The notes below the pieces were generated by a model. That model searched no databases and was not told where the DNA came from. It saw only the letters and a program-made list of their open reading frames with translations. A stretch of DNA of 64,000 nt from Flavobacterium suaedae (GTDB lineage Bacteria > Bacteroidota > Bacteroidia > Flavobacteriales > Flavobacteriaceae), in the NCBI RefSeq assembly GCF_014642915.1, contig NZ_BMJE01000003.1, positions 310,001-374,000 of the forward strand, in the 5' to 3' direction. Shown in pieces: positions 1 to 64,000 of the stretch. Numbering within the stretch: position 1 is the first letter of the stretch; each line of letters opens with the position of its first letter. The translations under genes and the position numbers were made by a program.

Positions 1-2340
1 TTCAGTAGCATACCATGTTACTTCTCCTGTAGCTGTTATCTCTATATCCGATACAGAAATTACTTGCTCAAACTCCTGTGTAGTTTCTCCTGTTGGTGCA
101 GCAACTATATTTATAGCAACTGTAACAGCAACTCTAGTACTTTCACAATCACCATCTGTAGCAGCAACATAATACGTTGTACCATCTACAAGTACTGTTT
201 CTTCCGCTAGCATATTACCTTCAGTTTCGGCATCATACCATACTAAGCCACTTCCATCAGCATCAAGGTCTTCCACCATTGCATTATTACAGAAATCCTG
301 GTTAGCATCAGCAGTTGGCGCATCTATAACAGGAACTTCATTAATAGTTATACCACTTGTTGTACTTGTACAGCCATCAACATTATTAACTGTAACTTCG
401 TATGTACCCGGAAGTAAATCTGCAAACATAGCCGATTCTTGATAGTTAACCCCATCAATACTATATTCATATTCTGCTCCCACTGGTGCTGTAACCTCTA
501 TAGAACCATATGGGTTGTTACAGGCAGGTTGTATTACAGTAACGGTTGCTACTTCAGGAGCTTCAGGAGCTTCATCTATATTTGCTTCTACTGCTACAGA
601 TTCACAACCATCTACAGATGCATATACTTGATATGTGCCTGCTGTAACTCCTTCAAATACGGGAGATACCTGGAAGTTTTCTCCATCAATACTATATTCA
701 TATTCTGTTCCCAGTGGTGCTGTAATTTCTATTGTACCTGTTGGCTCTGCACACGTTGGCTGTAACAATTGTACTGTAGGGGTTTCAACTGTATGTATAT
801 AAACAGTTACCGCTGTACGAACTTCACTTTCACAACCTCCTTCAGGTGTTATTGAAGCATAATAAACAGTATCATCTGTTAGCATTGCAGAACCTTCAAT
901 AGGTTCTCCTCCTGTTTCTGTTTCATACCATTGTATAGTATCTCCTTCTTCACTATCTGCAGCTAATTCTTGAATTGATGCTTCTAAACAGAAGTTTTGT
1001 TCTGCTGCTGCCGTTGGTGCCTCTGTAGTACATGCAGTAATATTTATTAAATAATCTTCTGCCTGCCCGTACCCTATACCATCGTCACTGGAACATGGGT
1101 CTGTAGAATATTCATCAAAAAGTTTTAATATTCTCATTTGTGTTACGCCCTCCATAGCTGTTACGGGTATTTGTATTTCTGTTACAGCCTGTTGTCCGTC
1201 TTCACCATCTGAATTTTCAACAGAACCTGCTTCAAAAGCTTCTCCTTCATCATCAAAAACTCCATTTTGGTTAAAATCTATATATAACATAAATGGTGTT
1301 TCATACTCTCCTGCTGTATTACCCTCTAGTGTTAAGGTATAGGTGCCTCCTCTTAAAACTTCTGCAGGGGTTAAATCAGTAAAGTTCTCTACTCCCGGCG
1401 AACCATCAATCTCTGCTGAAGACTGATTATCTATACCAGCAAAATTTACAGATGTTATAGGCTCCACACTATCAAATTCAATATCACAATAGCACGGCAT
1501 GCCTGTACTTGTAACTAAAATAGGTGTACTTGTTACAGATTCTCCACCGTTTGTACACGTAATAATTGCCTGATACCATGTATCTTCTTCTTGTATTACT
1601 GAATAAGTGTTAGTGTTTCCTCCTTCTGCAACATCTGTAAAATCAACCCCGTTTGAAGAGGTTTGCCATTGATATTCAACTGCATTCAAATAAAGAGTGG
1701 AAAGAGATAAAACTACTTCTTCAGTATTACATGACACATCTGTTGAAGATACAGTATCCGAAGCATCAGGTGTTCCGTTACATTCCGGTGCTTCTGTAAG
1801 TGACACTTCATCAAGATACACAAAGAAATCACCTGAAAGATCACCTAATTGAGGCTCTATACCTATGTAAATTTCTTCACCGGCAGTAGGTGCAAAGTCA
1901 ACTGTCCATGTTGCACACGAAGAAGATTCAGTGTGATTTTCAGTATCAATCAGCCCTATTTGAGTAAAGGGTCCTTCAGCTGTAGGTGCATAATAAATAC
2001 CTATATACCCCCAGTTATTTTCATTTAAAGTTGGATCTGTTGGGGTATCGCTGGTATACTCTACTACCTTATAGTCAAATGACAAAGTCAATGTTTCTCC
2101 TGCTGAAGTACCTAAAGAAGGTGAGAGTATATTAGCGTAATCGACAGAATAATAAATGTTAGTGCGTAAAGCCCCGTCTCCTTCACAGGGAGCAACATCT
2201 GTTTCTCCAAAAAGGTAAAGACCCCATCCGTGGTCAGCATCGTCAAAACTTTCAGAATAATTGATTTGTGAAATACCTTTAGTAGTAAAGGCAAAGAAAA
2301 TAACAAAACAACACAATAATGAGTGTAAATTTTTTTTCAT
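1..2340 (-). CDS. Large exported multidomain surface protein (partial, C-terminus outside window)
   Basis: An uninterrupted frame of 780 codons runs from an ATG at 2338-2340 off the left edge, so the C-terminus is not visible. It starts with a lysine-rich, hydrophobic signal peptide ending near TTKGISQ. The first ~190 residues look like a choice-of-anchor-J/MAM-like domain with paired cysteines. Then follow an Ig-like segment (YQWQTSSNGVDFTDV), a GEVED-type domain (YIDFNQNGVFDDEGEAF ... GYGQAEDYL), an Ig_7-like unit (IQWYETETGGEPI), two SprB-like repeats (EYEYSIDGENFQ and EYEYSIDGVNYQ), and further Ig_7 units up to the edge. This is typical of T9SS-exported adhesins or gliding-related proteins of Flavobacteria. 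A C-terminal sorting domain is expected but lies outside. Its N-terminal domain resembles that of the neighbouring gene at 2465-3289. Confidence 0.85.
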   Translation of the reverse strand, partial: MKKNLHSLLCCFVIFFAFTTKGISQINYSESFDDADHGWGLYLFGETDVAPCEGDGALRTNIYYSVDYANILSPSLGTSAGETLTLSFDYKVVEYTSDTPTDPTLNENNWGYIGIYYAPTAEGPFTQIGLIDTENHTESSSCATWTVDFAPTAGEEIYIGIEPQLGDLSGDFFVYLDEVSLTEAPECNGTPDASDTVSSTDVSCNTEEVVLSLSTLYLNAVEYQWQTSSNGVDFTDVAEGGNTNTYSVIQEEDTWYQAIITCTNGGESVTSTPILVTSTGMPCYCDIEFDSVEPITSVNFAGIDNQSSAEIDGSPGVENFTDLTPAEVLRGGTYTLTLEGNTAGEYETPFMLYIDFNQNGVFDDEGEAFEAGSVENSDGEDGQQAVTEIQIPVTAMEGVTQMRILKLFDEYSTDPCSSDDGIGYGQAEDYLINITACTTEAPTAAAEQNFCLEASIQELAADSEEGDTIQWYETETGGEPIEGSAMLTDDTVYYASITPEGGCESEVRTAVTVYIHTVETPTVQLLQPTCAEPTGTIEITAPLGTEYEYSIDGENFQVSPVFEGVTAGTYQVYASVDGCESVAVEANIDEAPEAPEVATVTVIQPACNNPYGSIEVTAPVGAEYEYSIDGVNYQESAMFADLLPGTYEVTVNNVDGCTSTTSGITINEVPVIDAPTADANQDFCNNAMVEDLDADGSGLVWYDAETEGNMLAEETVLVDGTTYYVAATDGDCESTRVAVTVAINIVAAPTGETTQEFEQVISVSDIEITATGEVTWYATE

Positions 2341-2464
2341 AATTATTTTTAATTGGTTAGATGGGTAAATTTAAGTTTTTACAACAACTAAATCTATAAA
2401 AACAATTATTATAACTAAACTTTAACTAAATATTAACTATTTGAAATTTACATTTATCTATCAA

Positions 2465-3289
2465 TCACTCCTTCATTACACTAATAATTTTTAATTCATT
2501 GTCGGCTACAATATGTAAAACATATTGCCCTTTTTCTAAACCGGACATATCTAATTGTGTTAAGGTACCTGAAGGAAAAGGCACTTCCACTTCCTGCCCG
2601 TAAGGGTCATATAAAGTAACATCTGTAACAAATGCATCATCAAAGTTTATATTAAGGTAATCATCAACAGGAGTTGGATAGACCAGCATTTCATCTTTTT
2701 CCAATAAAGGATCTATAGTAATAGTATCCTGCAAAGCACTTATATTATCTATGTATAAATAATAACTGGACTGTAAATCAGTTCCTGCATCTGCTACAAT
2801 TCGCAAATAAACAGGTTTGTTTACAGGAGGCATAAATTCTATTACCCTTGTAGCACAGTTTACAGAAGCGGTATGGTTTACAGGTTCTACAACATCTACT
2901 GTTTTCCAGGGGCCGTTTCGTGTTTCTCCATATTGAATAAAAAAGTAGCCCCAGTCATTACCATCTACAGCAACATAAGGCAAATCTGGGTCATAAACCA
3001 AAAGTTTATAATCATACGTTAGGGTTAATAGCTCCCCGTTAGAAACACCTATACTTTCAGAAACCGTTTCAGCAGGCACTGTAGTACCTAAATCATTAAC
3101 AGGATTAGCTCTAAAAGCATATCCGCCATTACAAACAGCTATATCAGTAATTTGAAAGTCAAGATTTGTCCACGCTGTACCTTCCACAGGGAAATCCTCA
3201 TAATAGTCTATTTGTGCATGTGCTATAGTGCTGCACATTAGTATAAAGACAGTAATTGTAAAGCAGAACCTTTGTATAGTTAATATCAT
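2465..3289 (-). CDS. Exported protein with MAM-like domain and T9SS C-terminal sorting domain
   Basis: 274 residues. A signal peptide (about residues 1-26, ending IAHAQ) is followed by a beta-rich domain (about 27-190) with cysteines, the pattern LTLTYDYKLLVYDPD and a closing YYLYIDNISAL strand. This matches choice-of-anchor-J/MAM-like modules. The last ~75 residues are a type A T9SS sorting domain: MLVYPTPVDDYLNI, then VTLYDPYGQEV, then LDMSGLEKGQYVLHI and a basic end. It is therefore probably secreted through the outer membrane and attached to the surface or released. It lies 124 bases upstream of the larger gene at 1-2340 on the same strand and shares its N-terminal domain type, which suggests duplication. 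The ligand or substrate is unknown. Confidence 0.85.
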   Translation of the reverse strand: MILTIQRFCFTITVFILMCSTIAHAQIDYYEDFPVEGTAWTNLDFQITDIAVCNGGYAFRANPVNDLGTTVPAETVSESIGVSNGELLTLTYDYKLLVYDPDLPYVAVDGNDWGYFFIQYGETRNGPWKTVDVVEPVNHTASVNCATRVIEFMPPVNKPVYLRIVADAGTDLQSSYYLYIDNISALQDTITIDPLLEKDEMLVYPTPVDDYLNINFDDAFVTDVTLYDPYGQEVEVPFPSGTLTQLDMSGLEKGQYVLHIVADNELKIISVMKE

Positions 3290-3471
3290 AATTTTATATT
3301 TTGGTATTTAATTCTACTAAAGTTACAACTAAAAGCACATAAAAACTATTAATAAAATATTGTTTAACAATAATTTGAAATGTTATTAGTAAGCTTTTAA
3401 CCTATTTTATAAACAAACTTTATTAATGCTAAAAAAGTTAAATTTATTTTTACGAAAACGTTTGAAATAAT

Positions 3472-3479
3472 TACTTTTG
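3472..3479 (+). promoter_or_regulatory. Bacteroidota -7 promoter element (TACTTTTG) upstream of GAPDH
   Basis: TACTTTTG fits the TAnnTTTG -7 consensus of Bacteroidota primary sigma factors and lies 36 bases before the GAPDH start codon. No well-spaced -33 TTG is evident; the nearest TTG is only 11 bases upstream. Confidence 0.5.
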
Positions 3480-3515
3480 CAGCATTATAACAACACTATT
3501 TAATCTTTTATCTTC

Positions 3516-4964
3516 ATGAGCAATAATGCGTTATACGAAAAAGAACTGTCTTTCCAGGCCGACAGAAGGAGGGCAGGAGTAGAATTCATTAAAATTGTTA
3601 GCGATTTATGGTACGACAAAGCCATAGAACTTGTACTGTTTAGAAATCAACTTATAGACAGAACCGTTAGCGAAGTTATTAACCTGCATGAATATGCTGT
3701 AGAGTTTGTAAACAAACCTATTAATGTATTCGACTCTGTAGAGATAGCTAAAGCAATACAATCGCTTGATTTACCACCTTCTCGTATAGACATAGGTAAA
3801 CTTACTTATGAATATCACCTGGAAGACGATAAGTATAACGATGCTACCGCTTTTGTTTTAGACAAGCTAAGCGACTCTAAAGAAAGCAAGGAAATAGAAC
3901 CTAAAGATGTAGTACTTTACGGTTTTGGTAGAATTGGACGTTTATTGGCAAGAATATTAATGTCTAAAGTAGGTAAAGGAACCCAACTTCGACTGAGAGC
4001 AGTTGTAACAAGAGATAAAGTTGATGCAACACTTTTAGAAAAAAGAGCATCATTACTGCGTTACGACTCTATTCATGGTGATTTTGAAGGTTCAGTAATT
4101 GCAGACCATGAAAATAATGCTCTAATCATTAACGGTACAACCGTACACATGATTACTGCCGGAGGACCAGAAGAAATTGATTATACTGAATATGGTATAA
4201 ACAATGCTTTAGTTTTAGATAATACAGGTGCATTTAAAGATGAAGAGGCTTTAAGCCGTCACCTAACATCAAAAGGAGTAGATAAAGTATTACTTACCGC
4301 TCCCGGTAAAGGTATACCAAATATTGTACACGGTGTTAACCAAAATGAGTACAACCCTGATGAAGTTAAAATATACTCAGCAGCATCTTGTACTACCAAT
4401 GCTATTACACCGGTACTAAAAGCAATAGAAGACACGCTTGGTATAGAAAAAGGTCACCTTGAAACAATACATGCTTACACTAACGACCAAAACCTTGTTG
4501 ATAACATGCACAAAAAATACCGTCGTGGTAGAGCTGCTGCATTAAACATGGTTATTACCGAAACAGGTGCAGGTAGCGCAGTAAGCAAAGCATTACCATC
4601 GTTAGCAGGTAAACTTACTTCAAATGCTATACGTGTACCGGTACCAAACGGTTCGCTTGTAGTACTTAACCTTGAAGTAGGAAAAGAAACTACTGCCGAA
4701 GAGGTTAACAACATTATAAAAGGGTACGCGCTGGAAGGCGAATTGGTAGAGCAAATAAAATATGAGCTTAACAATGAGTTAGTATCATCAGACATTGTAG
4801 GTTCTACAGCGCCATCAATTTTTGACAGCCATGCTACACTTGTTAGTGGCGATGGTAAAAGCATCGTACTTTATGTATGGTACGATAACGAATATGGTTA
4901 CAGCCACCAAGTTATTCGCTTAGCAAAATACATCTCTAAAGTAAGACGTTATACCTACTATTAG
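3516..4964 (+). CDS. gap: Glyceraldehyde-3-phosphate dehydrogenase, long form with N-terminal extension
   Basis: 482 residues, about 150 longer than the usual ~335. Residues 1-130 are an extra, mostly helical N-terminal region without a recognised motif. The catalytic part follows: a Rossmann nucleotide-binding motif YGFGRIGR (about 135-142), the active-site SCTTN with Cys292, and the catalytic base His319 in ETIHAYT. The C-terminal WYDNEYGYS signature is intact. It interconverts glyceraldehyde-3-phosphate and 1,3-bisphosphoglycerate with NAD(P). Flavobacteria commonly carry such a long form beside a standard-length GAPDH, so a gluconeogenic or otherwise specialised role is possible but is inference. 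The gene is monocistronic, with a -7 element upstream and a strong terminator after the stop. Confidence 0.95.
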   Translation: MSNNALYEKELSFQADRRRAGVEFIKIVSDLWYDKAIELVLFRNQLIDRTVSEVINLHEYAVEFVNKPINVFDSVEIAKAIQSLDLPPSRIDIGKLTYEYHLEDDKYNDATAFVLDKLSDSKESKEIEPKDVVLYGFGRIGRLLARILMSKVGKGTQLRLRAVVTRDKVDATLLEKRASLLRYDSIHGDFEGSVIADHENNALIINGTTVHMITAGGPEEIDYTEYGINNALVLDNTGAFKDEEALSRHLTSKGVDKVLLTAPGKGIPNIVHGVNQNEYNPDEVKIYSAASCTTNAITPVLKAIEDTLGIEKGHLETIHAYTNDQNLVDNMHKKYRRGRAAALNMVITETGAGSAVSKALPSLAGKLTSNAIRVPVPNGSLVVLNLEVGKETTAEEVNNIIKGYALEGELVEQIKYELNNELVSSDIVGSTAPSIFDSHATLVSGDGKSIVLYVWYDNEYGYSHQVIRLAKYISKVRRYTYY

Positions 4965-4990
4965 TAGATAACAACATATAGTTTTATAAA

Positions 4991-5023
4991 AAATCCGACC
5001 TCATGCTAGGTCGGATTTTTTTT
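4991..5023 (+). terminator. Rho-independent terminator after GAPDH
   Basis: An 11-bp stem (AAATCCGACCT pairing with AGGTCGGATTT) with a six-base loop, followed by a run of T, starts 27 bases after the GAPDH stop codon. Confidence 0.9.
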
Positions 5024-5030
5024 GTTTACA

Positions 5031-5062
5031 GTCATTGCGAGGAGGCACGACGAAGCAATCTG
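5031..5062 (+). repeat. REP-like intergenic repeat (CATTGCGAGGAGGCACGACG type)
   Basis: A 32-base GC-richer element in an AT-rich intergenic stretch. It starts GTCATTGCGAGG and ends GAAGCAATCTG, so ATTGC and GCAAT form inverted ends. I recall nearly identical elements dispersed through Bacteroidota and some other genomes. Only one copy was found in this window, so its repetitive nature is from memory, not shown here. Confidence 0.55.
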
Positions 5063-5137
5063 ATATAAAACTACCCTTATAACCAAATAAATTCTATTTT
5101 TAGGAAATGTTAGATTTAACTAAAAAGGTTTAACAAA

Positions 5138-5497
5138 ATGAAGAAAGAAAAATACAAACTTTTCTTAGACGATATTAGAAATGTAGACATGGTGTATCCT
5201 AATCTATCAAATAATGATTTCGTGATTGTTAGGAATTATGATGATTTTATTAATGTGATAAAGAAAAAAGGACTACCTGATTTTATAAGTTTTGATAATG
5301 ATTTAGGTGAGGATATAGCAGGTAATTTATTAAAAGAAGGGTATGACTGCGCTAAATGGCTGGTTTATGAGAGTAACTTGGATTTAAGCAACCTTAATTT
5401 TAAGGTTCACTCTGCCAACCCTATCGCTAAAATTCAGATAGAATCATTGCTAAATAATTATATAGCACATTTAAAGAAAGTAGATAACCAAAAATAA
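5138..5497 (+). CDS. Stand-alone cyclic-phosphate-processing receiver (cREC) domain protein
   Basis: 119 residues forming a single compact domain. The pattern LFLDDIRN (Asp11-Asp12), then FISFDNDLGED (Asp53, Asp55), GYDCAKWLVYE and the closing KVHSANPIAK (His91, Ser92, Asn94) match the cREC family. That is a receiver-like fold predicted to act on cyclic phosphates at RNA or nucleotide ends, often found in RNA-repair or conflict contexts. Here it stands alone, without a ligase or toxin beside it. It is in an AT-rich patch with an unknown gene and debris. A degenerate copy of its 3' end is present about 740 bases downstream. The family call is from motif recognition; the substrate is not known. 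Confidence 0.7.
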   Translation: MKKEKYKLFLDDIRNVDMVYPNLSNNDFVIVRNYDDFINVIKKKGLPDFISFDNDLGEDIAGNLLKEGYDCAKWLVYESNLDLSNLNFKVHSANPIAKIQIESLLNNYIAHLKKVDNQK

Positions 5498-5607
5498 TAT
5501 ATTATACATAGTAACATATATAACTTTAGTCATTAGGTTATCTGACCAGTAAATAGATTTCTATCTGTAAATTTACTATCTGTTTAAAACTGATAATACA
5601 CATAAAA

Positions 5608-5979
5608 GTGAGTAAAATCGATATAATCCAGGAAATAAATCAAAAACTCTCTAGGGATTTATACTTAGAAATGAAGATATATTCATTTAAGGATAATGAA
5701 TTGATAATTGTAGCAGGTAAAGATTTAATCTACTACCACAGTTATGAAATAAAATTTATAAATGTGAGCACAATACTGTTAAACTCAGAATGGAATATTA
5801 GCCTCTCTGAAAACCATGCAATCCAATTAATAGATAATGCAGAAGCCAAAAAAATAAATATGTCATATAAAGTTATACAGGGCAATAATATATATAAAAT
5901 ATTAAACGATGACAACCTTCCATTTTATGTTATTGCTGAGAATATATCGTATGAAGAAAAAACGGTTAAATATTACTAA
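5608..5979 (+). CDS. Hypothetical protein in cREC patch
   Basis: 123 residues starting at a GTG codon (no ATG fits; the frame is open and the residue composition is protein-like). I do not recognise the family. It is predicted to be cytoplasmic: no signal peptide or membrane segment, alternating short beta strands (ELIIVAGKDLIYYHSYEIKF) and a lysine-rich, asparagine-rich, low-GC composition typical of accessory genes. It lies 110 bases after the cREC gene on the same strand. Immunity-like or accessory roles are conceivable, but nothing in the sequence proves one. Confidence 0.5.
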   Translation: MSKIDIIQEINQKLSRDLYLEMKIYSFKDNELIIVAGKDLIYYHSYEIKFINVSTILLNSEWNISLSENHAIQLIDNAEAKKINMSYKVIQGNNIYKILNDDNLPFYVIAENISYEEKTVKYY

Positions 5980-5986
5980 TAAAATT

Positions 5987-6133
5987 ATGGAAGATATAGA
6001 TTATAAACATTTTACTTTTGAATTAATATCTGCTATTAAGGCAAGAGTTGATTTCAAAGAAGGTGACCAGGTAGGATTAACTAGAGAAGAATGTAGCGGT
6101 ATGCGGTTAGGCTACAGCTATATAATGGAATGA
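5987..6133 (+). CDS. Very small hypothetical ORF, possibly a gene remnant
   Basis: 48 codons from ATG at 5987, seven bases after the preceding gene. It begins MEDIDYKHFTFELI and ends SYIME. The same frame continues open for 17 more codons after its TGA stop, which suggests a decayed longer gene rather than a selected small protein. No family is recognised. Confidence 0.3.
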   Translation: MEDIDYKHFTFELISAIKARVDFKEGDQVGLTREECSGMRLGYSYIME

Positions 6134-6185
6134 TTTATTATTCTTGATGAAAGAATTTCATTTGCAATTAGAGGATTACGGGTTT

Positions 6186-6236
6186 GAATATTAGTAAATA
6201 ATTATATAGCATATTTAAAGAAACTAAATAACTAAA
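6186..6236 (+). pseudogene. Degenerate copy of the 3' end of the cREC gene
   Basis: Translating 6188-6235 gives ILVNNYIAYLKKLNN then stop, closely matching the cREC C-terminus SLLNNYIAHLKKVDNQK. At DNA level 17 bases are identical (5451-5467 against 6195-6211), followed by about 30 bases with a few substitutions. An in-frame stop lies immediately upstream, so no gene remains. It marks a past duplication or recombination. Confidence 0.65.
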
Positions 6237-6250
6237 AGAATTATAAAATA

Positions 6251-6284
6251 AAAAAAACCCTGACAATGTCAGGGCGTTTTTTAT
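6251..6284. terminator. Bidirectional terminator between cREC patch and aconitase
   Basis: Stem CCCTGAC/GTCAGGG (6258-6274) with a three-base loop, flanked by A-run and T-run, placed between convergent transcription units. Confidence 0.85.
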
Positions 6285-6304
6285 TATATGCTATAAAAAC
6301 TTAA

Positions 6305-8581
6305 TTAAGCATTTTCTTTTCTGCTTGCCGCAGCAATAAGGTTTAGTGCAGAACCTGCTTTAAACCATGCTATCTGCCCATCGTTATACGAATGGTTAGC
6401 AAGTACAGTATCTTTAGAACCATCATCGTGTATTACCTCAATAGTAATTTGTCTGTCCGGAGCAAATTCCTCAAGGTCAATAAAGTTGAAGGTATCATTT
6501 TCTTGTATTTTGTCATAATCAGCCTCATTAGCAAATGTAAGCGCAAGCATACCTTGCTTTTTAAGGTTAGTTTCGTGAATACGAGCAAACGATTTTACAA
6601 GTACTACACGTACCCCAAGGTGACGTGGCTCCATTGCAGCGTGCTCACGGCTTGAACCTTCACCGTAGTTATGGTCGCCCACAACTATTGACGGTACACC
6701 CGCAGCTTTATACTCACGTGCTACAGCAGGTACTTCGCCATACTCACCTGTAAGCTGATTTTTAACTTTATTAGTTTCCATGTTATAAGCGTTAACACCA
6801 CCTATAAGCATGTTGTTTGAAATATTATCAAGGTGACCACGGAAACGTAACCAAGGTCCTGCCATAGAAATATGGTCGGTAGTACATTTACCAAATGCTT
6901 TAATAAGCAGTTTTGCCCCCATAATGTTTTCGCCATCCCATGGTTGGAAAGGAGCTAGTAATTGTAAACGCTCACTATCTTCCTTAACAACTACTTCAAC
7001 ATCAGAACCATCTTTTGCCGGAGCTTGGTAGCCTGCATCTTCTACTGCGAAACCTTTTTCAGGAAGTTCCCATCCGCTAGGCTCGTCAAGCATTACCTCT
7101 TCTCCATTCTCATTGATAAGTTTATCTGTCATAGGGTTAAAACCTAAGTCACCCGCAATAGCAAGTGCAGTAACTAATTCAGGAGAACCTACAAAAGCAA
7201 GTGTGTTAGGGTTACCATCGGCACGCTTAGAGAAGTTACGGTTAAATGAGTGTACAATAGTGTTACGCTCTTGTTTTTCTGAACCTTCTCTGTCCCACAT
7301 ACCAATACATGGTCCACATGCGTTAGCAAATACAGTAGCACCAATTTTATCGAAAGTATCAATAAAACCATCTCGCTCTATAGTATAACGTACTTGCTCA
7401 GAACCCGGAGTAATAGTAAACTTAGCTTTTGGCTTAAGTTTTTTCTCATCTGCTTGTTTAGCGATAGATACTGAACGTGAAATATCTTCGTATGAAGAGT
7501 TAGTACAAGAACCGATAAGACCAACTTGTATATTTAAAGGCCAATCATTTTTCTCGGCCTCTTCTCTCATTTTAGATATAGGCGTAGCTAAATCCGGAGT
7601 GAAAGGACCGTTTAAGTGTGGTTCAAGTTCAGAAAGGTTTATTTCAATTACCTGATCAAAATATGTTTCAGGGTTTGCATATACTTCTTTATCTGCTGTT
7701 AAGTAGTCAGCCATTTTAGCTGCTTCATCAGCAACATCTGCTCTGTTTGTAGCACGCAGGTAACGATCCATAGAATCATCATACCCAAATGTTGAAGTAG
7801 TAGCACCTACCTCAGCACCCATGTTACAAATTGTACCTTTACCGGTACAAGACATAGCTTCGGCACCTTCGCCAAAATATTCTACAATAGCACCTGTACC
7901 ACCTTTTACGGTTAGTATACCTGCTACTTTTAGTATAACGTCTTTAGGAGCTGTCCAGCCGGAAAGTTTACCTGTTAATTTTACACCTATTAGTTTAGGG
8001 AATTTAAGCTCCCATGCCATACCGCTCATCACGTCTACAGCATCAGCACCACCAACACCAATAGCTAACATACCAAGACCACCTGCGTTTACAGTGTGAG
8101 AGTCAGTACCAATCATCATACCTCCCGGGAATGCATAGTTTTCTAATACTACCTGGTGGATGATACCTGCTCCCGGTTTCCAGAAACCGATGCCATATTT
8201 ATTGGAAACAGAAGAAAGGAAATCAAAAACCTCATTACTCTGCTCTTTAGCACGTTTAAGATCTTTATCTGCTCCTACTTTGGCCTGTATAAGGTGATCA
8301 CAGTGTACTGTTGTAGGCACTGCCACTTTTGGCTTACCTGCATGCATAAACTGTAATAATGCCATTTGTGCTGTTGCATCCTGACAAGCAACTCTGTCGG
8401 GAGCAAAATCAACATAGTCTTTACCACGTGTAAAAGCCTGTGAAGGCGTCCCGTCCCAAAGATGTGAATATAAAATCTTTTCAGAAAGTGTAAGCGGACG
8501 ACCAACAAGTTCACGTGCTTTGTCTACACGCTCGGCCATGTTAGCATACACTTTTTTGATCATATCAATATCAAAAGCCAT
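6305..8581 (-). CDS. acn: Aconitate hydratase, mitochondrial-type
   Basis: 758 residues. It isomerises citrate to isocitrate in the TCA cycle using a [4Fe-4S] cluster. The three cluster ligands are visible: Cys359 in GSCTNSS and Cys422/Cys425 in [10 protein letters not shown], with the 63-residue spacing of mitochondrial aconitase. The C-terminal swivel domain carries [18 protein letters not shown]. Length and motifs fit the mitochondrial/AcnA-like class rather than AcnB. It is a single-gene unit with a terminator downstream; the 286 bases upstream separate it from a membrane protein gene. Confidence 0.97.
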
Positions 8582-8810
8582 AGTAAGTTATATTAATTTT
8601 CGTTTGTAAAAAAAGTGGTGTAAAATTACTAATTCTTAAATCAACTAAAAAATTTTTAGCCTTTCTTTAATTTACAGGAATTATTATTTATAAACATTCT
8701 ATTATGATGAAAATAATATAATCATTTTATGGTTTTGAGTGTTTTTTTTAGATATTCTTAAAAAATTGACTTTATATTGAAGATTTCGAAACAATAAGTC
8801 TTACTCCTAC

Positions 8811-8846
8811 AAAAAGCGGGTACTAAATATTTAGTACCCGCTTTTT
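8811..8846 (-). terminator. Perfect palindromic terminator after the membrane protein gene
   Basis: A perfect 18+18-base palindrome (AAAAAGCGGGTACTAAAT and its complement) with A/T runs at both ends lies 22 bases beyond the stop of the gene at 8868-9248. It could act in both directions. Confidence 0.85.
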
Positions 8847-8867
8847 GTTTTTCCAGTTTTTTCCTAC

Positions 8868-9248
8868 TTAAAACGAAATTGTAAATTCGTTTTCAGCACA
8901 ATTTTCTTCAGCTGTATAATAATTATAGAGCATTTTCCCGGACATAAAAACGCTTAACCCGTATAAAAGCAGATTTGCAGCCATGTATAAAACTTCTTTT
9001 CCGCCTGTAATATCTGCAAAAGGATAACTATAAAATAGTGCTCCTATGCTATATATACTAAATGCGGCAAGCAGATTTCCGTATACTATACCAAGCCATC
9101 TGCTTTTATACACAAACTGTAAAAGTAATAACCAAATTATTAATAAGGCTATGTAATCAACTCCTCCTGTTTGGAAAAGGTTTTTAAATAATTTAACCGA
9201 TAAAACACCTACAAAAAACAGCTCAGGTAGATTCCTTAAGTGTTTCAT
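8868..9248 (-). CDS. Small integral membrane protein of unknown function
   Basis: 126 residues with about four hydrophobic segments (near 8-24, 32-48, 52-75 and 84-108) and a short acidic tail containing EENCAENEF. No catalytic motif or family is recognised. It lies between MoxR and aconitase on the same strand and has its own strong terminator, so it is probably an independent unit. Confidence 0.7.
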   Translation of the reverse strand: MKHLRNLPELFFVGVLSVKLFKNLFQTGGVDYIALLIIWLLLLQFVYKSRWLGIVYGNLLAAFSIYSIGALFYSYPFADITGGKEVLYMAANLLLYGLSVFMSGKMLYNYYTAEENCAENEFTISF

Positions 9249-9390
9249 AGAATAGACATAAATTGCTTGATGTTTTTATAACGTAAAAATCACGATAATA
9301 TTTCATATAATGAAATATTATCCATTAAAAATTACATATTCAACAAAACAAAAGTCCGAATTCTTAAGAAAATAGTTAATTTAAAGCGAA

Positions 9391-10344
9391 TTAAAATAAT
9401 TTTTTAATTATAATTTCTTCTGTTATTCCTTCTGCATCTGCTTTGTAGTTCTTTATAATACGGTGACGAAGTATTCCTGTGGCAACAGCTTGTACATCTT
9501 CTATATCCGGTGAATATTTACCATTAAGAGCTGCATTTGCTTTTGCTGCTAAAATAAGGTTTTGAGAGGCTCTTGGTCCTGCTCCCCAATCAAGATATGT
9601 ATTTACATAATCATCTGCCATTGCACTGCCCGGTCTTGTTTTACCTACCAGTTTTACAGCATATTCAATAACATTATCAGCAACTGGTATTCTTCTTATT
9701 AAGTGTTGAAAGTCTATAATTTGTTGTGCATCAAAAAGTGGATTAACAACAGCACTGGAGTCGCTTGTTGTGCTTTTAACTACCTGCACTTCTTCTTCAA
9801 AAGTTGGATACTCTAACTTAATAGCAAACATAAACCTGTCTAGCTGTGCTTCCGGTAATGGGTAGGTTCCCTCCTGCTCTATTGGGTTTTGTGTTGCTAA
9901 AACAAAGTAGGGTTGTGACAGTTTGTATTGTTTTCCTGCTGTGGTAACTGCTTTTTCCTGCATTGCCTCCAGTAAAGCTGCCTGTGTTTTAGGCGGAGTA
10001 CGGTTTATTTCATCTGCAAGGATGATATTTGAAAAAACAGGACCTTTTATAAATTTAAACTGTCTGTTTTCATCTAATATTTCACTCCCTAATATATCTG
10101 ACGGCATTAAATCGGGTGTAAATTGTATACGTTTAAAATCTAACCCTAATGCTTTAGATATTGTATTTACCATTAAGGTTTTTGCAAGTCCCGGTACACC
10201 TACCAGCAATGCGTGCCCTCCTGAAAATATACTTAATACTATTTGGTTTATAACCTCATCCTGCCCTACAATAATTTTGGCAATTTCTTTTTTCAGGTCT
10301 TTTTGTTTTTGCACTAATTGCTCAATAGCTGCTACGTCTGACAT
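9391..10344 (-). CDS. MoxR-family AAA+ ATPase
   Basis: 317 residues. Walker A GVPGLAKT (about 49-56), Walker B IILADEIN (about 107-114) and the sensor/arginine region ATQNPIEQEGTYPLPEAQLD are intact, followed by the MoxR lid domain with RAGPRASQNL-like wording (GPRASQNLILAAK). MoxR ATPases act as chaperones that mature or insert metal cofactors, usually with VWA-domain partners. No VWA or DUF58 gene is present on either side here. It is the gene after surA on the same strand, but a hairpin separates them. Confidence 0.93.
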   Translation of the reverse strand: MSDVAAIEQLVQKQKDLKKEIAKIIVGQDEVINQIVLSIFSGGHALLVGVPGLAKTLMVNTISKALGLDFKRIQFTPDLMPSDILGSEILDENRQFKFIKGPVFSNIILADEINRTPPKTQAALLEAMQEKAVTTAGKQYKLSQPYFVLATQNPIEQEGTYPLPEAQLDRFMFAIKLEYPTFEEEVQVVKSTTSDSSAVVNPLFDAQQIIDFQHLIRRIPVADNVIEYAVKLVGKTRPGSAMADDYVNTYLDWGAGPRASQNLILAAKANAALNGKYSPDIEDVQAVATGILRHRIIKNYKADAEGITEEIIIKKLF

Positions 10345-10368
10345 AGGTGTTAATTTGTTTAAACAATA

Positions 10369-10392
10369 AAGCTAAGGAAAATTCCTTAGCTT
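10369..10392 (-). terminator. Terminator after surA-like gene
   Basis: Perfect 12+12 palindrome (AAGCTAAGGAAA and complement) followed on the minus strand by a T-rich stretch, 56 bases past the surA stop and just before the moxR start. Confidence 0.7.
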
Positions 10393-10447
10393 CAAACTTA
10401 AAAATATTTTTGTTGTTTACCTAACTATTTTAATTGTGTAATGCTAA

Positions 10448-11857
10448 TTAGTTTTTAACCCAGTCATTAGCAAAATCACAACCTTGATAATCAGGACTAA
10501 CTTTAATATAAGTCTCTTTAATTTTTTCGTTACTCCACTCGCCAATAATTTTACGTTGCTTTTCTTTTAAAGCAAGTTCTTTAATTTTGGTATAATCAAG
10601 TGCGTAATCAGCTTTGTGCTCATCATAACGATTCATTACAGTGTATATTTTATAACTTTGCCCTGTAGCTCTATCATCACTAAGTATTGGCTGTGTTATC
10701 TCACCTTCTTTAAGGTCAGACACTTCACTATATACTTCCGGCGGAAGTTTAGTTAACTCAAAACGTGTTTCAAGTGTACGAGGGTTCATTAACAAACCTC
10801 CACTGTTTCTTGTCTCTTTTTCATCAGATTCTGAACGTGCTGCTTCAGCAAAATCTATCTCACCGGCAAGTATTCTTTGTCGTATTTTTTCAATTTTTTC
10901 TTTTGCTGCAATTAAAGCCTCATTACTTACTTTAGGCTTCATTAATATATGCCTCACTTCAATAACCTGACCTCTTATTTTTTCAACATATATAAGGTGA
11001 TAACCAAACTCTGTTTCAACAGGCTCTGATATCTCTCCTTCATCAAGACTGAAAGCTACATCTTTAAATTCCTTTACAAAAGGCGTCTTTCTTGTCATTT
11101 TGTAATACCCTCCGTTAGAGCGAGAACCAGGGTCTTCAGAATATAAAACTGCTTTACTGTAAAAACTTGAACCGTTTAATACATCTTGCTTTATTTCTTT
11201 AAGTCTCCTTATTACTTCCTGTTTCGCTTCTTCCGAAACTTCCGGCTTAATAACTATTTGTGCCACTTCCATTTCAGCCCCGAAAATAGGGACATCTTCA
11301 CCTTCAAACTGAGAGAAAAATATTCTTACTTCTTCAGGAGTAATTTCTACCTCATCAATAATTTTCTTCTGCATTTGCTCTGTCAGCTTCTGATTTTTTA
11401 TCATATCAAAAAGCTCAGCCCTAAAGGTTTCAATATCTTTCTTTTTAAAGTACTCCACCATTTTATCTTCAGATCCTAACTGCTCTACAAAGTAGTCTAT
11501 CTGCTTATCCATGGTTTCGTTTACCTCTGCATCCGCTACTATAATACTATCCTGTATTGCCTGGTGTGCATATAGTTTATCCTCCATTAGCTTACCTAAA
11601 AGCTCACAACGCTTAACATCTTTTACCGGGATATTTTGTGCTTGTAATTCACGATACATAAGGTCTATATCAGAATCTAGTACTACAAAATCTCCCACTA
11701 CAGCTATTACGCCATCAATTTTTACACGTTTATTAGGATTTACACGTGCAGGTTTAACAGTATCTGCCTGAGTTTCTTTTATAATTTCCTGAGCATGTAA
11801 CGGCAATACCATGCATACCATTGCAACAACTAAGGCAAACCTATTTATAAATTTCAT
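10448..11857 (-). CDS. surA: SurA-like periplasmic peptidyl-prolyl isomerase/chaperone
   Basis: 469 residues from the ATG at 11855-11857, chosen because it gives a clean signal peptide (MKFINRFALVVAM...LHAQ); the frame is open eight codons further upstream. A SurA N-terminal chaperone region (about 45-170) precedes two parvulin-type PpiC domains (about 185-285, and 290-390 starting EVRHILMKP). It assists folding of outer-membrane proteins in the periplasm. The start overlaps the end of the upstream gene by 17 bases, so the two are translated from one mRNA. It is the last of three foldase genes in this operon. Confidence 0.9.
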   Translation of the reverse strand: MKFINRFALVVAMVCMVLPLHAQEIIKETQADTVKPARVNPNKRVKIDGVIAVVGDFVVLDSDIDLMYRELQAQNIPVKDVKRCELLGKLMEDKLYAHQAIQDSIIVADAEVNETMDKQIDYFVEQLGSEDKMVEYFKKKDIETFRAELFDMIKNQKLTEQMQKKIIDEVEITPEEVRIFFSQFEGEDVPIFGAEMEVAQIVIKPEVSEEAKQEVIRRLKEIKQDVLNGSSFYSKAVLYSEDPGSRSNGGYYKMTRKTPFVKEFKDVAFSLDEGEISEPVETEFGYHLIYVEKIRGQVIEVRHILMKPKVSNEALIAAKEKIEKIRQRILAGEIDFAEAARSESDEKETRNSGGLLMNPRTLETRFELTKLPPEVYSEVSDLKEGEITQPILSDDRATGQSYKIYTVMNRYDEHKADYALDYTKIKELALKEKQRKIIGEWSNEKIKETYIKVSPDYQGCDFANDWVKN

Positions 11858-12698
11858 ATTTATTGTTTTTAATCGCATCATCTGTTATATCTTTCTCAAA
11901 CTTCTTTATTAACTCCAGTTTCCTGTTATTTATTATAAGCTGTTCCAATGTTGGCTTTATGTACTCATACGGAGATATTTCATTTTTATTGAGTACACTG
12001 TTTACTTTTACCAAATATACATCAGTAGAATCAGGGTACTGATATGATATTCCTTCGCTTATATATTTATCTCTGTTATCAGGCGTTATAAAAGGCAACT
12101 TAGTGTATACCTGATTCATATCTACCCAAGTAGTATCATTAAACGCATAACTTTTAAATTGTATCGCTATATCGTTTAATGATTTTAAATCTTTTTTATC
12201 TCCTTTTACAAATTTGTCTTTTATCTTTTTAAACTTAGGGTGGTCGCTATCCAGCTTTATATATCTTAGCCTTACTAACGTACCTGTAGTTTTAAAGTTG
12301 CTTTTAAAGTCCTGATAATATTTAGCAACTTCTTCTTCAGTAATTGCTGTATCAACACTTCTTTTTACAAGTTCTTCAATATAAGCTTTTGTAAAAAGGT
12401 CTGTTTTGTATTGTCTTATTAGTTCGTTATACTCGTTTTGTTTTTCTTCACTAAGGTTTAACTCTGCTGCACTATAAAGCAATTTTTTTGAAGCCCATCG
12501 GTCAATAAAACTTTTTATAATGGCCGCACTATCCTGCTTAGATGTGCCTTCCGGCACTATTCCTTTTAAATCTTCAGGATAAAGATAATTGTCATTAACC
12601 CTGGCTACGGCATCTTCATGCGGTTTTTCTTCCTCTTTAAAATAATTACAGGAAGCCAAATTAAGGGCTGTAAATAACAGTATAACTCTTTTTAGCAT
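11841..12698 (-). CDS. Periplasmic foldase-like lipoprotein (SurA N-domain type)
   Basis: 285 residues. A lipoprotein signal peptide ends in a lipobox LASC (Cys18). The body has a SurA/PpiC N-terminal-like helical region (YPEDLKGIVPEGTSKQD; FIDRWASKKLLY), but no convincing parvulin catalytic domain of normal strength. It probably serves as a chaperone anchored to a membrane. The start codon overlaps the stop of the preceding foldase gene by one base (12698) and its end overlaps surA, so the three form a translationally coupled operon. Confidence 0.8.
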   Translation of the reverse strand: MLKRVILLFTALNLASCNYFKEEEKPHEDAVARVNDNYLYPEDLKGIVPEGTSKQDSAAIIKSFIDRWASKKLLYSAAELNLSEEKQNEYNELIRQYKTDLFTKAYIEELVKRSVDTAITEEEVAKYYQDFKSNFKTTGTLVRLRYIKLDSDHPKFKKIKDKFVKGDKKDLKSLNDIAIQFKSYAFNDTTWVDMNQVYTKLPFITPDNRDKYISEGISYQYPDSTDVYLVKVNSVLNKNEISPYEYIKPTLEQLIINNRKLELIKKFEKDITDDAIKNNKYEIYK

Positions 12699-14674
12699 TA
12701 CTGCTGTAGTTGTTTCTTAACTTTTTTAAACACATCCTGGTTTACTTTTACAGTAAACTCTTTCTTCAACTCATCTACCCAGTTACTTTCTAAGTATTGC
12801 TGATAGTCGTTAATAACGCGACCTCTTGCTTCTTCAAGCGTTTTTGCACCCGAAGGAAGTACTTTTTTAATATTTACAACGTAGTAGTACTTATCGTCGT
12901 TAACTATTTTTGATACTCCTTCTTTATATTTTTTAAGTTCCGGTAGTATATGGTCACTCTCTATCTCAAAAGTTCCCTCTTTTTCTATTACGTTTATCTT
13001 ATCTTCTTTGTTTAGCTGCTCTTTTATGTAAGCTGCATCTTTCCCCTTTTTAAGAAACTTTCTGGTTTGCTTAATAATATTTTTATCAGTAGAAGAGTAA
13101 ATATCTGCTTCTACTCTGTCATTCCACTGGTATTTGTCAACATGGTTTGTATAATACTGCTCAAGACCTATAGAGTCATTTTTAGCCTTTTCCCATATTT
13201 CGCGCTCCATAAGCTCAAAAAGTAACAAACCATCTCTATACTCTTCCATTACTATACCAAATTCAGGAAATTCTCTTTCAAGGTTATCTTTATAGTATAT
13301 ATTTAGTTTTTCATCTATATAATTCTCTAAAAGAGCATCGGTATATTTGCTGACAGGTTTTACTGAAAGCGGACTTCTTTGGTGCGACTGAACATACTGT
13401 AGGAATGACTCTGCTGAAACTTTCTTTTCATTATTAATAGTGAAAAGTGTTTCATTGTAATCTTCCATATTTTCAGGTAACACCCAAGTATTTTCGTAAA
13501 CATTATTATTTACAGCCTTTTGTACTTTTTTGTAAACAGCCTCATTTTTATCTATTGGATATTTCTTTCTCAGCTTTTCATTCATAGAAGCTATAATCAG
13601 CTTAGAACGCTCATCACGCTTAATTTTATTTTCAAACTCTTCTTTTAAGTCAACATACGGTTTTGTCTTGTGCTTTTCTATAAGTCTAACAATATGCCAG
13701 CCGTATTTTGTCTGGAAAGGTTCTGAGTATTCTCCCGGAGTATTTAAAGCAAAAATCTGGTCTTCAAACTCAACAGAGCTTAACTCTCCTGAGCTGAATT
13801 TAGTTAATTTACCACCTACCGCAGCAGTTGACTTGTCTTCAGAGAATTGTTTCGCTAAACTTTCAAAATCTTCTCCCTGCTGTAATTTTTGGTATATCTC
13901 TTCAATAGTCTGTTGTGCTTTAGCCTGCTCCTCTTTGCTTGCATTTTTAGATTTTAATATCATAATGTGTGCAGCAGTAACCTCGCCCCTGTTATCTCTA
14001 ACATCATTTACCTTTATAAGGTGGTAACCAAAACGAGTACGAACAGGCATAGATATTTGTCCTTTAGGAGTGTTATAAGCTCCTGTTTCAAAAGGGTAAA
14101 CCATTCTGAAAACAGAAAAATAACCTAAATCCCCCATATTATCTTGGGCTGATGGGTCTTCTGAATATTCTTTTGCCAGTTTACCGAAGTCTTGTCCTGC
14201 AAGTGCTTTTTTGCGTACATCCATTGCTTTGTTATAAACTGTAAGCGTATCAGCCGGAGTAGCATTTTCATCTACCATAAAAAGTATGTGCGATGCTTTC
14301 ACCTCTTTTTTAGAACGCTCGTAAGCCTCTTCTAAAAGTTCCTCGGTAACTTTAGTATCTGTAAGGTATGTTTTAGAAAGCTGAGCGCGGTATGCTCTCA
14401 ACTCGTTTTGATACTTTTTGTCGTTTTGTAAACCAAGCTCATTAGCTTTTTTCACTTTTAACTTATACCCGACAAAAAGGTCTAAATAATTATTAAGGTC
14501 TTTTTGAGAATCATCTTTTACAAGATTTAGGTTTTTCTTGTAAACCCTTTCAAATTCATCTGTATAATAAGGTGTATCGTCTATTGTAAATAATACTTCT
14601 TTTTCAACTTGTTGAGCAAAAGATAAAGCCGAAATAAATAACGACAGGGTTAAAAGAACCTTTTTTAATTTCAT
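12698..14674 (-). CDS. Large periplasmic peptidyl-prolyl isomerase with two parvulin domains
   Basis: 658 residues. A Sec signal peptide (about 1-21, ending LSFAQ) is followed by an N-terminal chaperone segment. Two parvulin domains follow, each starting with the typical HIL/HIM motif (SHILFMVDENATPAD near residue 133; AHIMILKSKNASKEE near 235) and each containing an FGYHLIKV- or YGWHIVRL-type strand. A long C-terminal SurA-like region of ~300 residues follows. It is the first gene of the three-gene foldase operon. A consensus promoter lies about 90 bases upstream. Likely clients are outer-membrane and exported proteins. Confidence 0.9.
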   Translation of the reverse strand: MKLKKVLLTLSLFISALSFAQQVEKEVLFTIDDTPYYTDEFERVYKKNLNLVKDDSQKDLNNYLDLFVGYKLKVKKANELGLQNDKKYQNELRAYRAQLSKTYLTDTKVTEELLEEAYERSKKEVKASHILFMVDENATPADTLTVYNKAMDVRKKALAGQDFGKLAKEYSEDPSAQDNMGDLGYFSVFRMVYPFETGAYNTPKGQISMPVRTRFGYHLIKVNDVRDNRGEVTAAHIMILKSKNASKEEQAKAQQTIEEIYQKLQQGEDFESLAKQFSEDKSTAAVGGKLTKFSSGELSSVEFEDQIFALNTPGEYSEPFQTKYGWHIVRLIEKHKTKPYVDLKEEFENKIKRDERSKLIIASMNEKLRKKYPIDKNEAVYKKVQKAVNNNVYENTWVLPENMEDYNETLFTINNEKKVSAESFLQYVQSHQRSPLSVKPVSKYTDALLENYIDEKLNIYYKDNLEREFPEFGIVMEEYRDGLLLFELMEREIWEKAKNDSIGLEQYYTNHVDKYQWNDRVEADIYSSTDKNIIKQTRKFLKKGKDAAYIKEQLNKEDKINVIEKEGTFEIESDHILPELKKYKEGVSKIVNDDKYYYVVNIKKVLPSGAKTLEEARGRVINDYQQYLESNWVDELKKEFTVKVNQDVFKKVKKQLQQ

Positions 14675-14761
14675 TGTATTAAAATTTATAGCGCTTAAAC
14701 ACGGTTAATAAACGCAGGCTTTTATTTAATAGTATATAAAACACCTACTTTTTGCAACGAA

Positions 14762-14791
14762 CAAAAGTAATAATTCGTTGATATATAACAA
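14762..14791 (-). promoter_or_regulatory. Promoter of the foldase operon
   Basis: On the minus strand TTG begins at 14791 and TACTTTTG (-7) at 14769, 22 bases apart, matching the Bacteroidota -33/-7 arrangement. The start codon lies about 90 bases downstream. Confidence 0.65.
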
Positions 14792-14851
14792 CAGTTTAAA
14801 GGCTAAAAACATTAAAATAAAATACAGGCAGTAAACTGTATTATAAAAAAG

Positions 14852-16807
14852 TTACTTATTTACAATTATAAAATCAGAACGCCTGTTATAAAGGTGCTCT
14901 TCTTTGTTACAGGGCACACCGTTGCTGCAATGGTTTCTCAGTCGTTTTTCGCCATAGCCTTTTACGCTTTCTATACGGGAAGCAGCTATACCTTTACTTA
15001 TTATATAATTGTAGGTAGAAGTAGCTCTTCTTTGCGATAAAACTTCATTGTAAGCATCACTCCCTCTCGAATCAGTATGCGATTCTATTTTTATGCGAAT
15101 ATCAGGGAATTTTTTAAGTACATATACTACTTTATCCAACTCCAACTTTGCTTTGTTATTAATAGTATGCTTGTCGAAGTCAAAGTAAATAGGATTTATT
15201 TTAATTTTTTCAACCTTACCCTCCTTAACAACAAGGTTGCTGTACTTATCCAATTGGAAATCTATTTTTACTTCCCCCGATGGCGCACCGGGTGTAGTTA
15301 TATCCTCTGTATCTGTACTGTACCCTTTTTTAAATGCTCCTGCCATAATATAGAAGTTACACGGCACTTCTTCTAATACATATCTTCCCTCCGTATCTGT
15401 AGTAACATCCCCTGTACCTACTACTTCTCCATATCCATCACCCACTTTTATAGTAACGCCCTCAATTGGTTTACCGCTGACTGCATCAGTTACAATACCG
15501 GTAAGAATATGCTCACATTCAAACTCATTCTCAATATCTTTTTTAGCAAAATAATATATATCGTCATCTCCCTTGCCTCCTGTTCGGTTAGATGAAAAGT
15601 AGCCATAACTGCCATCATCACTAACTATGTAAGCAAAATCATCAAAATTACTGTTTACAGGACTGCCTAAGTTTTTCGGGGCTTCAAAATCAAAATTGGT
15701 AGTAAATTTACTCTCATAAACATCCAGTCCTCCCATTCCAAAATAACCATCAGATGCAAAATAGAGCTTATCATCACTTATAAAAGGAAACATTTCTTTT
15801 CCTTCGGTGTTTATAGTTGGTCCTAAATTTATAGGTTTCCCATACTTCCCTTTACTAAGCACCTCTACCCTGTAAATATCCGTTGCGCCGTAGCCTCCCG
15901 GCATATCACTAATAAATAACAACCATTTACCGTCTGGGGTTAAAGCAGGATGCCCTACAGAATATTCAATGTCATTAAAAGGTAACACTTGTACAGCTTC
16001 ATATTTTTCATCTGCAATATCAGCCCTCATAATACGGATGTTATTTGTACCGGCATCATCATTTTCTAAATGAAACTTTCCTTTTACAGTATTAGTACTA
16101 TAATAAACAGTTTGTAAATCATCAGTAAAAACCAGCCCCGCAGTATGGTAGCGGTTTTGTTGCTTGGGTAAAAACTGTGATTCATCCTTTAAAATAGTAT
16201 CACTTTCTATGTTTTGAGCAGCTACATACAAATCAAGAAAAGGCTGTTTATTCCATTTATATAGTTCCTTCTCTCTATATACCGTATTCTTTGCTGAAGA
16301 ATAAATTATTTCATCACCATAAAATGCAGTACCAAAGTCTGATTTATCGGTGTTAATATCAAGGTTTTTTATAGTATATCGGGGTTCTAAAGCATTTATA
16401 CTATCTAAATAATCGCGTTGTTCTTCAAAACGTTTTAGCAAACCTGAAGAATTCCCTTTTGATTTTAAATAGGTTAACAGCACCTCATTAGCTTTCTCAT
16501 ACGCTCCCTGTGCTTTTAATGCCTGTACGTAATTATTAAATTGAGTGTTTTTTAGTTTACTTACACCAACCCTTTCATACCAGCTTTGCGCTTTTGCATA
16601 GTTATTAATGTAGTAGTAACTATCCGCAATATGTAGTTTTATTTTCTTTTTGGGTTTGTGTCCTGATTTTAAATATTTTTCATAGGCTACTACCGCATCA
16701 GTATATGCCATTTCATCAAAAAGCCTCTCCGCTTTTTTTAATGTAAACTGCCCGAAACACGTAGTCACACAAAAAAACAGGCTGATAAAAAATAATGCTT
16801 TCCTCAT
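14852..16807 (-). CDS. PorE-like OmpA-family protein (TPR, PD40 propeller, carboxypeptidase-regulatory, OmpA)
   Basis: 651 residues. A signal peptide (to about FGQ at 20) precedes TPR-like helices (about 20-140), a PD40/WD40-like propeller (about 150-430; repeated LYFASDG, YGYFSSNRTGG strands), a carboxypeptidase-regulatory-like domain (about 437-525, LTGIVTDAVSGKPIEG) and a C-terminal OmpA peptidoglycan-binding domain (about 540-651, IYFDFDKHTIN and RRATSTYNYI). This domain order is that of PorE, the T9SS protein that links the machinery to peptidoglycan. It lies 11 bases after a PorP/SprF gene, the usual partner. Flavobacteria carry many PorP/OmpA pairs, so this may be a paralogue serving a subset of cargo. 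Confidence 0.88.
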   Translation of the reverse strand: MRKALFFISLFFCVTTCFGQFTLKKAERLFDEMAYTDAVVAYEKYLKSGHKPKKKIKLHIADSYYYINNYAKAQSWYERVGVSKLKNTQFNNYVQALKAQGAYEKANEVLLTYLKSKGNSSGLLKRFEEQRDYLDSINALEPRYTIKNLDINTDKSDFGTAFYGDEIIYSSAKNTVYREKELYKWNKQPFLDLYVAAQNIESDTILKDESQFLPKQQNRYHTAGLVFTDDLQTVYYSTNTVKGKFHLENDDAGTNNIRIMRADIADEKYEAVQVLPFNDIEYSVGHPALTPDGKWLLFISDMPGGYGATDIYRVEVLSKGKYGKPINLGPTINTEGKEMFPFISDDKLYFASDGYFGMGGLDVYESKFTTNFDFEAPKNLGSPVNSNFDDFAYIVSDDGSYGYFSSNRTGGKGDDDIYYFAKKDIENEFECEHILTGIVTDAVSGKPIEGVTIKVGDGYGEVVGTGDVTTDTEGRYVLEEVPCNFYIMAGAFKKGYSTDTEDITTPGAPSGEVKIDFQLDKYSNLVVKEGKVEKIKINPIYFDFDKHTINNKAKLELDKVVYVLKKFPDIRIKIESHTDSRGSDAYNEVLSQRRATSTYNYIISKGIAASRIESVKGYGEKRLRNHCSNGVPCNKEEHLYNRRSDFIIVNK

Positions 16808-16818
16808 AATAATTTTGC

Positions 16819-17751
16819 TTAAAAGAAACGGGGCGATTTAATTCGTGTTGCTTTAGGCAGTAGTTGAAAACGCAGTACAACTTCATGCGAGCCATCGTTA
16901 TATTTATTCAACTCAGTAGTTGAATAATCAAAAGAATAGCCCACAAATAATTTATCGGTTATCTGAAAGCCTGCCAATGCGCTAAGGGAGTCATCATAAC
17001 GGTAGGCTGCCCCAAAAGTAAATCGTTCGTAAAACAGAAAATTTGCTGAGCCATCAACGGTTATGGGTGCTCCCGAAACTACTTTACCCAAAACAGCAGG
17101 TTTAAACTTTATATTTTCAGAAAGGTCAAAAACATACCCCCCTATAATATAATAGTGAAGCCTGTCCGAAACCACACTTTCCTGTACATCATCATAATAA
17201 TTATCGCGTATAAAATTAGGGACTGATACTCCCGCATACCATCTATCTGTATAATAATATACTCCTGAACCTATAGTTACCGATGCCTTGTTATTAATAT
17301 TACTATTTAACAAAGGGTCTCCTTCATCATAATAACGTCCTCGCGACCAGTCAATATTTAATATCCTGGCACCACCTTTTAGCCCAAAAGCCAAATTACT
17401 ATCCATACCTAAACGTAGTGTATAGGAAAAATTTCCGTCTAAATATAATTCATCCGCAGGACCAATTCTGTCATTTACAGCACTAAGCCCTACCCCTACA
17501 TTATCTCCCCAAGGAGAATGAACGGTAAAAGCCTGCGTTCTTGGCGCACCGTCAACACCTACCCATTGCGAACGGTGTTGCAATAACACATCCAGCCCGC
17601 CTGTTGAGCCTGTATAAGCAGGATTAACAGTAAGTGTATTATACATATATTGTGTATACTGAGGCTCCTGTTGTGCTACTGCCTGTTGTGTTATAAAAAC
17701 CAACAGCAGCAGTAATTGGTATCTTCTTATAAGAGTAAAAAAGATATTCAT
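16819..17751 (-). CDS. PorP/SprF-family outer membrane protein
   Basis: 310 residues. A signal peptide (ending VAQQ) and the family's N-terminal motif QYTQYMYNTLTVNPAYTGS followed by QHRSQWVG are plain. The rest is an alternating beta-barrel pattern ending in an aromatic residue (SPRFF), as expected of an outer-membrane barrel. The family supports T9SS secretion and surface attachment of specific proteins such as SprB. It is the first gene of a two-gene unit with the PorE-like protein. Confidence 0.93.
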   Translation of the reverse strand: MNIFFTLIRRYQLLLLLVFITQQAVAQQEPQYTQYMYNTLTVNPAYTGSTGGLDVLLQHRSQWVGVDGAPRTQAFTVHSPWGDNVGVGLSAVNDRIGPADELYLDGNFSYTLRLGMDSNLAFGLKGGARILNIDWSRGRYYDEGDPLLNSNINNKASVTIGSGVYYYTDRWYAGVSVPNFIRDNYYDDVQESVVSDRLHYYIIGGYVFDLSENIKFKPAVLGKVVSGAPITVDGSANFLFYERFTFGAAYRYDDSLSALAGFQITDKLFVGYSFDYSTTELNKYNDGSHEVVLRFQLLPKATRIKSPRFF

Positions 17752-17896
17752 TTTTCTTCCATATTGTTTTTCACACCCGCTTCATCAATCAAGCTACTTT
17801 TGTAAAAGTAACATTTTCAGTAATATTCCATAGTTCAGATTACGGATTTTTAATCAGTTACTCACTATTTTATACCTTAAAACCAGATATAAAAGT

Positions 17897-17904
17897 TATT
17901 TTTG
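17897..17904 (+). promoter_or_regulatory. -7 element (TATTTTTG) of prfC
   Basis: TATTTTTG fits TAnnTTTG and lies 36 bases upstream of the prfC ATG. No -33 TTG at good spacing is clear. Confidence 0.45.
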
Positions 17905-17939
17905 CACGATTTTTAAATGTAATCTGGAATATATACACA

Positions 17940-19526
17940 ATGGGTTTTACGGAAGAAATTGGAAAAAGACGTACGTTCGGAATAATATCACACCCCGATG
18001 CGGGTAAAACTACCCTTACTGAAAAATTACTGCTTTTTGGTGGAGCTATACAGGAAGCCGGAGCTGTAAAAAGCAACAAAATTAAAAAAGGTGCTACCAG
18101 TGACTTTATGGAAATTGAGCGCCAAAGAGGTATATCTGTTGCTACATCTGTACTGGCATTTAACTACAGAGATAAAAAAATAAATATACTTGATACTCCC
18201 GGTCACAAGGATTTTGCCGAGGATACTTTTAGAACATTGACTGCTGTAGACAGCGTTATTGTTGTAATTGACGTTGCAAAAGGGGTTGAGGAACAAACTG
18301 AAAAGTTGGTAGAAGTTTGCCGTATGCGAAATATACCAATGCTGGTTTTCATTAACAAACTTGACCGTGAGGGTAAAGATGCTTTTGATCTTATGGACGA
18401 AGTGGAACAAAAGCTTGGACTTACTGTTACCCCATTAAGTTATCCTATTGGTATGGGGTATGACTTCCAGGGGATTTATAATATTTGGGAGAAAAACATT
18501 AACCTTTTTAGTGGTGACAGTCGTAAAAACATTGAGGAAACTATTGCTTTTGATGATTTAAACAACCCTCAACTTGATGAAATAGTAGGTGCAGCACCTG
18601 CCGAAAAGTTACGTGAGGAACTGGAATTGATAAGTGAGGTATATCCTCCGTTTGACAGAGAGCAATATCTTGCGGGTAAACAACAACCCGTATTCTTCGG
18701 TTCAGCATTAAACAACTTTGGTGTTAGGGAACTGCTGGATTGTTTTATTGACATTGCTCCTCCGCCAAGACCAAAAGATTCTGATACCAGAACGGTAGAA
18801 CCAGAAGAGGATAAATTTTCGGGCTTTGTGTTTAAAATCCATGCCAATATGGATCCAAAACACCGAGACAGAATTGCTTTCGTAAAAATTGTATCAGGAG
18901 TTTTTGAAAGAAACAAACCTTACTTGCACGTAAGAAATAAAAAGAAACTGAAATTCTCCAGTCCAAATGCTTTCTTTGCTGAAAAGAAAGAAATTGTGGA
19001 TATTTCCTATCCCGGAGATATTGTAGGTTTACATGATACCGGTAACTTTAAAATTGGTGACACCCTTACCGAAGGGGAAGATATGAGCTTTAAGGGCATA
19101 CCTAACTTCTCACCTGAACACTTTAGGTATATTAACAATGCTGACCCAATGAAATCAAAGCAACTGGAAAAAGGTATTGACCAGTTAATGGATGAGGGGG
19201 TTGCACAGTTATTTACACTAGAGCTAAACAACCGTAAAGTAATAGGTACGGTAGGAGCACTGCAATATGAGGTAATTCAATACCGATTGGAGCATGAATA
19301 TGGTGCAAAATGTTCCTATGAAAACTTCCCTGCTTATAAAGCGTGCTGGATAAAACCGGAAGACCCTAAAAATGAAGAATTTGCTGAATTTAAAAGAATT
19401 AAACAGAAGTTTTTAGCTAAAGACAAACAAGGGCAACTGGTGTTTTTAGCTGACTCTGAATTTTCTATACAAATGGCTCAGCAAAAATATCCTAGCGTGA
19501 AGTTACACTTCACTTCTGAATTCTAA
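17940..19526 (+). CDS. prfC: Peptide chain release factor 3 (RF3)
   Basis: 528 residues. A translational GTPase that recycles RF1/RF2 from the ribosome. G1 motif SHPDAGKT (about 17-24), the conserved RQRGISV switch I (about 71-76), G3 DTPGHKDF (84-91) and G4 NKLD (138-141) are all intact. RF3-specific wording DFMEIERQRGIS distinguishes it from EF-G. It stands alone on the plus strand, divergent from the porP/porE unit and convergent with the large adhesin gene, sharing a terminator with the latter. Confidence 0.97.
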   Translation: MGFTEEIGKRRTFGIISHPDAGKTTLTEKLLLFGGAIQEAGAVKSNKIKKGATSDFMEIERQRGISVATSVLAFNYRDKKINILDTPGHKDFAEDTFRTLTAVDSVIVVIDVAKGVEEQTEKLVEVCRMRNIPMLVFINKLDREGKDAFDLMDEVEQKLGLTVTPLSYPIGMGYDFQGIYNIWEKNINLFSGDSRKNIEETIAFDDLNNPQLDEIVGAAPAEKLREELELISEVYPPFDREQYLAGKQQPVFFGSALNNFGVRELLDCFIDIAPPPRPKDSDTRTVEPEEDKFSGFVFKIHANMDPKHRDRIAFVKIVSGVFERNKPYLHVRNKKKLKFSSPNAFFAEKKEIVDISYPGDIVGLHDTGNFKIGDTLTEGEDMSFKGIPNFSPEHFRYINNADPMKSKQLEKGIDQLMDEGVAQLFTLELNNRKVIGTVGALQYEVIQYRLEHEYGAKCSYENFPAYKACWIKPEDPKNEEFAEFKRIKQKFLAKDKQGQLVFLADSEFSIQMAQQKYPSVKLHFTSEF

Positions 19527-19551
19527 TACAACATTTTATAGTAGTAAAATA

Positions 19552-19583
19552 AAAAAGCCCCGACTAATTAGTCGGGGCTTTTT
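19552..19583. terminator. Bidirectional terminator between prfC and adhesin gene
   Basis: Perfect palindrome with arms AAAAAGCCCCGACTAA and complement between two convergent genes; T-runs follow on both strands. Confidence 0.92.
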
Positions 19584-19606
19584 ACATTCTATATTGATTA
19601 AACTTT

Positions 19607-22600
19607 TTAGTTTTTCACAACTTTAAACGTTTCAACTTTGTTACCGCTTGTAGCTCTCACTATATAAGTTCCTGCTGAAAGCGATGACATATCAACTTTT
19701 ACAGTATTAGCATCAGCATTTGTTGTTAAAACTGACTGACCTAATAAATTATATACTGCTACTGACTGTATAGTGTTACTACACTCAACATTCAATACAT
19801 TATCAACAGGGTTAGGGTGGTAAGTAAACTTAACTGCTTTAAACCCTCCGTTAGCAAGTATTTCTTCTGCTGTTACTGCAAGTGCTTCACTTGTACAAAC
19901 TCCATCAGTGGCTACTGCATAATAAGTAGTACCGTCAACTAATACTGTAGTAGTTTCTATCATTGTAGTAAGTTCAGCATTGCTATACCATACTATATCA
20001 TTACCTGTAACATCAAGGTCTGCAATAGTTTCTCCTGAACCTACTTCAAACTCATGAGTAGCTTCACCTACAGGCATTGCAACAACAGTTACAGTTACAT
20101 CAACTGATGTTCTTGCACTCTCACATCCGTTTACTGTTTGTGATACATAATAAGTACCTGTCATAACTTCAGCATCCGTTGCTAAAGCATCACCGCCTGT
20201 TTCAGCAGCATACCACTGTACATTGTCTCCTGTTGCCATTAAATCTGAAACCATAGCCGAACCACAAAATGCCATTGCATCAGCAGTTGGAGCATCAGGT
20301 ATTGCATTTACTGTTATTGCAACAGCCGTTCTTGCACTTTCACACCCATTTACTGTTTGTGATGCATAATAAGTACCTGTCATAACTTCAGCATCCATTG
20401 CAAGAGCATCACCTCCTGTTTCAGCAGCATACCACTGTACATTGTCTCCTGTTGCCATTAAGTTTGAAACCACAGCCGAACCACAAAATGCCATTACATC
20501 TGCTGTTGGTGCATCCGGTATTGCATTTACTGTTATTGCAACAGCCGTTCTTTCACTTTCACATATATTTACAGTTTGCGATACATAATAAGTACCTGTA
20601 GTAACCTCTGCATCCATTGCTAAAGCATCACCTCCTGTTTCAGCAGCATACCACTGTACATTGTCTCCTGTTGCCATTAAATCTGAAACTACAGCCGAAC
20701 CACAGAATGTCATTGCATCTGCTGTTGGTGCTTCAGGAATATCATAAACTGTAACCGCAACCATTGTTCTTTCACTTTCACAACCATCTACTATTTGTGA
20801 TACGTAGTATGATCCTGTTACCAATTCAGTATCAACAGGAAGTGTTACATCTGTAGTTTCATCTGCATACCATATTGCAGCTCCTTCTACTGTAGCCGTT
20901 AAATCAGCAGCAGTAGCTGTACCACAAAATTCTAAAGGTGTTGCACCAGGTGCATTTGGTATTGGGTTCACTGTTATTGAAACAGCCGTTCTTTCGCTCT
21001 CACAATCGTTAACCATTTGTGATGCGTAGTACGTTCCTGTAGAAACTATTTCATTTACTGATAATACGGTACCACCGTTTTCAGTAGCATACCACTGTAT
21101 GTTTTCTCCTGATGTTACTACTAAATCTGAAACAGTAGTTAAACCACAGAATAATTGTGCATCAGCAGTTGGAGCATCAGGTATATCATTTACAACTACT
21201 TCTACCATTGCTCTTTCACTCTCACACTCATTTACTGTTTGTGAAACGTAGTAAGTTCCTGTAGTAACCTCAGCATCTGATGCAAGAGCTTCGCCTTCAG
21301 TTGTTACATTATACCAGTTTAAGTTTGTTCCTGATGTTACTGTTAAGTCAGCTACTGTAGTTAAACCACAAAACGTAAGGTTTTCAACTTCCGGTGCTGC
21401 TGTTATATTTAGTACTACTGCTACAGCAGTTCTTTCTGTACTTTCACAATCATTTACAGTTTGAGAAGCATAATATATTGTAGTCCCCGCAGTAAGTGCC
21501 ATGTCAGACTCCATTGCATTACCCGCTGCAGGAGCATCATACCAAGTAACATTTTCGCCATCTGTAGCAATATCTGCTAATGTAGCTTCACCACAAAATG
21601 TTTGTACAGTTTCTGTAACTGTTGGTGCACCCGGTATTGGGTTTACAGCTACTTCAACTGCTGTTCTTGCACTTTCGCAACCTTCGGTTGAAGTTTGTGA
21701 AACATAGTATGTTGCTGTCATTACCTCAGCATCCATTGCTAAAGCATCACCGCTTGTTTCTGCATCATACCAGTTTAAGTTCTCTCCTGATGTCACCTCT
21801 AAATCTGAAACTAAAGCTGAACCACAAAATGCCATTGCATCTGCTGTTGGTGCTTCAGGTATTGGGTTTACTGTTACGTCAACCGCTGTTCTTTCACTTT
21901 CGCAACCTTCAGCAATTTGAGATACATAATATGTTCCTGTTGTTATATCAGCATCAGAAGCAAGTACTGTAGTTGTAGTATCATCTGCATACCATAATGT
22001 TGTACCTTCTACTGTTGCATCAAGTTCTGTTACCGTTGTTGCACCACAAAAAGACAATGTAGTTACTGTTGGCACATCAGGTATTGGGTTTACCGTTACC
22101 TCTACAGTTGTTTTTTCACTTTCACAACCATTATCGTTTATTTGAGAAACATAGTACGTTCCTGTACTTAAAGCATCAGTAGCAGCCAGTATGTTTTCAT
22201 CAGCATCATACCATATCAGGTTTGGTGCATTTACTGTTACCTCTACATCATCAATCTGCCATGCTTTAGCATTACCGATACCTGTAGCTGAAGTATATTT
22301 AAAAGCGATAACAAGGTTTGAACCTATTGCACCGGAAACATCTAAATCACCAGATGCAGCCCAGTTCCAACCTCCTGAACTTAGTGTAGGAGATAGTGTT
22401 TCCCAACTTGTTGTTGTAACATCTCCTGTATAGTTATTTGTATAGAATACTTCTAAGTCAGGACCATCGTAATTTGAAGCGTTAATAAAGCTTATTGTAG
22501 CATCTGTTGCTTCGGCAGAAATTGCTATTGGGTTAGAAACCAACCAGTCCTCATTAACTTCCTGAAAACCGTTTATCCCGGCATAAGGAGCATTGGCAGG

Positions 22601-23947
22601 GTCACCTGTACTACTTATTTCCCAAAAATCATCTCCTGCTACATCAATTACGTTCCAGTTAGATAAATCTGTAAAATTATCTGTAAAAATTATTTGAGAA
22701 TATGCTGCGCCTGTTACTTCTAAATCTTCTACTGTTGTATCTCCGCAAAAAGACTGTGAAGTTGCAGCAGGTGCCGCAGGTAACGGGCTTAAAATTACAG
22801 GAACAGCAACTCTGTCACTCTCGCAACTAAATACTGTTTGAGAAGCATAGTAAACTCCTGTAGTAACTACTACATCAGTAGCTAGAGCTTCACCTCCTGT
22901 TTCGGCAGCATACCACTGTATATTTTCTCCCGAGTCAACTGTAAGGTCTGCAACTGTTGGAGTTCCGCAAAGTGATAGCGGGCTAACTGTAGGTTGTGCT
23001 ACAGTACCACATACATCAGTAGTTACAGTTATAGTATTTGAGTTATCCGATACATCAGTATCTGTATATGCTCTAACACGGTAGTAGTATGTAGTTCCTT
23101 CCTCAAGACCTGTTACTGTATAAAAAGTAGCATTGCCTACATCAAAACTGTCATAACCTTCCACAAAAGAAGGCGTAAAACCGTAATCAAAAGTATGCGA
23201 ACCTAAATCAGTGGTTTGTGCTGTACTGTTATAAGTAAAAGAAGAAACTATCCATTCTGAATCTGTTGCATTTGTTCCTGCCGAAGCAGCCCAGTCAGTA
23301 GTTGGATTAAGAACAGAAGATTTTCTTATTATAATGTGGTCTTTAGTTGCGTCACTAACTCCTGCCACAGCAAAAGCAGAACCCGGATCCGGTCCGTCTG
23401 TACCTATTGCATCAATTAAGTTAAAGGTATTACCATTTCCTCCATTCCATGCTAAGCCTACAGCGTCATCTCCGTTATGACTCATAAAACCTGTATCATA
23501 ATCATCTGCAACAGGATTATCTGAAGCATTATTCGCCACAACATAAGTTCCCCCGTCAGGTATAATTATAGATGAAAACTCATGTGTATCCTCTGTCCAA
23601 GTACCTCCATTAGAAACTCTCCATAATTGATAGTTACTTAAATCTACAGGAGCACCTGTACCATTATAAATTTCAATGTACTTTTTGCTTCCGCCACTAC
23701 CTTCTCCATACTCTGATATGAAAAGGTTGTCAGAAACTAAACCAGTACCAAAAGTATCTGATTCACTAATATCTAAATAATATCCTGTAGCTCCCGTAAC
23801 CGGTGCCCAGTTTGCCGTAAAACCATTAGGCACTACATCTGTTGCTGCGCTGGCAACAGGAGCCGTTTGGCTATACGAAATAGCAGTTAACATAATTAAG
23901 GCAAGGGTTAAAATGCCTTGTAGTGAACTTTGTAAATTTTTTACCAT
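19607..23947 (-). CDS. Giant T9SS surface protein: lamin-tail domain, twelve Ig_7-like repeats, sorting domain
   Basis: 1446 residues. A signal peptide (to about SYSQ, 27) is followed by a fibronectin-III domain whose two halves (about 28-73 and 257-310) are separated by a lamin-tail domain (about 76-255, starting FISEYGEG). Then come twelve Ig_7-like units of about 72 residues (FCG..., WYDAETSG, TGTYYVSQ, CESERTAV). The second unit is interrupted by a choice-of-anchor-J-like domain (about 419-573). Units 9-11 are nearly identical; unit 12 is degenerate. The last ~80 residues are a type A T9SS sorting domain (YHPNPVDNVLNVECS ... SSLSAGTYIV). It is probably a cell-surface adhesin; the ligand is unknown. 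It is monocistronic and has a -7 element TAATTTTG about 50 bases upstream. Confidence 0.93.
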   Translation of the reverse strand: MVKNLQSSLQGILTLALIMLTAISYSQTAPVASAATDVVPNGFTANWAPVTGATGYYLDISESDTFGTGLVSDNLFISEYGEGSGGSKKYIEIYNGTGAPVDLSNYQLWRVSNGGTWTEDTHEFSSIIIPDGGTYVVANNASDNPVADDYDTGFMSHNGDDAVGLAWNGGNGNTFNLIDAIGTDGPDPGSAFAVAGVSDATKDHIIIRKSSVLNPTTDWAASAGTNATDSEWIVSSFTYNSTAQTTDLGSHTFDYGFTPSFVEGYDSFDVGNATFYTVTGLEEGTTYYYRVRAYTDTDVSDNSNTITVTTDVCGTVAQPTVSPLSLCGTPTVADLTVDSGENIQWYAAETGGEALATDVVVTTGVYYASQTVFSCESDRVAVPVILSPLPAAPAATSQSFCGDTTVEDLEVTGAAYSQIIFTDNFTDLSNWNVIDVAGDDFWEISSTGDPANAPYAGINGFQEVNEDWLVSNPIAISAEATDATISFINASNYDGPDLEVFYTNNYTGDVTTTSWETLSPTLSSGGWNWAASGDLDVSGAIGSNLVIAFKYTSATGIGNAKAWQIDDVEVTVNAPNLIWYDADENILAATDALSTGTYYVSQINDNGCESEKTTVEVTVNPIPDVPTVTTLSFCGATTVTELDATVEGTTLWYADDTTTTVLASDADITTGTYYVSQIAEGCESERTAVDVTVNPIPEAPTADAMAFCGSALVSDLEVTSGENLNWYDAETSGDALAMDAEVMTATYYVSQTSTEGCESARTAVEVAVNPIPGAPTVTETVQTFCGEATLADIATDGENVTWYDAPAAGNAMESDMALTAGTTIYYASQTVNDCESTERTAVAVVLNITAAPEVENLTFCGLTTVADLTVTSGTNLNWYNVTTEGEALASDAEVTTGTYYVSQTVNECESERAMVEVVVNDIPDAPTADAQLFCGLTTVSDLVVTSGENIQWYATENGGTVLSVNEIVSTGTYYASQMVNDCESERTAVSITVNPIPNAPGATPLEFCGTATAADLTATVEGAAIWYADETTDVTLPVDTELVTGSYYVSQIVDGCESERTMVAVTVYDIPEAPTADAMTFCGSAVVSDLMATGDNVQWYAAETGGDALAMDAEVTTGTYYVSQTVNICESERTAVAITVNAIPDAPTADVMAFCGSAVVSNLMATGDNVQWYAAETGGDALAMDAEVMTGTYYASQTVNGCESARTAVAITVNAIPDAPTADAMAFCGSAMVSDLMATGDNVQWYAAETGGDALATDAEVMTGTYYVSQTVNGCESARTSVDVTVTVVAMPVGEATHEFEVGSGETIADLDVTGNDIVWYSNAELTTMIETTTVLVDGTTYYAVATDGVCTSEALAVTAEEILANGGFKAVKFTYHPNPVDNVLNVECSNTIQSVAVYNLLGQSVLTTNADANTVKVDMSSLSAGTYIVRATSGNKVETFKVVKN
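20088..20744 (-). repeat. Three near-identical 219-bp tandem repeats inside the adhesin gene
   Basis: Three successive 219-base units (20088-20306, 20307-20525, 20526-20744) encode Ig_7-like units 9-11. The phrase encoding NVQWYAAETGGDAL recurs exactly 219 bases apart. The other units of the gene are more diverged, so these three arose recently by tandem duplication or are being homogenised. Confidence 0.9.
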
Positions 23948-23996
23948 AGCTTTGATTTAAAGATTTTTAAATTTGGCATAAAAAAATGAATGCCAA

Positions 23997-24004
23997 CAAA
24001 ATTA
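23997..24004 (-). promoter_or_regulatory. -7 element (TAATTTTG) of the adhesin gene
   Basis: Minus-strand TAATTTTG fits TAnnTTTG and lies about 50 bases before the adhesin start codon. No clear -33 TTG. Confidence 0.4.
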
Positions 24005-24235
24005 AGCTGTTAGTAATAGTATAGTGTTTTACATAGTTAAAGATAACATTAAGGTATTGTTAACTAGTGAATTATAGAGTATTTTCAATATAATCAACAG
24101 CCTCTATTTTTTTAATACAATAGCATATTCATAATCTTTATCTTAAAACATAGGTTATATAAATACAACTATAGCTGTAATATTAAATCTTTGGTATAAA
24201 ATCGTGCTTTATAGTCATTCACCGCTCATTATTGT

Positions 24236-24243
24236 TATTTTTG
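24236..24243 (+). promoter_or_regulatory. -7 element (TATTTTTG) of udk
   Basis: TATTTTTG fits TAnnTTTG and lies 31 bases before the udk start codon. No clear -33 TTG. Confidence 0.45.
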
Positions 24244-24274
24244 CAAAAAAATAATCTTATACCTAATTTATCAG

Positions 24275-24883
24275 ATGCTTATTATAGGAATTGCCGGTGG
24301 TACCGGAAGCGGTAAAACTACAGTTGTACACCAAATAATGAACGAGTTACCTGCTAATGAGGTAGGTATAATTTCGCAGGACTCGTATTACAAAGACAAC
24401 TCTAATCTTAGTTTTGAAGACAGGTCTAAAATAAACTTCGACCACCCGAGAGCTATTGATTTTGAACTTTTAGCGGAACATTTACAAGATTTAAGGCAGG
24501 GCAAGGTAATAGAGCAGCCTGTATACTCTTTTATTACACACAACAGAACAGAAGATACCGTTATAACCCACCCTTGTAAGGTTATGATTGTAGAAGGTAT
24601 ACTTATACTTGCTGATGCCAAACTTAGAGAAATGTTTGACATAAAAGTATATGTACATGCTGACTCTGACGAAAGACTGATAAGAAGATTAAAAAGGGAT
24701 ATTGCAGAAAGAGGACGTGATATGGAAGAGGTTTTAAACCGATACCAAACAACCCTTAAACCTATGCATGAGCAGTTTATAGAGCCTACTAAAGCACATG
24801 CTGATATTATTATACCTAATGACAGGTATAATACTGTAGCTATTGATGTGGTAAGGGCAGTTATCAATCAACGTATTTCTTAA
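24275..24883 (+). CDS. udk: Uridine kinase
   Basis: 202 residues. It phosphorylates uridine and cytidine in pyrimidine salvage. The P-loop GGTGSGKTT (8-16), the SQDSYYKD substrate motif (about 39-46), DHPRAIDF and the lid motif RRLKRDIAERGRD are intact and the length is normal for the family. It starts a plus-strand run with divIC-like and methylmalonyl-CoA mutase genes; the 91-base gap to the next gene leaves it open whether they share a transcript. Confidence 0.96.
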   Translation: MLIIGIAGGTGSGKTTVVHQIMNELPANEVGIISQDSYYKDNSNLSFEDRSKINFDHPRAIDFELLAEHLQDLRQGKVIEQPVYSFITHNRTEDTVITHPCKVMIVEGILILADAKLREMFDIKVYVHADSDERLIRRLKRDIAERGRDMEEVLNRYQTTLKPMHEQFIEPTKAHADIIIPNDRYNTVAIDVVRAVINQRIS

Positions 24884-24974
24884 TATTGCCAACCCTGTTA
24901 CAGTTTATTTAAACTATGTATTTATTAATAAAAAGCAGTAAATTGTAACTGTTTATTATTACATTAGCTATACT

Positions 24975-25328
24975 ATGAAACTATTCCATAAACTAACCGA
25001 AAAATATCCTTTCCTCAAGTTCATTGGGAACAGATATGTATTGGTTACCATTTTTTTTGCTATATGGATGGTTTTTATAGATAATTACTCCCTGTATTTT
25101 GAGCATCCTGTTCTGGATAAGGAAATTGAAGAACTGGAAGCTAACAAAGCATATTACATACAGGAAATAAAAAAAGACAGTACAAGCATCAGGCATTTAC
25201 AAAACCCTGATCAGACTGAAAAATATGCGCGCGAAAAATATTACATGAAGCGCCAAAATGAAGATATATACATAATAGAGTTTGAGGAAGATGCATCTGA
25301 CAAAGAAGCATCAAATGAATCATTATAA
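24975..25328 (+). CDS. DivIC/FtsB-like septum formation initiator
   Basis: 117 residues: a short cytoplasmic N-terminus, one transmembrane helix (about 24-40, VLVTIFFAIWMVFID), then a periplasmic coiled coil (HPVLDKEIEELEANKAYYI) and the family's closing motif PDQTEKYAREKYYMKRQNED. Such proteins join FtsL and FtsQ/DivIB in the divisome. It ends 10 bases before the methylmalonyl-CoA mutase small-subunit start, so the genes are probably co-transcribed, as is common in Flavobacteria. Confidence 0.88.
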   Translation: MKLFHKLTEKYPFLKFIGNRYVLVTIFFAIWMVFIDNYSLYFEHPVLDKEIEELEANKAYYIQEIKKDSTSIRHLQNPDQTEKYAREKYYMKRQNEDIYIIEFEEDASDKEASNESL

Positions 25329-25338
25329 AAAAATATTC

Positions 25339-26715
25339 ATGAGCGATAATCTTTTTAACGATTTCGAACCGGTATCATCTAAACAGTGGAAACAGCAAAT
25401 ACAAGTTGACCTTAAAGGTGCTGATTATAACGAAACGCTAATTTGGGAAAGTCCGGAAGGTATTAAAGTAAAACCGTTATATCATTACGACGAATATGAG
25501 GCTGCCGCGCCCGCAGGAACAACAGCTTCACATTTCAATATATGTCAGGAAATATATGTACAAGATGTACAAAAATCTATAACCAGAGCTAACGATACAC
25601 TAAACAGAGGTGCAGAAAGCATCACGTTTATTATAGATAAGCCTGATACTGACGTAGAAATTTTACTAAACGGTATTGTTTCAAACAACATACCTGTTTA
25701 CCTAAATTTAGGTTTCCTTGAAATCGATTTCGTAAAACGTATTGACACTTTTGCAAAAAACAACCATACTACTATATACGTCCTGCTGGACCCTATCGGT
25801 CAGCTTGCCGATGATGGTAATTGGTTCCATAACATGGAAAAAGACTTAGATGCTGTAAGTACTTTAAGCTTATCGTGTACTAACATCAGCATACTTAGTG
25901 TAAACAGTAGTTTATATCAAAATGCCGGAGCAAATATTGTACAGCAAATAGCCTACACATTAGCACACGTTAACGAATATTTCAATACTGCACCTACCAT
26001 AAGCAAACCAATAACATTGCAGGTAGCAGTAGGTGCTAACTACTTTTTTGAAATAGCTAAACTAAGAGCCATTAGAAAACTATACAGAGTAATAGCCGAA
26101 GAATACGGGCACAACCCTGAATGCCACATTATAGCTACCCCAACAAAAAGAAACAAAACATTATATGATTATAACGTAAACATGCTTCGTACTACTACAG
26201 AATGTATGAGTGCTATATTGGGCGGAGCCGATGCAGTTATAAACATGGCTTATGATGCCATATACCACAAAAGCAACGAGTTTGGCGACCGAATAGCCCG
26301 TAACCAATTATTAGTCTTAAAACACGAAAGTTATTTTGATAAAGTAGATAACCCTGCCGACGGTTCGTACTACATAGAAGAACTTACTAAGCAGCTTAGC
26401 GATAAAGCACTTACTTTATTTAAAGATATAGAAGCGTCAGGAGGTTTTTTACATCAGTTAAAAGACGGAACAATACAGCGCAAAATAGAAGAAAGTGCCG
26501 CTAAAGAGCAGGAACTATTCAACGAAGGAAAAGAAGTGTTGTTAGGTACTAACAAATACCCTAACACAGATGATAAAATGAGCTGCGAACTGGAGCTGTA
26601 CCCTTTTGTAAAAACAGAACCACGAAAAACACTCATTAAACCAATTATAGAAAAGCGATTGGCAGAACAAATGGAAAGAGAAAGGCTTAATGGCGAAGAC
26701 ACCACTTGTTGCTAA
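25339..26715 (+). CDS. mutA: Methylmalonyl-CoA mutase small subunit
   Basis: 458 residues from the ATG at 25339 (MSDNLFNDF); the frame is open further upstream, but that would overlap the DivIC gene. The fold is the TIM-barrel of the non-catalytic subunit, with [20 protein letters not shown] and [13 protein letters not shown] recognisable. Unlike the ~620-residue small subunits of Actinobacteria, it ends right after the barrel and linker, without the C-terminal cobalamin-like domain. It pairs with the large subunit 17 bases downstream and acts in interconversion of succinyl-CoA and methylmalonyl-CoA. Confidence 0.93.
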
Positions 26716-26732
26716 AAAATCACCGTACTATT

Positions 26733-28871
26733 ATGAAAAGAAAAGACCTTCAACATATTAAACTTGATGATATAACAAACCCCAAAGCTGAAAGCAAAGA
26801 ACAAAGCACTTATAAAACAGCTGAGGGGATTAAAGTTAAAAAAGAATATACACAAGAAGACATTAAAAACCTTGAACACTTAGGCTTTGCAGCAGGCTTC
26901 GCACCAAACCTTCGTGGTCCGTACAGCACCATGTATGTGCGCCGCCCGTGGACGATAAGGCAGTATGCAGGTTTTTCTACTGCCGAGGAAAGCAACGCCT
27001 TTTACCGCCGTAACCTGGCAGCAGGACAAAAAGGGCTTTCAGTAGCTTTTGACCTTGCCACACACAGGGGGTATGACAGTGACCACGAACGTGTAGTGGG
27101 TGATGTAGGTAAAGCAGGGGTTGCCATAGACAGTGTAGAGGATATGAAGGTACTTTTTGACCAAATACCATTGGGAGAAATGTCCGTTTCCATGACAATG
27201 AATGGCGCAGTACTGCCCATCATGGCATTTTATATTGTTGCAGCTGAGGAACAGGGGGTAAAACCGGAACAACTTTCAGGAACTATACAAAACGATATAC
27301 TGAAAGAATTTATGGTTAGGAACACGTACATATACCCTCCTACCCCATCAATGAAAATAATTGCTGATATATTTGAATATACTAGTAAAAACATGCCTCG
27401 TTTTAACTCTATTAGTATTTCAGGTTATCACATGCAGGAAGCCGGCGCAACTGCTGATATTGAGTTAGCTTATACCCTGTCTGATGGATTGGAATATATC
27501 CGCACAGGGCTTGCAGCAGGTATGGATGTTGATAAATTCGCTCCCCGCCTGTCATTTTTCTGGGCCATTGGTATGAACCATTTTATGGAAATAGCCAAAA
27601 TGCGTGCGGGGCGTATGTTATGGGCTAAACTGTTGAAACAGTTCAACCCGCAAAACCAAAAATCATTAGCGTTACGTACCCACTGCCAAACCAGTGGCTG
27701 GAGCTTAACCGAGCAAGACCCGTTTAATAATGTAGCCCGTACCTGTATAGAAGCGGCAGCAGCAGCATTTGGAGGAACGCAATCACTACACACTAATGCT
27801 TTAGACGAAGCCATTGCGTTACCAACTGATTTCTCGGCACGTATAGCACGTAATACACAGATATATTTACAGGAAGAAACCAAAATAACACGAACGGTTG
27901 ACCCTTGGGCGGGTAGTTATTATGTAGAAAGCCTGACTAATGAAATTGCCGAAAAAGCCTGGAAACTTATTGAAGAAGTAGAAGAGCTTGGCGGAATGAC
28001 GAAAGCAATTGAGGCAGGAATACCAAAACTGCGAATTGAAGAAGCGGCCGCCAGAAAACAGGCACGTATAGACAGTGGGCAGGATGTAATTGTTGGGGTT
28101 AACAAATACCGCCTTGAAAAAGAAGACCCTTTACATATACTGGATGTAGACAACCAAAAAGTACGTAAACAGCAAATAGAACGGCTGGAAAGTATAAAAG
28201 CAAGCAGGGATACAGCTAAAGTAAAAGAGTGCTTGGATAAACTTACCGAATCGGCTAAAACAGGTGAAGGTAACTTGTTAGCACTTGCAGTTGATGCTGC
28301 ACGCCAAAGGGCTACACTGGGAGAAATAAGCGATGCGCTTGAAACTGTTTACGGACGATATAAAGCACAAATAAAATCATTTAGCGGCGTGTATAGCAAA
28401 GAAATAAAAAACGACGAAAGTTTTGAAAAAGCAAAACAACTGGCTGATGAATTTGCGAAACTGGAAGGACGCCGCCCAAGAATTATGATTGCCAAAATGG
28501 GGCAAGACGGGCACGACCGTGGCGCAAAAGTAGTCGCTACCGGTTATGCTGATGTTGGTTTTGATGTGGATATAGGCCCGCTATTCCAAACGCCGGCAGA
28601 AGCTGCGAAACAAGCTGTTGAAAATGATGTTCATATTCTCGGAGTATCATCATTGGCTGCAGGACATAAAACATTAGTACCTCAGGTTATTGAAGAGCTT
28701 AAAAAATACGGTCGTGAAGATATTATGGTTATTGTAGGCGGTGTTATCCCTTCGCAGGACTACCAATATCTATTTGATTGTGGCGCTGTGGCTGTTTTTG
28801 GCCCGGGCACTAAAATTAGTGATGCCGCTATCAAAATACTGGAAATATTAATAAGTGGATTTGAAGAGTAA
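26733..28871 (+). CDS. mutB: Methylmalonyl-CoA mutase large (catalytic) subunit
   Basis: 712 residues from ATG at 26733 ([13 protein letters not shown]). The barrel carries the substrate-binding [19 protein letters not shown] and [14 protein letters not shown] motifs. The C-terminal cobalamin-binding domain (about 580-712) has the DxHxxG motif in [13 protein letters not shown], the [14 protein letters not shown] strand and IVGGVIP. It catalyses the adenosylcobalamin-dependent rearrangement of methylmalonyl-CoA and succinyl-CoA. It follows mutA by 17 bases. No MeaB-type GTPase or epimerase is beside it. Confidence 0.97.
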
Positions 28872-28875
28872 TACA

Positions 28876-29499
28876 ATGAAGGGTTATATCTATATCTTTC
28901 TGTTGATACCCTGTTTAGTTTTTTGCCAAACAGAGATAAGCTTATTAGAAGAGGAAAAAGTTGACTCTTCTATTGAATATAATGGCAAATTACAAAAAGC
29001 AGTATTATATACTGATGATAATGGTGATCATATAGTTATCCTCTCAGAAACGGGCGGAGTACCCTCAAAAAAAGATGAAGACTATCAAAGTGCAGAACTT
29101 TATGCTTATCAATATTCTTTAATAAGGACTGGGAAATGGGTACTGGACTGGAGAATGTATGATTTTGAGAAAGAGTGCCCACTTGATTTAATATGCAATT
29201 TTATCCCAAATTCATTTGCAATAACTGATTTAAACATTAATGGTAAAGCAGAAGTATGGCTCACGTACCAATTAGTCTGTACCGGCGACATATCTCCCTC
29301 AACTATGAAAGTAATAATGTATGAAAATGGTGTAAAATATGCTATGCGCGGAGAAAGGAAAGTTATATTGTCTGAAAATCCAGACACTACTTATGGAGGT
29401 GAATTTAATTTTGACAGTGCATTTAAAAATGCTCCTTTAATTTTTAGAGAATACGCTAACAGGCTTTGGGACAAACATGTAATTATGAATTGGGAATAA
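28876..29499 (+). CDS. Secreted protein of unknown function
   Basis: 207 residues from ATG at 28876, four bases after mutB, chosen because it gives a signal peptide (MKGYIYIFLLIPCLVFCQ). The mature part shows DDNGDHIVILSETGG, a WRMYDFEKECPLDLICNF segment with two cysteines, and ITDLNINGKAEVWLTYQL, which resembles a family of secreted flavobacterial proteins (possibly the one labelled surface-polysaccharide-related from Riemerella; I am not certain). Despite its position directly after mutB it has no evident link to mutase function. Close spacing suggests co-transcription. Confidence 0.7.
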   Translation: MKGYIYIFLLIPCLVFCQTEISLLEEEKVDSSIEYNGKLQKAVLYTDDNGDHIVILSETGGVPSKKDEDYQSAELYAYQYSLIRTGKWVLDWRMYDFEKECPLDLICNFIPNSFAITDLNINGKAEVWLTYQLVCTGDISPSTMKVIMYENGVKYAMRGERKVILSENPDTTYGGEFNFDSAFKNAPLIFREYANRLWDKHVIMNWE

Positions 29500-29622
29500 A
29501 CTCATTACAGGTAATTAGCCATTAATCAAAACTTAAAAAAACATAATTTTTTTCTGAGCCTGTTGAATTATTTTTAGCCACTTAAAAATATCTTCATTAA
29601 TTTTATTTAAATTTTATTAGGT

Positions 29623-30252
29623 ATGGATATTAAAAAAGTATTTGAAAACAATAAGGACTGGATTGCAAATCAACTAGAGAAAGACCCAAAATATTTTGAT
29701 GAATTAGCAGCAGGACAATCTCCTGAAATATTATATATAGGCTGTTCAGACAGTCGTGTAACTGCCGAAGAAGTTATGGGTGCAGGTCCCGGTGATATTT
29801 TTGTACACAGAAATATAGCCAACATGGTTGCTAATACTGACCTTAACACTATGTCAGTAATTAACTATGCCGTACAACACTTAAAGGTAAAACATGTTGT
29901 AGTATGCGGGCACACCAACTGCGGAGGTATTAAAGCTGCTATGCAACATACCGATATGGGTATACTAAACCCATGGTTACGTAACGTTCGTGATGTATAC
30001 CGCATACACCGTGAGGAACTTGATGCCATTGAAGATGAAACAAAACGCTATGACCGTTTAGTAGAGCTTAATGTACAGGAACAATGTATAAATGTTATTA
30101 AAACTGCCGAGGTACAAAAAGCTGCTGCCGAGCGCGGTATAACGGTACATGGTTGGATTTTTGACCTTCATACGGGTAAATTAATTGATCTGAATATCGA
30201 TTTTGAAAAAATAACGGAAGATATAGTAAATATATACCGCATAAAACACTAA
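29623..30252 (+). CDS. can: Beta-class carbonic anhydrase
   Basis: 209 residues. It interconverts CO2 and bicarbonate. Zinc ligands Cys41 in GCSDSR, His97 and Cys100 in CGHTNCGG, and the Asp43/Arg45 dyad are all present. The length is normal for the cytoplasmic beta class (no signal peptide). It stands alone, with 123 bases upstream and the small ribosomal protein THX 75 bases downstream. Confidence 0.96.
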   Translation: MDIKKVFENNKDWIANQLEKDPKYFDELAAGQSPEILYIGCSDSRVTAEEVMGAGPGDIFVHRNIANMVANTDLNTMSVINYAVQHLKVKHVVVCGHTNCGGIKAAMQHTDMGILNPWLRNVRDVYRIHREELDAIEDETKRYDRLVELNVQEQCINVIKTAEVQKAAAERGITVHGWIFDLHTGKLIDLNIDFEKITEDIVNIYRIKH

Positions 30253-30287
30253 TAATGAAGCTCTCATGCTTTCCCATTTAGTTTTTG

Positions 30288-30295
30288 TAACTTTG
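30288..30295 (+). promoter_or_regulatory. -7 element (TAACTTTG) of the THX gene
   Basis: TAACTTTG fits TAnnTTTG and lies 32 bases before the THX start codon; no clear -33 TTG. Confidence 0.4.
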
Positions 30296-30327
30296 AAATA
30301 CTAGTAACATACAAATTCTAACTTTTT

Positions 30328-30438
30328 ATGGGAAAAGGAGATAAAAAAACAAAAAGAGGAAAAATTTGGCGTGGTACTTATGGAGTAAGACGCCAAAAAC
30401 GTTCGAATGAAAACAGTTCAAACTCCTCTGAAAATTAA
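30328..30438 (+). CDS. 30S ribosomal protein THX
   Basis: 36 residues starting MGKGDKKTKRGKIWRGTYG and continuing VRRQKR. The strongly basic N-terminal half with the GKGDxKTxRGKIxxGTxG pattern is the THX signature, first known as a small peptide bound at the head of the 30S subunit in Thermus. In Bacteroidota it is a stand-alone gene often missed because of its size. It has a -7 element upstream and a terminator directly after it, so it looks like an independent transcription unit. Confidence 0.92.
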   Translation: MGKGDKKTKRGKIWRGTYGVRRQKRSNENSSNSSEN

Positions 30439-30456
30439 TTTTTTTTATTACACTAT

Positions 30457-30491
30457 AAGGCAGCTACTTTTAAAAATGGCTGCCTTTTTTT
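30457..30491 (+). terminator. Terminator after THX
   Basis: Stem AAGGCAGC/GCTGCCTT with a T-run after it, 18 bases past the THX stop. Confidence 0.88.
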
Positions 30492-30521
30492 AACTTTATA
30501 ATCTAACTACAATTTTTAATC

Positions 30522-30980
30522 ATGGAAAAGAAACACACAGAAACAATATACCTTACAGGTATTGCATTACCTGAAAAAACTACTAACGAAAACAATCAGG
30601 CAATGAAAGATTGCGGAGGTTTATGGGAAAAATTTGAAAAAGGCGGTTATTTCACTAAAATACCACAACGAATAGAAGATAAAGTTTATGCTGTTTACTT
30701 TGATTATGAAGGCGACCATACAAAACCGTACTCTTATTTTATAGGATGCAGGGTTGAACCCGGCTCTCCTGTACCGGAAGATATGGAAAGCGTAGTAATA
30801 CCACCCGGAGATTTTAAAATGTTTACAGCAAAAGGTAAAATGCCCGAATGTATAGGTACAATGTGGGGAAAAATATGGGAAGCTGATATTAAGCGAGCTT
30901 ATAAAGCGGACTTTGAAGTGTATGACGAACGTAGCAGAGATTGGGAAAATGCAGAAGTAGATATTTTTATTAGCATCTAA
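30522..30980 (+). CDS. GyrI-like / effector-binding-domain protein
   Basis: 152 residues forming a single domain of the GyrI-like small-molecule-binding type (SOUL/GyrI superfamily, like the AraC effector-binding domain). The pattern LWEKFEKGG, VYAVYFDYEGDH, YFIGCRVEPGSPVPEDME, VVIPPGDFKMFTAKG and the closing FEVYDERSRDWENAEVDIFI is typical. No DNA-binding domain is fused, so it may bind or hydrolyse a small molecule rather than regulate. It is 33 bases before the cupin gene and probably co-transcribed with it. Confidence 0.82.
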   Translation: MEKKHTETIYLTGIALPEKTTNENNQAMKDCGGLWEKFEKGGYFTKIPQRIEDKVYAVYFDYEGDHTKPYSYFIGCRVEPGSPVPEDMESVVIPPGDFKMFTAKGKMPECIGTMWGKIWEADIKRAYKADFEVYDERSRDWENAEVDIFISI

Positions 30981-31012
30981 AAATAATTGGCATTACTATC
31001 AGAAAAAGGATA

Positions 31013-31516
31013 ATGAATCAGAAAGAACAAATAATTCAAGAATTAGGTTTAAAGCCACATCCTGAAGGTGGCTATTTTAAAGAAACATACAGAAGTGAAG
31101 GCACAATAAGTAAAGAAAGCCTGCATGAATCATATAATGGTAAAAGAAACTATTCAACCTGTATTTACTTCCTGCTGACGTCCGATACTTTTTCTGCGTT
31201 TCATAAAATAAAACAAGATGAAATATGGCATTTTTACGATGGCTCTCCAATTCACTTGCATATTATTTCAGAAACTGGAGAATATTCTAAGCATATTATC
31301 GGACGTAATTTTTCGAAAGGTGAAGTACCACAATTAGTAGTACCGGGTAACTCTTGGTTTGCAGCAAAAGTTATAAACGAAAATGATTATTCCCTGGTTG
31401 GGTGCACTGTCTCCCCCGGATTTGATTTTAGTGATTTTGTTTTGCCAACCAAATCTGAATTAGCATCCAATTTTCCGCAACATGCATCAATAATTTCCGA
31501 ATTGACCCATAGTTAA
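31013..31516 (+). CDS. Cupin superfamily protein (DUF985 type)
   Basis: 167 residues. The opening motif [16 protein letters not shown] and the cupin strands [35 protein letters not shown] and [16 protein letters not shown] match the Cupin_5/DUF985 family. The reaction is not established for this family; a sugar-epimerase-like fold has been proposed. It follows a GyrI-like gene and precedes tRNA-Pro. Confidence 0.88.
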
Positions 31517-31544
31517 AAAAACTCATCACTTATAGATTTTTTAT

Positions 31545-31575
31545 TTGCCCATTTTTTATCAAAAAAATATATTTG
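31545..31575 (+). promoter_or_regulatory. Promoter of tRNA-Pro
   Basis: TTG at 31545 and TATATTTG (-7) at 31568, 23 bases apart, followed 23 bases later by the tRNA 5' end. This is a full Bacteroidota-type promoter. Confidence 0.7.
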
Positions 31576-31597
31576 CACTTTATTTAAAGAAACAAAT

Positions 31598-31674
31598 CGG
31601 GATGTAGCGCAGTCCGGTAGCGTACTAGCATGGGGTGCTAGGGGTCGCTGGTTCGAATCCAGTCTTCCCGACCA
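31598..31674 (+). tRNA. tRNA-Pro (GGG)
   Basis: 77 bases with encoded CCA. The anticodon loop ATGGGGT between CTAGC and GCTAG gives anticodon GGG. The T arm GCTGG-TTCGAAT-CCAGT is normal. The acceptor stem CGGGATG/CTTCCCG contains a T-T mismatch at position 6-67. Confidence 0.95.
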
Positions 31675-31675
31675 T

Positions 31676-31705
31676 AAAAGCTTCTGTAATTACAGGAGCT
31701 TTTAT
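31676..31705 (+). terminator. Terminator after tRNA-Pro
   Basis: Inverted repeat AAAGCTTCTGTA ... TACAGGAGCTTTT immediately after the CCA end, followed by a T-containing stretch. Confidence 0.75.
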
Positions 31706-31788
31706 AATTATAATACTATATTAAACTTCTGTCATTTTTCATATCGTCTGGTTATCTTCAAAAATATTTAAACTAAACTACCTACCTT

Positions 31789-32310
31789 ATGAATAAGATA
31801 TTCTTTGATAACTGGGAGAGCATAGCACGAACACTTATTATTACTGTAATGGCATACATTACACTTATAGTAATGCTTCGTGTATCGGGTAAGCGGACAC
31901 TTTCTAAAATGAATGCTTTTGATTTTATTATAACCATTGCATTGGGTTCGGCATTTGCAACGGTTACACTCAATAAAAGTGTAGCGTTGATAGATGGCAT
32001 ACTTGTATTCTTCCTTCTCGTTTTCCTTCAGTATAGCATTACATGGCTTTCGGTAAGAAACAAGTCAGTAAAAAAGTTAATAACCAGTCGTCCTACGCTG
32101 CTTTTATACAAAGGGGAGCTATTAAATGAAGTCTTAAAAAAAGAAAGGGTAACTATTGAAGAAATTTATGTTGCAGCAAGACAGCATGGCATTAGCAGTT
32201 TAGATACGATAGATGTGATAATATTAGAAACTGCCGGAGAAATAACTGTAATTCCAAAAATAGAAAGTAATCATACCGATGCGCTTGAAAATGTAAGACA
32301 TTACCATTAA
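31789..32310 (+). CDS. DUF421 (YetF-like) membrane protein
   Basis: 173 residues. Three N-terminal transmembrane segments (about 12-30, 40-58 and 63-82) carry the family motif RVSGKRTLSKMNAFDFIITIALGS in part. The cytoplasmic part contains RPTLLLYKGELL, KERVTIEEIYVAARQHGI and the end-strand EITVIPK. The family occurs widely in bacteria as YetF/YrbG-like proteins; its molecular role is not known to me. It stands alone between tRNA-Pro and the SDR gene. Confidence 0.9.
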   Translation: MNKIFFDNWESIARTLIITVMAYITLIVMLRVSGKRTLSKMNAFDFIITIALGSAFATVTLNKSVALIDGILVFFLLVFLQYSITWLSVRNKSVKKLITSRPTLLLYKGELLNEVLKKERVTIEEIYVAARQHGISSLDTIDVIILETAGEITVIPKIESNHTDALENVRHYH

Positions 32311-32386
32311 TTCGCTATATTTGAAAGGGTTCTTACCTATTTTTGAATTAAACAGAAGTTGTTGAATAATTATTATAAAGACTAAA

Positions 32387-33268
32387 ATGAATTATACACA
32401 GAAAATGTTACGCGATGATGCGTTGGCAGATAAAGTTATTGTAATTACAGGTGGCGGTAGCGGCTTGGGTAAATCAATGACAAAATATTTTATGGAGCTG
32501 GGGGCAAAAGTAGCCATTACGTCCCGTAACCTTGAAAAACTTAAAGACACAGCTAAAGAACTGGAAGAAGAAACCGGCGGAAATTGCTTACCTGTACAGT
32601 GTGATGTTCGTAATTATGATGAAGTAGAAAACATGCTAAAGGCTGTTTTAGAAAACTACGGCAGAGCAGATGTATTGCTAAACAACGCAGCAGGAAACTT
32701 TATATCGCCTACCGAAAGGCTTTCTGCTAATGCGTTTGATACTATTATAGATATTGTACTAAAGGGTTCTAAAAACTGTACCCTTGCTTTTGGTAAACAT
32801 TGGATAGACACAAAACAAGAAAATACAAATATTCTTAACATAGTTACTACCTATGCCTGGACTGGTTCTGCTTATGTTGTACCAAGTGCCACTGCAAAAG
32901 CGGGAGTTTTAGCCATGACACGAAGCCTTGCTGTAGAGTGGGCTAAATATGGTATACGTACTAACGCCATCGCGCCGGGACCTTTCCCTACTAAAGGAGC
33001 ATGGGACAGGCTATTACCTGGCGACTTAAAAGATAAATTTGATCTTGCTAAAAAAGTACCGCTTAAACGTGTAGGCGATCATCAGGAGCTGGCGAATCTG
33101 GCTGCCTACTTAGTTTCTGATTTTTCTGCTTACGTAAATGGTGAAGTAATAACTATAGATGGCGGCGAATGGCTTAAAGGTGCAGGACAGTTTAATTTAC
33201 TGGAAGCTATACCTGAAGAAATGTGGGACATGCTGGAAGCAATGATAAAAGCTAAAAAAGGAAAATAA
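32387..33268 (+). CDS. SDR oxidoreductase, 2,4-dienoyl-CoA reductase-like
   Basis: 293 residues. The NADP(H)-binding TGGGSGLGKS (21-30) and NNAAGNFISP (about 99-108) are present. Catalytic residues are not in the classic YxxxK arrangement: Tyr156, Ser167 and Lys171 match the Tyr/Ser/Lys spacing (11 and 4) of mitochondrial 2,4-dienoyl-CoA reductase. That indicates removal of double bonds during unsaturated fatty-acid beta-oxidation. No other fatty-acid gene is adjacent; an acyl-CoA dehydrogenase lies far away at 62-63 kb. Confidence 0.87.
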   Translation: MNYTQKMLRDDALADKVIVITGGGSGLGKSMTKYFMELGAKVAITSRNLEKLKDTAKELEEETGGNCLPVQCDVRNYDEVENMLKAVLENYGRADVLLNNAAGNFISPTERLSANAFDTIIDIVLKGSKNCTLAFGKHWIDTKQENTNILNIVTTYAWTGSAYVVPSATAKAGVLAMTRSLAVEWAKYGIRTNAIAPGPFPTKGAWDRLLPGDLKDKFDLAKKVPLKRVGDHQELANLAAYLVSDFSAYVNGEVITIDGGEWLKGAGQFNLLEAIPEEMWDMLEAMIKAKKGK

Positions 33269-33298
33269 AGTAATTACATAATTGTAAATCAAAATAGT

Positions 33299-33333
33299 AA
33301 AGTTGACAGGAAAATTTCTTGTCAACTTTTTTA
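33299..33333 (+). terminator. Terminator after SDR gene
   Basis: Stem AAGTTGACA(A/G)G with its complement CTTGTCAACTT and a following T-run, 31 bases after the SDR stop. Confidence 0.85.
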
Positions 33334-33345
33334 GTTTATTTAGAC

Positions 33346-33371
33346 TTGATATAAATAAAATAGTATATTTG
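33346..33371 (+). promoter_or_regulatory. Promoter of the HmuY-like T9SS protein
   Basis: TTG at 33346 and TATATTTG at 33364, 18 bases apart, matching the -33/-7 arrangement, 45 bases upstream of the start codon. Confidence 0.6.
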
Positions 33372-33415
33372 CCAAACAAAAACTATTTTAAATAAATCTA
33401 AATAAACGATTTGTC

Positions 33416-34687
33416 ATGAAGAAAAGACTACTTCTTTTAGCATCACTTTTTGTAAGTACTATTACTGTTGCCCAAGAGGATTATACTGAGGTAACAATAC
33501 CACTACAACCATCATATACCGATCAGGTATTTTTTGATTTCTCTACTGAAACTCAAACTGCTGTAACCGCTGCAAATTGGGACATCGCTTTTTTAAGAAT
33601 ATCTCAAATGGAAACCGGAGTAAGAATTAATGACAGCGCAGGAATACAAGTATTTGAGGCATCAAGTGATGTAAACGACTGGGATAACATTGATTTAGCA
33701 AATGAAGGAACCTGGACAGAGCTATTTAACTCTGCTACAACCTGGTTAACAGGTGCTTTTGATACAGGTTCAGGTGAATATGGTTGGGGAGATTATAATC
33801 CCGGTAATCACCACGTAACAGGTTCTGTTGTTTTTGTACTAAAGTACGCTGATGAAAGTTATAAAAAACTGGTAATAGAAGATTACTTTGGTGGCTATAC
33901 CATAAAATATGCAGACTGGACCGGAACTGAATGGGCTGAAGACGAAACAGCTACTATACCAAACGGAGATACTTCTTACACATTTAACTTCTATTCCCTA
34001 ACTACTGATGAAGTAGTATCGGTTGCGCCTGCTGATGCTGATTGGGACCTTGCTTTCGGAAGATATTATGATAATGTTGGTACTGCGGAAGAGCCTATGA
34101 TGTACTTAGTTAGCGGTGGGCTTCACAATTCAGCTACAGTTACAGTTGCTCAGGTTGACGAAACAGGTAATACAGAAAATGAAATAACACTTCCTGAAAA
34201 TAGCGCATATTCAACTGACATTAACACTATAGGTAGTGACTGGAAAGAGTTCAACATGGGTGAGTTTGTATATGACATTGATACTGAATTAACATACTAC
34301 GTTAAAAATGAAGACGGTAACATATACAGAATGTACTTTACTGCATTTGGAGGTTCTTCAACGGGTGAGTTAAAATTTAATTACAAAAATGTAACTGCTA
34401 CAGCAGGACTTGATAATGTAAATGCTGATGTTAATTTCGGTTTCTACCCTAACCCGGCTTTAGATAAAAGAATAACGCTTATATACGATTTAAAAAATAA
34501 TTCTAACGAAAAGAACACTGTAAGCATCTACTCTTTAACAGGGGCTAAAGTTTTTGAAACAGCAATAACAAATAATGCAGGTTTCTACACAAAAGAACTA
34601 AACCTTTCTAGCCTTAACAGTGGAATATACATTGTTCAGATACAATCAGGCGATTATACACAAGCTAAAAAACTTGTAATAAAATAA
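33416..34687 (+). CDS. Exported protein with tandem HmuY-like domains and T9SS sorting domain
   Basis: 423 residues. A signal peptide (ending TVAQ, about 20) is followed by two related units of about 155 residues. Each begins with a strand ending in an NWDIAF/DWDLAF motif (Trp55, Trp210) and finishes with a YADESYKKLVIEDYFGG- or NEDGNIYRMYFTAFGG-type segment. This pattern resembles the heme-binding HmuY fold. The last ~80 residues are a T9SS sorting domain (FYPNPALDKRITL ... LNSGIYIVQIQSG). No heme-uptake receptor gene is adjacent, so a role in heme capture is inference only. Confidence 0.75.
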   Translation: MKKRLLLLASLFVSTITVAQEDYTEVTIPLQPSYTDQVFFDFSTETQTAVTAANWDIAFLRISQMETGVRINDSAGIQVFEASSDVNDWDNIDLANEGTWTELFNSATTWLTGAFDTGSGEYGWGDYNPGNHHVTGSVVFVLKYADESYKKLVIEDYFGGYTIKYADWTGTEWAEDETATIPNGDTSYTFNFYSLTTDEVVSVAPADADWDLAFGRYYDNVGTAEEPMMYLVSGGLHNSATVTVAQVDETGNTENEITLPENSAYSTDINTIGSDWKEFNMGEFVYDIDTELTYYVKNEDGNIYRMYFTAFGGSSTGELKFNYKNVTATAGLDNVNADVNFGFYPNPALDKRITLIYDLKNNSNEKNTVSIYSLTGAKVFETAITNNAGFYTKELNLSSLNSGIYIVQIQSGDYTQAKKLVIK

Positions 34688-34819
34688 GTATATTTTACAG
34701 CACATTTTATAGAGCCGAAGGGAATTTCCTTCGGCTTTTTTATTTACCATTGTTAACAATTTCCATTTTTAGAAACCATAAATAATTGTATTTTTACGGT
34801 TCTAAATCACAAGGTACGA

Positions 34820-35596
34820 ATGGGTAAAATTATTGCTATTGCCAACCAAAAGGGAGGTGTAGGGAAAACAACAACTTCGGTAAACCTGGCGGCATCGCTG
34901 GGAGTACTGGAAAAGAAGGTACTACTTATAGATGCTGACCCTCAGGCAAATGCCAGTTCAGGACTTGGTATTGATGTGGAATCGGTAGAAAAAGGCACAT
35001 ATCAAATACTGGAACACAGTAGTACCCCACAGGAAGCTATAATAGAGTCCAGTGCGCCTAATGTATCTATTATACCTGCACATATAGATCTTGTAGCTAT
35101 AGAAATTGAGTTGGTAGACCAGGAAAAGAGGGAATACATGCTTAAAACAGCATTAGAAAGTGTAAAGGATAATTATGATTATATCCTGATAGACTGTGCT
35201 CCGTCATTAGGTTTACTTACACTTAATGCCCTAACAGCAGCCGATTCGGTTATTATACCTATTCAATGTGAATATTTCGCGCTGGAAGGTTTAGGAAAAT
35301 TATTAAACACCATAAAAAGTGTACAAAGAATACACAATCCTGCGTTAGATATAGAAGGTTTGCTTTTAACCATGTACGATGCCCGTTTAAGGCTTAGCAA
35401 CCAAGTTGTGGAAGAAGTACAAAAACATTTTAATGATATGGTTTTCGATACGCTTATACAGCGTAACGTTAAACTTAGTGAAGCACCTAGTTACGGCGAA
35501 AGCATTATTAATTATGATGCTACCAGTAAAGGCGCCAGTAACTACCTGAAATTAGCAGAAGAAATAATAAAGAAAAATAGTACTGTAGGTTTATGA
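34820..35596 (+). CDS. parA: Chromosome-partitioning ATPase ParA
   Basis: 258 residues. The deviant Walker A KGGVGKTT (11-18) with the signature lysine of ParA/MinD ATPases, the DADPQANASSGLG motif (about 40-52) and IDCAPSLGLLTLNAL are intact. It uses ATP-dependent DNA binding to move ParB-parS complexes and segregate the chromosome. The parB start overlaps its stop codon by four bases, so they are translationally coupled. Confidence 0.97.
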   Translation: MGKIIAIANQKGGVGKTTTSVNLAASLGVLEKKVLLIDADPQANASSGLGIDVESVEKGTYQILEHSSTPQEAIIESSAPNVSIIPAHIDLVAIEIELVDQEKREYMLKTALESVKDNYDYILIDCAPSLGLLTLNALTAADSVIIPIQCEYFALEGLGKLLNTIKSVQRIHNPALDIEGLLLTMYDARLRLSNQVVEEVQKHFNDMVFDTLIQRNVKLSEAPSYGESIINYDATSKGASNYLKLAEEIIKKNSTVGL

Positions 35597-36498
35597 CAAA
35601 AGCTGTAAAAAAACAAGCACTGGGAAGAGGACTATCTGCATTATTAAAAGACCCTGATAATGATATTAAATCGGTTGAAGATAAAAATGCTGATAAAGTA
35701 GTAGGCAATATTATTGAGCTTGATATTGAAGCTATAGAAATAAACCCTTTTCAGCCCAGAACAAACTTTAATGAAGAATCGCTGACAGAACTTAGCACCT
35801 CTATTAAAGAACTGGGAGTAATACAGCCTATTACTGTCAGAAAACTGGATTACAACAAATACCAGTTAATATCAGGAGAGCGTAGATTAAGAGCCTCTAA
35901 AATGGCAGGACTTACACAAGTCCCTGCATACATAAGGCTGGCTGATGATAATGAATCGCTTACAATGGCATTGGTTGAAAACATTCAACGCCATGACTTA
36001 GACCCTATTGAAATAGCACTTTCTTACCAAAGGCTTATGGATGAAGTACAGCTAACTCAGGAACAGATGAGTGACCGTGTTGGTAAAAAACGCTCCACCA
36101 TAGCCAATTACCTTCGTCTTTTAAAACTGGACCCGATTATCCAAACCGGTATTCGCGATGGTTTTATAAGTATGGGACATGGTCGTGCTATAATAAATAT
36201 TGAAGACTTAGATGCTCAGGCGGATATATATCAGAAAATTGTAAGTGAAAATCTTTCTGTTAGAGATACCGAAGCATTAGTTAAAAAATATCAGGAAAGC
36301 CTGAACCCTGCTGCTGCTAAAGATACAAAATCAAAAACAGCTTCTTTTGAAGTAGATGATAAACAGCAGAAAACAATTACAAACTTTTTTGGCAGTAAAG
36401 TTGATGTAAAAGTTGACGCTAAAGGGAAAGGTAAAATCACAATACCATTCCACTCCGAAGAAGACTTCAACAGAATTATTAAACTTTTCAAGAGTTAG
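35593..36498 (+). CDS. parB: Chromosome-partitioning protein ParB
   Basis: 301 residues. The ParB N-terminal CTPase/sulfiredoxin-like region carries NPFQPRTNF, LISGERRLRA and LVENIQRHDLDPIE. A helix-turn-helix region (about 150-200, TQEQMSDRVGKKRSTIANYLRLL) follows, then a linker and C-terminal dimerisation segment. It binds parS sites; I did not find a convincing parS sequence in the window. It overlaps parA and the next gene by a few bases. Confidence 0.96.
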   Translation: MTKAVKKQALGRGLSALLKDPDNDIKSVEDKNADKVVGNIIELDIEAIEINPFQPRTNFNEESLTELSTSIKELGVIQPITVRKLDYNKYQLISGERRLRASKMAGLTQVPAYIRLADDNESLTMALVENIQRHDLDPIEIALSYQRLMDEVQLTQEQMSDRVGKKRSTIANYLRLLKLDPIIQTGIRDGFISMGHGRAIINIEDLDAQADIYQKIVSENLSVRDTEALVKKYQESLNPAAAKDTKSKTASFEVDDKQQKTITNFFGSKVDVKVDAKGKGKITIPFHSEEDFNRIIKLFKS

Positions 36499-37106
36499 TG
36501 AAAAAAAGGCTTTTTATATATACAGCATTCCTTGCATTCTCTTCCGCATCCCTTTTTGCTCAAAATCAGGATGCAGATGATGATTTAAAGACTACCAATG
36601 CTGTTACAACTGACTCTATTGTCGCTTCCTCATCGTATGTTATAGACCCGTTAGCGCCCTCAAAAGCAGCTTTTTATTCTGCTATAGTGCCCGGCTTAGG
36701 TCAGGTTTATAATAAAAGTTATTGGAAAGTGCCTATTGTATATGGTAGCATGGGGCTTAGCATGTACTATTATAGCTTTAATAACACCGAATATCATCGA
36801 TACAGGGATGCATATCGTGACAGGCTTGCAGGGCGACCTGTAACAGGAGAACTTGCCGAACTTAGTAACGACAGGCTTATAAGCGGTCAGCGTTTTCACC
36901 AACGTAATCGCGATTTATCGTTATTAATTACCGTCGGGCTTTACATACTTAATATTGTTGAAGCAAATGTTGATGCTCACTTGGCTCAGTTTAATGTAAA
37001 CGAAAATCTTTCTTTTCACCCAACTATAGAGCAAACAGGAATGTATAACACAGGGTTATACAATACCGGTTTTCAGGTTGGGATGACCATGAGCTATAAA
37101 TTTTAA
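36498..37106 (+). CDS. DUF5683 envelope protein
   Basis: 202 residues. A signal peptide (ending SLFAQ) is followed by the motif PSKAAFYSAIVPGLGQVYNK, characteristic of DUF5683, and a hydrophobic segment (YGSMGLSMYYYSFN). The function is unknown, but the gene is conserved between parB and dapB in Flavobacteria, as here. Its start overlaps the parB stop by one base. Confidence 0.85.
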   Translation: MKKRLFIYTAFLAFSSASLFAQNQDADDDLKTTNAVTTDSIVASSSYVIDPLAPSKAAFYSAIVPGLGQVYNKSYWKVPIVYGSMGLSMYYYSFNNTEYHRYRDAYRDRLAGRPVTGELAELSNDRLISGQRFHQRNRDLSLLITVGLYILNIVEANVDAHLAQFNVNENLSFHPTIEQTGMYNTGLYNTGFQVGMTMSYKF

Positions 37107-37114
37107 ATACAATT

Positions 37115-37816
37115 ATGAAAATAGCACTTGTAGGTTACGGTAAAATGGGTAAAGTAATAGAACGTATTGCTCAGGAACGTGGTCATGAAATTGTACTTCG
37201 CAAAAAAAGTTCAGACAACTTTGATGGTCTTGAACAGGCTGATGCCGCTATAGAATTTAGTGTGCCGGATGCTGCTGTAAATAACATTACAGAATGCTTA
37301 AACCAAAATATACCGGTAGTAAGCGGTACTACAGGGTGGCTGGAGCAATACCACAATATGGCAAAGCTTTGCGAAGAAAAAAACGGTGCTTTTATATATG
37401 CCTCTAATTTTAGCCTTGGGGTAAATGTTTTTTTCGAACTTAATCTGCAACTGGCTAAAATGATGTCGAAACTAAAAGAATATAATGTTTCGATGGAAGA
37501 AATTCATCATACTCAAAAACTGGATGCTCCCAGTGGTACCGCGATTACTTTGGCTAATGATATTATTAATCATTCTGATTATTCAAGCTGGTCTATAGGC
37601 AACCCTAAAGAGAATGAAATTTTTATTGATGCCAAGCGAGAAGAAAATGTACCTGGTACGCATATTATAAAATATGATTCGGATGTTGACAGCGTCGAAA
37701 TAAAACATACTGCACACAGCCGAGATGGTTTTGCTCTTGGTGCTGTTGTTGCAGCCGAGTGGTTAGCTAATAAAAGAGGGGTTTACAGCATGAAAGATGT
37801 TTTAAACCTTACCTAA
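37115..37816 (+). CDS. dapB: 4-hydroxy-tetrahydrodipicolinate reductase
   Basis: 233 residues, at the short end for the family as is usual in Bacteroidota. The nucleotide-binding GYGKMGK (7-13) and the catalytic HHTQKLDAPSGTA motif are intact. It reduces the dihydrodipicolinate precursor in diaminopimelate/lysine synthesis, which also feeds peptidoglycan. It is in the parAB-lepB operon, eight bases after the DUF5683 gene. Confidence 0.95.
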   Translation: MKIALVGYGKMGKVIERIAQERGHEIVLRKKSSDNFDGLEQADAAIEFSVPDAAVNNITECLNQNIPVVSGTTGWLEQYHNMAKLCEEKNGAFIYASNFSLGVNVFFELNLQLAKMMSKLKEYNVSMEEIHHTQKLDAPSGTAITLANDIINHSDYSSWSIGNPKENEIFIDAKREENVPGTHIIKYDSDVDSVEIKHTAHSRDGFALGAVVAAEWLANKRGVYSMKDVLNLT

Positions 37817-37865
37817 CCGTAACAAATAGCAATAAAAACATACTTATATAGAAAAACTTACAGAA

Positions 37866-39392
37866 ATGACTTTATTTGAATGGTTTATATTTTTTCTGGC
37901 TGTACAAGTAGTTCACTTTTTAGGAACTTGGAAATTATACCAAAAAGCAGGCAGAAAACCTTGGGAAGCAGGTGTACCTATTTATAATGCTGTAGTATTA
38001 ATGCGTATTATTAACCGCCCACGCTGGTGGACACTGTTACTTTTTATACCTATTGTAAACCTTATTATGTTCCCTGTGGTATGGGTAGAAACATTAAGAT
38101 CTTTCGGTAAAACTTCTACTACCGATACTTTACTGGGGATATTTACTTTAGGTTTATACATATATTATATTAACTATACTCAGGATGTTGATTACAGACC
38201 TGAAAGAGAATTAAAGGCTAAAAGTAAATCGGGCGATACTGTAAGTTCATTACTATTTGCTATTGTAGTAGCCACTATAGTGCATACTTATGTAATTCAG
38301 CCATTTACCATACCTACCTCATCATTAGAGAAAACATTATTAGTTGGCGATTTCTTATTTGTAAGTAAGTTCCATTACGGTGCAAGGACGCCTATGACTA
38401 CGGTTGCGGCACCTATGATACACGATAGTGTACCGCTTACAAAACAAAAGTCTTATCTAAAATGGCCACAGCTGCCTTACTTTAGGTTACCCGGTTTTGA
38501 AAATGTTGAAAAGAATGACATTGTAGTATTTAACTGGCCTGTTGATAGTATTGGTTTCAGGAACTATTCGGCCGGTGTACATAAAAAACCGATTGATAAA
38601 AAATCGAACTATGTAAAACGTTGTGTAGGTACACCAGGGGATTCTCTCTCTATAAAAGATGGTAAAATTTACGTAAACGGTAAAAAATTAATCCTTTCTG
38701 ATAGGGCTAAGCCTCAGTACTCTTATACTGTAGTAACCGATGGAAATGCTTTAAATGACATGTATTTGCAAAATGAATTGGAAATAACTGACCAGTATGG
38801 CAGAACCGCAAAAGACACTTATATATTTAAAGCACTTACAGAAGAAAGTGCTAATAAGTTAAAAGCTAACTCACGTGTTGTATCGGTAACTCGTAATAAA
38901 TATGAGACCGGCGGTGGAGAAATTTTCCCATATACAAAAAACTGGAGTGTTGATAATATGGGATCTATTTACATACCAGAAGCTGGTAAAACCGTAAAAC
39001 TTGATACTGAAAGTCTACCTTTCTATAAAGCTATTATTACCGATTATGAAAACAATGACTTACAGGTAAACGGTGATGAAATAAGAATAAATGGTAAAAT
39101 AACGGATAGTTACACCTTCCGGTACAATTACTACTGGATGATGGGTGATAACAGACATAACTCAGAAGACAGTCGTTTTTGGGGATATGTACCGGAAACC
39201 CATATAGTAGGTAAGCCTGTGTTTATCTGGATGAGTTTAGATAAAAACAATAAACCTCGCTGGGATAGGTTCTTTACCACTGTAGGTGGAGACGGAGAGC
39301 CTGTATCTTACCTCAAATACTTTTTAATCGCATTAGCGCTTTGGTTCGGATTTGATTATTTCAGAAAGAAAAAGAAGAAAGAAAATGCTTAA
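37866..39392 (+). CDS. lepB: Signal peptidase I
   Basis: 508 residues, much longer than E. coli LepB (324). An N-terminal membrane domain of the DUF5684 type (two to three helices, about 1-105) precedes the peptidase. The nucleophile Ser153 lies in IPTSSLEKTLLVGD (Leu where many enzymes have Met after Ser) and the general base Lys251 in NYVKRCVGTPGDS. A large insertion (about 275-400) separates the core from the conserved MMGDNRHNSEDSRFWGYVP. A final membrane helix ends the protein. It cleaves signal peptides of exported proteins at the inner membrane. Confidence 0.95.
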   Translation: MTLFEWFIFFLAVQVVHFLGTWKLYQKAGRKPWEAGVPIYNAVVLMRIINRPRWWTLLLFIPIVNLIMFPVVWVETLRSFGKTSTTDTLLGIFTLGLYIYYINYTQDVDYRPERELKAKSKSGDTVSSLLFAIVVATIVHTYVIQPFTIPTSSLEKTLLVGDFLFVSKFHYGARTPMTTVAAPMIHDSVPLTKQKSYLKWPQLPYFRLPGFENVEKNDIVVFNWPVDSIGFRNYSAGVHKKPIDKKSNYVKRCVGTPGDSLSIKDGKIYVNGKKLILSDRAKPQYSYTVVTDGNALNDMYLQNELEITDQYGRTAKDTYIFKALTEESANKLKANSRVVSVTRNKYETGGGEIFPYTKNWSVDNMGSIYIPEAGKTVKLDTESLPFYKAIITDYENNDLQVNGDEIRINGKITDSYTFRYNYYWMMGDNRHNSEDSRFWGYVPETHIVGKPVFIWMSLDKNNKPRWDRFFTTVGGDGEPVSYLKYFLIALALWFGFDYFRKKKKKENA

Positions 39393-39400
39393 CTATAATA

Positions 39401-39429
39401 AAAGGGCAACATTAAGTTGCCTTTTTTTA
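39401..39429 (+). terminator. Terminator after lepB
   Basis: Stem GGCAAC/GTTGCC with a short loop and a run of seven T, 9 bases after the lepB stop. Confidence 0.8.
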
Positions 39430-39458
39430 TTTTTGAATAATTTTAAACGCTTTTACAA

Positions 39459-40073
39459 ATGCACATTCTACTACACCCTACTTACTTCCCTTCTATTAGT
39501 CACTTTGTCGCAATGGTGCAAGCAGAAAAAATAACTTTTGAGGTTGAAGACAACTTTCAAAAGCAAACTAATAGGAACAGGATGTACATATATAGCCCTA
39601 ACGGTATACAATTGCTTAATATTCCTGTTAAGCATAGTAAAGGTGAAAGACAAAAGTTTAAGGATACTAAAATAGAGTGGGCTTTTGACTGGCAAAAACA
39701 GCATTTTAAGTCACTTGAAGCTGCTTACCGAACCTCGCCCTTCTTTGAATATTTTGAAGACGATATACGCCCTATTTTTGAGAAAAAGCACACTTTTATG
39801 ATGGATTTAAATTTTGAAATCCTTGATATTGTAGCCGAGTGTTTAGGAACTAGTATTTCTTTTGATAAAACTGAAGAATATTTCCATGAAGTGGAGAACA
39901 TGAAAGACTATCGCTTTTTAACTAATGGTAAAAAAGACACTTCTGAATTTGATGCTTACACCCAAGTATTTAATGATAAGCATGGTTACTTAAATAACCT
40001 GAGTATACTGGATTTACTTTTTAATGAAGGGCGTTATGCTTTAGACTACCTTAAAGAACAAAAACTACCGTAA
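39459..40073 (+). CDS. WbqC-family protein
   Basis: 204 residues. The N-terminal LLHPTYFPSISHFVAMVQA and the VEDNFQKQTNRNRMYIYSPNG segment match the WbqC family, found near polysaccharide and lipopolysaccharide genes but of unproven reaction. The gene is conserved after lepB in Flavobacteria. It converges with the EEP gene, with only four bases between the stop codons. Confidence 0.88.
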   Translation: MHILLHPTYFPSISHFVAMVQAEKITFEVEDNFQKQTNRNRMYIYSPNGIQLLNIPVKHSKGERQKFKDTKIEWAFDWQKQHFKSLEAAYRTSPFFEYFEDDIRPIFEKKHTFMMDLNFEILDIVAECLGTSISFDKTEEYFHEVENMKDYRFLTNGKKDTSEFDAYTQVFNDKHGYLNNLSILDLLFNEGRYALDYLKEQKLP

Positions 40074-40077
40074 TTAA

Positions 40078-41112
40078 TTATTCTTGTTTTTCAGCCTCAA
40101 TAGAAAGGCGGGTTATTACGGGAAAATGATCTGAATTTACAAAAGAGTTAAAAGTAGTAAACTCTTTTACTGTAAATTGTTCATCTGCGAAAACATAATC
40201 TATTCTGGCAGGATAATATTTATAGTTATATGATTTTCCGAAACCGCCCCCTACTTCTTCAAAGGCATCATTCATATCCCCCCTTATAACACGATACACA
40301 TAAGAAAATGCACTGTTATTTAAATCACCACAAATAATAACCGGATAACTACATGCACTTCTGTGTTTTTCTATCATTTCCGCCTGTAGTTGTTGTTTGG
40401 CAAAAGCTTTACTAAGCCTGTTAAAAATAACTTTTGATTTTTCTTCATCTATAGTTTCATTAATATCAGGACTTATCCTAATAGACTGCATGTGTATACT
40501 ATACACTCTAATAGTGTCATTACCTTTCCTTATATCTGCATAAATAGCATTATTATTAGAATTAGGAAATTTTAAATCTCCTGTATTAATTATAGGATAT
40601 TTAGAATAAATAGCCTGTGCCATTTTATACTCATTCTCTTTTAAAAATGAGTATTTATACTCATTAAAATGAGCTTCATCCGAAGTTTTATATTCCTGAA
40701 AGCATATTATATCCGGCTCATTATCTTTTACAAACAGTTTTATATTTTCCAGTGCATCTCCGGGCAACCACCTGTACAAATTAAACAAACGTACATTGTA
40801 ACTCATTAATGTAAAATCTTCCTTATCCTGAGGCAATACTGTTTCAGAAAACTTATAAAACTTATTGATAAAAGTAATTCCTAATAATAAGACTATGCCG
40901 GAAAGTAACATCTGCCTTTTAAACTGTAGTAACCAGTATGTAAAAAACAGAAAGTTAAACACTAACAGTAAGGGTAAGCCTAAAGTAAATACAGACAGTA
41001 TAGGGAAAAGCTTTGGTGCCAAAAAAGGTAAAATATAAGCAATGAAAGTAAGTATGGTTAACACCATATTGAAAAAGAACATTAGCTTATTAAACCAAGA
41101 TAGTTTTTTCAT
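40078..41112 (-). CDS. Membrane-anchored endonuclease/exonuclease/phosphatase family protein
   Basis: 344 residues. Three N-terminal hydrophobic segments (about 10-30, 38-58 and 66-88) anchor it. The catalytic domain shows the EEP motifs: DIICFQEYK (metal-binding Glu), YSIHMQS, VIICGDLNNSAFSYVYR and SDHFPVITRL. The substrate could be nucleic acid, phospholipid or another phosphodiester. It is the last gene of the mutL-rhomboid-rhomboid unit. Confidence 0.9.
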   Translation of the reverse strand: MKKLSWFNKLMFFFNMVLTILTFIAYILPFLAPKLFPILSVFTLGLPLLLVFNFLFFTYWLLQFKRQMLLSGIVLLLGITFINKFYKFSETVLPQDKEDFTLMSYNVRLFNLYRWLPGDALENIKLFVKDNEPDIICFQEYKTSDEAHFNEYKYSFLKENEYKMAQAIYSKYPIINTGDLKFPNSNNNAIYADIRKGNDTIRVYSIHMQSIRISPDINETIDEEKSKVIFNRLSKAFAKQQLQAEMIEKHRSACSYPVIICGDLNNSAFSYVYRVIRGDMNDAFEEVGGGFGKSYNYKYYPARIDYVFADEQFTVKEFTTFNSFVNSDHFPVITRLSIEAEKQE

Positions 41113-41157
41113 AACACCTTACAGCAATTTTGCTTTATAACGCATCAAAGCTATTTA

Positions 41158-42078
41158 TTATTTGCCAACTTTAAACAAAAATTCTTTTTCTTCTTTTGTT
41201 AAGCTTTCATACCCTGATTTACTTATTTTATCAAGTATATCATCTATGCGTCGTTGTGTTACATTTTTTGCCTGTGTTCCTCTGCTTGTAGGGTTTGTAA
41301 CAGTTTTCTTCTTCTTAGTATTTCTGTGTACTTTAAAGTTATGCGAAGTCTTCTTTCCGGGCTTAAATAAATTTTCAAAAAATAAGATAACGTTTGACAC
41401 TATTTTGCTTAAATCCTTATCATTTTGTAGCGCTTTAATATATAAATACCCAAATAAAGCCCCGGCAAGGTGCGCCATATGTCCTCCTTGATTTTCTACA
41501 GAAACATTAATTAAGTCCAGTAGTATAAATACTATTGCTATATGCCACAACTTTACAGTACCTATAAGCATTAACCTTACCTGATAGTGGGGTGAATATA
41601 CTGCTGTAGCTACCAGTATAGCCATTATAGCTGCTGATGCCCCTACCATTTTACCGTAGCCTAAATGGGTAAATAAAGGAATAGTATTATAGCTAACTAT
41701 ATATACAAGACCTGCAAAAACAGCAGAAAGTATATACAACCCAAACATTTGTTTTTGGGTAAAAAATGTAAGGAAAAGTCGCCCTGAAAAGTACAATACC
41801 ATCATATTAAATAAAAGATGTAAGAACCCTGCATGTAAAAAAGAATATGTAATAAGCGACCAAGGTTTCCATAATAAATCAGCCGGAACAGAAGAAAGGC
41901 TTAACCAGTCATCAGTCCCTGCTATATCCCATCTCAGGAAAAGTACATTTACATTAAATAATGACAGCAGACTAAATATAACAAGAGGGATTATAAAAAG
42001 TCCCACATTCCAAAATATAAGTTTTTGGGTTATTCCACCTGCTTTATACTGTAATTTTAAATCGTCTAAAAGTCCCAT
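41158..42078 (-). CDS. Rhomboid-family intramembrane serine protease
   Basis: 306 residues from ATG at 42078 (MGLLDDLKL), chosen because it starts two bases after the preceding stop; the frame is open four codons further. It has six transmembrane segments, the GASAAIMA motif with the nucleophilic Ser, and the catalytic His in GGHMAHLAGALFG, plus the HAGFLHLLFNMM segment. A basic C-terminal tail of ~90 residues (MTNPTSRGTQAK-like region) faces the cytoplasm. It is adjacent to a second rhomboid. Confidence 0.92.
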   Translation of the reverse strand: MGLLDDLKLQYKAGGITQKLIFWNVGLFIIPLVIFSLLSLFNVNVLFLRWDIAGTDDWLSLSSVPADLLWKPWSLITYSFLHAGFLHLLFNMMVLYFSGRLFLTFFTQKQMFGLYILSAVFAGLVYIVSYNTIPLFTHLGYGKMVGASAAIMAILVATAVYSPHYQVRLMLIGTVKLWHIAIVFILLDLINVSVENQGGHMAHLAGALFGYLYIKALQNDKDLSKIVSNVILFFENLFKPGKKTSHNFKVHRNTKKKKTVTNPTSRGTQAKNVTQRRIDDILDKISKSGYESLTKEEKEFLFKVGK

Positions 42079-42080
42079 TA

Positions 42081-42839
42081 TTAATTCCAACGATTATTAT
42101 TAAACTGATTTTTCTTCCAATACCACATCATTAAAAAGCCTATTAATGCTCCACCCAAGTGTGCAAAATGTGCAATACCGTCTCCACTTCCACTACTAAA
42201 TATAGACTGACCGCGTAAACCTGAAAATAAATCCATTAATAACAGTCCAGGCACAAAATATTTAGCTTTAATAGGTATTGGTAAAAATATTAACATTAAT
42301 GAAGCGTTGGGGAACATAAAAGCAAACGCAACAAGTATACCATATAATGCTCCTGATGCACCCAACATAGGACCTATATAAGTGTCTATAAAATTATTTA
42401 ACCTTCCCTGAGATAAGTATTCTTCCCAACGTGTATCAAACTTTCCTTGGTTTAAAATCGAAAGTATATCACTTTCTATAAATCCATTTTGTGTAAGTGC
42501 TTCAATAGCTTGATAATACGAGTAATAGTTTACTCCTATATGTAATAGTGCAGCTCCTAGCCCACACGAAAAATAAAAAAATAAAAACTTTTTTGTACCC
42601 CAAAGCTGCTCTAAAGCACTACCAAACATCCATATACCAAGCATATTAAAAAGAATATGCATAATACCGCCATGCATAAACATATGCGTTACTATTTGCC
42701 AGGGTTTGAAGTCCGGGTTTTTAGGAAAATGTAGTGCTAAATATTTATAAGCTATTTCAGGACCTATAATATAAGTCCCTATAAAGAAAATAATATTTAT
42801 AATAATCAACTGCTTAACAGTTTCTGTAACTCGCATCAT
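42081..42839 (-). CDS. Rhomboid-family intramembrane serine protease
   Basis: 252 residues with six transmembrane segments. The nucleophile lies in MLGASGALYGI, the catalytic His in HFAHLGGALIG, and the HGGIMHILFNMLGIW segment is typical. It has no long cytoplasmic tail, unlike its neighbour. The start overlaps the end of mutL by four bases and its stop is two bases from the next gene, so the genes are translationally coupled. Confidence 0.94.
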   Translation of the reverse strand: MMRVTETVKQLIIINIIFFIGTYIIGPEIAYKYLALHFPKNPDFKPWQIVTHMFMHGGIMHILFNMLGIWMFGSALEQLWGTKKFLFFYFSCGLGAALLHIGVNYYSYYQAIEALTQNGFIESDILSILNQGKFDTRWEEYLSQGRLNNFIDTYIGPMLGASGALYGILVAFAFMFPNASLMLIFLPIPIKAKYFVPGLLLMDLFSGLRGQSIFSSGSGDGIAHFAHLGGALIGFLMMWYWKKNQFNNNRWN

Positions 42840-44707
42840 ATAGAAAAGCGTTTATCTAAATCTTCCACACTCATTGTTATAAAAGTGGGTTTATTAAAAG
42901 GCGACACATCAGGCTCTTTACATGCAAATAACGAATTTACAATACCCTCCTGCTCTCTTTCAGTTAATAATGTTCCTGTTTTTACAGACAGGCTTTTGGC
43001 CATCGATTTTGCTATACTGTCATTCTGGCTAAAACTACTATCAGGTACTTCCTGCTGTAAATCGCGTATTAACTCTTCCAGCAGTACAGTAACTTCGCCT
43101 TCAGATACATTTATTGGCAAACCTGAAATCACAATCTCATCATCTTTAACAGCATCGAATACGAAACCTGTATTTTCTAAAGCAGGTTGCATTTCAGTAA
43201 TCAAGTCAATTTCTGTTTTATTATACTCCAATACTAAAGGAAATAACAATTGCTGACTCGCTTCTTGCTGTACTGTTATATTTCTCAGGAATTGCTCATA
43301 CAAAATACGCTGATGCGCTCTTTCCTGATTAATTATAATCATACCCGATTTTATAGGGCTTACAATATACTTTTTATGTATCTGATAGGTTTTATGCTCC
43401 GGGTGCTCCACTTCATTTTCATTAAACAACGAACCGGTAACTTCTTCCATCTCAAAATTCATGCCTTCAATATCCTCTTTGGCAGGCATTAGTCCTGTGT
43501 AAAGGCTTTCCCAAGAAGCATTTTTTTCCTGCCTTCTTGAAAAACTATTACCGCCACCCGATGATGAAGACCTTTTCGATTGTGGGGCATCATTATCATC
43601 TGCAAACGGATTAAACGTACGGTCTACCTCTACTGTAGGCATGCTTACCCCTTTACTTTGGTAGTCATACGGCGTATCAAGCGTGGCATCCCTATCAAAA
43701 TCAAGTACAGGCGCTACATTAAACTGCCCTAAGCTATGCTTTACTGCAGAGCGCAATATGGCATATAGCGCATGCTCATCATCAAACTTAATTTCAGTTT
43801 TAGTAGGGTGTATATTAATATCAATATTATTTGGTGGTAAGTCGAGATAAATAAAATAGCCCGGCTGACAACCATCTTTCAGTAAGCCTTCATAAGCTGC
43901 CATAACGGCATGGTGCAGGTAGCCACTTTTTATAAATCGGTTATTTACAAAAAAGAACTGCTCCCCTTTACTCTTTTTAGCAAACTCAGGTTTTAGCACA
44001 AACCCGTGAAGCTTTACTATCTCGGTAGTTTCCTCTATAGGTACAAGTTTCTCATTAGTACGCGAACCGAATATACCAACAATTCGCTGACGATAGTTTG
44101 CAGCAGGTAAATTGAACATTTCGCTACCGTTGTGATATAGTATGAAAGATATATTAGGATGTGCCAATGCTACCCGTTCAAACTCATCGACTATATGGCG
44201 AAACTCTACATTATCTGACTTTAAAAAGTTACGGCGGGCGGGAATATTAAAAAATAGGTTTTTTACCGAAAATGATGTTCCTTTCGGCACTACTGCCACA
44301 TCCTGACTTACAAATTTACTACCTTCAATTACTATATGTGTACCCAGTTCCTCCTGTTCCTGTCTGGTTTTTAGCTCCACATGGGCAATAGCGGCAATAC
44401 TAGCCAACGCTTCCCCTCTGAAACCTTTGGTGTGTAATGCAAATAAATCCTCTGCATGGCGTATTTTACTGGTAGCATGGCGCTCAAAACACAGGCGGGC
44501 ATCGGTAACGCCCATTCCTATACCATTATCAATAACCTGTATAAGAGTTTTCCCTGCTTCTTTTACTACCAGTTTAATTTCGGTAGAACGTGCATCAACA
44601 GCATTTTCTAATAACTCTTTTACTACCGAAGCGGGACGTTGTACTACTTCTCCGGCAGCTATTTGGTTGGCAACATGGTCAGGAAGTAACTGAATTATAC
44701 CGGACAT
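42836..44707 (-). CDS. mutL: DNA mismatch repair protein MutL
   Basis: 623 residues. The N-terminal GHKL ATPase is intact: ELLENAVDARS, IDNGIGM, HATSKI and TKGFRGEALASIAAI. A transducer domain follows (PPNNIDINIHPTKTEI). The C-terminal domain contains INQERAHQRILYEQ where endonuclease MutLs have DQHA(X)2E(X)4E, and the CPHGRP box is not evident (ACKEPDVSPFNKPTF instead). So endonuclease activity is doubtful although the protein should still couple MutS to downstream repair. It starts the unit with the rhomboid genes. Confidence 0.96.
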   Translation of the reverse strand: MSGIIQLLPDHVANQIAAGEVVQRPASVVKELLENAVDARSTEIKLVVKEAGKTLIQVIDNGIGMGVTDARLCFERHATSKIRHAEDLFALHTKGFRGEALASIAAIAHVELKTRQEQEELGTHIVIEGSKFVSQDVAVVPKGTSFSVKNLFFNIPARRNFLKSDNVEFRHIVDEFERVALAHPNISFILYHNGSEMFNLPAANYRQRIVGIFGSRTNEKLVPIEETTEIVKLHGFVLKPEFAKKSKGEQFFFVNNRFIKSGYLHHAVMAAYEGLLKDGCQPGYFIYLDLPPNNIDINIHPTKTEIKFDDEHALYAILRSAVKHSLGQFNVAPVLDFDRDATLDTPYDYQSKGVSMPTVEVDRTFNPFADDNDAPQSKRSSSSGGGNSFSRRQEKNASWESLYTGLMPAKEDIEGMNFEMEEVTGSLFNENEVEHPEHKTYQIHKKYIVSPIKSGMIIINQERAHQRILYEQFLRNITVQQEASQQLLFPLVLEYNKTEIDLITEMQPALENTGFVFDAVKDDEIVISGLPINVSEGEVTVLLEELIRDLQQEVPDSSFSQNDSIAKSMAKSLSVKTGTLLTEREQEGIVNSLFACKEPDVSPFNKPTFITMSVEDLDKRFSI

Positions 44708-44859
44708 AAATTAGAATTGAAGTCGTTTTTAGTGAACCTCAAAATTACATAAATATTATGGAATGGGGAAAATACTTGCTTTGGATTATTGCGGAAAATA
44801 CGCTACTTGACTCAACACATTTTTTGTAAGTTTATCATAATCAACGTAAAACATAAATT

Positions 44860-45303
44860 ATGAAAAAACTAGTACTATTTAAAAAACGATGGCTTCTTGT
44901 ACTATCCTTAGGTATTCTCTTTTCATGCAAAGTCACACTAATCAGTGAATATGATGAAATCACTGACAAAAAAATAACCGAATTACAAGAAAAGACATCA
45001 ACTGTTCTATCTCAACTTGAAGATGAGATTGGAAAAGATAACTATGAAAACTACAAAAAGTTTTATCAGGAAGTAAGGGCTGACCTTAATACCTTAGAAA
45101 TACGAGCTAATGCTATTGATAAAAATCAAATTACAATTAATCATATAGCAATTCTGAAAAGTTCGTATGATACATTGGAGTCACTACACAAACAAAAAAT
45201 TAACAGTTTAGAAGAATTAAATATTATAAAGTCTGCATTTAACACATCATTTATTGCATTAGTTAAATTACAAATGGCAAAGAAACAAGGTAAAACAAAC
45301 TAA
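44860..45303 (+). CDS. Small predicted lipoprotein
   Basis: 147 residues. A signal peptide with basic N-terminus and lipobox ILFSC (Cys23) is followed by an almost entirely helical, charged body (about 30-140) suggestive of a coiled coil. No family is recognised. It is followed six bases later by a small helical protein, so the two probably form an operon. Confidence 0.7.
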   Translation: MKKLVLFKKRWLLVLSLGILFSCKVTLISEYDEITDKKITELQEKTSTVLSQLEDEIGKDNYENYKKFYQEVRADLNTLEIRANAIDKNQITINHIAILKSSYDTLESLHKQKINSLEELNIIKSAFNTSFIALVKLQMAKKQGKTN

Positions 45304-45309
45304 AAAGAT

Positions 45310-45642
45310 ATGGAACAAGTCGATTTTAAAAAAATGCTCAAAGATATGCTGGGAGTAGCAAAAACAGAGTTTTCTGATTATTGGAAAGAAGTAAAACCTT
45401 ATGCTGAAAAAGAGTTAAAATCTTTTTTGGACAACGTTAAACTGATAGCCAAATTAAAACTAAAAAATACCATAAACGAGGAACAAGCTAAATTACATAT
45501 GAATTTACAGATTAACTCTATGCGAATGGTATTTTTAACTATTGAAGGACTGGGCTTACTTGCTGTACAATCAGCAATAAACTCAATGATAGACATAGCC
45601 CGAAACACAGTTAACACGGCTATTGGCTGGACAATATTATAG
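45310..45642 (+). CDS. Small helical protein of unknown function
   Basis: 110 residues, no signal peptide. It is predicted to be mostly helical, with charged N-terminal half (KMLKDMLGVAKTEFSDYW, AEKELKSFLDNVK) and a hydrophobic stretch near the end (about 74-92, VFLTIEGLGLLAVQSAI) that could be a membrane-associated helix. It begins six bases after the small lipoprotein gene and is followed by a strong bidirectional terminator. I do not recognise the family. Confidence 0.65.
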   Translation: MEQVDFKKMLKDMLGVAKTEFSDYWKEVKPYAEKELKSFLDNVKLIAKLKLKNTINEEQAKLHMNLQINSMRMVFLTIEGLGLLAVQSAINSMIDIARNTVNTAIGWTIL

Positions 45643-45665
45643 ATATTACAATTTTGTAGTATAAA

Positions 45666-45690
45666 AAAACCCACTCAAATGAGTGGGTTT
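45666..45690. terminator. Bidirectional terminator before DUF3467 gene
   Basis: Stem AACCCACTCA/TGAGTGGGTT with a short loop and A/T runs on both sides, between convergent genes; it also ends the rpoBC-DUF3467 unit. Confidence 0.9.
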
Positions 45691-45701
45691 TACTTTTTAT
45701 A

Positions 45702-46013
45702 TTACGCCTGTCCGGCAGGACCGAAACTTAATGGCATTGAAGGCTGTTCAGTGTCACTTATAGCACCGTGGTTACTCTCGTAACGACTGATGTTATCATT
45801 TAGTGCTTTTAGCAGCCTTTTTGCATGCTGCGGCGTTAAAACAATTCGCGATTTAACTTTAGCCTTTGGTGCTCCCGGCATCATCGCCACGAAATCTACC
45901 ACAAATTCTGAGGCAGAGTGGTTTATAATTGCAAGGTTAGAATATGTCCCTTCTGCTGTTTTTTCGTCCAGTTCAATATTAATTTGTCCCGGCTGCTGTT
46001 TATTATCACTCAT
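45702..46013 (-). CDS. DUF3467 protein
   Basis: 103 residues. The segment INIELDEKTAEGTYSNLAII ... FVVDFVAMMPGAPKAKVKS and RIVLTPQHAKRLLKALNDNI define DUF3467, a small protein family that in Bacteroidota follows rpoC. The function is unknown; its position, two bases after rpoC, suggests co-expression with RNA polymerase. Confidence 0.9.
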   Translation of the reverse strand: MSDNKQQPGQINIELDEKTAEGTYSNLAIINHSASEFVVDFVAMMPGAPKAKVKSRIVLTPQHAKRLLKALNDNISRYESNHGAISDTEQPSMPLSFGPAGQA

Positions 46014-46015
46014 TG

Positions 46016-49000
46016 TTATTGAAAGTTTACTTCCTCTGTTGAAGGAGTTAATAAATCTGTTAATTCATCATTAGAGCTTACAATAATGTTATCATAATCC
46101 CTCATACCTGTACCTGCAGGTATTCTGTGTCCTACAATAACATTTTCCTTAAGACCTTCAAGTGTATCAATCTTACCGGCTACTGCTGCTTCGTTAAGAA
46201 CCTTAGTAGTTTCCTGGAACGATGCTGCCGATATGAATGACTTAGTTTGAAGCGATGCTCTTGTAATACCTTGTAGCATTGGCGTTGCTGTAGCAGCAAT
46301 AACATCTCTTGCTACAACAAGGTTTCTGTCATTTCGCTTAAGCATAGAGTTTTCATCTCTAAGTTCACGTGGCGAAATAATTTGCCCTGCTTTCAGGTTA
46401 TCAGAATCTCCTGCATCTTCAACTACTTTCATACCGTATAACCTGTCGTTTTCAACAATAAAGTCTCTGGTATGTATTAGCTGGTCTTCTAGGAAAATTG
46501 TATCTCCCGGATCTTGTACTTTTACTTTACGCATCATCTGGCGGATAACAACTTCAAAGTGCTTATCGTTAATTTTCACACCTTGTAATCGGTATACTTC
46601 CTGAATTTCGTTTACAAGATACTGCTGTACTGCAGATGGTCCTTGTATTCTTAATATATCTTCAGGAGTAATAGCACCATCAGAAAGTGGCATACCTGCT
46701 TTTACGTAGTCATTTTCCTGTACTAATATCTGGTTAGATAGTTTTACAAGATATTTCTTGATTTCACCAAACTTAGATTCGATAATGATTTCGCGGTTAC
46801 CTCTCTTAATTTTACCGAATGATACTACACCATCAATTTCTGATACTACTGCCGGGTTACTTGGGTTACGTGCTTCAAGAAGCTCTGTAATTCTTGGTAA
46901 ACCACCAGTAATATCACCTGCTTTAGATGAACGTCTTGGTATTTTAACAAGTACTTTACCTGCTTTAATTTTCTCTCCGTCATCTACCATAAGGTGAGCA
47001 CCTACCGGTAAGTTGTATGAACGGATAAGCTCTCCATCTTTACCGTAGATTAATAACGTAGGTATTAATTTCTTAGCTCTTGATTCTGAGATTACTTTTT
47101 CCTGGAATCCTGTTTGCTCATCAATTTCAACAATAAACGATTGTCCTTGTTCGATATCTTCATAAGCAATCTTACCTGTAAACTCAGATATAATTACACC
47201 GTTATAAGGGTCCCACTTACATATAGTAGTACCTTCACTAACCACCTCTCCATTCTTAACATAAATATTAGAACCGTAAGGTATATTGTGTGTATTTAGT
47301 ACAATTCCTGTATTTTCATCAACAAGTTTCAATTCAGTAGAACGAGAAATAACAATATCTACTTTTTTACCCTCGCTGTCTTCACCTACTACTGTTTTAA
47401 GGTCTTCTATTTCCAGTCTACCTTTAAATTTAGTGATGATACTAGACTCTTCTGAAATGTTACCTGCAGTACCCCCAACGTGGAAGGTACGTAGTGTAAG
47501 CTGTGTACCCGGCTCACCAATAGATTGTGCTGCAATTACACCAACAGCCTCACCTCTTTGTGTCATTTTAGCTGTTGCAAGGTTACGCCCGTAACACTTA
47601 GCACAAATACCTTTAGTAGCCTCACAAGTAAGTGGCGAACGTACTTCTACTTTTTCAAGTGGAGCTTTGTTTACCGCTTTTACTGCAGCTTCAGTTATAT
47701 GCTCTCCAGAACGTACAATTACTTCTGAAGTTAATGGGTTTACAATATCATGTAACGCTACACGTCCTAAAATTCTCTCACCAAGAGTTTCAACAATCTC
47801 TTCGTTCTTTTTAAGCGCTGTAACTTCTATACCACGTAATGTACCACAATCCTCCTCGTTTACAATAACATCTTGTGCTACATCATGAAGCCTTCTTGTT
47901 AAGTAACCTGCATCGGCAGTTTTAAGAGCCGTATCCGCAAGACCTTTACGAGCACCGTGAGTAGAGATAAAGTATTCAAGAATTGAAAGACCTTCTTTAA
48001 AGTTAGAAAGAATTGGGTTTTCAATAATCTCACCACCACCGGCAGTCGATTTTTTAGGTTTCGCCATCAGACCACGCATACCTGTAAGCTGACGTATCTG
48101 CTCTTTACTACCCCTCGCACCCGAGTCAAGCATCATGAACACCGAGTTAAATCCTTGCTGGTCTTCGCGAATGTTCTTCATTGCAAGCTCTGTAAGCATT
48201 GCATTAGTAGAAGTCCAAACGTCAATAACCTGATTATAACGCTCGTTGTTGGTAATAAGCCCCATGTTATAGTTCATGGTAATACCTTCTACCTGCTCAT
48301 TTGCGCTTTCAATAAGTTCTTGTTTTCTTCCCGGTATAATAATATCACCTAAACTGAATGAAAGACCACCGCGGAATGCAAAGTGGTATCCCATATCCTT
48401 AATGTTATCAAGGAATGCAGCGGTAGTAGGTACATCTGTAGCACCTAATATATTACCGATAATATCTCTTAATGATTTTTTAGTAAGTACTGCGTTTATA
48501 TACCCTGCAGCTTCCGGTACTACTTCGTTAAATAGTACTCTACCCGCTGTAGTTTCTATAATTTGGTATACAAGCTCTCCTTTATCATTAAAGTCTTTAG
48601 CTCTGATTTTTACACGTGCATTAAGGTCCAGTCTGCCTTCGTTAATAGCAATGTTAACCTCTTCTGCTGAGTAGAATGTAAGCCCTTCTCCTTTAATTTT
48701 AACTTCATCTGTAGATAAACGCTCTTTAGTCATATAATAAAGACCAAGCACCATGTCCTGAGATGGTACCGTAATAGGAGCACCATTTGCAGGGTTAAGT
48801 ATGTTGTGCGAAGCCAGCATTAATAACTGCGTCTCTAATATGGCTTCAGGTCCTAACGGAAGGTGTACCGCCATCTGGTCACCATCAAAGTCGGCGTTAA
48901 ATGCCGTACATGCCAATGGGTGTAACTGGATAGCTTTACCTTCTATAAGTTTAGGCTGGAATGCCTGAATACCTAAACGGTGAAGCGTAGGAGCACGGTT

Positions 49001-50320
49001 AAGTAGTACAGGGTGTCCTTTAATTACATTTTCAAGGATATCCCAAACTACAGGCTCTTTCTTGTCTATAATTTTCTTAGCCGACTTAACTGTTTTTACA
49101 ATACCACGCTCTATCAGTTTACGGATAACGAATGGTTTATACAGCTCAGCAGCCATATCTTTTGGAAGACCACATTCATAAAGTTTCATTTCAGGTCCAA
49201 CAACAATTACCGAACGTGCTGAATAATCCACACGTTTACCCAGAAGGTTTTGACGGAAACGTCCTTGCTTACCTTTTAATGAATCAGATAATGATTTTAA
49301 TGGTCTATTTGATTCTGTTTTAACCGCAGAAGCTTTTCTTGTATTATCGAAAAGTGAATCTACAGATTCCTGTAGCATACGCTTCTCATTACGAAGAATT
49401 ACTTCCGGCGCTTTAATTTCCATTAATCGCTTTAAACGGTTGTTACGTATAATAACCCTTCTGTAAAGGTCATTAAGGTCAGACGTTGCAAAACGTCCAC
49501 CGTCAAGTGGTACTAATGGGCGAAGTTCCGGTGGTATAACAGGTATAACTTTAAGAATCATCCACTCAGGACGGTTCTCTCTGTTCATGTTAGACTCACG
49601 GAATGCTTCTACAACCTGTAGTCTTTTAAGTGCTTCTGTTTTACGTTGTTTAGACGTTTCAGTATTAGCACTGTGACGAAGGTCATACGAAAGTTGATCT
49701 AAATCAATTCGCTGTAATAACTCCATAATACACTCCGCACCCATCTTAGCTATAAACTTGTTAGGGTCAGTATCATCAAGATACTGGTTTTCCATTGGTA
49801 GTGTATCAAGTATATTTAAATATTCTTCTTCTGTTAAAAAGTCTAATCTGTTTAGTTCTTCACCGTCAGGGTTTTTAGCAATACCCGGCTGTATAACTAC
49901 ATACCTTTCATAGTATATAATCATATCCAGTTTTTTAGACGGAAGTCCTAGTATATAACCAATTTTGTTTGGTAACGAACGGAAGTACCATATATGTGCA
50001 ATAGGTACAACAAGGTTAATATGCCCTACTCTGTCACGACGAACTTTCTTCTCCGTAACTTCAACACCACATCGGTCACAAACAATCCCTTTATAACGGA
50101 TTCTTTTATACTTACCACAGGCACATTCAAAATCTTTTACCGGACCAAAGATACGCTCACAAAATAAGCCATCTCTCTCCGGTTTATGGGTACGATAGTT
50201 AATGGTTTCCGGTTTAAGAACCTCACCTCTTGACTCAGCCAAAATAGACTCCGGAGACGCAAGGCCTATAGAGATTTGGTTAAATCTTTTAACGGTATTC
50301 TTATCTTTTAATCTAGTCAT
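46016..50320 (-). CDS. rpoC: RNA polymerase subunit beta'
   Basis: 1434 residues. It forms the active-site half of RNA polymerase. The N-terminal zinc-binding cysteines lie in [20 protein letters not shown]. The catalytic [12 protein letters not shown] (about residues 475-486) binds Mg. A second cysteine set ([14 protein letters not shown]) and the trigger loop region are present. It follows rpoB after 74 bases and is transcribed with it. DUF3467 follows. Confidence 0.98.
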
Positions 50321-50394
50321 GATATAGATCTATCGATTTATTAAAACACTATAAAGAGGATTAGCACAATAAGCGCCAATCCTGTGTGGAAATT

Positions 50395-53300
50395 TTATTC
50401 TTCTAATCTGATGTCAAGGCCAAGACCTTTCAGTTCGTGCATTAACACGTTGAAAGATTCCGGAAGCCCTGGTTCCGGCATAGTTTCACCCTTAACGATA
50501 GACTCGTAAGTTTTAGCTCTACCAATAACGTCATCCGATTTAACGGTAAGTATCTCTCTAAGCGTGCTGGATGCACCATAAGCTTCAAGAGCCCAAACCT
50601 CCATCTCTCCGAAACGCTGACCACCAAATTGTGCTTTACCACCAAGAGGTTGCTGCGTAATAAGTGAGTAAGGACCAATAGAACGTGCGTGCATCTTATC
50701 ATCTACCATGTGACCCAGTTTAAGCATATAAATTACACCTACTGTAGCCGCCTGGTGGAAACGTTCTCCTGTACCTCCATCATATAGGTAAGTATGCCCA
50801 AATCTTGGTATACCTGCCTCATCAGTTAATTCATTTATCTGGTCAAGTGAAGCACCATCAAAAATTGGGGTAGCAAATTTCTTCCCTAATTTAAGACCTG
50901 CCCAACCTAATACGGTTTCGTATATCTGACCGATGTTCATACGAGATGGTACCCCTAGTGGGTTAAGTACAATATCTACAGGAGTTCCATCCTCAAGGAA
51001 CGGCATATCTTCCTGACGAACAATTTTTGCAACAATACCTTTATTACCGTGACGACCCGCCATTTTATCACCCACTCTCAGTTTACGTTTTTTAGCAATG
51101 TAAACTTTAGCAAGTTTTAATATTCCTGACGGAAGTTCATCTCCTACTGTAATAGTAAACTTCTCTCTTCTTAATGCTCCCTGAAGGTCGTTCAGCTTAA
51201 TTTTATAGTTGTGGATAAGGTCGTTAACCATTGCATTGGTTTCGTCATCCGTTGTCCACTGTCCTTTCGTTAAGTGAGCGAAATCTTCAACTGCATAAAG
51301 CATTTTTTGAGTGAACTTCTTACCTTTTGGAAGTATTTCTTCACCAAGGTCGTTAAGTACACCCTGAGATGTTTTACCGTTTATAATAACAAATAACTTT
51401 TCAATAAGTCTGTCCTTAAGTTCATTAAACTTAACTTCAAACTCCATTTCAAGCTTCGCTAAATCATCTTTATCTTTAGTACGCTTGCGCTTATCTTTCA
51501 CAGCACGAGCAAATAATTTTTTATCTAATACTACACCGCGTAATGATGGAGATGCTTTTAATGATGCATCTTTTACATCACCGGCTTTATCACCAAATAT
51601 TGCACGAAGTAATTTTTCTTCCGGCGTTGGGTCAGATTCTCCTTTTGGAGTAATCTTACCAATTAGAATATCGCCGGGCTTAACCTCGGCACCTATTCTA
51701 ATCATACCGTTCTCATCAAGATCTTTAGTAGCTTCCTCACTTACGTTTGGTATATCGTTAGTAAGTTCTTCGTTACCAAGTTTTGTATCTCTTACTTCAA
51801 GTGTATAATCATCAACGTGAATAGAAGTAAAGATATCATCTCTAACTACTTTTTCAGAAATTACAATCGCATCCTCAAAGTTATAACCTTTCCAAGGCAT
51901 GAATGCCACTTGCAGGTTACGACCAAGAGCAAGTTCTCCGTTTTCAGTTGCATAACCCTCACAAAGCACTTGTCCTTTCTTAACTCTGTCACCTTTTCTT
52001 ACAACAGGCTTAAGGTTAATACTTGTACCCTGGTTGGTTTTTCTGAACTTGATTAGTTGATATGTTTTATCATCATTGTCAAAGCTTACAGCTCTTTCAC
52101 GATCAGTTCTGTCATATTTTATAGTAACCTTGTTCGCATCAACATACTCAACAACACCATCACCTTCAGCATTTATAAGTACTCTTGAATCTGAAGCTAC
52201 CTGACGCTCAAGACCTGTACCTACAATTGGTGCATCAGGACGTAATAATGGTACTGCCTGGCGCATCATGTTCGATCCCATCAGTGCACGGTTCGCATCA
52301 TCGTGTTCCAGGAATGGAATAAGTGATGCTGATATCGAAGCAATCTGGTTAGGTGCAACGTCTGTATAATGTACGTCGGTTGGTTCAACTACAGGGAAGT
52401 CACCTTCTTCACGAACAATAACTCTGTCTGAATCTATCTTTCCTTCACCATTCAGCTCAATGTTTGCTTGAGCAATCATCTTACCTTCTTCTTCCTCTGC
52501 ACTTAAGTAAATAGGCTCAGATTTTAAATCTACTACACCTTCTGTTACCTTACGGTATGGTGTTTCGATGAAGCCCATATTATTTACTTTAGCGTAAACC
52601 CCAAGAGATGATATAAGACCAATGTTCGGACCTTCAGGTGTTTCGATAGGACATAAACGACCATAGTGTGTATAGTGAACGTCACGAACCTCGAAACCTG
52701 CTCTCTCTCTCGAAAGACCACCGGGACCTAATGCTGATAATCTTCTTTTGTGTGTTATCTCAGCAAGTGGATTGGTTTGATCCATAAACTGTGATAACTG
52801 GTTTGTACCAAAGAATGAGTTAATTACTGATGACAGGGTTTTTGCGTTAATCAGGTCAATTGGGGTAAATACCTCATTATCTCTAACATTCATACGCTCA
52901 CGGATGGTTCTTGCCATACGTGCTAAACCTACACCAAACTGAGCTGATAATTGTTCACCTACTGTTCTTACACGACGGTTAGATAAGTGGTCAATATCAT
53001 CAATTTCAGCTTTTGAGTTAATTAGCTCAATTAAATATTTTACAATGGTAATGATATCTTCTTTGGTAAGCACTTGCTTATCCATAGTAATATCAAGACC
53101 AAGTTTTTTATTCATTCTGTAACGTCCTACTTCGCCAAGGTTATAACGTTGGTCTGAAAAGAACAGTTTATCTATAATACCGCGAGCCGTTTCCTCATCT
53201 GGCGGTTCTGCATTACGAAGCTGACGGTAAATATGCTCTACTGCTTCTTTTTCAGAGTTAGTAGGGTCTTTTTGTAATGTATTATGGATAATGGCATAAT

Positions 53301-54210
53301 CTGCCTGATTGTTATCTTCTTTATGAAGCAGTATTGTTTTTACATTAGCTTCAAGGATTTCCTCCACATTGTCTTTGTCAATTAATGTATCCCTGTCTAA
53401 TATAATCTCATTACGCTCTATAGATACTACCTCTCCGGTATCTTCATCAACAAAGTCTTCGTGCCAAGTGTTAAGAACACGTGCAGCAAGTCTTCTGCCT
53501 ATATATTTTTTTAGTCCTGTTTTAGAAACTTTTACCTCCTCAGCAAGGTCAAATATTTCAAGGATATCCTTATCCCTTTCAAAACCGATAGCCCTGAATA
53601 ATGTTGTAACAGGAAGTTTCTTTTTCCTGTCAATATACGCATACATTACACTATTAATATCCGTGGCAAATTCTATCCAAGAACCTTTAAAAGGTATTAC
53701 CCTGGCTGAGTATAATTTTGTCCCGTTTGCGTGGAAAGACTGACCGAAGAATACACCCGGAGATCTGTGAAGCTGAGATACAACTACACGTTCTGCACCA
53801 TTGATAACAAAGGTACCACTAGGAGTCATGTATGGAATTGTTCCTAAATATACATCCTGTACAATTGTTTCAAAATCCTCATGTTCAGGGTCTGTACAGT
53901 ATAGTTTTAGCCTTGCTTTAAGCGGTACACTATATGTAAGCCCCCTATCTATACACTCTTCAATTGTATAACGAGGCGGATCTACAAAATAATCTAGAAA
54001 CTCCAGTACAAACTGATTTCTGGTATCAGTAATCGGAAAGTTTTCCATGAAGGTATTGTATAGACCTTCGTTGCCTCTCTCATCCGATTTTGTTTCAAGC
54101 TGGAAAAAATCCTTAAACGATTTTACTTGAATGTCAAGAAAGTCCGGATAATCAGGGATATTTTTTGTCGAGGCAAAATTTAATCTTTCAGTCTGATTTG
54201 TTATCATCAA
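50395..54210 (-). CDS. rpoB: RNA polymerase subunit beta
   Basis: 1271 residues. The rifampicin-binding region ([26 protein letters not shown] in part, [13 protein letters not shown] and [17 protein letters not shown]) is of wild-type sequence, and the C-terminal [18 protein letters not shown] is conserved. Length is typical for Bacteroidota. It is preceded by rplL with a hairpin between them and followed by rpoC. Confidence 0.98.
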
Positions 54211-54273
54211 TGGACAAAATTTTGATTAAAATAATAATAAAGAAAACGTATAAAATATTATTATACGAAAAAT

Positions 54274-54310
54274 GGTTTAGGCCTTTGAGAGTCTTCTCAA
54301 GGCCTAAACC
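54274..54310 (-). terminator. Hairpin (terminator/attenuator) between rplL and rpoB
   Basis: A stem GGTTTAGGCCT/AGGCCTAAACC with extra pairing inside (about 17 bp in all), followed on the minus strand by ATTTTT. Placed between rplL and rpoB, it fits the partial terminator found at this point in many bacteria. Confidence 0.75.
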
Positions 54311-54333
54311 TGTAATTTTTAACTATAAAAAGC

Positions 54334-54711
54334 TTATTTAAGCTCAACTACAGCTCCAGCTTCTTCTAGAGATTTTTTAAGACCTTCAGCCTCATCTTTA
54401 GATACACCTTCTTTGATGTTTGTTGGAGCTCCGTCTACTAAGTCTTTAGCTTCTTTAAGACCTACACCTGTAAGTTCTTTAACTGCTTTTACAACAGCTA
54501 GTTTAGAAGAACCAGCTTCTTTAAGAACAACTGTAAATTCAGTTTGCTCTTCAGCTGCACCGGCTTCTCCGCCAGCAGCAGGACCAGCCATAGCTACAGC
54601 AGCAGCTGCAGGCTCAATACCATATTCTTCTTTTAATATTTCAGCTAGTTCGTTAACTTCTTTAACTGTTAGGTTAACCAACTGCTCTGCGAATTGTTTC
54701 AAATCTGCCAT
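54334..54711 (-). CDS. rplL: 50S ribosomal protein L7/L12
   Basis: 125 residues. An N-terminal dimerisation region, an alanine/glycine-rich hinge ([17 protein letters not shown]) and the factor-binding C-terminal domain ([19 protein letters not shown]) are complete. It forms the stalk with L10 and recruits translational GTPases. It follows rplJ by 61 bases. Confidence 0.98.
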
Positions 54712-54772
54712 TTTTCTATCGATTTAAATAGTTTGTAATATATAATTTATTAAGTGCGTACTCGCTTTGTTA

Positions 54773-55294
54773 TTATCCTTCTCTCTCAGATAATGTTTTA
54801 ATAAGACCTGCAATTTTACCACCACCAGACTTAAGTGCAGAAACAACGTTTTTAGCAGGAGATTGTAGTATAGTAACAATATCGCCAATAACTTCTTCCT
54901 TAGACTTGATGCTTGCAAGAGTTTCAAGTTGGTTATCACCAATGAAAACAGCCTCATCAATATAAGCTCCTTTTAATAGAGGCTTATCAGATTTTTTACG
55001 GAATTCTTTTATAACTTTTGCAGGAACATTACCTGTATCTGCAATCATAATAGAAGTGTTTCCTTTAAGAATAGATGGTAGCTCTCCGTAATTATTTTCA
55101 GAAGACTCCATTGCTTTGCTTAGCAAAGTATTCTTAACTACTTCTAACTTTACATTAGCTTTAAAACAAGCTCTTCTAAGGTTTGAAGTAGCTTCTGCAT
55201 CAAGACCAGATATATCTGCTATGTATATAACATTAGTAGCGGCTAGTCGTGCAGTTAAATCTTCAATAACGTTAGATTTTTCTTCTCTTGTCAT
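54773..55294 (-). CDS. rplJ: 50S ribosomal protein L10
   Basis: 173 residues. The N-terminal rRNA-binding part (TREEKSNVIEDLTARLAATN) and C-terminal helix that holds L7/L12 dimers are present. Its start lies 22 bases after rplA. It forms the base of the L7/L12 stalk; in other bacteria the complex represses this mRNA, which is not tested here. Confidence 0.97.
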   Translation of the reverse strand: MTREEKSNVIEDLTARLAATNVIYIADISGLDAEATSNLRRACFKANVKLEVVKNTLLSKAMESSENNYGELPSILKGNTSIMIADTGNVPAKVIKEFRKKSDKPLLKGAYIDEAVFIGDNQLETLASIKSKEEVIGDIVTILQSPAKNVVSALKSGGGKIAGLIKTLSEREG

Positions 55295-55316
55295 AATATA
55301 TAATTTTAACTACCAA

Positions 55317-56006
55317 TTATACCGCTTTAGGGTCTAAAGCAATAGCCGGACTCATGGTACTTGCCATATACATACTCTTTATGTAAGTACCTTTTGCAGC
55401 AGTTGGTTTTAATTTAATCAATGTTTGAATTATCTCATTTGCATTATCAGCAATTTTTTCAGCATCAAATGATACTTTACCGATTGCAGCATGAACGATA
55501 CCGGTTTTATCAACTTTAAAGTCAATTTTACCAGCTTTAACTTCACCTACAGCTTTAGCTACATCCATAGTAACTGTACCTGTTTTAGGGTTTGGCATTA
55601 AACCACGAGGACCTAATATTCTACCTAAAGGACCTAGCTTACCCATAACGCTTGGCATAGTGATGATAACATCAACATCTGTCCAACCGTCTTTTATTTT
55701 CTGAAGATACTCATCAAGACCTACATAGTCAGCACCAGCAGCCTTAGCCTCTTCTTCTTTATCCGGAGTTACAAGAGCAAGAACTTTAACATCCTTACCT
55801 GTACCGTGAGGAAGTGTTACAACACCCCTTACCATTTGGTTCGCTTTTCTAGGATCTACACCCAAACGAACAGCGATATCTATAGACTCATCAAATTTTG
55901 CAGAAGCAACCTCTTTGATTAATGCAGAAGCATCTTTCAATGAGTATAACTTGTTCTTGTCAATTTTTGAAGCAGCCTCTTTTTGTTTTTTTGTCAATTT
56001 TGCCAT
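55317..56006 (-). CDS. rplA: 50S ribosomal protein L1
   Basis: 229 residues. The [19 protein letters not shown] and [21 protein letters not shown] motifs are characteristic. It forms the L1 stalk. It follows rplK by 15 bases in the same operon. Confidence 0.98.
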
Positions 56007-56021
56007 TTCTACTTTGTCTTT

Positions 56022-56465
56022 TTACGATTCGAAAGGAGATGTCCCTGAAACTGTTATACCCATAGACCTTGCTGTACCGGCAACCATACTCATAGCACTT
56101 TCAATAGTGAAAGCGTTTAAGTCTGGCATTTTGTCTTCTGCAATAGTCTTGATTTGATCCCAAGTAACACTTGCTACTTTTTTACGGTTTGGTTCTCCTG
56201 AACCTGACTTTAGCTTGGCAGCTTCCAGCAACTGTACAGCAGCCGGAGGCGTTTTAATAACAAAATCAAAAGATTTGTCTGAATACACAGTAATTTGTAC
56301 TGGTAATACTTTGCCGGCTTTATCTTGGGTTCTGGCATTAAATTGCTTACAGAACTCCATGATATTAACCCCAGCAGCCCCCAAAGCAGGTCCAACCGGT
56401 GGCGATGGATTCGCAGCACCTCCCTTAACTTGTAGTTTAACTACTTTACTAACTTCTTTAGCCAT
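56022..56465 (-). CDS. rplK: 50S ribosomal protein L11
   Basis: 147 residues. The [22 protein letters not shown] and [10 protein letters not shown] motifs are intact. It binds the GTPase-associated rRNA region together with L10. It follows nusG by 69 bases. Confidence 0.98.
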
Positions 56466-56534
56466 TTCTTTAAAAGATTTAGCACATCATCAATGGAAGC
56501 AAACGATGTGATTTATATATGTAACAAATAAATT

Positions 56535-57086
56535 TTAAACTTTTTCTACCTGCATAAAACTTAGCTCAAGTGGTGTTTTTCTTCCAAATATTTTCACCAT
56601 TACTTCAAGCTTACGTTTTTCATCATTTACTTTCTCAACAGTACCGTTAAATCCGTTAAACGGACCATCTATAACTTTTACTGTTTCGCCAGCAGTATAT
56701 GGTATAGCAACATTATCTGTTTTAACAGACAATTCATCTACTTTACCAAGCATCCTGTTCACTTCTGATTCACGAAGAGGTACAGGATCCCCTCCCTTAG
56801 TCTCACCAAGGAAACCAATTACACCAGAAACAGATTTTATAACGTGAGGAACTTCACCAGTTAAGTTAGCTTCAACCATTACATAGCCAGGAAAGTAAAC
56901 CCTGTCTTTACTGATTTTTTTACCGTCACGAACTTGAACTACTTTTTCTGTAGGAACAAGTACCTGAGATAAATAATCAGACATACCAAGTCTACTTATT
57001 TCTGTTTCTATGTAATTTTTAACTTTATTTTCCTGACCGCTTACTGCTCTTACCACGTACCATTTTTTCACACTATTATCAGTCAT
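56535..57086 (-). CDS. nusG: Transcription termination/antitermination protein NusG
   Basis: 183 residues. The NGN domain (WYVVRAVSGQENKVKNYIE; FPGYVMVEANL) and the C-terminal KOW domain (GETVKVIDGPFNGFNGTVE) are both present. It binds RNA polymerase and links it with ribosomes or Rho. It lies 10 bases after secE and upstream of rplK, in the normal order. Confidence 0.98.
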   Translation of the reverse strand: MTDNSVKKWYVVRAVSGQENKVKNYIETEISRLGMSDYLSQVLVPTEKVVQVRDGKKISKDRVYFPGYVMVEANLTGEVPHVIKSVSGVIGFLGETKGGDPVPLRESEVNRMLGKVDELSVKTDNVAIPYTAGETVKVIDGPFNGFNGTVEKVNDEKRKLEVMVKIFGRKTPLELSFMQVEKV

Positions 57087-57096
57087 TTCAATAAAA

Positions 57097-57291
57097 TTAT
57101 TTATTTAAGAAAGCATATACCTTTTCAATTATTACCTCAAACCCACGGTCTACACCGAAGGTAAGCAAAGCAAATATAATTGAAAATACAGCAACGATTA
57201 TTGTTAAACGCTGCACCTCAGACCATTCTGGCCATGTAACATTATCTTTCAACTCTGTAAAAGCCTCCGATATATAACTAGTAACCTTCAT
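57097..57291 (-). CDS. secE: Preprotein translocase subunit SecE
   Basis: 64 residues, the short single-helix form. The amphipathic ELKDNVTWPEWSEVQRLT segment is followed by the transmembrane helix IIVAVFSIIFALLTFGVD. It stabilises SecY in the inner-membrane translocon. It is located between tRNA-Trp and nusG as usual. Confidence 0.96.
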   Translation of the reverse strand: MKVTSYISEAFTELKDNVTWPEWSEVQRLTIIVAVFSIIFALLTFGVDRGFEVIIEKVYAFLNK

Positions 57292-57307
57292 TGTATTACC
57301 TTTTTTG

Positions 57308-57378
57308 CACGGGTGGAGGGATTCGAACCCCCATCAACGGTTTTGGAGACCGCTATTCTACCCTTGAACTACACCCGT
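57308..57378 (-). tRNA. tRNA-Trp (CCA)
   Basis: 71 bases without encoded CCA tail. Acceptor stem ACGGGTG/CACCCGT; anticodon loop CTCCAAA between GCGGT and ACCGT gives CCA; T arm contains GGTTCGAATCC. It sits between tuf and secE. Confidence 0.96.
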
Positions 57379-57383
57379 TTATT

Positions 57384-57412
57384 AAAAGCCAGTAAAAAAT
57401 ACTGGCTTTTAT
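57384..57412 (-). terminator. Terminator after tuf
   Basis: Stem AAAAGCCAGTA/TACTGGCTTTT between the tuf stop and tRNA-Trp, with a T-run after it on the minus strand. Confidence 0.82.
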
Positions 57413-57432
57413 ATTTATATAAATCTATGAGA

Positions 57433-58620
57433 TTAGTCTAAGATTTCAGTTACCTGACCTGCACCTACAGTTCTACCACCTTCACGGATAGCGAAACGTA
57501 GACCTACACTAAGTGCAACCGGGCTAAGTAATTCAACCTCAATAGTAAGGTTATCACCTGGCATTACCATCTCAACACCTGAAGGTAGAGAAATAGTACC
57601 TGTTACGTCAGTTGTACGTACGTAGAACTGAGGACGGTAGTTATTATGGAATGGAGTGTGACGTCCACCTTCTTCTTTCTTAAGGATATAAACCTCAGCT
57701 TTAAATTTAGCGTGTGGCTTAACTGAACCTGGCTTACAGATTACCATACCACGACGGATATCAGACTTATCGATACCACGAAGAAGTAGACCAACGTTAT
57801 CTCCAGCTTCACCTCTGTCAAGTATTTTACGGAACATCTCAACACCAGTAATAGTAGATGTTAATTTCTCAGCACCCATACCAATGATATCAACAGCATC
57901 ACCTGTGTTAGCAACACCTGTTTCTATACGACCTGTAGCAACAGTACCACGACCAGTAATAGTAAACACATCTTCTATCGGCATAAGGAAGTCTTTATCA
58001 ACATCACGCTTAGGAAGTTCAATCCAGTTATCAACTGCTTCCATAAGCTCCATTACAGTGTCAACCCATTTTTGCTCTCCGTTAAGTGCACCTAGTGCAG
58101 AACCTTGAACAACAGGACCGTTATCACCGTCATACTGATAGAATGAAAGTAGATCTCTGATTTCCATTTCAACTAGCTCAAGAAGCTCAGCATCATCAAC
58201 CATATCCACTTTGTTCATAAACACAACAATTCTAGGTACACCTACCTGACGACCTAAAAGTATGTGCTCACGAGTTTGTGGCATTGGTCCATCAGTAGCA
58301 GCAACAACAAGAATTGCACCATCCATCTGAGCAGCACCAGTTACCATGTTCTTAACGTAATCGGCGTGACCTGGACAGTCAACGTGTGCATAGTGACGGT
58401 TAGCAGTTGAATATTCTACGTGTGATGTATTAATTGTAATACCTCTTTCTTTCTCTTCAGGAGCGTTATCAATCTGATCAAATGATTTCACCTCAGAAAG
58501 ACCAGCATCAGCTAATACTTTAGTAATAGCAGCAGTCAAAGTTGTTTTTCCGTGGTCAACGTGTCCAATAGTACCAATATTCAAGTGGGGTTTGGAACGA
58601 TCAAAAGTTTCCTTTGCCAT
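57433..58620 (-). CDS. tuf: Elongation factor Tu
   Basis: 395 residues. G1 GHVDHGKTT (19-27), the switch [14 protein letters not shown]3 DCPGHADY, G4 NKVD and SALGALNG are intact, as are domains 2 and 3 ([19 protein letters not shown]). It delivers aminoacyl-tRNA to the ribosome. It lies within a tRNA cluster (Thr-Tyr-Thr upstream, Trp downstream) and has its own terminator. Confidence 0.99.
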
Positions 58621-58675
58621 GATTTAATAATTTAATCTTAGTTATATAATTAGTGTTCAAATTTTACTAAACTTG

Positions 58676-58747
58676 AGCCAATGACGGGATTTGAACCCGT
58701 GACCTCTTCCTTACCAAGGAAGCACTCTACCCCTGAGCTACACCGGC
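58676..58747 (-). tRNA. tRNA-Thr (GGT)
   Basis: 72 bases without encoded CCA. Acceptor GCCGGTG with CATTGGC; anticodon loop TTGGTAA between CTTCC and GGAAG gives GGT. It lies immediately upstream of tuf on the same strand. Confidence 0.95.
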
Positions 58748-58782
58748 AATGCCATTTAGCTTTTCTTTTTCTTAAAGATTTG

Positions 58783-58865
58783 TGGGGAGAGCAGGATTCG
58801 AACCTGCGAAGGTGAAAACCAGCAGATTTACAGTCTGCCCTCGTTGGCCGCTTGAGTATCTCCCC
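58783..58865 (-). tRNA. tRNA-Tyr (GTA)
   Basis: 83 bases with a long variable arm, as expected for tyrosine tRNA. Acceptor GGGGAGA; anticodon loop CTGTAAA between GCAGA and TCTGC gives GTA. Confidence 0.95.
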
Positions 58866-58903
58866 AAACCTTTAAAATATTCTGTTACTGTCAAAAAACC
58901 TTG

Positions 58904-58977
58904 AGCCGATGGAGGGACTCGAACCCACGACCTGCTGATTACAAATCAGCTGCTCTAGCCAGCTGAGCTACACCGGC
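58904..58977 (-). tRNA. tRNA-Thr (TGT)
   Basis: 74 bases without encoded CCA. Acceptor GCCGGTG/CATCGGC; anticodon loop TTTGTAA between GCTGA and TCAGC gives TGT. It is the first gene of the tRNA-tuf unit. Confidence 0.95.
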
Positions 58978-58987
58978 AACTAGAATA

Positions 58988-59016
58988 TAAAAAAAGCCCG
59001 CTATTTCTAACGGACT
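58988..59016 (-). terminator. Terminator of the hpf unit
   Basis: On the minus strand AGTCCGTTA pairs with TAGCGGGCT (two G-T pairs) around a GAAA loop, followed by seven T. It lies 56 bases past the hpf stop and overlaps the start of the next transcription unit. Confidence 0.7.
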
Positions 59017-59017
59017 G

Positions 59018-59046
59018 CAAATGTATAGATTTTATTTTTTAATCAA
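59018..59046 (-). promoter_or_regulatory. Promoter of the tRNA-Thr/Tyr/Thr-tuf unit
   Basis: On the minus strand TTG begins at 59046 and TACATTTG (-7) at 59025, 21 bases apart, matching the Bacteroidota consensus. Transcription would start around 59010, inside the hpf terminator hairpin. Confidence 0.7.
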
Positions 59047-59071
59047 AACATTTTTTATAAAATTTTTATCA

Positions 59072-59374
59072 TTATGCTTTAGCTCTTATCTTCTGTTTTC
59101 TTTTAACTAATAAACGCTCCATAGATTCCGCAGCCAAGTCCACTGCTTCTTCAAATGTTTTACATTGCTTTTTTACAATAAATTCATTGCCCGGCACATT
59201 TACCTTAACTTCCGCTATTTTGTTCTCTTTACCATTGGTATTATCAACTTTAAAAAAAACATCAGAATTTACAACTTTATCATAATACTTTTCCAGCTTA
59301 TCTAATCTTGCCTGAACAAAACCAACTAACTTTCTGTCAGCACTAAAGTTGACTGCATGAACATTTACTTTCAT
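59072..59374 (-). CDS. hpf: Ribosome hibernation-promoting factor (short HPF/RaiA type)
   Basis: 100 residues from ATG at 59374 (MKVNVHAVNFSADRKL); the frame is open nine codons further, which would overlap the xerC stop. The beta-alpha-beta fold with a conserved VKKQCKTFEEAVDLAAESMERLL helix and a basic C-terminus is that of the short HPF. It binds the decoding centre and inactivates 30S or 70S ribosomes in starvation. It follows xerC closely, so they are probably co-transcribed. Confidence 0.92.
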   Translation of the reverse strand: MKVNVHAVNFSADRKLVGFVQARLDKLEKYYDKVVNSDVFFKVDNTNGKENKIAEVKVNVPGNEFIVKKQCKTFEEAVDLAAESMERLLVKRKQKIRAKA

Positions 59375-59400
59375 AATCATAAATCGTTTATAGTTAAACA

Positions 59401-60303
59401 TTATGAATTATTACGGTTTCGAGGGTGCGCCTTCCCATACACTTTTTTAAGTTCAGCCAAACTGCTGTGTGTATAAACTTGTGTAGATGCTAAACTCGCG
59501 TGCCCTAATAATTCTTTTACTGAGTTTAAATCTGCCCCGTTGTTAAGAAGATGCGTTGCGAAAGTATGCCTAAGCACATGCGGACTCTTTTTAACCTTCC
59601 CGGAGACAACACTAAAGTAACAATTTATTAACCTATAAACAAAAGATTCGCTTAATTTATTTCCCTTATTATTGAGCAGTAAAATAGCCGAATCATTCAC
59701 CTCATTAAGCGTATTGCGTTTTAGCAAATAATTATGCAGCAACTCCATAGTACAGCCCAAAACAGGCAAAATACGTTCTTTATTTCTCTTCCCTAATACA
59801 CGAAGGGTGTTAGTCGATTTATCAAAACTATTAAGTTTTAAATTAATAAGTTCTGCACGCCTTATACCGGTAGTATAAAACAACTCTATTATCAATCTGT
59901 TTCGAACGCCTTCAAAATCATCAGGATAGTCATTTTTTTCAATAACATCTTTAAGTTCTTTTTCTGAGAAAGGAACTTGCACCTTTTTTTCTGTTTTAAG
60001 GGCTTTATGTCGCTGTAAGGGATTGGACTTTATTTGTTTTGAACGAAGTAAAAATTTATAAAATGATTTTAATGACGCTACTTTCCTGTTTACTGATGTA
60101 TTAGAAATTCCGCTTTCTACCAATTCTACAATCCAACTACGTATTTGACTGTATACAACCTCTTCCAGAACAGCACCTTCATCATCTTTTTGTATAAACA
60201 CCTCAAAAGCAGTGACATCATCCGTATAGGCGCGCAGCGTTAACGGAGAATAATTTTTCTCTTTAATTAAATAATCCGCAAAAGCCTGTTTACTGTCTAC
60301 CAT
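59401..60303 (-). CDS. xerC: Xer-family tyrosine recombinase
   Basis: 300 residues. A core-binding SAM-like N-terminal domain (about 1-90) precedes the catalytic domain with Arg148 (TTGIRRAEL), Lys172, His242 and Arg245 (HVLRHTFA), His268 (LLGHAS) and the Tyr277 nucleophile (QVYTHS). This is a housekeeping-size Xer recombinase that resolves chromosome dimers at dif; XerC versus XerD cannot be settled from sequence alone. No phage genes are near. The start codon lies directly after the rpsU terminator T-run. Confidence 0.92.
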   Translation of the reverse strand: MVDSKQAFADYLIKEKNYSPLTLRAYTDDVTAFEVFIQKDDEGAVLEEVVYSQIRSWIVELVESGISNTSVNRKVASLKSFYKFLLRSKQIKSNPLQRHKALKTEKKVQVPFSEKELKDVIEKNDYPDDFEGVRNRLIIELFYTTGIRRAELINLKLNSFDKSTNTLRVLGKRNKERILPVLGCTMELLHNYLLKRNTLNEVNDSAILLLNNKGNKLSESFVYRLINCYFSVVSGKVKKSPHVLRHTFATHLLNNGADLNSVKELLGHASLASTQVYTHSSLAELKKVYGKAHPRNRNNS

Positions 60304-60304
60304 A

Positions 60305-60349
60305 AAAAAACCGTTAACAGCAAAATTACTATTTTACTGCTAACGGTTT
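60305..60349 (-). terminator. Terminator between rpsU and xerC
   Basis: Imperfect inverted repeat (ACCGTTAACAGCAAAAT against ATTTTACTGCTAACGGT) with two mismatches, ending in a seven-base T-run on the minus strand. It lies between the rpsU stop and the xerC ATG. Confidence 0.8.
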
Positions 60350-60376
60350 ATACTATTTAGTATCGAAAATTATCGA

Positions 60377-60571
60377 CTAGTTTTCTTCAGCGTCTCTTAA
60401 TCCTTGGATATAAGCTGCTTTTTGTATTTGAGCTCTTCTAACAACTGAAGGTTTAGTGAACTGCTGACGGCTTCTTAGCTGACGCACTACACCTGTTCTG
60501 TCAAATTTTCTCTTATAGCGTTTTAACGCTCTATCTATATTTTCTCCGTCTTTAATAGGTATAATTAACAT
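60377..60571 (-). CDS. rpsU: 30S ribosomal protein bS21
   Basis: 64 residues from ATG at 60569-60571 (MLIIPIKDGENIDRAL). A GTG three codons upstream is in frame, but this ATG is six bases from a perfect Shine-Dalgarno sequence, so it is chosen. The KFDRTGVVRQLRSRQQF and KPSVVRRAQIQKA segments are typical. In Bacteroidota bS21, with bS18 and bS6, sequesters the 16S rRNA anti-Shine-Dalgarno tail. It has its own promoter and terminator. Confidence 0.97.
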   Translation of the reverse strand: MLIIPIKDGENIDRALKRYKRKFDRTGVVRQLRSRQQFTKPSVVRRAQIQKAAYIQGLRDAEEN

Positions 60572-60577
60572 ACATAA

Positions 60578-60585
60578 CACCTCCT
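60578..60585 (-). promoter_or_regulatory. Perfect Shine-Dalgarno sequence of rpsU (AGGAGGTG)
   Basis: On the minus strand AGGAGGTG, fully complementary to the CACCTCCT anti-Shine-Dalgarno tail, lies six bases before the rpsU ATG. I saw no comparable sequence at other start codons in the window, which are preceded by A-rich leaders. Confidence 0.92.
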
Positions 60586-60598
60586 CTCGTTAAGGGTG

Positions 60599-60628
60599 CA
60601 AATGTAATCAATCCTATTTACATGGCAA
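60599..60628 (-). promoter_or_regulatory. Promoter of rpsU
   Basis: On the minus strand TTG begins at 60628 and TACATTTG (-7) at 60606, 22 bases apart. The predicted start near 60592 gives a leader of only about 20 bases that consists mostly of the Shine-Dalgarno region. Confidence 0.72.
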
Positions 60629-60640
60629 GCAATTATTTAA

Positions 60641-62008
60641 TTATTTTACTGACCATACCGTGTACCCATGTGGAGGTGCCTGTATTTTTACCCAGCTATC
60701 GCCTTGCGTGGTAGGTTCCCAACCGGAGTGCCCTGTATAATCTTTAATTACAGTGTTAGACCAGTTAGTGTCTACCCAGCGTTCTTGCCAAGAATCACTA
60801 TTATTAATATAAACTACTAAACCCGGGCTTCCGTTTCGCCTTGCTACATACTCATCATTATCTGCATAAAGATAGGATGTTCCTCCTGATGCTAAATTGT
60901 TATGTACCCATATCAGGTTATTTAATTTACTTTTATCTAACCAGTCCTCGTAATCTCTGTAAAAAAGACAAGGGTACCCTTCATGAGTAAGTATAAAAGC
61001 GTATGCTAATAATTTATTACTGTATATTTCATCCGTATCATGGTTAGCCACAAAGGTAACTGCTCTGTATGAATTACGTTTAAGCAGCATATCGCCGTTA
61101 AGGTAAGTAAGGTCATTATTAGCAAATGCATCTCGCATTCTGTAATAACAGGCAAAATCAAAAGCACTAGCTTCCGCCTGTTCAGTCCACCAGTCTAGTG
61201 TGGCTGCATTACCATCCCAGTACTCCCCTACTGTAAATCCTCCTACTGCATTTTTAAAGTTTTTAACCACCCACGGCTCAAAACCTTTTACATAATCAAA
61301 TCGCCAACCATCAAAGCCCATTACATTTTTATAGTACTTGGCTATAGAGTTACTGTTGTTATACAACCAGTTCTGTACATATACCTTGTCATGGCACAAA
61401 TCAGGATATCCGCCAAAAGCTCCTGCATCCGAACTATGTACATCATTAGGATGAAAATCATGGTAAGAACGGGCAAACATACCTGATGCGGGCTGGAAAT
61501 CAGTATAAGTATATCCTCCCGTATAGGGGTTGTATTCAGAAGCACCTCCACTACAATGGTTAACAACAATATCTGCTATTACGCTTATATTGTTACTGTG
61601 TGCAGTACTTATTAATGATTGAATTTCACTTAGCGATCCAAAACGGGTTTCGGTATTCCCCATTTGGTTATAGCTGCCAAAATCAAAATAGTCAAAGGGG
61701 TCATACCCCATAGAGTAGCCTCCTCCTGCTGCCTTAGTAGCCGGCGGCAGCCAAATAGCATCTATCCCTGCACTTGACCATGACGGTATTTTTGATGAAA
61801 CCGTATTCCACCACACTCCGTTACCGGGAACATCCCAATAGAAAGCCTGCATCATTACTTTACTTCCTACTGATTTAGTAACAACCTGATTCTCCTGATT
61901 TTGAAGTTCATTTGCAGACTGTTGATTTTCTTCCTGAAGTTCATTTGCTTCTTCACTACAACTACACAATAACAATGCAGAAATAGCCATGGTAATTATT
62001 CGATTCAT
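60641..62008 (-). CDS. Lipoprotein alpha-amylase, GH13 (archaeal GH13_7-like)
   Basis: 455 residues from ATG at 62008 (MNRIITMAI), which gives a lipoprotein signal peptide with Cys17 in LCSC; upstream in-frame codons do not. An ELQ/ENQ-rich linker (about 20-42) leads to the GH13 barrel. Catalytic residues are Asp238 (GWRFDYVKG), Glu262 (VGEYWDG) and Asp324 (VANHDTDEI). The wording MMQAFYWDVPGNG, GYSMGYDPFDYFDFG and YRDYEDWL closely resembles Thermococcales alpha-amylases. No sorting domain is present, so it is anchored by lipid. It degrades starch-like glucans, but no sus genes are nearby. No terminator separates it from the rpsU promoter. Confidence 0.92.
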   Translation of the reverse strand: MNRIITMAISALLLCSCSEEANELQEENQQSANELQNQENQVVTKSVGSKVMMQAFYWDVPGNGVWWNTVSSKIPSWSSAGIDAIWLPPATKAAGGGYSMGYDPFDYFDFGSYNQMGNTETRFGSLSEIQSLISTAHSNNISVIADIVVNHCSGGASEYNPYTGGYTYTDFQPASGMFARSYHDFHPNDVHSSDAGAFGGYPDLCHDKVYVQNWLYNNSNSIAKYYKNVMGFDGWRFDYVKGFEPWVVKNFKNAVGGFTVGEYWDGNAATLDWWTEQAEASAFDFACYYRMRDAFANNDLTYLNGDMLLKRNSYRAVTFVANHDTDEIYSNKLLAYAFILTHEGYPCLFYRDYEDWLDKSKLNNLIWVHNNLASGGTSYLYADNDEYVARRNGSPGLVVYINNSDSWQERWVDTNWSNTVIKDYTGHSGWEPTTQGDSWVKIQAPPHGYTVWSVK

Positions 62009-62116
62009 AATTATTAGTTTTGGATTCAAAGAAAAATACAAAATAATAACACATAAATTATCGAATCCACATAACACGGTAAACTATAACGTTATAGTGT
62101 TAACAACTTTGAAATA

Positions 62117-62145
62117 AAAAGAGCGACTTGTTAAGTCGCTCTTTT
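62117..62145 (-). terminator. Terminator after acyl-CoA dehydrogenase
   Basis: Stem AAAAGAGCGACTT/AAGTCGCTCTTTT with a three-base loop, 26 bases past the stop of the acyl-CoA dehydrogenase gene and upstream of the amylase. Confidence 0.88.
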
Positions 62146-62170
62146 CTAATAATTTATTTTTCGAATAGCT

Positions 62171-63313
62171 TTATTCCTTCAATAAATTTCTTGATATAAC
62201 CAATTTTTGTATTTCTGTAGTACCTTCACCTATTGTACATAGTTTAGAGTCTCTGTAAAACTTCTCTACAGGGTAATCTTTAGTATAACCATAACCGCCG
62301 TGTATTTGTACTGCTTCGTTAGAAACACTAACACACACTTCTGATGAATACATTTTACCCATAGCTCCCGCTACTGTAACAGGCTTATTGTTATTTTTAA
62401 GGTAAGCCGCTTTATGTAAAAGCAGTTCTGACGCTTCAATTTCGGTAGCCATATCAGCAAGCTTAAATCCTATTCCCTGGAAACTACCAATTGGTTGCCC
62501 AAACTGGTGTCTTTCTTTAGAGTATTGTAAAGCTGCTTCATAAGCTCCTTTTGCTATACCTAGTGATAATGCACCTATTGATATTCTACCGCCATCAAGT
62601 ATTTTCATTGCCTGAATAAAACCTTCTCCAACTTCTCCAAGTCGGTTAGCATCCGGCACACGGCAGTTATCAAAAATAAGTTCGGCAGTTTCGCTGGCGC
62701 GCATACCTAATTTATCTTCTTTTTTACCGCTGGTAAAACCTTCCATTCCTTTTTCAAAAACAAATGCTGTCATACCACGAGAATCTCCTTTTTCTCCTGT
62801 GCGTACTATAACTACTGCTATATCTCCTGATTTAGCATGCGTAATAAAATTTTTAGCACCGTTTATAACCCAGTGGTCTCCATCTTTAACAGCAGTGGTA
62901 TTCATACCTCCCGCATCAGACCCTGTATTGTGCTCAGTAAGTCCCCAAGCACCTATATGTTCGGCAGTCGCAAGTTTAGGTATCCACTTTTTCTTTTGTT
63001 CCTCATTACCAAAAGTAAGAATATGGTTAGTACAAAGTGAATTATGTGCTGCTACTGACAGCCCTATTGATGGATCTACTTTAGATATTTCTTCTATTAC
63101 AGTAATATATTCGTGGTAGCCTAATCCTGAACCTCCTAATTCTTCCGGAACAAGAACTCCCATAAAGCCCATTTCTCCCAGTTTTTTAAATAAGTCTACA
63201 GGAAAGTGTTGTGCTTCATCCCATTCTTTTACATAAGGGCGAATGTGTTGCTCTGCAAAATCTCTGATTGACTGTGCAATCATTGACTGTGTTTCGTTAT
63301 ATTCGAAATTCAT
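62171..63313 (-). CDS. Acyl-CoA dehydrogenase
   Basis: 380 residues from ATG at 63313 (MNFEYNETQSM); the frame is open 13 codons upstream but would overlap the preceding gene. FAD and substrate motifs GAWGLTEHNTGSDAGGM, FITHAKSGD and RISIGALSLGIAKGAYEAAL are present. The catalytic base glutamate lies in YRDSKLCTIGEGTTEIQ. It performs the first step of fatty-acid or branched-chain acyl-CoA oxidation and reduces ETF. It follows the helix-hairpin-helix gene by 16 bases. Confidence 0.95.
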   Translation of the reverse strand: MNFEYNETQSMIAQSIRDFAEQHIRPYVKEWDEAQHFPVDLFKKLGEMGFMGVLVPEELGGSGLGYHEYITVIEEISKVDPSIGLSVAAHNSLCTNHILTFGNEEQKKKWIPKLATAEHIGAWGLTEHNTGSDAGGMNTTAVKDGDHWVINGAKNFITHAKSGDIAVVIVRTGEKGDSRGMTAFVFEKGMEGFTSGKKEDKLGMRASETAELIFDNCRVPDANRLGEVGEGFIQAMKILDGGRISIGALSLGIAKGAYEAALQYSKERHQFGQPIGSFQGIGFKLADMATEIEASELLLHKAAYLKNNNKPVTVAGAMGKMYSSEVCVSVSNEAVQIHGGYGYTKDYPVEKFYRDSKLCTIGEGTTEIQKLVISRNLLKE

Positions 63314-63329
63314 TTTTTGATTGTATTTT

Positions 63330-64000
63330 TTAGAATTCCAAATATAATGCAATTATTTTTAATTTTTCAACAGAAAATCTATTAATTTCTATTAATTCCT
63401 CAACATTCTTAATCTTTCCTGATTGTTCTCTTTTAGTAACAATTGCTTCGGCTAAGTGTTTATCAAAATAAGGAAAATCTATTAATGTATTTAATGAAGC
63501 TGTATTAATATTTACCTTCTTCACTTTTGGGTTTTCTTTTACCTCAAACATTTCATGCAACTCCTTTTTTGCTCTTGGAGAGAATTCTTCAAATTCATCC
63601 AGTTGCTCCATATTTACATAAGCGCCCAGTTTTTTCTTCTTATCTAAAATCCTTTCAGAAAATACAGGACCTATACCATAAACAACTTTTAGTTCCTCTT
63701 GAGTGGCAGTATTAATATCTAAGCGTTTACCTGCTTTAACTGATTTCATTACTTTATTTTTTGCGACTACCCAATCAGGAAATTTAAAGTATGGTGATAT
63801 GGCATTGAGTAAACTATCGGACACCTTAGTGACTTTCTGGAAATCTTCGGGACTGTTTACATACTTTCCTGTTCCCCTGAATTTTCGAATACGGTTTAAC
63901 TCTGCTTTTGAAAGCCCTATTAGCTTCGCTTTATAATCACTTATATAATTAGGGTTAAAAGGGTATATCTCAACTTTTTTGTTTTTAGCACCTTTGCCGT
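63330..64000 (-). CDS. Helix-hairpin-helix protein, ComEA-like (partial, N-terminus outside window)
   Basis: The frame is open from the right edge to the stop at 63330 (222 visible residues), so the 5' end is missing. The internal GTG at 63824 is unlikely to be the start because conserved sequence (KVEIYPFNPNYISDYKAKL) continues upstream of it. Two helix-hairpin-helix modules carry LDINTATQEELKVVYGIGP and VNINTASLNTLIDFPYFD. This resembles flavobacterial ComEA-like DNA-binding proteins, typically ~300 residues with an N-terminal membrane helix. A role in DNA uptake is inference. Confidence 0.85.
   Translation of the reverse strand, partial: GKGAKNKKVEIYPFNPNYISDYKAKLIGLSKAELNRIRKFRGTGKYVNSPEDFQKVTKVSDSLLNAISPYFKFPDWVVAKNKVMKSVKAGKRLDINTATQEELKVVYGIGPVFSERILDKKKKLGAYVNMEQLDEFEEFSPRAKKELHEMFEVKENPKVKKVNINTASLNTLIDFPYFDKHLAEAIVTKREQSGKIKNVEELIEINRFSVEKLKIIALYLEF

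Follow-up and report, generated by a model that had tools for sequence, protein, structure and literature searches.

The rpsU leader in the 64,000-nt window analysed here (the whole stretch of Flavobacterium suaedae DNA, to which all positions refer) is, with high probability, the translational autoregulation element known from Flavobacterium, as judged from its letters and by analogy. Control of bS21 over its own synthesis is already known (excerpts of PMC9976891); because this self-regulating switch has been published for a close relative, the present species is one further ordinary instance and no discovery.

In F. johnsoniae, ribosomes lacking bS21 favour rpsU through an extended Shine-Dalgarno (McNutt et al. 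2023, PMC9976891), and the evidence given in the excerpts of that paper comprises sequestration of the 16S tail, faster initiation by bS21-lacking ribosomes and the response of a reporter; among the mutants, Y54A of bS21 raised the output of the rpsU reporter. The autoregulation model was restated in PMC8710568 and PMC10783764, both cited here from excerpts. By analogy, we infer that the element works in this species as it does in F. johnsoniae. The 16S tail of a complete 30S subunit would be held by bS21, bS18 and bS6 and would not pair with mRNA; in subunits without bS21, the free tail would base-pair with about 11 nt of the rpsU leader, initiation would occur there, and bS21 would be made by bS21-lacking subunits until the subunits are complete. 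The sequence-only reading had proposed feedback by bS21, a proposal that matches the published F. johnsoniae mechanism (excerpts of PMC9976891), and the anatomy needed for such feedback is present here: an extended Shine-Dalgarno, a short predicted leader, Tyr54 in bS21 and a near absence of other such starts.

The rpsU gene (60377-60571, minus strand) encodes a 64-residue bS21 (NCBIfam TIGR00030 S21p, 57.5 bits), the translation of which has Tyr at position 54, as the class of bS21-autoregulated rpsU genes requires. Read along the minus strand, a TTG (60628-60626) is followed after 19 nt by TACATTTG (60606-60599), then by CACCCTTAAC, GAGAGGAGGTG (60588-60578), TTATGT and the ATG (60571-60569). 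The coordinates and spacing agree with the earlier placement of AGGAGGTG six bases before this ATG. No 16S gene was found in the genome assembly by pattern and Rfam searches, and the pairing was therefore computed with an assumed Flavobacterium 16S 3' tail, the matching end of which we take to be UCACCUCCUUUCU; the exact assumed tail was present in 0 of 101 genomes of the genus. With this tail, the extended Shine-Dalgarno GAGAGGAGGTG (60578-60588, minus strand) formed 11 consecutive pairs, one of them G-U, and the RNAduplex energy of the leader was -19.8 kcal/mol.

Upstream of this element, TACATTTG (60599-60606, minus strand) fits TAnnTTTG, a motif that we take to be the Bacteroidota -7 promoter box. 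A TAnnTTTG box was found 27-38 nt 5' of the ATG in all 81 rpsU upstream regions (the best 80 of at least 538 relatives plus the window). The TTG at 60626-60628 (minus strand), 19 nt from the -7 box, would be the -33 element and was weakly conserved, with a TTG 17-23 nt upstream of the box in 41 of the same 81 regions (best 80 of at least 538 relatives plus the window). A sigma-70 scan of 60300-61000 matched the rpsU promoter at 9 of 12 positions (60628-60601), although matches in this region were at chance level (2 found, 2.1 in shuffled sequences). The sequence-only reading had placed the transcription start about 20 bases upstream; from the box position and by scaling from the 25-nt leader predicted for F. 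johnsoniae (excerpts of PMC9976891), we predicted a leader of about 23 nt (60572-60594, minus strand).

The pairing of rpsU stood far apart from that of its neighbors. The best value among the other 52 window genes was -5.9 kcal/mol, compared with -19.8 for rpsU; it reached -6.6 when the starts tried also included in-frame ATGs within the first 30 codons, and -7.6 in mock regions further upstream. The mean energy was -1.1 kcal/mol at window gene starts versus -1.9 in the mock regions, and avoidance of pairing at gene starts was also described in the excerpts of PMC9976891. Section 33 of that paper, as excerpted, defines the class by an rpsU pairing that is the strongest among ribosomal-protein genes and below -13 kcal/mol; 9-13 consecutive pairs are a further feature of the class. 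Here, rpsU had 11 pairs, its energy with the assumed tail was below -13 and the strongest of the 53 window genes, and it also outpaired the ribosomal-protein genes of two further stretches of the same genome, where rplI was next at -12.2 kcal/mol; our energies are from RNAduplex, whereas the excerpts of PMC9976891 describe the use of free_scan.

Such sites were rare in gene leaders. Among 40 other window genes (the 52 minus 11 without an ATG start and minus hpf), the 20 nt preceding the start never contained GGAGG, AGGAG or AAGGAG, and the A content of these leaders was 44%, compared with 31.5% for the window, which bears out the earlier description of A-rich leaders. The genome-wide scan for AGGAGG that had been proposed as a check was run on exact cores and ATG starts, as were the other core scans; AGGAGG-N2-10-ATG gave 183 matches (listed in part) versus 172 for a reversed-pattern control, which is near background. 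Of 13 matches to AGGAGGTG-N3-10-ATG, all checked downstream, only that of rpsU was at a gene start, and of 20 matches to AAAGGAGG-N4-12-ATG, likewise all checked, only that of rplI was at a clear gene start; the others led into frames no longer than 40 codons or lay within a longer frame (L130). The description of the genome as "otherwise without" such sequences thus holds for the 40 window genes and for the AGGAGGTG matches, with rplI as one weaker exception.

These counts bear on whether the rpsU site is a purine-rich stretch present by chance. The near-background number of AGGAGG matches and the energies of some non-gene AAAGGAGG sites, as strong as -16.8 kcal/mol, show that such stretches do occur, but the only two genome-wide matches to GAGAGGAGG-N4-12-ATG were both the rpsU leader itself. 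Moreover, at least 11 consecutive pairs with the assumed tail were kept in 81 of 81 rpsU leaders (the best 80 of at least 538 relatives plus the window), and because of this conservation we consider the chance reading refuted, with next to no probability left to it. Within this set (again the best 80 of at least 538 plus the window), 76 leaders had 11 pairs, three had 12 and two had 13, with energies from -17.5 to -22.1 kcal/mol. The relatives, mostly Flavobacterium or other Flavobacteriaceae, came from a scan of genome contigs; since only the best 80 of at least 538 bS21 matches were kept, near relatives are over-represented.

Compensation between the helix ends was considered and rejected. 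Of these 81 leaders (best 80 of at least 538 plus the window), 47 paired at the 3' end position alone, 30 at the 5' end position alone, four at both and none at neither, a pattern resembling that of a fixed minimum helix. When mapped on a rough tree built from 79 XerC-type proteins, the two end states required three and four changes, with two independent pairs (starred branches), and because the changes are so few, the pattern is not independent evidence.

It is also conceivable that the Shine-Dalgarno is a strong constitutive initiation site that simply raises expression of an abundant small protein without feedback, and a strong site alone would look identical in sequence. We regard this as very unlikely. 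In the S10-spc-alpha region, 29 genes with readable leaders, mostly ribosomal-protein genes for which high expression is likewise expected, lacked such a site, no first-ATG start pairing more strongly than -6.3 kcal/mol; one internal alternative start reached -9.9, which we do not think is used. Furthermore, the ribosomes of F. johnsoniae are said to be blind to Shine-Dalgarno sequences, and an rpsU reporter there gives more output when bS21 is depleted (excerpts of PMC8710568 and PMC9976891).

We also examined an order-wide draw spread over families, in which 58 of 60 genomes had a bS21 match. With the assumed tail, 8 of the 58 rpsU leaders, counting that of the window, paired below -13 kcal/mol, among them 6 of the 7 with the same family code as the window. 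All six genomes sampled from a different family (code f5) of the order had the leader AAAATGAGATGTA; this sequence contains the complement of UCUCA, an altered anti-Shine-Dalgarno reported for Chryseobacterium and relatives (excerpts of PMC9976891 and PMC8710568), and we infer that f5 is the Chryseobacterium group. That group would carry the same rpsU element with changed letters, a TGAGA core in six of six f5 genomes, whereas the core in this species is canonical. The feedback model reportedly originated with Jha et al. in 2021, who are also said to have noted covariation of the Shine-Dalgarno and anti-Shine-Dalgarno 5' of rpsU in Chryseobacterium and relatives. Neither canonical pairing nor the altered core was found in 44 of the 58 leaders, a result that speaks against the autoregulation reading; in five of these 44, the projected start lay one codon too far downstream. 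According to the excerpts of PMC9976891, about 80% of Flavobacteriales fit the rpsU pattern; our lower share probably reflects the even spread of the draw over families and its many small genomes.

The second site lies at rplI (bL9, TIGR00158; L172:1588-2031), which adjoins rpsF and rpsR. Its leader reads AAAAAAGGAGGCAATATT-ATG, with AAAGGAGG seven bases before the ATG, and paired at -12.2 kcal/mol; rpsF (bS6, recognised by eye) and rpsR had values of 1.7 and -0.7. We compared 30 rplI leaders, those with the best protein matches among the 59 of 61 searched genomes that had one, leaving out the rpsR rows of L213 and L216, the latter without rpsR. One relative, L202, shared AAAGGAGG, and 28 of the 30 leaders had no strong Shine-Dalgarno, among them those of L203 (-5.8) and L204 (+0.8), the next-best matches; a weaker AAGGA was present in 26 of these 28. 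The site is therefore not conserved, and rplI was ruled out as a conserved second member. The Shine-Dalgarno class might nevertheless be wider in this lineage, with rplI, beside the genes for the other pocket proteins, also controlled by tail-free ribosomes. The strength of the site and its presence in L202 speak for this, but its absence from 28 of 30 leaders and an energy weaker than the -13 threshold in the excerpts of PMC9976891 make it very unlikely. Also very unlikely is that in a small Flavobacterium branch the regulon of bS21-lacking ribosomes grew from one gene to two through a recently gained Shine-Dalgarno at rplI; if it did, bL9 would be under the same control as rpsU, in an rpsF-rpsR-rplI cluster that encodes the other two tail-pocket proteins. 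The rplI site appears to be a local and probably neutral change.

Downstream of rpsU, a terminator-like hairpin of 19 pairs followed by a T run (60308-60349, minus strand) carries TAATTTTG at 60328-60321 in its 3' half, and the T run extends as far as the xer ATG. The xer product belongs to the XerC/XerD type of recombinases (TIGR02224 was the best model, at 301 bits, below the cut-off of 335), and hpf encodes an HPF/YfiA hibernation factor. The order rpsU-xer-hpf (59072-60571, minus strand), which joins genes for a ribosomal protein and a hibernation factor, was found in 76 of the 80 relatives (best 80 of at least 538); two others had xer without an hpf match, and both genes were missing in a further two, in one of which (L093) the contig ends there. 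We found no paper joining at least three of rpsU, hpf, xerC and Flavobacterium. TAnnTTTG was present in 52 of the 75 rpsU-xer spacers that were 40-250 nt long (from the best 80 of at least 538 plus the window, 6 of 81 being dropped for length or a missing xer), compared with 12% of mononucleotide-shuffled spacers, although these related sequences are not independent. A crude rule that misses some evident hairpins called a terminator in 48 of the 75 spacers, with the box inside it in 14. Thus, TAATTTTG may be a candidate promoter for xer-hpf embedded in the rpsU terminator. In 11 of the relatives (of the best 80 of at least 538), by title Muricauda, Allomuricauda, Flagellimonas, Saonia and Maribacter (L061, L063-L065, L067, L069, L075, L076, L085, L087 and L097), 4 nt separated the box from the projected start of xer downstream of it, and the xer mRNA would then be almost leaderless.

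Compared with rpsU autoregulation in F. johnsoniae (excerpts of PMC9976891), the gene, the genus, the extended Shine-Dalgarno, the single outstanding gene start and the short predicted leader are alike; the differences are the species and the additional, weaker rplI site. The raw sequence confirms a documented case of specialised ribosomes in another species, adding the at least 11 pairs in 81 of 81 near-relative leaders (best 80 of at least 538 plus the window) and a second site, not conserved, at rplI, and it supports the view that one outstanding Shine-Dalgarno gene per genome is typical of Flavobacteriales.
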